A stretch of DNA of 20,996 bases from a virus. The number at the start of each line of letters is the position of its first letter. The first letter of the stretch is position 1. The stretch is from positions 1 through 20,996 of IMG/VR virus record IMGVR_UViG_3300027963_000396; one strand, given 5' to 3'. A program made the position numbers and the translations under genes. Positions 1 through 20,996 of the stretch are shown here, piece by piece. The notes beneath the pieces were generated by a model that was given only the letters and a program-made list of their open reading frames with translations, was not told where the DNA came from and made no database searches.

Positions 1-12
1 TGTCTTTGCCAT
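1..12 (-). CDS. 5' end of a gene running off the left edge
   Basis: An ATG at 12-10 opens a reading frame (Met-Ala-Lys-Thr) that leaves the window. It lies 57 bases after the stop of the DUF3102-like gene, on the same strand, and a GGAA-type ribosome-binding sequence sits about 10 bases upstream. Four codons say nothing about function, and the start itself is a guess. Confidence 0.3.
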
Positions 13-69
13 CGCGACAGGTTCCAAAAAGTAAAAAGATTCCTTAGGCACTTACGCAAGCTGGCCTAC

Positions 70-534
70 CTAGGCCGCCCCCCTCAGGTCGTTGTACGCC
101 TTCACGATCGGCTCGGCCTCCGCTAAAAATTGCTCCTTCAGCGCCTTGTCCTGGGCAATAAATTTTGCGCCTCTCGACGCAAGCCACTGCCTTGCTTTCA
201 TAATAGGAAACAGAAAGTGCTTTGGCTCGCTTGGCTCGCTCATCGTGATGGGGTCGGGCAAGATTCCGATCCGCAGATATGTCTGACGCATAAGGCTTGG
301 ATCTGCATCGCCACTACTCAATCGCTTCTGAGTGGCTGCGACTTTCTCATATCGTTTGCCAACCTCTTCAGTAATCCCTGCCTCCTCACATATCGCCTGC
401 ACGTCCTTACCTTCAGTGCGTGCAACCGCAATGATCTCACCGGCGTCTGATGCCAGTGAGATTGTCCTGCCTACCAGCTCAATCGCCTTGTCCCGCGTTT
501 CGTTTAGTTTGTTTATTACAGATAGTAGCTTCAT
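70..534 (-). CDS. DUF3102-like phage protein
   Basis: Soluble 154-residue protein of unknown molecular function. The first half is helical and resembles DUF3102-type proteins: a hydrophobic Gly-Glu-Ile-Ile segment near residue 32, then a helix-turn-helix-like stretch at about 44-66 (Ile-Cys-Glu-Glu-Ala-Gly-Ile-Thr). Family members occur in phages and plasmids, often near replication genes, and may bind DNA; nothing here proves it. The ATG overlaps the stop of the upstream HTH gene by 4 bases (ATGA), so the two are probably translationally coupled. The stop codon lies within a short GGCCTA-CC-TAGGCC palindrome at 63-76. Confidence 0.6.
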   Translation of the reverse strand: MKLLSVINKLNETRDKAIELVGRTISLASDAGEIIAVARTEGKDVQAICEEAGITEEVGKRYEKVAATQKRLSSGDADPSLMRQTYLRIGILPDPITMSEPSEPKHFLFPIMKARQWLASRGAKFIAQDKALKEQFLAEAEPIVKAYNDLRGAA

Positions 535-1004
535 TTCTTAATACCTTTCTTAAGTGCGGCCATGTTGAATTTAGGCGCTTCACGCCGCCGCTTGGCGTGA
601 ACGCGGTATGCTCGTTTGCGGTAGGACTCGCGGGCCTTCTCGCTTTTCTGCGATCGTGCTCGGATACCCAACCGATCATAGACTTCAGTTACTTTCTTGC
701 TGATCGCCTGCTTAGTGATGCCGTACCGCTTGGCCACGGCCGTCATAGATTCGGGCGAACGGTTAAGAGAGATGTTTAAGACCGCATGCCCCAGCGTGTC
801 CGTTCGGTTGGCCATAGCCGGGTGATCGGCAGACTTATCCATAAGGTGCTCTATCACTTTTGTGATAGTCGCAACCGTTGAGGTGGTGACCGTAATCTTT
901 AGGTCATCGCATGACTCAAAGACCAGGTCTTGCAGGCTATCGATCATGCTTGCTGGATGCGGAATAACCGCTGGGATTCGTTCGATTGCTTCCTGATCTA
1001 TCAT
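531..1004 (-). CDS. helix-turn-helix DNA-binding protein
   Basis: 157 residues. The middle (about 72-112) reads as a sigma-like helix-turn-helix: a helix around Gly-His-Ala-Val-Leu, a second around Met-Thr-Ala-Val-Ala-Lys-Arg-Tyr-Gly, and a recognition helix beginning Thr-Lys-Gln-Ala-Ile-Ser-Lys-Lys. The C-terminal third is very basic (many Arg/Lys), which suits non-specific DNA contacts. The gene starts immediately downstream of the iteron cluster at 1018-1151, so the protein is an obvious candidate to bind those repeats as an initiator accessory factor or autoregulator; that link is inference. A GAGG ribosome-binding sequence precedes the ATG by about 10 bases. The stop overlaps the next gene by 4 bases. 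Confidence 0.7.
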   Translation of the reverse strand: MIDQEAIERIPAVIPHPASMIDSLQDLVFESCDDLKITVTTSTVATITKVIEHLMDKSADHPAMANRTDTLGHAVLNISLNRSPESMTAVAKRYGITKQAISKKVTEVYDRLGIRARSQKSEKARESYRKRAYRVHAKRRREAPKFNMAALKKGIKK

Positions 1005-1017
1005 ATTAGATTAACCT

Positions 1018-1151
1018 CGCTAGTGCAGTCGTTAGTGCAGTAATGGAAATGGTGTAATGTATTAGTGCAATAATAGGCCCTAAAGGGCCTTTATTACTGC
1101 ACCTACATGCTCCGCAATACTGCACTAGTGCAATAAGGGTTACTGCACTAA
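1018..1151. repeat. iteron cluster, candidate origin or operator
   Basis: Seven copies, exact or near-exact, of the 12-mer TTACTGCACTAA or its complement TTAGTGCAGTAA lie in about 130 bases: at 1021-1029, 1032-1043, 1062-1073, 1094-1104, 1118-1127, 1126-1136 and 1140-1151. The copies at 1032 and 1140 are perfect reverse complements. Copies at 1118 and 1126 overlap to make the palindrome TGCACTAGTGCA (1121-1132). Copies at 1062 and 1094 face each other across a hairpin, AGGCCC-TAAA-GGGCCT (1075-1090). The cluster fills the gap between the primase-helicase and the HTH gene, where iteron origins are often found. A multi-site operator for the HTH protein is the main alternative. Confidence 0.75.
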
Positions 1152-1153
1152 CG

Positions 1154-3115
1154 TTAAAAGGGCTCATTTGTCACCTTTTTGCTGAATAAACCAGCCTCAG
1201 TTTCTTCGATCAGACCGTCCTCTTTGGCCTGCTTTACACGGGCCTTCGCTTGCCGTTCCTGCAACCCGGTGGCCTGCTGTACAAATGCGACCACTTGGCT
1301 GTATTTAGCCCCTTCGGGTAACTTGCCCCAATCGATCGACATAGCCTTTCTGCCCACTGACTTTTCAGGCGCTCCTACTTCAATCCACGCCATCCCCTTG
1401 TCGGCATGCTTTAGGTGAACTAAAGGCTGCGTCTTGCTGGCTATAAAATCGCTCGCAGTGACGTTAGGACGCAAGCCAGACCGCTTTCCGCGCTTGGTCA
1501 CCTCAAGCTTATAGGTGTACGTGCCTTGCTCATCCTGGCCACAAGGTGACAGCATTAAAACGGCTCTTGCCCAATTCGTCAGCTCGCTCGATCCAAATCC
1601 GCTGTACGCCTTGTCGTGCCCTTGGTAACCGCTGCCGTCCCTTGTTGGTTTTGGGGTATGGTGCATAAGCATCCAGGCAAATCCGCCAGATAGGGCGAGC
1701 GGGTTAAGCAAATTACGCAAAAAGCCACCGGCCGTCTCCTGGCTGGATAAGTCGCCACCGATAAACGCGAGCAACGGATCTACCCAGGCTAGGTCGGGTT
1801 TATGCTTTTCAGCTAAGCGACGCATCCTGTCCACGAACCGCTCACCCGTGGATGTACAGTCGCGAACGATCACGATGTTCTGCTTCACCCGATCCAGCTC
1901 CTCTGCGGTCAAGTCCAACGCCTTTAGAATGCCCTGCAACGCCTCAGCCACGTCGCCCTCATCGTTCTCCGCCTGCACAATCAGCGATTTCAATGGCTTG
2001 CCGTGTGGCGATATGCCAAACAGATCACGCCCGGCCGCCCAGGTGATAGCGGCCTGTAGGCAGAGCACGCTTTTACCAAGGCCACTGCTCCCCACCCACA
2101 ACGCCGATCCGCCACGGCAAATCCATCGCTTGCCAAGCAGTTGCGTTATGTCGGCATCCTCCTTGAAATTTACTAACTGCTCCCAGCTATACGGCTCAGG
2201 AATATCACCGTAGATCGTTCGCTCCATCCACTCCATGTAAGTCAAAGTAGGTGCGCCACATTCGACTAACTCTTGCTGTAAGCCCGTGGCAGTACGCATA
2301 GCACCGGGCAACCGAGACAACCGGCCTGCGTCCTTGTTAGCCGGATCGGGCTTAGAATGTTCTAGGTGCTTGTAGATAAAATCCACACGTTCAGCAAACT
2401 CCTTGGCATTGGCTGCCCGAATCTCCACCCATGCGTGCAGGCTTCGCGATCCGCTCTTTATGATGGACGACGTCGGCAACCCACTGCGCTTAATGATCGC
2501 CCACTGTTCGGCCATCGTGCTTTCATCAAACTCAATCAGGCAATGGCGAAACTTGGTAATCGACTCGGCCTTGCGGTTCTTGCCGTTGTTAGCGTTAATC
2601 GAAACATAGACGCCCACTGCATCCCCTTGCCATTCCTTCAATCCGTCGGCCTTAAACAGCTCTAGCCATTCCTCCCGGCTTCTCGTCTCGCCAGCACCGT
2701 CCGGCCGTTCGCGGCCGTCCTTGTCCTTAATTGATCGACAGATGTTTATGTAATCGCCTACATCGAAACACGTAGTCAGGAACTTATCTACCGGCCCGCT
2801 CTCCACGCTGATCGGCATGGGCGGTACTGGCAGATCCTCGCGCACGATCGCCCCGTTCTGATAGGCATACTTGGCCTTAGGCTTCCACGCCTCCCTGGCT
2901 GGTTTACTAAATGCGGATCTGACCGCACTCACGGCCTCATTCTGCGATAGCCCCACCTTAAAAGCCCACTCCTCTGCGTTAGTCGTTGCGTCGAACTCCG
3001 TCAGCCCTTGGTCGCGCCACTGGCATGCCAGTTTGAATAGCTGTGTATTGCGCTCACCCTCAGCGGCTCCGTTGCGATGGATGGCTTCGATAGCGGGTGG
3101 TAGTGGTGCGATCAT
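1154..3115 (-). CDS. AEP primase / RepA-type helicase fusion
   Basis: 653-residue replication protein that should prime and unwind phage DNA. Residues 16-75 resemble a PriCT-type helical domain. An archaeo-eukaryotic primase (AEP)-like core follows at about 165-275: an acidic motif Leu-Ile-Glu-Phe-Asp (193-197), a Ser-x-His-like Ser-Leu-His (225-227), and a basic Gly-Arg-Leu-Ser-Arg-Leu-Pro segment (264-270). A RecA/RepA-type ATPase domain comes next, with Walker A GSSGLGKS at 342-349, Walker B LAWVD at 442-446 and a conserved MHHTPKP segment at 484-490. The C-terminus (about 600-640) looks like a winged helix. The start overlaps the preceding gene by 4 bases (ATGA). The stop lies 3 bases from the iteron cluster, which supports a role at that origin. 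Confidence 0.88.
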   Translation of the reverse strand: MIAPLPPAIEAIHRNGAAEGERNTQLFKLACQWRDQGLTEFDATTNAEEWAFKVGLSQNEAVSAVRSAFSKPAREAWKPKAKYAYQNGAIVREDLPVPPMPISVESGPVDKFLTTCFDVGDYINICRSIKDKDGRERPDGAGETRSREEWLELFKADGLKEWQGDAVGVYVSINANNGKNRKAESITKFRHCLIEFDESTMAEQWAIIKRSGLPTSSIIKSGSRSLHAWVEIRAANAKEFAERVDFIYKHLEHSKPDPANKDAGRLSRLPGAMRTATGLQQELVECGAPTLTYMEWMERTIYGDIPEPYSWEQLVNFKEDADITQLLGKRWICRGGSALWVGSSGLGKSVLCLQAAITWAAGRDLFGISPHGKPLKSLIVQAENDEGDVAEALQGILKALDLTAEELDRVKQNIVIVRDCTSTGERFVDRMRRLAEKHKPDLAWVDPLLAFIGGDLSSQETAGGFLRNLLNPLALSGGFAWMLMHHTPKPTRDGSGYQGHDKAYSGFGSSELTNWARAVLMLSPCGQDEQGTYTYKLEVTKRGKRSGLRPNVTASDFIASKTQPLVHLKHADKGMAWIEVGAPEKSVGRKAMSIDWGKLPEGAKYSQVVAFVQQATGLQERQAKARVKQAKEDGLIEETEAGLFSKKVTNEPF

Positions 3116-3303
3116 TTTTTGACCAACCCTTCCAACGCTTTCGTGATTACATACTCAATCACCGCCTCCTGATCCTTCTTTAACTGCTTCAGCCCGAATG
3201 CGTGAAACGCCTTTGCCGTCTTGGCGTCATAGGTTACGTCGACTAGAACCTGCTTTGGTGCTGGCCTTGATTTTCCAAAAGTAATTTTGCCTAGATCCTT
3301 CAT
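3112..3303 (-). CDS. small hypothetical protein (63 aa)
   Basis: Small, lysine-rich soluble protein of unknown function. The start at 3303 is chosen because its ATG overlaps the upstream stop as ATGA; a longer reading to 3345 would run further into the upstream gene. The centre carries a beta-like Val-Leu-Val-Asp-Val-Thr-Tyr segment followed by two amphipathic helices, a layout that could suit a small DNA-binding fold, but no motif is decisive. It overlaps the primase-helicase by 4 bases, so its product is made just before that protein. Confidence 0.65.
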   Translation of the reverse strand: MKDLGKITFGKSRPAPKQVLVDVTYDAKTAKAFHAFGLKQLKKDQEAVIEYVITKALEGLVKK

Positions 3304-3479
3304 TTGCGTTTGCTCCTCTTTTTGCGTGGCTTCACTTCCTTCCAAATCTCAAAGTCCTTGTCGCACTCGACGGACAACAACATCAGCCGCTGATACAGCC
3401 ACCCGCCCCAGCTCCACCGGGCAATCGTGTGGCTGACCATGTCTCCTAGGTAATAAAATATAATTGAAAGCAGTTTCAT
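3300..3479 (-). CDS. small hypothetical protein (59 aa)
   Basis: Small early-operon protein with aromatic, hydrophobic N-terminal and middle parts (Tyr-Tyr-Leu-Gly-Asp; Arg-Trp-Ser-Trp-Gly-Gly-Trp-Leu-Tyr) and a very basic tail. The Gly-Asp-...-Arg-...-Leu-Tyr-x-Arg-Leu-Met-Leu-x-Ser pattern resembles small uncharacterised proteins in replication regions of many tailed phages; that is recognition by eye, not a search. It may associate peripherally with the membrane. Both ends use 4-base ATGA overlaps (3476-3479 and 3300-3303), which strongly supports it as a real gene. Confidence 0.65.
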   Translation of the reverse strand: MKLLSIIFYYLGDMVSHTIARWSWGGWLYQRLMLLSVECDKDFEIWKEVKPRKKRSKRK

Positions 3480-3667
3480 TTTTTGGCCTCCATCGCCTTG
3501 GCCTCCATCGCCTTGGCCTTATAGCCTTCGGCCTGCTTAAGCATTTCCGTAGCCATCAGAACGGCCAGATCCAGCCGGGTGCGTACTGCGTCGTACTGCT
3601 TCTTCAGCAAATTCTTCTTCGCACGCTCGAGCACGGCGAGATGCCAGGTAAGGCGTTTTACGGACAT
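3476..3667 (-). CDS. small helical protein with AKAME repeat (63 aa)
   Basis: Predicted to be almost entirely helical and basic, with a leucine-rich N-terminal half and a C-terminus made of two Ala-Lys-Ala-Met-Glu units encoded by a 15-bp tandem repeat. Function unknown. It overlaps the upstream nuclease-like gene by 10 bases and the next gene by 4 bases (ATGA). The repeat at the 3' end could let the tail length vary by five residues per unit without breaking the frame. Confidence 0.6.
   Translation of the reverse strand: MSVKRLTWHLAVLERAKKNLLKKQYDAVRTRLDLAVLMATEMLKQAEGYKAKAMEAKAMEAKK
3485..3514. repeat. 15-bp tandem duplication
   Basis: The 15-mer GGCCTCCATCGCCTT occurs twice in tandem and a third partial copy (GGCCTT) follows. 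It lies at the 3' end of the 63-residue helical protein gene and keeps the reading frame, adding five residues per unit. Confidence 0.85.
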
Positions 3668-4113
3668 AAACGCTCCTTAAATATGGCGAAGGCTATATCA
3701 AATGTTTTCTTGGACATTTCTTCGGTAAACATTTTTGGCTCAACCGATACGTGCTTTCGCTCTTCTTGAATTATGTGAAAGAAAAGTGGCCAGATAGAAT
3801 CTGTGTAAAAAAATGCAATTATATCGACCTCGTCTTCGCTATATTTCGTTTTCTCGTATCTACCCTTGCAAACAGATCCGCGTACCATGCCGTTTTTTAT
3901 GTCCTCAGAAGTTTTTACATTAATAACGCATAGGTGTTTATTATGTTTAAGCCATACATCGCCAGAGTCTTGCCCATGCAGTTGTGTCGCCTTAAACCCC
4001 ATCCTTAAAAGCATTCCAACGCAAAGTGGCTCATGTGCGTATCCTTGATCAAGATTGGATGAGGTTGATCTTGTTTCGGTAATGGCTTCCTGAAAAAGAG
4101 TTGTCTGTGTCAT
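3658..4113 (-). CDS. PD-(D/E)XK-like nuclease, AT-rich accessory gene
   Basis: 151 residues from the ATG at 4113, chosen because it overlaps the upstream stop as ATGA; an upstream start at 4146 is possible. The pattern Gly-x-x-x-Glu (about residues 24-29), Gly-Asp-Val-Trp-Leu, then Val-Ile-Asn-Val-Lys-Thr-Ser resembles the PD-(D/E)XK fold of Hjc-like and restriction-type nucleases. The usual acidic residue of the E-x-K half-motif is Asn here. Relatives with Gln at this position exist, so it may be active or degenerate. The gene is visibly richer in A and T than its neighbours, which suggests acquisition. It could be a resolvase, a defence nuclease or an inactive binding protein. Confidence 0.5.
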   Translation of the reverse strand: MTQTTLFQEAITETRSTSSNLDQGYAHEPLCVGMLLRMGFKATQLHGQDSGDVWLKHNKHLCVINVKTSEDIKNGMVRGSVCKGRYEKTKYSEDEVDIIAFFYTDSIWPLFFHIIQEERKHVSVEPKMFTEEMSKKTFDIAFAIFKERLCP

Positions 4114-4280
4114 TTCTTTTTCTTTCTCGAAAAGACCAAAGTCCATTGTTTTGGCCTATAGTTAAAATCCTCTATTAGTTCATGCACGTCGTAACCAACC
4201 GATTCGATTGCAGACAAGATCTTTCCAGCCTCCACCCACTTAGCCTTTTCTTTCTTTGTGTTTTTAAATTGTTTTTTCAT
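4110..4280 (-). CDS. small lysine-rich protein (56 aa)
   Basis: Starts with a run of Lys/Asn/Thr and ends with four lysines. The middle (Ala-Gly-Lys-Ile-Leu-Ser-Ala-Ile-Glu-Ser-Val-Gly-Tyr-Asp) is an amphipathic helix and turn. Function unknown. It overlaps the nuclease-like gene by 4 bases (ATGA) and shares its A-rich composition, so the two may have entered the genome as one unit. The ATG at 4280 is chosen over an in-frame upstream start that would overlap the preceding 42-residue gene. Confidence 0.55.
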   Translation of the reverse strand: MKKQFKNTKKEKAKWVEAGKILSAIESVGYDVHELIEDFNYRPKQWTLVFSRKKKK

Positions 4281-4284
4281 ATTT

Positions 4285-4413
4285 TTACCACTGCCCCATT
4301 CCCCAGCGCATGCGATTGGCGCGGGCCTCTCGCACACAATTGGCGTACTGCTCCGGCGTGTAGGTGCCGATGATCCGGGCGGAGAACATGGTGAGCAGAT
4401 CGGCTAGGCTCAC
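4285..4413 (-). CDS. small hypothetical protein (42 aa)
   Basis: GTG-started frame whose start overlaps the preceding stop as GTGA and which ends 5 bases before the next ATG. The sequence has an Ile-Gly-Thr-Tyr-Thr-Pro-Glu-Gln-Tyr segment, then a basic helix with three arginines and a Trp-Gly-Met-Gly-Gln-Trp end. Function unknown. The GTGA overlap and tight spacing are the main evidence that it is expressed. Confidence 0.5.
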   Translation of the reverse strand: MSLADLLTMFSARIIGTYTPEQYANCVREARANRMRWGMGQW

Positions 4414-4691
4414 AGCACCGCCTTTGGCAGCGGCCCCGCCAGTTTGTAGTGGTACCTGCTTGCGTCGTATTCCAGCGGATAGCCGAAGAAGTCACGCAGC
4501 AGATCGATGTCCCGTTGGATGGTCTTGTAGCTACATTCGAGCTTAACGCCCAACCTGGCACAGCTAGGCAGCGTTAGATCCCGGCGCAGCATTCCGGCAA
4601 TCACACCTAGGCGGCGGAACGTTGGGCGTGTGTCGCCAAGGCCAGCAGCCCGATTGCGTTTTGATGCAAGCCTAGCGGCCGTCGTACTCAC
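4410..4691 (-). CDS. winged-helix DNA-binding protein
   Basis: 93 residues from a GTG that overlaps the preceding stop (GTGA). The C-terminal half carries a DeoR/HTH_11-type helix-turn-helix: Ser-Tyr-Lys-Thr-Ile-Gln-Arg-Asp-Ile-Asp-Leu-Leu-Arg-Asp, then a wing-like Tyr-Asp-Ala-Ser-Arg-Tyr-His-Tyr-Lys. In this family the pattern marks the recognition helix and wing of transcription regulators, often with a WYL sensor domain, which is absent here. The basic N-terminus may add DNA contacts. It is likely a small early regulator; its target is unknown. Confidence 0.65.
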   Translation of the reverse strand: MSTTAARLASKRNRAAGLGDTRPTFRRLGVIAGMLRRDLTLPSCARLGVKLECSYKTIQRDIDLLRDFFGYPLEYDASRYHYKLAGPLPKAVL

Positions 4692-5116
4692 TTCATCACC
4701 TCTACCATCGCCACTTTCGGCAACCGCATTGCGTTGAACTGCTTTTCACTGGCAGCAAAGACGTCAATCACCGGCAACTTGCCGCCGCTCGCCTTCTTGC
4801 TTTTTACTGCCGTGCCCGTATCCACGGCCACCCACTCCCGCTTCCCGCCCATCACTCGTATCTTCGACCAAAGTGGAATGATGTCTGGATCGACGGCGCA
4901 GTGACGGCCGGCCCGCAACCTGGTGCCAGTGCTCGATTGATAGCGACTCGACCACTCATCTTCCCCTGGCCAATAGCCAGTGATTCGCACCTTAATCTTT
5001 TTCACGTCGATCTTTTTGGCGTCCGGCCGCATGTCGATCATCACGTTCGACGCCTGCGTGGCTGGGAACCCAAAGAACGCCAGAAACGTCAGCACTACGT
5101 TGCAAAGCGCTCTCAT
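4688..5116 (-). CDS. secreted 3D-domain protein
   Basis: 142 residues with an N-terminal signal peptide (about 1-23: Arg2, hydrophobic core Val-Leu-Thr-Phe-Leu-Ala-Phe, Ala-x-Ala-like cut). The mature part matches the 3D domain (double-psi beta-barrel named for three aspartates) of MltA-like and Rpf-type wall enzymes: Ala-Val-Asp-Pro-Asp-Ile-Ile-Pro-Leu, Val-Ala-Val-Asp-Thr-Gly-Thr-Ala-Val, and Ile-Asp-Val-Phe. Such proteins act on peptidoglycan outside the inner membrane. Its place among early replication genes, far from the lysis cassette, is unusual. It overlaps both neighbours by 4 bases. Confidence 0.75.
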   Translation of the reverse strand: MRALCNVVLTFLAFFGFPATQASNVMIDMRPDAKKIDVKKIKVRITGYWPGEDEWSSRYQSSTGTRLRAGRHCAVDPDIIPLWSKIRVMGGKREWVAVDTGTAVKSKKASGGKLPVIDVFAASEKQFNAMRLPKVAMVEVMK

Positions 5117-5265
5117 AGCCCCGGCCTCATTCGATCGATCAGATCGTTTTCGCGTCCTTCAGCAGCCGCCAGCGCAGCCTTTGCCTCCGCCAGCTCACGG
5201 GCCAACGAGCGCACGCGGTTAAGCAACTGCTCGTGGGTGGATTGTTCGGGTAGGATCTCGATCAC
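5113..5265 (-). CDS. small coiled-coil protein (50 aa)
   Basis: GTG-started gene between the exonuclease and the 3D-domain gene, overlapping each by 4 bases (GTGA at 5262-5265, ATGA at 5113-5116). Residues about 13-40 form an Ala/Glu/Leu-rich heptad-like helix, so it is likely a dimeric coiled coil. Function unknown. Confidence 0.55.
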   Translation of the reverse strand: MIEILPEQSTHEQLLNRVRSLARELAEAKAALAAAEGRENDLIDRMRPGL

Positions 5266-6029
5266 AACTTTACCTCACGCGGGTCGTACTTCTTCAGCCA
5301 GCGCCACACTTTGCAGATCGATGTGAACGCCTCGAACGCCTGGGCAACTTGCTCGGCGGTGTAGCGAATGTCCTGCAACTGGCCGGTGACTGGATCGATC
5401 AGAATGTTTCGGCAAGCCATCCCATCGTCGGTAAATGCGTATGCGTAGGCACTGAGCTGAAGCAGATCAGTTTCATAGCCTGCCGCTTTCCCGTTCTTAA
5501 ATTTGCGTGTCTTAAAATCGATAACCTCCATCTCACCGTGGATCTGGGCGATCAAATCTACCCTTCCTGCGTAACCTTCAGCTTCATTCACTAGCACGGA
5601 CTCGCTGGCGTGAACTTTAGTTACGCAACACTCCCGCCATTCCTTTAGGCCCGCATAGTGCTCCTCGTAGCCTTTGATCAGTTCACCCGGCTCTTGCCGA
5701 TTGATTATCATTTCAGCCAGGGAATGAATGTGAGTCCCGCGGGCAGCAGCGGCCTCGACTTCCTTTCTGCTGTCTAATACGACTCGCTTGGCAAAATCGG
5801 CCAAAGATTCACCATCATTGCGCGGGAGCGAAAGAGCCGCAGCAATCGCCTGCTCCTCCTTCCAATTCATCAGCCCCTGCTTGCTGGGGCCAGCCGCCCC
5901 GAGGATGGTGGTTACGGACGGATACGCCCCGACCTTGCGGGCAGATCGCAGATCACCGTGGCACGACTCACCCGACGCCAGGTAATAGTGCGACGACTCC
6001 GTCTTTGCCGTGGCAATTAACGCGGCCAT
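5262..6029 (-). CDS. RecB/Cas4-like PD-(D/E)XK exonuclease
   Basis: 255-residue nuclease likely to resect phage DNA ends for recombination. Motifs: Gly-Thr-His-Ile-His (98-102), Gly-Arg-Val-Asp-Leu-Ile (catalytic Asp158), Val-Ile-Asp-Phe-Lys-Thr (Asp171 and Lys173) and Gln-Leu-Ser-Ala-Tyr (191-195). These match the order in the RecB nuclease family. The ATG at 6029 is preferred over a TTG nine bases upstream: an AAGGA sits about 9 bases before the ATG but almost touches the TTG, and the ATG overlaps the stop of the 31-residue gene (TAATG). With the ssDNA-binding-like gene upstream it suggests a phage recombination module. Confidence 0.8.
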   Translation of the reverse strand: MAALIATAKTESSHYYLASGESCHGDLRSARKVGAYPSVTTILGAAGPSKQGLMNWKEEQAIAAALSLPRNDGESLADFAKRVVLDSRKEVEAAAARGTHIHSLAEMIINRQEPGELIKGYEEHYAGLKEWRECCVTKVHASESVLVNEAEGYAGRVDLIAQIHGEMEVIDFKTRKFKNGKAAGYETDLLQLSAYAYAFTDDGMACRNILIDPVTGQLQDIRYTAEQVAQAFEAFTSICKVWRWLKKYDPREVKL

Positions 6030-6124
6030 TATTGCCAATCCTTAATCAGTCGCATGGTCATTAGAGCCAGCACGACTGCTGTGGTTGGGAATACGATTTG
6101 AACTATTAAAGTTAGGATTTCCAT
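6029..6124 (-). CDS. 31-aa single-span membrane peptide
   Basis: A short frame whose residues 2-24 form one continuous hydrophobic segment, followed by the polar, partly basic end Arg-Leu-Ile-Lys-Asp-Trp-Gln. Its TAA overlaps the exonuclease ATG by one base (TAATG), a classic coupling junction, and a GAAAG sits upstream of its ATG. Function unknown. It could be a small membrane toxin-like or superinfection-exclusion peptide, or serve only to couple translation. Confidence 0.5.
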   Translation of the reverse strand: MEILTLIVQIVFPTTAVVLALMTMRLIKDWQ

Positions 6125-6137
6125 AGAGGGTCTTTCT

Positions 6138-6166
6138 GGCCGAGGTGGGAATTGCCCACCCCGGCC
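6138..6166. other. strong 12-bp hairpin between early genes
   Basis: GGCCGAGGTGGG pairs with CCCACCCCGGCC across a 5-base loop, with one imperfect pair (a G-U wobble in the minus-strand RNA). It lies between the stop of the ssDNA-binding-like gene and the start of the 31-residue peptide. No T-run follows on the minus strand, so it is more likely an RNA-processing or stability element, or an attenuating structure, than an intrinsic terminator. Confidence 0.7.
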
Positions 6167-6173
6167 AATTTGG

Positions 6174-6656
6174 TTAGAACGGTACGGGTGTTCCGTCGGC
6201 ATCCAGCTCGACTACTGCTGGTTTCGGTGCGCCCGGACGATTGCATTTCCGGATGAAGTCTTTATCGACTTTCACTTTGTTCGCTCCGGCAGGCAGTACC
6301 GCCTGCACATTGGCGTATGTAGAGCCATCACGCTCCGCATGGGTCACAAGGATCTGGCACGGCTTACCGATCAGCGTTTCCAGATCCAGATTCTGCGGTG
6401 GCGCCTTTTTGGCGTAGGATTTCAGATCTTTGAACAGAGCCGCTTTCTCATGCAGGCTCAGTCCGTAACGCCGGCCGATGGTGAACGGCCGCCCGTCCTC
6501 CATCTTCTCAGCGATTTGCCAGACCAACCTGATCTGGTGCTTCTTTCCATACTGCGTTTCCACTACGCCGAGATCCTCAACGTCGCAGAACACTGCGTCG
6601 TGATTCCCTTCCGGGGCTGGCGTATATGTGCCCCCTCTTGATGCTACGATTGGCAT
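6174..6656 (-). CDS. ssDNA-binding-like phage replication protein
   Basis: 160 residues. The middle alternates beta-like segments (His-Gln-Ile-Arg-Leu-Val-Trp-Gln-Ile) with the pattern Arg-Arg-Tyr-Gly-Leu-Ser-Leu-His-Glu-Lys-Ala and ends in a proline-rich tail. The same pattern occurs in a widespread phage family found beside recombination nucleases and primases, where members are treated as ssDNA-binding-like; this is recognition by eye. The tail ends Thr-Pro-Val-Pro-Phe, and a C-terminal Phe is common in SSB-type proteins. The neighbouring RecB-like nuclease fits a pairing/resection module. Confidence 0.5.
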   Translation of the reverse strand: MPIVASRGGTYTPAPEGNHDAVFCDVEDLGVVETQYGKKHQIRLVWQIAEKMEDGRPFTIGRRYGLSLHEKAALFKDLKSYAKKAPPQNLDLETLIGKPCQILVTHAERDGSTYANVQAVLPAGANKVKVDKDFIRKCNRPGAPKPAVVELDADGTPVPF

Positions 6657-6657
6657 A

Positions 6658-6717
6658 CTAGGATTTCCTTTCTTGGTTTCTTTGTTTTTGTTTCTTGGAT
6701 TTGCGACGACTACTCAT
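6658..6717 (-). CDS. possible 19-aa basic peptide
   Basis: An ATG inside the end of the 71-residue gene opens a 19-codon frame rich in Arg, Lys and Gln that stops 1 base before the ATG of the ssDNA-binding-like gene. It contains that gene's AAAGGAA ribosome-binding sequence, so it may be translated only as a coupling leader, or may be chance. Confidence 0.25.
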   Translation of the reverse strand: MSSRRKSKKQKQRNQERKS

Positions 6718-6925
6718 CGTCACAAAAATCGTTATTTCGATGCGGTTGGTTTAAGTCTTGGAACTCGCGGTCGGCTAAGTGCCACGCGATCTCGTGCTTG
6801 CGGGCCAAGTCCTTGGCTTGCGCTAGGTCACCACGATTGACTGCCTTCACAACTCGCTCGGCTGAGTTGCGACAGGCCATTACTTCGATGTTTTCGATCA
6901 GGCGAAATTTGGTCAGGTCGGTCAT
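6710..6925 (-). CDS. hypothetical protein (71 aa)
   Basis: Small helical protein. It starts Met-Thr-Asp-Leu-Thr-Lys-Phe, contains Cys18 and several histidines, and ends acidic (Asp-Asp-Glu). It has paired helices typical of small phage accessory proteins but no recognisable motif. It starts 2 bases after the stop of the 46-residue gene, so it belongs to the same transcript. Confidence 0.6.
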   Translation of the reverse strand: MTDLTKFRLIENIEVMACRNSAERVVKAVNRGDLAQAKDLARKHEIAWHLADREFQDLNQPHRNNDFCDDE

Positions 6926-6927
6926 AA

Positions 6928-7068
6928 TCAGCCCCGTCGGTTGTTCCCGTAGTAATCGGCGAAGCGTTGGAAGTCGTAATCCGAGTCACGTTCCTCTCGC
7001 TCATAAGCCTCGGTTTCGTAGTCGGGTTTTTCGTTGTTAAATTCGGTTGGTTCTTTCGGTTCGCTCAT
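6928..7068 (-). CDS. small acidic, tyrosine-rich protein (46 aa)
   Basis: Highly charged, probably disordered protein dominated by Glu, Asp, Asn and Tyr, with a C-terminal Tyr-Tyr-Gly-Asn-Asn-Arg-Arg-Gly. The ATG overlaps the nuclease stop as ATGA. Acidic, disordered phage early proteins can mimic DNA or inhibit host enzymes, but nothing in the sequence proves that here. Confidence 0.5.
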   Translation of the reverse strand: MSEPKEPTEFNNEKPDYETEAYEREERDSDYDFQRFADYYGNNRRG

Positions 7069-7400
7069 TTAATTTTCTCCTTGATCGACAAACGGAATGA
7101 CTTAGCGGTCATCGCCACTGCTTCAGCCGTCAGGCACTTGGTTGTAAAACGCCAGATGCGCCAGCCCAGGTCGGCGGCTGCGCGGTACTTCTCGCAATCT
7201 TTCACCATCCCCATCCCTCGCCCGTGACGGCCGCCAAACGGTAGGAACGCACCACCGTCCAGCTCGATCGCACAGCGGGCGGATTTGCAGGCGTAGTCGA
7301 AACGCCATTTGCGTGTCGGGTGGAACGTGTGCTCGGCAACTAGCTCCGGCCCGCCAGCTACTTTCCACAACACTAGAAATTTGCTGGCTAATGCGCTCAC
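7065..7400 (-). CDS. VSR/DUF559-like endonuclease
   Basis: 111-residue nuclease of the small PD-(D/E)XK type. Visible motifs: Arg-Phe-Asp-Tyr-Ala (Asp35), Ala-Ile-Glu-Leu-Asp-Gly-Gly (Glu46, Asp48), Gly-Arg-His-Gly-Arg-Gly (57-62), Lys-Asp-x-Glu-Lys-Tyr (67-72) and a C-terminal Gly-Trp-Arg-Ile-Trp-Arg-Phe. In DUF559/Vsr-like proteins this order marks the metal-binding core and the trailing aromatic strand. A nicking or junction-resolving role in phage DNA processing is plausible. It overlaps both neighbours by 4 bases. Confidence 0.7.
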   Translation of the reverse strand: MSALASKFLVLWKVAGGPELVAEHTFHPTRKWRFDYACKSARCAIELDGGAFLPFGGRHGRGMGMVKDCEKYRAAADLGWRIWRFTTKCLTAEAVAMTAKSFRLSIKEKIK

Positions 7401-7588
7401 GATTGCGCCCCGCTTTTCTTTAAGAGGCTTTCTAAAATTTCCTCTATGCGGTCTAAGCGATTGCGGAGATCGCGATGCTTGGTCTGTAGATCAATCAGAG
7501 CAGTCGTCTGCGATAGCTGGGCCGATCCATAGGATTGGGCTGCACTGATGGGCAATACGCCCTCTTGTTCTAAGTCACGCACGCTCAC
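7397..7588 (-). CDS. coiled-coil protein (63 aa)
   Basis: GTG start at 7588 overlaps the stop of the membrane protein gene as GTGA; the longer frame upstream would run through that gene. The C-terminal half is a heptad-patterned helix (Leu-Ile-Asp-Leu-x-x-Lys-His-x-x-Leu-x-x-Arg-Leu), a likely coiled coil. It could partner the adjacent membrane protein. Function unknown. Confidence 0.5.
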   Translation of the reverse strand: MSVRDLEQEGVLPISAAQSYGSAQLSQTTALIDLQTKHRDLRNRLDRIEEILESLLKKSGAQS

Positions 7589-7737
7589 AGCAATTCCTTG
7601 CGGATAAAATCTACGACCCAGAAAAAGATCACCGCGCCAATGGTCAGGCCGGTGATTCCGCAACCGATCGCCAGTAGCCAGCCAAGGATTAAGGCCGATA
7701 CCTGAGCAAGATCCCGCATGACTTCCCACGAAATCAT
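7585..7737 (-). CDS. small membrane protein (50 aa)
   Basis: One long or two short hydrophobic segments (about residues 11-43, with a Gly-rich turn Gly-Cys-Gly-Ile-Thr-Gly) followed by Asp-Phe-Ile-Arg-Lys-Glu. The ATG at 7737 forms an ATGA overlap with the upstream frame. It is probably an inner-membrane protein. Superinfection exclusion or host membrane modification are possible roles for an early phage membrane peptide, but neither is shown. Confidence 0.55.
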   Translation of the reverse strand: MISWEVMRDLAQVSALILGWLLAIGCGITGLTIGAVIFFWVVDFIRKELL

Positions 7738-7997
7738 TTGCTGGCCTCGTGCTGGGCGTGCCACATACGGCACACGGCGGGGTTAGGGTGATAAACGAAC
7801 GCTTCTGGCGTTAAATCGTACCCGCCTCGCGAATTTAAATTAAGTTGTTGGTAGTGAGCCTTTTTAGGCTCAGTTATTACTGCCGTATTACCGTTTCGGC
7901 ATAAGTCGTTGTAACGATAAGCATCGGACGGGGTGGGATTTGAACCCACGGTACAATTACCTGATTCGATTTGATTGATTATGATTGGGAGCTTCAT
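7734..7997 (-). CDS. possible first gene of the early operon, crossing attP
   Basis: An 87-codon frame from an ATG at 7997. Its residues about 13-25 are encoded by the tRNA-derived attachment core. The 3' end overlaps the next gene by ATGA, which favours real translation of at least part of it, though no closer in-frame ATG gives a good alternative start. If real, integration would split the gene and give the lysogen a different N-terminus. No motif is recognised. Confidence 0.35.
   Translation of the reverse strand: MKLPIIINQIESGNCTVGSNPTPSDAYRYNDLCRNGNTAVITEPKKAHYQQLNLNSRGGYDLTPEAFVYHPNPAVCRMWHAQHEASK
7855..7872. terminator. hairpin downstream of the tRNA fragment
   Basis: TGAGCCT-TTTT-AGGCTCA is a perfect 7-bp stem with a 4-base loop, 52 bases beyond the tRNA 3' end in the tRNA direction. 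After integration it would lie just downstream of the rebuilt host tRNA and could help end or process its transcript. There is no T-tract on the minus strand, so a true intrinsic terminator is uncertain. Confidence 0.4.
7925..7961 (-). other. attP core: 3' fragment of a class II tRNA (probably tRNA-Ser)
   Basis: Read on the minus strand, the segment gives a variable arm GGTA-ATTG-TACC, a T arm GTGGG-TTCAAAT-CCCAC, the 3' half of the acceptor stem CCCGTCC and discriminator G. No D arm, anticodon arm or 5' acceptor strand is present upstream, so it is not a full tRNA. A long variable arm with discriminator G is typical of tRNA-Ser. Tyrosine integrases commonly recombine into tRNA 3' ends, and the integrase gene starts 80 bases away. 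Phage genes on both sides imply attP. The exact crossover cannot be seen. Confidence 0.82.
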
Positions 7998-8041
7998 AGT
8001 AATTTATTGCGTCAAACTGAGTAAATGTTACCGTTATCACC

Positions 8042-9139
8042 ATGGCGTATTCTTACCAGAAACGCGGCAGCCCTTGGTTCTTTATTCGTTTTAAAGACCC
8101 GACTGGAAAATGGCGTAGTAAAAGCACCCGCTACCGAATCGACAATACGCTGCATCGCGCAAAGGCAACGGCCGAGGCTGCTCGAATTGGAGTGAACGAA
8201 AAGCGAGCGGATAGTGGCCACGAATGGGTTGATGATTTGATCGAGAATCATCCCGTTTCTGCTCTGACAAAAGTGTATTATCGGAACTGCTGGCGTCATC
8301 TTGCGCGATTTATTATCGAAAAAAAAATAACCCTGCAAGCGTTTTCTCCATCCGATTGTGAAATTTATTTGAAGTGGCGCCAGAGCCTCCCGCGCACGTC
8401 CGGCGGCAAAGCAGGCAGGAACCAAGCCTGCCAAGATTTGAAGATTCTTAAGTGGATTCACCGCCAAGGCCGACTGCTCGGAAAGATGGATTCTGTCGCC
8501 CTTCTGGATTACCGAATTAAACGCGGGCCGATCTCCCGCGTTAAACCTGTCTTTTCGGATAATGAGATTAAAATCACCCGGAAGGCTCTGGCCGTTGAGG
8601 GAGTGCCCGAATGGATGAAAGTCAGCTTTGAGATCGCCCTGGCTACGGGGTGCCGTTTGCGCGAAACGCAGATCCCGCTTGAATGCGTCGACTTGAAAAA
8701 CCGCGTGCTTACCTTTCCATGCCCCAAGGGTGGAGCCGGTAAATCCTTTAGCATTCCTATCCCGGCCGCCATCGAACCCATGCTTGCCAAGATGAAGGCC
8801 GAAGGGCGCGAGATCACTTGTGAAGTGCCCCGCACGCAAGCCTCGCTTTGCTGGCGTCGGCTGCTCGATATATGCGGCCTTAAACGTCACTGCTTTCACT
8901 CCCTGCGTGTAACTCGTGTAACCAGGCTTCGGCTTTCAGGTTGCTCGCAATCCGTTGCCATGAGATTGGTAAATCACTCTTCGACTTTAGTGCACGAGTT
9001 GTACCAACGGCACTGCGTAGACGATCTCCGCGATGCAGTGAACTTAGGCCAGTCTGCATCAACCGCCACTGATCAAAGTCACTCGGAATTACCTTTCCCG
9101 CGATCAGCGGGAACCCAGGCAGTGCCTGCATTTGCTTGA
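8042..9139 (+). CDS. int: tyrosine recombinase (phage integrase)
   Basis: 365-residue site-specific recombinase likely to integrate the phage at a host tRNA gene. Residues 1-60 look like a basic AP2-type arm-binding domain, 65-150 a SAM-like core-binding domain, and 170-340 the catalytic domain. Catalytic residues: Arg205 in Ala-Thr-Gly-Cys-Arg, a lysine at 229 or 234, His286 and Arg289 in His-Ser-Leu-Arg, His312 in Asn-His-Ser, and Tyr321 in Leu-Tyr-Gln-Arg. It is one of only two rightward genes in the window. It starts 80 bases from attP, and its 3' third overlaps the oppositely oriented excisionase-like gene. Confidence 0.93.
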   Translation: MAYSYQKRGSPWFFIRFKDPTGKWRSKSTRYRIDNTLHRAKATAEAARIGVNEKRADSGHEWVDDLIENHPVSALTKVYYRNCWRHLARFIIEKKITLQAFSPSDCEIYLKWRQSLPRTSGGKAGRNQACQDLKILKWIHRQGRLLGKMDSVALLDYRIKRGPISRVKPVFSDNEIKITRKALAVEGVPEWMKVSFEIALATGCRLRETQIPLECVDLKNRVLTFPCPKGGAGKSFSIPIPAAIEPMLAKMKAEGREITCEVPRTQASLCWRRLLDICGLKRHCFHSLRVTRVTRLRLSGCSQSVAMRLVNHSSTLVHELYQRHCVDDLRDAVNLGQSASTATDQSHSELPFPRSAGTQAVPAFA

Positions 9140-9245
9140 TTCGCACGTAGCCCAATCCGTAAGCGGCGCCTAATTGGCGCAGGGAAAGAGCTCGGTTCTC
9201 CTGGCGGAGTTTCATGGCAGTATCGTGGAGACGCCCCGAGCTCAT
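8880..9245 (-). CDS. excisionase-like DNA-binding protein
   Basis: 121 residues; the conserved part is the first 60 or so. Leu-Arg-Gln-Leu-Gly-Ala-Ala-Tyr-Gly-Leu-Gly (about 22-32) is a MerR/excisionase-like helix-turn-helix, followed by Leu-Pro-Gly-Phe-Pro-Leu-Ile-Ala-Gly-Lys-Val-Ile and Asp-Phe-Asp-Gln-Trp, as in wing regions of Xis/AlpA-type proteins. The second half lies antisense to the integrase catalytic region and may simply be what that strand allows. The gene starts 6 bases after the leftward RHH gene, so the two form an operon. A recombination directionality factor is the likely role. Confidence 0.6.
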   Translation of the reverse strand: MSSGRLHDTAMKLRQENRALSLRQLGAAYGLGYVRIKQMQALPGFPLIAGKVIPSDFDQWRLMQTGLSSLHRGDRLRSAVGTTRALKSKSDLPISWQRIASNLKAEAWLHELHAGSESSDV

Positions 9246-9251
9246 AAGTAT

Positions 9252-9413
9252 CTAGCTTTGCTCTCCCGATGCTTTTGCAAGCAGTTGAGTGATGAGCTGG
9301 GAAAGCGAAATACGACGGGCAGCAGCCAGTTTTTGCGATGCTTTTTTCACAGCAACGGGCAATACAATATTTGTCTTTTCTGCTTTTAAACCGCTGAGTG
9401 GACGACGAGGCAT
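9252..9413 (-). CDS. ribbon-helix-helix regulator A (53 aa)
   Basis: Short ribbon-helix-helix (RHH) protein. The N-terminal strand Thr-Asn-Ile-Val-Leu-Pro-Val (14-20) would be the DNA-reading ribbon, followed by helix A (about 22-34) and helix B starting Ser-Leu-Ser-Gln-Leu-Ile (36-41). A 34-residue core aligns without gaps to the divergent protein at 9519-9662, with about 14 identities, so the two are paralogues. The ATG at 9413 lies 10 bases from the nearer palindrome. It heads an operon with the excisionase-like gene, so it probably acts in the lysis/lysogeny decision. No clear Shine-Dalgarno sequence is visible. Confidence 0.72.
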   Translation of the reverse strand: MPRRPLSGLKAEKTNIVLPVAVKKASQKLAAARRISLSQLITQLLAKASGEQS

Positions 9414-9423
9414 ACGCCATCAC

Positions 9424-9440
9424 TACGCACACTCTGCGTA
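9424..9440. promoter_or_regulatory. palindromic operator 1
   Basis: TACGCA-CACTC-TGCGTA: 6-base arms around a 5-base spacer, just upstream of RHH gene A. RHH dimers typically bind paired short sites in the major groove, so this is a natural operator for one or both regulators. Confidence 0.7.
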
Positions 9441-9478
9441 TTAGCAATACTTTTCTTTTTGTGATTAACTTTTTAATT

Positions 9479-9506
9479 TATACTTGAATGCGTAATAAAT
9501 ACGCAT
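9479..9506 (+). promoter_or_regulatory. operator 2 with candidate promoter
   Basis: ATGCGTA-ATAAA-TACGCAT at 9488-9506 has perfect 7-base arms and a 5-base spacer, in the opposite polarity to operator 1. TATACT at 9479-9484 is a possible -10 box for RHH gene B; no good -35 is seen at 17 bases. Transcription would begin inside the palindrome, so a bound regulator should block it. Confidence 0.65.
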
Positions 9507-9518
9507 ACAATCCTCCCT

Positions 9519-9662
9519 ATGAAAAAGGCGAAAACGAACCTCACGATCGATCCCAAAGTTAAGCGGAACGGTGAGCGTCTTGCCAAAAAAAGCGGATTAT
9601 CTCTTTCGGCATATATTACCACGCTGCTCGTCAAAGAGCTGGCCAAAGAAAATAGACGTTAG
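9519..9662 (+). CDS. ribbon-helix-helix regulator B (47 aa)
   Basis: Very short RHH protein: ribbon strand Thr-Asn-Leu-Thr-Ile-Asp-Pro (7-13), helix A (about 15-26), Gly-Leu-Ser-Leu-Ser turn (27-31) and helix B to a basic end. It is divergent from and paralogous to RHH protein A, with the two palindromes between them, the geometry of a two-repressor switch. Its stop overlaps the end of the oppositely oriented winged-helix gene by 4 bases with no visible terminator, so its transcript may run antisense into the late operon's 3' end. No strong Shine-Dalgarno sequence precedes the ATG. Confidence 0.72.
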   Translation: MKKAKTNLTIDPKVKRNGERLAKKSGLSLSAYITTLLVKELAKENRR

Positions 9663-9958
9663 CTTTTGGGCGATTTGCTTTCGGTCAGCCTGTAGTGTGG
9701 CACCTTCCTACAATGGCCTAGAAACTTCTTTCCCTTTGCATCAACGTGAGGCAATCGGATCACATAGCTTTTTCTTTCCGCCCTGCCGTCTTTAACTAAG
9801 CAGGCTAAAAGTTTGTTGGCGTAATTTGCCGACTTGCCCCACAGGTCGGCTATCTGTTTTTTAGTCAGCCAGCCCGGTGGCACTACCTCCTGACGATACC
9901 CAGCGACATACTCCGTTAGGACAGTCGCCCAATCTGACTTTATACTGGGTACCGCCAT
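9659..9958 (-). CDS. winged-helix protein (99 aa), last gene of the late operon
   Basis: The ATG at 9958 is chosen because the longer frame would run about 100 bases into the phosphoesterase gene; even so it overlaps that gene by 19 bases. Residues about 29-58 (Trp-Leu-Thr-Lys-Lys-Gln-Ile-Ala-Asp-Leu-Trp, then a second helix with Asn-Lys-Leu-Leu) form a winged-helix-like motif. The C-terminus is basic (Gly-Lys-Lys-Phe-Leu, Arg-Lys-Val-Pro). It is probably a DNA-binding protein of unknown target. Confidence 0.6.
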   Translation of the reverse strand: MAVPSIKSDWATVLTEYVAGYRQEVVPPGWLTKKQIADLWGKSANYANKLLACLVKDGRAERKSYVIRLPHVDAKGKKFLGHCRKVPHYRLTESKSPKS

Positions 9959-10686
9959 ACGCCTCCTATGGGTGAAAGCACGTTCACCGTGCACCCCTGC
10001 CCGCCTTCTACGTATTCGCCCCAAGCCACCCCGTGTTGCCACCTAGTAACGGATCTCTGGCGCCGAGCGTAGTGCATGCTTGGAATGTCTGCTAGGCAAC
10101 CTATCGACCAGCCTACGGGTGCCCCGATGCTGCGGCCTGCCGTGCGATCTATCCGATGCAAGTGCCCCATAACTACGGGTTTCCCAAGCATCTCAACGTG
10201 ATCTCTAACGGCGCTGGATTCTGAATACATAAAACCGTGGCCGAATGCCGTGCCTCCTAGAATGCGCCAGCCTTTCTCAATATCATAAGGCACATACTGC
10301 GCCTTCAAATCCTGGCACATGTTGTAAATCTCCGACTTGGCCGAGGTGCAGCAGTGCGCCACGATTGCGCTTGGCGAGTATTGTAGGGCCGTTAGGCGGT
10401 GCTCATGGTTTCCCTCAAAGATGTAATGTGGCGCCAATTCTCGAACGAAATTAACCCCTGCATCAAAGTCCTCACGAATGGACGAACTGCGTTCCGGAGA
10501 ATCTGGATCTTTCCTTGCGCTACCCATCAACCCGGACAGATCCACGAAATCCCCCAAGTGCAGCGTCATATCTGGCTGCCACCTCCGCTTCATCTCTAAG
10601 GCAGCTTTGCAGGCTGCGGCATTCGCCAGATGCCCGTGGCTACAGCTAACGGCCAGCCACCGTTTCCACTTGCGGATTACTTTCAT
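9940..10686 (-). CDS. calcineurin-like metallophosphoesterase
   Basis: 248 residues with the metallophosphoesterase order: His17 in Val-Ser-Cys-Ser-His, Gly-Asp at 45-46, Gly-Asn-His-Glu at 92-95, Gly-His at 149-150 and Gly-His-Leu-His at 174-177. These bind two metals in the family, which cleaves phosphomono- or diesters. The first motif is usually Asp-x-His, but here Cys15 replaces Asp, so activity may be altered. The substrate could be a nucleotide, nucleic acid or protein phosphate. It overlaps the MazG-like gene by 4 bases (ATGA), which hints at nucleotide metabolism or neutralising a host nucleotide signal. Confidence 0.78.
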   Translation of the reverse strand: MKVIRKWKRWLAVSCSHGHLANAAACKAALEMKRRWQPDMTLHLGDFVDLSGLMGSARKDPDSPERSSSIREDFDAGVNFVRELAPHYIFEGNHEHRLTALQYSPSAIVAHCCTSAKSEIYNMCQDLKAQYVPYDIEKGWRILGGTAFGHGFMYSESSAVRDHVEMLGKPVVMGHLHRIDRTAGRSIGAPVGWSIGCLADIPSMHYARRQRSVTRWQHGVAWGEYVEGGQGCTVNVLSPIGGVWRYPV

Positions 10687-11009
10687 TTCTTATCAGCCGC
10701 TGACGGGAATCCTTCGAGCACGGCTAGGATCTGACGGCAACTCTCCCGCGATTGCGCTGCCACCACGCTCTCGTCACTCGCCCCGATCAGCGCGATCTCC
10801 GCTATGACGGAGAGCTGCATTTTTAGGGTGTGGACGTAGGTGCATAGATCCAGCACTTCTTCCCACGCATCCTTCCACACGGGCCTGCGCCACAATGCAC
10901 CACCGTGCTCCTCTTGTCCTTTGCGATACTTAGCTTCTAAATCCCTGCTTAAATCACGCACAATACCCGCCAGATGCTTTTCGTGTTCGGGCGTCACCGT
11001 GAACTCCAC
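10683..11009 (-). CDS. MazG-like NTP pyrophosphohydrolase
   Basis: 108-residue all-alpha protein. Residues 25-36 (Glu-Ala-Lys-Tyr-Arg-Lys-Gly-Gln-Glu-Glu-His-Gly) and Glu50-Glu51-x-x-Asp54 match the metal-binding ExxE and ExxD half-motifs of MazG/dUTPase-like enzymes, which cleave NTPs to NMP and pyrophosphate. In phages such proteins may clean nucleotide pools or lower (p)ppGpp. The start overlaps the endolysin end by 16 bases; the stop overlaps the phosphoesterase by 4. It is likely co-translated with both. Confidence 0.62.
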   Translation of the reverse strand: MEFTVTPEHEKHLAGIVRDLSRDLEAKYRKGQEEHGGALWRRPVWKDAWEEVLDLCTYVHTLKMQLSVIAEIALIGASDESVVAAQSRESCRQILAVLEGFPSAADKK

Positions 11010-11512
11010 GGCCTGTTACTGACTAGGCTTTTTGCCTTTGTCTTTTTGGGGATGTCCTTGACCATTACTTGTTCCACGGAGTTGCGTGGAATGTCACGCC
11101 AGCTCTTGTAGTCACTGCTTTGCAAATGGCCTGTTTCCCAGCTAATGCCAGCCAAACGGAATGAAATACCCACGTGCTCGCCTAGGCGAAAGGCCGTCTC
11201 GTTATCCCAGTCCGCGAACCATAGATCTGCGTTTTTGCCCGACTGCTTCAGCGGCACCCAATCAAACGCCAGCCCATAGTTGTGATAGCTTTCCCCTGGC
11301 TTGGCCTTGGTCACGATCTTGCCGCTAGTCGTCCTACCCTTCGCATAGAGTGCGGCCTGCTCTTCCATGGTGCGACGGCCGCAATAGATAAGCGGTTCGA
11401 TCCGGCTCGTTACCATTTCGTTAACCCATCCCCTGACCTGCTTTTGGAAGCTGGCGTCTAACGAATCAATCGCCCGCAAGGTGCGGGAGCTGGCCTCAGA
11501 GAGGCTGGTCAC
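10994..11512 (-). CDS. endolysin, M15 (VanY/L-Ala-D-Glu) peptidase
   Basis: 172-residue cell-wall peptidase with the M15 zinc triad His77 and Asp84 (Ser-Tyr-His-Asn-Tyr-Gly-Leu-Ala-Phe-Asp) and His129 (Glu-Thr-Gly-His-Leu), and a preceding Gly-Arg-Arg-Thr-Met-Glu-Glu-Gln segment at 45-52 typical of the family. It cleaves peptide cross-links or stems of peptidoglycan. No signal peptide is seen, so release depends on a holin. It starts with GTG, overlapping the lipoprotein stop as GTGA, and closes the lysis cassette. The basic 40-residue tail after the catalytic domain may bind the wall. Confidence 0.85.
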   Translation of the reverse strand: MTSLSEASSRTLRAIDSLDASFQKQVRGWVNEMVTSRIEPLIYCGRRTMEEQAALYAKGRTTSGKIVTKAKPGESYHNYGLAFDWVPLKQSGKNADLWFADWDNETAFRLGEHVGISFRLAGISWETGHLQSSDYKSWRDIPRNSVEQVMVKDIPKKTKAKSLVSNRPWSSR

Positions 11513-11760
11513 TGATTCCTCGCTCGCTCTCTTTCAGTTTCTGCCAGGCTATCAGATAACGCTTTGAGCGATTGCGCAAACAGATCTCGGTAAGCCTGTG
11601 GGCAGGGCTTGTTTGTTCGCTCGGCCTTGTCCCACTCGTAGATAAAATAGCTGATCGTGTCCGGGCTTGGCGGCGGGCCCTCCTGCGTTTGCGAGGTTGT
11701 CGCACAGGAGCAGAGCGCCAGACTAAGAACTAGTAGGAGGGCGTTTAGTCCACCAGGCAT
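11509..11760 (-). CDS. o-spanin-like lipoprotein
   Basis: 83 residues with a signal peptide (hydrophobic Leu-Leu-Leu-Val-Leu-Ser-Leu-Ala) ending in a lipobox-like Leu-Cys-Ser-Cys near residue 19. The mature part begins with a Gln/Pro-rich linker, then a charged helix (about 35-83). Its first 38 bases overlap the upstream membrane-protein gene in another frame, as in Rz/Rz1 pairs, and it directly precedes the endolysin. This suits the outer-membrane spanin subunit. The mature helix is longer than in typical Rz1, so it could be another type of lipoprotein. Confidence 0.6.
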   Translation of the reverse strand: MPGGLNALLLVLSLALCSCATTSQTQEGPPPSPDTISYFIYEWDKAERTNKPCPQAYRDLFAQSLKALSDSLAETERERARNQ

Positions 11761-11893
11761 CTATGTCTCTCAGTCTTTTGCGGCGTTCTAGCTCGATCGA
11801 TTCAAAGTTACGCTGAAGCGGCGTTTTGCGTTTTAAAAACCAGAGCAAGATACCCAGCAAACTGCCCACGACGCCGACGATCGTGGCGATCAT
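11723..11893 (-). CDS. small single-span membrane protein, i-spanin or holin-like
   Basis: 56 residues from the ATG at 11893: an N-terminal transmembrane segment (about 2-20) then Lys-Arg-Lys and a charged helix rich in Arg and Glu ending in a Trp-Trp-containing tail. N-terminal anchor plus charged ectodomain is the shape of an inner-membrane spanin, but at 36 residues the outer part is very short, so an antiholin or holin is a fair alternative. It starts 4 bases after the holin-like gene and overlaps the lipoprotein by 38 bases. Confidence 0.55.
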   Translation of the reverse strand: MIATIVGVVGSLLGILLWFLKRKTPLQRNFESIELERRKRLRDIDAWWTKRPPTSS

Positions 11894-11897
11894 TATT

Positions 11898-12068
11898 TTA
11901 CTTTCGGCTGAATTTAGAGAGCACGTCCACCACGGCTTGCAATGCCTTCTCAGGTTGGTCGCCGGGGATGAAGGATGCGATTGCAATGACCGCCGTCAGT
12001 AGTGCCGTGATCGCTCCGAGCACTCCGAGCCAATCGACGCTAATTAAGGTAGGGATTAGTTGTTCCAT
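11898..12068 (-). CDS. holin-like membrane protein (56 aa)
   Basis: One hydrophobic segment of about 20 residues (Leu-Gly-Val-Leu-Gly-Ala-Ile-Thr-Ala-Leu-Leu-Thr-Ala-Val) between a short N-terminus and an amphipathic tail ending Val-Leu-Ser-Lys-Phe-Ser-Arg-Lys. Small one-span proteins like this occur just ahead of endolysins in lysis cassettes and include holins that form the membrane lesions releasing endolysin. The gene is too short for most gene-calling cut-offs and could be missed. Confidence 0.6.
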   Translation of the reverse strand: MEQLIPTLISVDWLGVLGAITALLTAVIAIASFIPGDQPEKALQAVVDVLSKFSRK

Positions 12069-12093
12069 GCCCCTAGCGGGGTGTCAAAGCTGG

Positions 12094-12354
12094 TCAAAAG
12101 GAAAGGCGACGTTTTAGTAGTTCCCAGATCGTGCTGAATACTGCCCCAGATACCAACGCCACAATCCACAGCTTTGTTTTTATCGTGTGCGCTTCGCGTT
12201 CCATATTCGTGAGGCGGCCGTGATACTCGCCGAGGCTGGCCTGCGAGCGTTCTAATAAATCTAAAATTACCGATTGGCGGGTTTCTATTCGTGCAATTGA
12301 TTCACGAACTAGGCTTAACCGTTCCGAAAGTTCAGCAATCTGATCCGTGCTCAT
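12094..12354 (-). CDS. XhlA-like coiled-coil/TM lysis protein (86 aa)
   Basis: Residues 5-62 form a coiled coil (Ile-Ala-Glu-Leu-x-x-Arg-Leu heptads with Arg/Glu) and 63-80 a C-terminal transmembrane segment (Leu-Trp-Ile-Val-Ala-Leu-Val-Ser-Gly-Ala-Val-Phe) followed by Lys-Arg-Arg. The order resembles hemolysin XhlA-like proteins that accompany holins. It overlaps the preceding 51-residue gene by ATGA and lies 25 bases before the holin-like gene. Confidence 0.62.
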   Translation of the reverse strand: MSTDQIAELSERLSLVRESIARIETRQSVILDLLERSQASLGEYHGRLTNMEREAHTIKTKLWIVALVSGAVFSTIWELLKRRLSF

Positions 12355-12506
12355 AGGGTGGCCGTTTCTGCGCCTTCCGCAATCCGCACCATCTCCTCGC
12401 CCTTCTCGTTGTAGAACATTTCGATATACCCCTCTGCTTCAAGCCAGCGCAGGCTGGCAGTAAATTCACGCCAGCCGGGCGTGTTGCGATCGTCGGGCGT
12501 AGTCAT
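12351..12506 (-). CDS. small hypothetical protein (51 aa)
   Basis: Soluble small protein with a helix (Phe-Thr-Ala-Ser-Leu-Arg-Trp-Leu-Glu-Ala) and a Glu-Gly-Tyr-Ile-Glu / Glu-Glu-Met-Val-Arg segment reminiscent of the last helix and wing of a winged-helix fold. Function unknown. It starts directly after the lipoprotein stop (no gap) and overlaps the XhlA-like gene by ATGA. Confidence 0.5.
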   Translation of the reverse strand: MTTPDDRNTPGWREFTASLRWLEAEGYIEMFYNEKGEEMVRIAEGAETATL

Positions 12507-12635
12507 TCATTTCACCTTACCCGCGTCCTCGGCTGCGCCCATATCGCTGTATCTTGGCAGAGCATTGTTGTCTGAACGCTTTGGCGAGCATGAACACAAT
12601 AATAGAAGAAGGATCAGGATTTGCATGATGCTCAT
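12507..12635 (-). CDS. small lipoprotein (42 aa)
   Basis: An N-terminal run of Ile and Leu followed by Leu-Cys-Ser-Cys and a polar 28-residue mature part with no motif. The lipobox predicts an anchored lipoprotein. It lies 2 bases after the LamG gene. It could be a second spanin-like part, a superinfection-exclusion lipoprotein or a tail-linked gene. It is short enough to be missed by most annotation. Confidence 0.5.
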   Translation of the reverse strand: MSIMQILILLLLLCSCSPKRSDNNALPRYSDMGAAEDAGKVK

Positions 12636-12637
12636 CT

Positions 12638-13312
12638 TTAGTTAAATGGATAAGTTTTCCCTGCTCCAGCGTTGTAGAGCGATGTAATTTCTCCGCCAGT
12701 CAAAGCACGACTCCAAGCCCCAACCTCATCAATTCTTCCTATGTATGTTGAGTCCCCGTTGTTATTTGCCCCAATAAAAAATCCGACACCTAAATTTGGA
12801 TAAGTATAAGATTCAGTTCCTATTGATACATTGTCGATATTTAACTCTATTGTTCCAGAGCCATATTTTAATACAACAAAATGCCAGTTATTATCATTAT
12901 AGGAACCAGAAGATGTTATTGACTCTTCATCAACGCTCTCATAATATATTTGCCCGCTTGGGTTGAATACCACTTGAAAGTTATTTTGACTATTCTCGTT
13001 GCTTGCAAATATAACGCGATAACCTTCGTCTGTGGTTGTTTTCACCCACGCGCAGATTGTTGCGCTCGCTCCAAAAGTAATGTTTGAATTTGCCTTTAAC
13101 CAGTTGCTTGAATCAAAGATTGCTCCGTTGTTAATAATTCCAGATGAATTTCCGACTCCATTATTGTTTATTAAAGTTCGCCCGTTTCCGCTTGAATCAA
13201 GCCAACTATTATTATCCAAATTCCAGTAGGCAAGCAGATTGCTAAGCAGTGATAAGGGGGGGGTGTTGGAGACAACAAGCGAGCGAAGTCTCAGGCCGAG
13301 GCCGAGGTACAT
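12638..13312 (-). CDS. LamG-domain tail/adhesin protein
   Basis: 224 residues. After a short N-terminal region the rest (about 25-220) is one LamG/concanavalin-like beta-sandwich: Leu-Leu-Ala-Tyr-Trp-Asn-Leu-Asp at the start, Thr-Ile-Cys-Ala-Trp-Val-Lys in the middle, then Trp-His-Phe-Val-Val, Tyr-Ile-Gly-Arg-Ile-Asp-Glu-Val and the closing Trp-Ser-Arg-Ala-Leu-Thr. Such domains bind glycans, so a host-recognition role on the tail tip is likely. It is strikingly richer in A, T and Asn codons than the lysis genes downstream. A run of eight C (coding strand) near codons 17-19 could cause frameshift variation. Confidence 0.75.
   Translation of the reverse strand: MYLGLGLRLRSLVVSNTPPLSLLSNLLAYWNLDNNSWLDSSGNGRTLINNNGVGNSSGIINNGAIFDSSNWLKANSNITFGASATICAWVKTTTDEGYRVIFASNENSQNNFQVVFNPSGQIYYESVDEESITSSGSYNDNNWHFVVLKYGSGTIELNIDNVSIGTESYTYPNLGVGFFIGANNNGDSTYIGRIDEVGAWSRALTGGEITSLYNAGAGKTYPFN
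13256..13263. repeat. G8/C8 homopolymer in the LamG gene
   Basis: Eight consecutive G on the plus strand (C on the coding strand) lie near codons 17-19 of the LamG gene. Loss or gain of one base would cut the protein short. Such runs drive phase variation in some surface and tail proteins; a simple sequencing artefact is also possible. Confidence 0.6.
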
Positions 13313-13315
13313 GGC

Positions 13316-13585
13316 TTAAGTTCCCCGCGTGTAAGCGATGGTTTTGCCAGTAGCCAACTGAAATGCGGCAACAGACGCAAATAAAACAAATCCGGCCGGG
13401 AAGGTAATTCCAGTTAAGGCATCGCCAGTAAGCGAGGTTTGGCTAACTGACGTAAACGATCCATCGGAAATAAATTGAATTGCTTGGAAGTTGCCAGTAA
13501 CGACGCCGGTAGTAGTCGTTACTTTCCCGCCATATTCGCCAACGCTAAGGGATGTGTCCTGATTAATTTGAAGATCGTATGCCAT
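13316..13585 (-). CDS. small beta-rich tail-associated protein (89 aa)
   Basis: Beta-rich protein full of Thr, Ser, Gly and Val. It has a Val-Thr-Gly-Asn-Phe-Gln-Ala-Ile-Gln-Phe strand, a Gly-Ile-Thr-Phe-Pro-Ala-Gly segment and a Thr-Arg-Gly-Thr end. It is similar in style to short jelly-roll or tail-spike tip modules. It lies between a hypothetical tail gene and LamG on the same strand. No enzymatic motif is seen. No clear Shine-Dalgarno sequence precedes its ATG. Confidence 0.55.
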   Translation of the reverse strand: MAYDLQINQDTSLSVGEYGGKVTTTTGVVTGNFQAIQFISDGSFTSVSQTSLTGDALTGITFPAGFVLFASVAAFQLATGKTIAYTRGT

Positions 13586-13603
13586 GTAATGTGAAAAACT
13601 ATG

Positions 13604-14188
13604 TCAAAGGGGCGCGCCCGTGCTTGTGTCGTATGTTCCACCATAAGACCAGTATTCTTGTGCAGTAAATTTTGCAATAAATGGCGGGTCGGGCTGTGTT
13701 GATCCATATAGAGGTGCTGATATATTGTGGCCTAGCCACGACATTGTGAATGTACCGTTTTCAGGATATTCTTGGTCGATTGAAGTAAGAAAATCAGAGC
13801 CTTGAAGTATTCCAAAAAAATATATAAAAGGATAATACAAATCTCCAACTTTTAATACTGGCTTGTAATCTCTTGTGGTGCCACTGAAAATCTCAAGAGG
13901 ATCAATAGCGCTTCCTCGATCAAAAGTCTTAAAATAAGAATACAGAGCAGGATTGCATACTATATTTTCTTCGTTTTCTATTGGAGTAAAGAATTGAAAA
14001 TTCTCGCCTACTGGGCCGAGATTATCTTCGTATGTCCATTTTTTTACTCTCCAAAAAAGGGAAACTGTTTGATCTAGGCTTAATGCAAAAGGGTAATATG
14101 TGCCCCTAACTTCTTGCGGAATTGTGCTTGCTGGCGTGATGCAGAATGGAAGATACCCACTTGCGCTAGCGTGTAAGACTTTACCCAT
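13604..14188 (-). CDS. AT-rich hypothetical tail-tip protein (194 aa)
   Basis: Rich in Tyr, Phe, Asn and Thr with no transmembrane segment or catalytic motif. It opens with Lys-Val-Leu-His-Ala-Ser-Ala-Ser-Gly-Tyr-Leu-Pro-Phe, a style common in tail-tip and fibre-adjacent proteins. Its base composition is markedly AT-rich, unlike the gene upstream, so this and the LamG gene appear to be recently exchanged host-range genes. Function unknown. Confidence 0.6.
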   Translation of the reverse strand: MGKVLHASASGYLPFCITPASTIPQEVRGTYYPFALSLDQTVSLFWRVKKWTYEDNLGPVGENFQFFTPIENEENIVCNPALYSYFKTFDRGSAIDPLEIFSGTTRDYKPVLKVGDLYYPFIYFFGILQGSDFLTSIDQEYPENGTFTMSWLGHNISAPLYGSTQPDPPFIAKFTAQEYWSYGGTYDTSTGAPL

Positions 14189-14216
14189 AGGATTTCGTTA
14201 GGGCAACTGCCCCGCG

Positions 14217-15923
14217 TTAATAACCAATGACGGTGATGCGGAATGTTTGAGTTGATTGGCTCTTGCTAGAATTCGTAGCATTGACCGCATCTACATGAAC
14301 TTGATCTGTCGCCACAACATGCCCAAAAAAGGTCAATCCTTCGGATACTGCGCTAGGTATTCCAAGAAGGACTAGATCGTTAATACTTGCGCCTGTAATT
14401 GCAACAGTGATTGAGGTGGAGGAATTAGCTCCCACATTCCCAAACGCCAAGGAAGCGGTTGTTGTTAGGGTCTCTACTGAAAGCGGCAGAACTCCGTAAG
14501 TGGTCGAGCCGGAACGGAGTAATCCCAGGCTTACCAAACCGCTGACCACGTTTGGCCCGGCAGGCTGCGTGACTGGGGTGGAGTTATAGAACGCAAGTTT
14601 AGAAGCTGTGCTGACGCCAAACCGCGTCCCGGTAGTCGTCCCCAGCCCCACGTTATAGCCGTCCGTGATCGTGACGGCCGTGCCGGATAAGTCCAATACG
14701 GTCGCCCCTGTTCCGATCGTGTTATTCTGCCAATCGAGGAATACCGATCCGCTTGAGTTATATAGCTTGCGGCTGGTCGCATGAACGTTTGTGGCGCTAT
14801 CTTCAACAAATAGGGCGTCAGCTTCTGCTTTTGTGTAGTAGCTGGCTTGAGCGGCCGGAACGGCAGATCCCGTGGTAATTAAATCCCTGCGAACTGTAAT
14901 ATCAGACTGCAGAACCGTCTTAGGCGTTCCGCCCTGGGTTAGTTCGACCTCAATCTTAGGCGTGACGGTATCTGTGCCAGCTTCGGCAAAAAGCTCATCC
15001 AGCTCGGCCGTCGACATGGTGACCGTGCTTTGCAAGAATTTGCCAAAGATTACGCCACTAGCGTCTAGGGTAAGAGCTGTCGTAACGTTTTGCTGGCCTA
15101 GATTTCTTACAAAGCTGATCGTATAATCGCCCTGATTGTTGCCGGCCTGCACGCTGATGTTCCCAGATCCGATGCCTGTGACGGCCGAAAGCGCTTCAGA
15201 AAAGCTGGCCGCGGTGGCTCCGATAGCAATCCCGGTCGTGCTATTTGCACCGTAGTTTAAAACAATGTTTCCGCCTTCTGCATCCGGGCCAACGCTCAGC
15301 CGCCATGTCTGATTCGTTCCAGTTGTACCAGACGATCCGACTTGAAGCTGAGTTAAGCTGATAACTCCGGACGTACTGGCTGCGGTGAACGTATCCGCAT
15401 ACACGGCTGGGTTGCGTACTAGACGAATGACTTGCTGGGCCGCAACCGATGCGGCTGGAAATCTCCGAGTGTTTACCAAAACAGAGCTAGTCGGGAAAAG
15501 CGTGAAGGCTGAACCGCCAAACGAAAGAGCCGTGTTGACTGTGGCCGCTGTGATTAGATAAGAATATTCCTCCTTGCCGTAGGTTGTAACAGTAACGCCC
15601 GTGCCTGCGATTGCGGAGATGGCGTTATAAACTTGTAGGGGGGTCGCATTAAAAGAGATGGCTGATGATGTAATGCTATTGAGAACTAATTTAAATTGGC
15701 CTGCCGTTGGGTCACCGTCAATTCCTCCGATGCCAAGCTTTAGCGATGAGCCACTTGTATCCAGATCGCGTAAAAAGCCATCCTGATCTCTTTCTTGCAA
15801 GCGTACGCGAAGATTATAGGAGTCGTTTCGGGTAAGGGTGGGCAAAGCACCATCCCTTGCGGCTCCGCGAGATACTAGAATTCCGCTAGTTGTATCGATG
15901 TAAATATCTAGGGATTGAGCCAT
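14217..15923 (-). CDS. tail fibre / upper baseplate protein (568 aa)
   Basis: A Thr/Ser/Gly/Ala-rich beta protein. The N-terminal 75 residues (Asn-Asp-Ser-Tyr-Asn-Leu-Arg-Val-Arg-Leu) resemble BppU-type baseplate connectors. The middle repeats a beta pattern (Ala-Ile-x-Ala-Val-x-Gly-Ile-Gly type blocks). The last 80 residues (from about 485: Ser-Leu-Ala-Phe-Gly-Asn-Val-Gly-Ala-Asn-Ser) look like a compact terminal jelly-roll of fibre tips. It probably reaches the host surface and positions the AT-rich receptor-binding genes that follow. A Shine-Dalgarno-like AGGA lies about 8 bases before the ATG. Confidence 0.68.
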   Translation of the reverse strand: MAQSLDIYIDTTSGILVSRGAARDGALPTLTRNDSYNLRVRLQERDQDGFLRDLDTSGSSLKLGIGGIDGDPTAGQFKLVLNSITSSAISFNATPLQVYNAISAIAGTGVTVTTYGKEEYSYLITAATVNTALSFGGSAFTLFPTSSVLVNTRRFPAASVAAQQVIRLVRNPAVYADTFTAASTSGVISLTQLQVGSSGTTGTNQTWRLSVGPDAEGGNIVLNYGANSTTGIAIGATAASFSEALSAVTGIGSGNISVQAGNNQGDYTISFVRNLGQQNVTTALTLDASGVIFGKFLQSTVTMSTAELDELFAEAGTDTVTPKIEVELTQGGTPKTVLQSDITVRRDLITTGSAVPAAQASYYTKAEADALFVEDSATNVHATSRKLYNSSGSVFLDWQNNTIGTGATVLDLSGTAVTITDGYNVGLGTTTGTRFGVSTASKLAFYNSTPVTQPAGPNVVSGLVSLGLLRSGSTTYGVLPLSVETLTTTASLAFGNVGANSSTSITVAITGASINDLVLLGIPSAVSEGLTFFGHVVATDQVHVDAVNATNSSKSQSTQTFRITVIGY

Positions 15924-15947
15924 TTGCTTGTCCTATTGTGTCAATTC

Positions 15948-16202
15948 TTATTCAAATTCCTCTTCTTCCTCTACTGGCTTTGGCGAAAGGACGAGAAGCG
16001 TGTCTGGGCTTCCATTACTGCATACGTTCAGAGTAACAACATTATAATCACCAGAGATTTCAAATCCATTGTCTTGTTCGGTAACCGCTATGCCAATACC
16101 GGCCGTTGGCTTGGTGCATTCAATCCTGCGGATCAGTCCGTTAAAGAACTCACGAGCAAGCCGTGAAGCACCTTTAAGTTCTTTTAATTCCGGCTCTCTC
16201 AT
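15948..16202 (-). CDS. small structural-region protein (84 aa)
   Basis: A basic helical N-terminus (Glu-Leu-Lys-Gly-Ala-Ser-Arg-Leu-Ala-Arg-Glu-Phe-Phe), a beta-like middle and an acidic tail (five Glu near the end). It lies between the 213-residue tail-tip protein and the fibre and is co-directional with both. No known motif. Likely a minor tail or chaperone-like component. Confidence 0.55.
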   Translation of the reverse strand: MREPELKELKGASRLAREFFNGLIRRIECTKPTAGIGIAVTEQDNGFEISGDYNVVTLNVCSNGSPDTLLVLSPKPVEEEEEFE

Positions 16203-16220
16203 AGGATTCGCTATCTCTAA

Positions 16221-16862
16221 TTAACCAACTACGCCAGATTGCGCCTCGGCGTAATTAACCCTTGCCACTAAAAAGATCCCGCGTCTATCGCATGATAAAG
16301 ATGTCTGGACGTAGCCAAAGTAAGTGTTTTGTTGGAAAAGGCTGGTTGTTTGGAATGGCTGTCTAGGGTTAGACGGCATTTTCGTTCCATTAATTGCAGT
16401 CGGCATGTAGCGACCCTCAGCTTGGAAGCGATCTGCTTGTATTAAAAGGCCGCCCGCACCTGTTTGAATAAACTCAGTTTCGCTTTTATCGGTCAAGAAT
16501 TCCGCTTCGATAATCATGTTTGGCCCATATATTCCGGCCCCAGGCGTCGGAATAAACCTGACCAGCGCAGGAGGCAGGCCACTGCTAGAAGTCAGCCCGA
16601 CATAGGTTACGTTTATTTCCGTCAAATCGCCGTCTTGCTCTCTAAATGAAAAGTTCTCCACGGCCATGCGGGCAAACGTTGTGGATGCGGTGGAGTAAGC
16701 GGAATGCAAAGTGCCGAAGCTTGGCTGCAATGTTTTGCGATCTGCCGTGCGCACGATGTAGACTTCGTTTAGCGTTTCCAACCCAATTCGCTCCGTAGAG
16801 AAATCTGCCCTGCGTAAGACTTTATTACCCGACGATGGAGATCCAACGATGACGGCACTCAT
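16221..16862 (-). CDS. distal tail / tail-tip protein (213 aa)
   Basis: Beta-rich protein in the slot right after the tape measure, where distal-tail or baseplate hub genes usually sit. Segments such as Asn-Glu-Val-Tyr-Ile-Val-Arg and Gly-Ile-Phe-Leu-Val-Ala-Arg-Val-Asn-Tyr suggest stacked strands, but no family signature is clear to me. Its ATG overlaps the tape-measure stop by one base (TAATG), so the two are translated in step. Confidence 0.55.
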   Translation of the reverse strand: MSAVIVGSPSSGNKVLRRADFSTERIGLETLNEVYIVRTADRKTLQPSFGTLHSAYSTASTTFARMAVENFSFREQDGDLTEINVTYVGLTSSSGLPPALVRFIPTPGAGIYGPNMIIEAEFLTDKSETEFIQTGAGGLLIQADRFQAEGRYMPTAINGTKMPSNPRQPFQTTSLFQQNTYFGYVQTSLSCDRRGIFLVARVNYAEAQSGVVG

Positions 16863-18331
16863 TAGGTTACCATTGGCGCTGCGACTATTTTAGACAGGGC
16901 TTCGTTTAGCACGGTGTAAATATCGGACAGACTTTTTCCGCCCTTAGCTTCCTTGCCTGCTTCTTTTTTAATAAACTCCTGGCGCCGGCTGGCCATTGTT
17001 CGCTTCAACCCTTCTTTCGTTGTCCCGCTAGTTTGCTCCATTACCTTTGCGTCAAACTCCGCCTTGTTAATTTTCTGCTGCTCCTTTGACGCCTTCTCTC
17101 TTTCGCCCTGAACTGTTTGCGAAATGCCTCGATCGCCAAGGCCGGCGGCAAAATTAAGCACTTCGCCCGCTGTGCCAGCTCTGGCTTGCTCGAATTGCCT
17201 GCTGGTTCCGCCTGGGCCTGCGGCCATGCCCTTCTCTTTATCGGCCTGTTTCTTCTCGGCTTTCATCTTTTCCTGCGCTGCCTTCACTTCCAGATTGGCG
17301 GCTTCCAACATTCTGTCGCGCTCGGTGTCCCTTTTGCGTTCGTATGAATCGTTGGCCAGTTTCTTCTCGGCGTCTTCTTCTTTTAGGATTTGCATCGCTC
17401 TATCAGTGCGATCTTTGATTGCGTCTTTTTCTCCTTTTTCTAATTGCTTCTGATTTGCGACGGCCTCGCCAGCATCTCCACGCCCAGGTGATTTCTTGGC
17501 TTTTTCAGCCGCAGCCCTTTCAGCCATTTTCTCAGTGCCTAAGTTGCTGGCTCTTTTGTAGATTTCCTTAGCAGCATCAAAGTTGCCCTTTGCTACTTCT
17601 GCGGCAGCCGCACCAAGCATAACAGTAACTTCCAGAGCAGCCTGCAATCCTTTGATAAATGGATTCAAAAGCGAAGCGACTGTTCCAAAGGCCATAGTCA
17701 TATTCGTTTGAAAGGTTTTAATTTGATCCGAAAGCTCTGAAAGGCTGGAAACTGTTTCATTCGACATAACGCCCATCGATTGCCCCAAACCTTGGATTGC
17801 GTCTGGCCCCATTCTTAGCGTTTCCATTAAAGAGCCAACACTTTTGCCAGCTAAATCACTAGCTACCGCAAGTTGTTCGTTGGCTGGAATAGCACCCGAA
17901 CTAATAGCTTGTGACAGCTTATAAAACAGGTCTTCTGGACTTAAAGTTTGTAAATCTTGGAAACTAACTCCAATACGTGCAAATGTAGCTTCTAGTTTTG
18001 TATTTCCACCGATTGCCTCACCGGCATTTCTAGCCAGTTTATTCATTGCCCCAGCTACGTCTTCAACACTTCCTCCACTTAAGCTTGCGGCATTTCCTAT
18101 CTCTTGGAGAGATTCGGCTGTTATCCCAAATCGGTTTGCTAAGTCTTGGAATTGATCGCCTTTCTCAATGGCTGAACTAAAGCCAGAAATTATTTTATCA
18201 AAAGCAAAGGCCCCGGCTAGGACTGAGCTGGTTTGCTTGGCAAATCGATCTAGGCTGGCGGTTGCTGACTGTAGGCCGCGATCTAGCCCGGAGGCATCCA
18301 AGGCGAGTTTAGCTGTGGCTGTTGCGTCCAT
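16862..18331 (-). CDS. tape measure protein (short, 489 aa)
   Basis: Tail-length ruler. The N-terminal 40 residues and the Gly/Ala/Ser-rich blocks through about 230 match phage tape measures; a hydrophobic stretch around 225-245 may become the membrane-inserting part. Residues about 270-400 are a highly charged Lys/Glu/Ala coiled coil. At 489 residues it is short for the family. On the usual ruler relation it suggests a tail of a few tens of nanometres to about 75 nm. It overlaps both neighbours by one base (TAATG). Confidence 0.82.
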   Translation of the reverse strand: MDATATAKLALDASGLDRGLQSATASLDRFAKQTSSVLAGAFAFDKIISGFSSAIEKGDQFQDLANRFGITAESLQEIGNAASLSGGSVEDVAGAMNKLARNAGEAIGGNTKLEATFARIGVSFQDLQTLSPEDLFYKLSQAISSGAIPANEQLAVASDLAGKSVGSLMETLRMGPDAIQGLGQSMGVMSNETVSSLSELSDQIKTFQTNMTMAFGTVASLLNPFIKGLQAALEVTVMLGAAAAEVAKGNFDAAKEIYKRASNLGTEKMAERAAAEKAKKSPGRGDAGEAVANQKQLEKGEKDAIKDRTDRAMQILKEEDAEKKLANDSYERKRDTERDRMLEAANLEVKAAQEKMKAEKKQADKEKGMAAGPGGTSRQFEQARAGTAGEVLNFAAGLGDRGISQTVQGEREKASKEQQKINKAEFDAKVMEQTSGTTKEGLKRTMASRRQEFIKKEAGKEAKGGKSLSDIYTVLNEALSKIVAAPMVT

Positions 18332-19176
18332 TACAGCCCCGCCTTTTTGCTCTCGTAATTAGCGATAATGCCTAGCCGTTTAATCATTTTTAAGACTTGT
18401 ATGTCAATGGACTTCTGGATCGTTCTGGGACTAATTACGTTGTTAATCCACGGGATAGTATTAGTCATTTGAACGTAGGGCTTAGAGAAAGTGCCCAGCC
18501 CCGTTTGGCTCTTATCGTTCACGCGGCCGCCGCCCGTGTGCCTGTATACCCATTTAGGGATACCGCGAAATCCGCCTAATATGCCGGCGCAAACTGCCCA
18601 GCCTGACTTTGCGATACCCACGTTTCCCCGCTTATCTTTAAAATATCGGGCAAGAGGGTTGTCCTTTGTAACAATTTGCCGAACGAATTGATTTTTAGGC
18701 ACTCTCTTTGATTTGCCATACCGAGCTGATTCGTGATGTTTTCCGCCGTCAAATGGCCCGACTTGCGTGCCCACATAAGGTTGCTGACGTATTCTGTTTA
18801 AAAGCTGTTGGGCTGATTCAGTACGCCTGCGCTTACTTCCGCCTGTTTTGCCCAAGACAAGAGCTGCCAACGCCTTCGCCATTTGTTCGGCGTTTTGTGT
18901 CTTAGTCTTGCCATTGGGTAGCGAAAGTTTGGCTATCTCTTTAGACGCAGAAGCAGCGGATTTGTAGACGTGATTGATGTCTCTAGTTACTGCTTTTTCA
19001 CCTACTTTCTTAACGTCATTGCCCAGGCCGAACGGCTGCGTGGAATTAGCCAGGCTAACGCAAAGCATGCGTGCTTGTATCCGCATCTCCTTTGACGCCT
19101 CGGCCTTGGTATTGCCGATAAAAGCCTTCATGGCTTTCTGTAGTTTGCTGGCGTCGACTGTTAAACTGGCGCTCAT
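18331..19176 (-). CDS. Gp10-like minor tail / connector protein (281 aa)
   Basis: A basic helical N-terminal half (Leu-Gln-Lys-Ala-Met-Lys-Ala-Phe; Arg-Met-Leu-Cys-Val-Ser-Leu-Ala) and a C-terminal part with Pro-Lys-Trp-Val-Tyr-Arg-His-Thr-Gly-Gly-Gly and Asn-Thr-Ile-Pro-Trp-Ile-Asn-Asn. The layout is similar to large HK97-Gp10-like minor tail proteins; the match is by style only. It is placed between the tail chaperones and the tape measure. It overlaps the chaperone-extension frame by ATGA and the tape measure by TAATG. Confidence 0.5.
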   Translation of the reverse strand: MSASLTVDASKLQKAMKAFIGNTKAEASKEMRIQARMLCVSLANSTQPFGLGNDVKKVGEKAVTRDINHVYKSAASASKEIAKLSLPNGKTKTQNAEQMAKALAALVLGKTGGSKRRRTESAQQLLNRIRQQPYVGTQVGPFDGGKHHESARYGKSKRVPKNQFVRQIVTKDNPLARYFKDKRGNVGIAKSGWAVCAGILGGFRGIPKWVYRHTGGGRVNDKSQTGLGTFSKPYVQMTNTIPWINNVISPRTIQKSIDIQVLKMIKRLGIIANYESKKAGL

Positions 19177-19759
19177 AATCCTAATAGCCTTTCCATGTCA
19201 CGGATCTCTTTTCCTTCAATATGAGCCGCACGCCTTAGTTTCACGCCGTCCATAAACATAAAGACGTGATCGGCCTGATTGACTGCTACCAGCGGCAATT
19301 CCCACAGAATATAATCCATTGGCCAGCCCGTATGTTTTGCCAGGACAAACACGCACGCGGCGGTTCCTCCTGGCGCTAGGCGTTTCCCGGTGGTGCAGCT
19401 ATGGCTGAAGGGATAACGTTTACCCGCGCCTTATTCGCCTCTGACAAGATTGAGGAGCACATGATTGAGGCGGTGTTTCGATCCTCTTCGCTCATCTCGG
19501 CAATCCAGTCCATCAGCTTCTCTCTAAATGAATCCTTATCCCAAGCTAAACGGATCGCCTTTTTACGATCTTCCGCCAGTAAGATATGCAGATAAATAAA
19601 CGACCAGACAAAGTAGATTGCGGAATCGCTATCATCCCGCACCTGAAGCATTAACAGGCGGCTGCCCTCGGTGTAAGGCGCAAGCTTCTGATCTTTGAAG
19701 TAGCGGTCGGGTGAGATAAGGGAGTTATCCAGCTCCTGTAATAATGCTTCTTCGTTCAT
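19173..19759 (-). CDS. tail assembly chaperone GT-like fusion, made by -1 frameshift
   Basis: 195-residue product predicted by reading the first 126 codons of the G-like gene, slipping back one base at GGGAAAC (19382-19388), then adding 69 codons of the overlapping frame. That frame has no ATG near its start and is open across the slip site. The extension contains Thr-Gly-Trp-Pro-Met-Asp-Tyr-Ile-Leu-Trp-Glu-Leu-Pro, a typical T-domain sequence that contacts tail tube subunits. The extension also ends in an ATGA overlap with the next gene. In lambda the same kind of site (GGGAAAG) gives a few percent GT product. Confidence 0.8.
19376..19759 (-). CDS. tail assembly chaperone, G-like (127 aa)
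   Basis: Short form of the chaperone pair that coats the tape measure while tail tube polymerises. Helical and acidic, with Tyr-Phe-Val-Trp-Ser-Phe-Ile-Tyr and Leu-Leu-Ala-Glu-Asp-Arg-Lys-Lys-Ala segments. It sits between tube and tape measure as expected and terminates two codons after the slippery site. The ATG overlaps the upstream gene by 4 bases (ATGA). Confidence 0.72.
   Translation of the reverse strand: MNEEALLQELDNSLISPDRYFKDQKLAPYTEGSRLLMLQVRDDSDSAIYFVWSFIYLHILLAEDRKKAIRLAWDKDSFREKLMDWIAEMSEEDRNTASIMCSSILSEANKARVNVIPSAIAAPPGNA
19382..19388 (-). promoter_or_regulatory. -1 frameshift slippery heptamer GGGAAAC
   Basis: In the zero frame the codons are CCG-GGA-AAC-GCC-TAG, so G-GGA-AAC re-pairs as GGG-AAA after a one-base backward slip. 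The heptamer fits X-XXY-YYZ and differs from lambda's GGGAAAG only in the last base. The -1 frame stays open for 69 codons. Confidence 0.82.
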
Positions 19760-20130
19760 AGTTTTTTAATCATCGCCCGCTTTAGTTCTGGGCTTGCCCT
19801 TTCTGAAATAAGTAGCGTTTGGCTGCCACGCTTGATCGATAGGATGGGTTCCGCGCGTTTCATTAGGCCGAGCAGGGTTTCCCTGTTCTCTAGCGCTGCC
19901 CTGACGTATCTAATGGCGGCCTCCGGCTCAGATTTCATATCCGCCCAAGTGCGCTCCATTTCGGCCTTTGCATCCTGATCGCCACCCGTGTTGAACCAGA
20001 ACGTGAATTTTCTGTGGCCGCCCTCCTCAACGATGCAAGTAACTGGATCGGATTCTCTAAGCTTTGCACCAAAGGCTGCGACGGCCGCAGCTACTTTAAT
20101 GTTTGTCGTTCCCCAGAAGCTATCAACCAT
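19756..20130 (-). CDS. tail-region hypothetical protein (124 aa)
   Basis: Sits between the tube protein and the chaperone genes, overlapping the latter by 4 bases. It has a helical N-terminus (Val-Ala-Ala-Ala-Val-Ala-Ala-Phe-Gly-Ala-Lys-Leu), a beta pair with Phe-Thr-Phe-Trp-Phe-Asn-Thr, and a basic C-terminus. It could be a minor tail or assembly factor; no family is recognised. Confidence 0.55.
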   Translation of the reverse strand: MVDSFWGTTNIKVAAAVAAFGAKLRESDPVTCIVEEGGHRKFTFWFNTGGDQDAKAEMERTWADMKSEPEAAIRYVRAALENRETLLGLMKRAEPILSIKRGSQTLLISERASPELKRAMIKKL

Positions 20131-20160
20131 TTTAGGATCTCATAAACCCGCCGGAGCGGA

Positions 20161-20508
20161 TTAGCTCATGTTAGGGAATCGAGTCGCCGATACGTCCACC
20201 GTGACGAATCCTTCGCTAGTACGATTAACGGTGACGCTATCGACTACGATCTTGCCGCCGGTGCTGGTGGCATTTGCCAAGGTTGTTAGAACTGCTCCTG
20301 CGGTTGTCGCATAAGCGCCTGTGATGGTGGTAGAGAATGAGAAGGAATCAGTGGGGTTATAGACGGCACAACCGACCACCTCGCCGCTCGCGTTCCTAAT
20401 TTCTGCGCGCTCGACGTTGCGGGTTTCCGTGAAAGATTGCACCAACCCACCGGATTCAGCACTAATGCCAAACTGTAGGCCCGTTGTCCCGATTGTTGTG
20501 GCTGCCAT
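20161..20508 (-). CDS. major tail (tube) protein candidate (115 aa)
   Basis: Small beta-rich protein with the composition of a tube subunit: Glu-Ile-Arg-Asn-Ala-Ser-Gly-Glu, Ser-Phe-Ser-Phe-Ser-Thr-Thr-Ile-Thr-Gly, and Val-Thr-Val-Asp-Val-Ser-Ala-Thr-Arg. It sits directly after the tail completion protein and before the chaperones, the usual slot. It would polymerise around the tape measure. An AAGG lies 5 bases before the ATG. At 115 residues it is short compared with most siphovirus tubes. Confidence 0.65.
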   Translation of the reverse strand: MAATTIGTTGLQFGISAESGGLVQSFTETRNVERAEIRNASGEVVGCAVYNPTDSFSFSTTITGAYATTAGAVLTTLANATSTGGKIVVDSVTVNRTSEGFVTVDVSATRFPNMS

Positions 20509-20526
20509 ATTGCCTTAAATTTTGTG

Positions 20527-20973
20527 TCAACTCGCGATTGAATTCGGTTGTGCGATGACTGCCAGCTTGTAGGTGCGACGCATTGTACGCTCTTCATCGT
20601 CGGCCTCAGGCTCAATAGAATCAACCTTGGCGTTGTAACAACGGGCAGATCCGATGGCCGTGGTGGCGTTTAACCTAGTCGCCAACGGGCTTGAATCATA
20701 GAAAGCCTGCAGAACCTTCGAGCATTTCCGAGTGTGCGCGTCCAGGGTTGTATCGTCATAAGAATCATCCACCACGATTTCAACTGGAACGCTGAACACG
20801 CCAGATCCCTGCACCGGCTCTTCCGTTCCTAGCGTCGCTTTTATTACAATAGATGGAGGCATGTTCTCCGTCTTGTCGTGCGACAAGTGATAGGTCACCC
20901 CGGTAACGGTTGTAGTTAGAAGCTCTTGAAAAGCAGCTTCAATTAGACGATCGAGCATGGTGACGGCGGGCAT
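20527..20973 (-). CDS. tail completion / terminator-like protein (148 aa)
   Basis: Starts with a helix (Leu-Asp-Arg-Leu-Ile-Glu-Ala-Ala-Phe), then strands such as Ser-Val-Pro-Val-Glu-Ile-Val-Val-Asp, an Arg/Lys helix (His-Thr-Arg-Lys-Cys-Ser-Lys-Val-Leu) and a last strand Arg-Thr-Tyr-Lys-Leu-Ala-Val-Ile. This fold order and the position ahead of the tube gene match tail terminator/completion proteins, which cap the tail and join it to the head. A strong GAGGAG ribosome-binding site precedes the ATG. Head genes should follow beyond the right edge. Confidence 0.65.
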   Translation of the reverse strand: MPAVTMLDRLIEAAFQELLTTTVTGVTYHLSHDKTENMPPSIVIKATLGTEEPVQGSGVFSVPVEIVVDDSYDDTTLDAHTRKCSKVLQAFYDSSPLATRLNATTAIGSARCYNAKVDSIEPEADDEERTMRRTYKLAVIAQPNSIAS

Positions 20974-20996
20974 ATTCTAAACTCCTCTTGTCACCA

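Follow-up and report, generated by a model that had tools for sequence, protein, structure and literature searches.

The window analysed here is a virus record of 20,996 bases, the left-end genes of which lie on the minus strand. Two of them, encoding a primase-helicase (3115-1154) and an HTH protein (1004-531), are separated by a 149-nt gap at 1005-1153, and this gap is filled by an array of short repeats. This raises the question of what the repeats are for and, if they are bound by a protein, which of the neighbouring gene products reads them. The features to which we refer throughout are as follows.

1154-3115, minus strand: gene of the primase-helicase, 653 aa
1157-1393, minus strand: C-terminal domain of the primase-helicase (residues ~575-653), a predicted winged helix and the proposed repeat reader
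1005-1153, no strand assigned: whole intergenic array
1140-1151, plus strand: iteron TTACTGCACTAA, motif match in the gap
1125-1136, minus strand: iteron TTATTGCACTAG, overlapping the iteron at 1117-1128
1117-1128, plus strand: iteron ATACTGCACTAG, motif match in the gap
1094-1105, plus strand: iteron TTACTGCACCTA, one of the inner pair at the hairpin base
1075-1090, no strand assigned: central hairpin AGGCCC-TAAA-GGGCCT (AGGCCC-TTTA-GGGCCT on the other strand), 6-bp stem
1062-1073, minus strand: iteron TTATTGCACTAA, the other of the inner pair at the hairpin base
1032-1043, minus strand: iteron TTACTGCACTAA, motif match in the gap
1020-1031, minus strand: degenerate iteron CGACTGCACTAG, motif match in the gap
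531-1004, minus strand: gene of the HTH protein, adjoining the array

A sequence-only reading had described a seven-copy cluster in both orientations, with an exact inverted pair, an overlapping pair and a hairpin between facing copies, at a density that it held to be beyond chance, and each of these points is borne out. The 12-mer TTAYTGCACTAA occurs seven times at 1020-1151, with 0-3 mismatches per copy, four copies pointing one way and three the opposite way. The exact inverted pair spans 14 nt (1030-1043 and 1140-1153), the overlapping iterons at 1117-1128 and 1125-1136 form TGCACTAGTGCA, and the inner iterons at 1062-1073 and 1094-1105 face one another at the base of the hairpin stem. Counting either strand, the commonest 7-mer has six occurrences in the gap, against a maximum of five in 5000 dinucleotide-preserving shuffles, 4966 of which gave three or fewer, and no shuffle was as repetitive as the gap itself. 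The exact 12-mer TTAGTGCARTAA has no further occurrence in the record, and copies of TTACTGCACTAA with 0-1 mismatch are confined to the array. Multiple copies of a short repeat thus adjoin the gene of a putative initiator, as is expected of an iteron origin.

The primase-helicase combines a PriCT_1-like N-terminus, an AEP-type primase, a RecA-fold helicase of SF4 type and the predicted C-terminal winged helix, as judged from Pfam (AAA_25, 5.5e-20; weak PriCT_1), PHROG (DNA primase, 1.7e-48) and Foldseek searches. No TOPRIM domain was found in the Pfam scan of the protein, and the fold of the primase part matches the AEP type, being closer to the S-2L PrimPol (6zp9, E 1.1e-5) than to RepB' of RSF1010 (3h20, E 2.7e-4). 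The helicase part matches RSF1010 RepA (1olo, E 4.7e-5; 1nlf, E 3.4e-4); KaiC, DnaB and RecA also match it (KaiC and DnaB similarly), as a RecA fold predicts. AlphaFold modelled the full protein with moderate confidence (mean pLDDT 74, pTM 0.50). Modelled alone, the C-terminal domain is predicted to be a winged helix, with two helices and a two-strand wing (H-H-E-E) at a pLDDT of about 80-87 centrally, and its nearest solved structures are mainly winged-helix proteins, with a middling best Z of 6.1. In a Pfam scan of the C-terminal domains, that of the window had no significant family match, and a sequence search of the PDB gave nothing useful, its serpin matches being due to chance.

More than 200 related loci came from scans of viral contigs, for which the queries were the HTH protein, the primase and an alignment of primases; of these, 130 distinct loci were used to compare repeat type with protein. 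The last 78 primase residues were grouped at 60% identity into seven types and the repeat units were read from the DNA. Because copies vary within arrays, the type labels below are summaries.

T1: unit TTAYTGCACTAA, 63 distinct loci, including the window
T2: unit around CCTATC, 36 distinct loci
T3: unit ACCTTCAAGWT, 21 distinct loci
T4: units ACCCCCAAGWT and ACCCTCAAGAT, 7 distinct loci
T5: unit close to that of T3, 1 distinct locus
T6: CCATGGGAC-like unit, 1 distinct locus
T7: unit ACAGACAAATT, 1 distinct locus

T3, T4, T5 and T7 have the common frame ACNNNCAARWT with a type-specific triplet; within T4 several copies depart from the unit, and there are sub-types on both the domain and the repeat side. 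One further array (L225:2899-3021) has the mixed triplets TAC, TAT, CAC and CCC in a ACNNNCAA frame beside a T4-like domain that shares only about 65% identity with other T4 domains, and may represent a further specificity. The expectation that the repeats are conserved in related phages holds, in that the array is kept in close relatives, with no case of absence or scrambling, and some near relatives have the entire array exchanged for another, along with its probable reader. Second arrays elsewhere in the relatives were looked for and gave only scattered single matches. Among annotated phages, a DNA search with the first 8 kb gave no match and a protein search recovered only the core (~96-494) at 25-28% identity, the C-terminal domain not being found. 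A single bacterial contig (L229, a Verrucomicrobiota MAG) encodes a primase 35% identical to that of the window and is laid out alike, with a different repeat and a different hairpin (L229:3553-4622, repeats around the long GC-rich palindrome GGGGCCCCTATTATTTCATAATAGGGGCCCC, with an HTH gene further on), which hints at a host group.

Comparison across these loci points to the C-terminal domain of the primase-helicase as the part that reads the array. In every one of the 130 distinct loci the domain type agrees with the repeat type, finer sub-types aside, and no domain type carries the repeat of another, except T5, which is related to T3 and has its unit. A search in the reverse direction, in which 2.9 million viral contigs were scanned for array DNA patterns, found the matching domain just upstream in 88/88 T1 and 22/22 T2 cases (110/110 distinct loci, although many of the contigs overlap the earlier locus set); this search returned no orphan arrays without a primase, as satellites might carry. 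Per primase column, association with repeat type averages 0-0.2 at residues 1-550 and 0.5-0.8 at residues 576-650. On trees, the C-terminal domain has 5 changes of repeat type, which is the minimum for six types, the core 14, the HTH protein 26 and the N-terminus 31, where shuffled labels average 45-50; these were quick FastTree trees of recombining loci and the counts are therefore comparative rather than rates. Five exact HTH proteins are each seen with two or three repeat types, exact C-terminal domains never. No exact core occurs with two repeat types, but nearly every core sequence is unique, and the core was for this reason judged by near-identical pairs and by its tree. Since the repeats change only together with the C-terminal tail, that tail is the likely reader, with a repeat specific to its cognate initiator as far as co-segregation of sequences can tell. 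The earlier proposal, an array that binds protein and is served by the primase-helicase, is thus strongly supported.

Pairs of close relatives make the same point at higher resolution. Seven natural pairs have DNA identities of mostly 80-100% outside, and 15-80% within, a block that extends from ~240 nt before the primase stop codon (residue ~575) to about the HTH start codon, so that the breakpoints enclose the C-terminal domain and the whole array, which are swapped as a unit. L018 and L013 have 100% identical cores (residues 110-560) and 100% identical HTH proteins, but their domains are 27% identical and their iterons differ; L149 is 94-100% identical to a T1 reference over residues 100-550 and 26% over 601-650. 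Among the clearest natural swaps is that between L208 and L189, with core and HTH protein 99% identical, domains 39% identical and repeats changed from CCTTCAA to CAGACAA. Because near-identical phages differ only in this block, the C-terminal domain and the array appear to move as one exchanged specificity cassette, and the core tree has about nine more type changes than the history of the domain itself needs. It seems to us evenly balanced whether a broader statement holds, namely that a multi-allelic replication specificity cassette (the last ~78 codons of the primase-helicase gene plus the array) is present in these freshwater phages and is repeatedly exchanged between near-identical genomes, as would be expected if origin-targeting parasites, superinfection or origin competition favoured a change of origin type.

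One possibility is that the co-segregation reflects mere linkage of exchanged variable DNA, with the repeats serving, for example, partition or packaging. The domain and the array are adjacent, so linkage alone could yield part of the pattern, and the swapped block is contiguous, with no recombinants seen inside the array. Against this, the HTH gene is close too, at 15 nt from the last iteron, yet does not follow repeat type, the repeats within an array change together, the ACNNNCAARWT frame with its type-specific triplet (T3, T4, T5 and T7) resembles changed recognition rather than random replacement, and the part of the protein that is swapped is a predicted DNA-binding domain. We therefore regard linkage without recognition as unlikely.

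The reading that we favour, and hold to be likely, is that the array is a replication origin bound by the C-terminal winged helix of the primase-helicase, domain and array together forming a specificity cassette. Beyond the anatomy, co-segregation, cassette exchange and hairpin conservation that the sequences display, we infer the binding, assembly, opening, priming and origin function, which would proceed as follows: 1) the origin lies directly behind the gene of its initiator; 2) the winged helix would bind the seven iterons that flank the hairpin, as co-segregation suggests, each domain type being paired with its own iteron sequence; 3) the bound protein would assemble, probably into a pair of rings opposite one another, given that the inner iterons point towards each other from either side of the hairpin; 4) by analogy with RSF1010, the RepA-like helicase part would then open the DNA; 5) the hairpin, extruded or exposed as a single strand, may be the melting or priming site; and, 6) the RepB'-like primase part would start synthesis at or near the hairpin. 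The earlier claim of a replication origin stands in so far as it fits the anatomy and the known systems, and taken together the analysis indicates that the array is very probably the phage replication start site. The GC-skew check that had been suggested gave no signal: four relatives of ~32-36 kb have no extremum at the array, and since their primase offsets differ and their genes run mostly one way, skew is uninformative there. No AT-rich unwinding element was pinned down.

A second possibility is that the array is an operator through which the primase-helicase, or another phage protein, controls transcription of the HTH gene and of those that follow it, without origin function. Replication genes are commonly autoregulated, which fits such a reading, as does the position of the array directly upstream of the HTH start codon, with only the 15 nt between the last iteron and the ATG. 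It is nevertheless quite unlikely. A search of 900-1300 turned up no sigma-70-type promoter; seven copies facing both ways, together with a hairpin that is conserved and shows compensatory changes, go beyond the needs of an operator; and the repeat type tracks a domain of a replication enzyme, not a regulator.

It was also proposed earlier that the HTH protein binds the repeats, as an origin-binding protein or repressor. Its gene adjoins the array, it contains an HTH-like stretch (a weak LysR-type match), and the bacterial contig L229 likewise has an HTH gene behind its array. Identical HTH proteins, however, occur beside I1, I2 and I3 repeats, while HTH proteins only 51-60% identical share the same T1 repeats, and we consider this reading very improbable; as a reader of the repeats the HTH protein is made unlikely by the repeat-type swaps that occur beside identical copies of it. 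It could bind the hairpin, which is common to all types.

The hairpin itself is retained in all types, with compensatory changes. As single-stranded DNA the gap folds at z = -5.1, part of which the inverted repeats account for. Four stem pairs have changes on both sides among the 12 distinct variants of T1, and pairing is kept in 99.5% of cells, giving a covariation of 0.226 against 0.087 in shuffles (0/500); the value is also above those of all slid versions, a control biased in favour of the hairpin since the structure was drawn from the sequences tested. A CCCTTTA(A)GGG-like core is retained in types 2, 3, 5 and 7, and type 4 has a related loop, whereas the surrounding iterons differ. Comparison of types thus presents the hairpin as the common element and the iterons as the type-specific one. 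That it is an intrinsic terminator of the primase transcript, with the repeats incidental, is extremely unlikely, as the single terminator-like match is on the plus strand, opposite to the genes, the hairpin is followed in the gene direction by TATTATTGC, without the T run that a terminator should have there (types 2-4 likewise lack one), and repeats are present in every type.

The principle of an initiator domain that reads its own iterons is already known from SaPI Rep, P4 alpha and PLE RepA, and the present system is not a member of any single one of the systems with which we compared it. In SaPI Rep and SCCmec Cch2, an initiator helicase uses its C-terminal domain to read iterons that directly follow its own gene (PMC7581432). 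The window likewise has a predicted C-terminal DNA-binding domain and an ori-like array downstream of the gene, but its helicase is of the AAA_25 class with an RSF1010 RepA-like RecA fold, unlike the D5/AAA+ type of SaPI Rep, and it has its own AEP-type primase and a conserved hairpin inside the array. At oriV of RSF1010/IncQ, RepC binds iterons, RepA is a hexameric RecA-fold helicase and RepB' primes at ssi hairpins (PMC4234260). The same three jobs can be assigned here, and the closest PDB folds include RepA and RepB'; RSF1010, however, divides them among three proteins, where here there is one, and has ssiA and ssiB, where here a single hairpin lies in the array. No separate neighbouring protein follows the repeats as a RepC-like protein would, and the iteron-binding part, a short predicted winged helix, is set beside RepC here for its proposed role.

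P4 alpha unites primase, helicase and a winged helix that binds repeats in one protein (PMC4234260), as is predicted here, but its primase is of the TOPRIM type rather than AEP. The pRN1 protein ORF904 is a primase-helicase with a C-terminal winged helix that needs a stem-loop origin behind its gene (PMC4234260); the predicted winged helix and the stem-loop behind the gene are shared, whereas pRN1 has an SF3 helicase and no iterons, and the window a RecA-fold helicase with iterons. RepA of the Vibrio satellites known as PLE has a DNA-binding domain that co-varies with iterons, domain swapping having been inferred and compatibility tested (PMC8263062). The co-variation is alike, but PLE RepA has a RepA_N-type N-terminal domain and two specificities and is not a primase-helicase. 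What is new here is the fusion of an AEP-type primase and a RepA-like helicase to a short, exchangeable, predicted winged helix, together with iterons, a conserved hairpin and many natural swaps.

This suggests that the RSF1010 initiation machinery, with its three proteins, has a single-protein counterpart here. The system also provides, within otherwise near-identical phages, a series of naturally occurring pairs of initiator domain and iteron, several of which differ from one another mainly in a short triplet. Such pairs could reveal which residues of the short winged helix choose which bases, and they allow a direct test of whether origin type sets the compatibility of phages within one cell.

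Some minor features of the genome may also be recorded. Contigs G003, G005, G008 and G010 (32-36 kb) carry the primase at different offsets within a similar gene order, which suggests a circular or circularly permuted genome. An exonuclease-like gene (PHROG 298) at 5262-6656 of the window adjoins a small gene with a weak single-strand-binding-protein match, and the two are possibly a recombination pair that could aid cassette exchange. The stretch at 12638-14188 has a lower GC content (about 42%), encodes a 224-aa protein and is possibly a recently gained tail or receptor region. Lastly, a tyrosine recombinase gene (PHROG integrase, E 3.7e-29) lies on the plus strand at 8042-9139, amid mostly minus-strand genes, and suggests a temperate phage.
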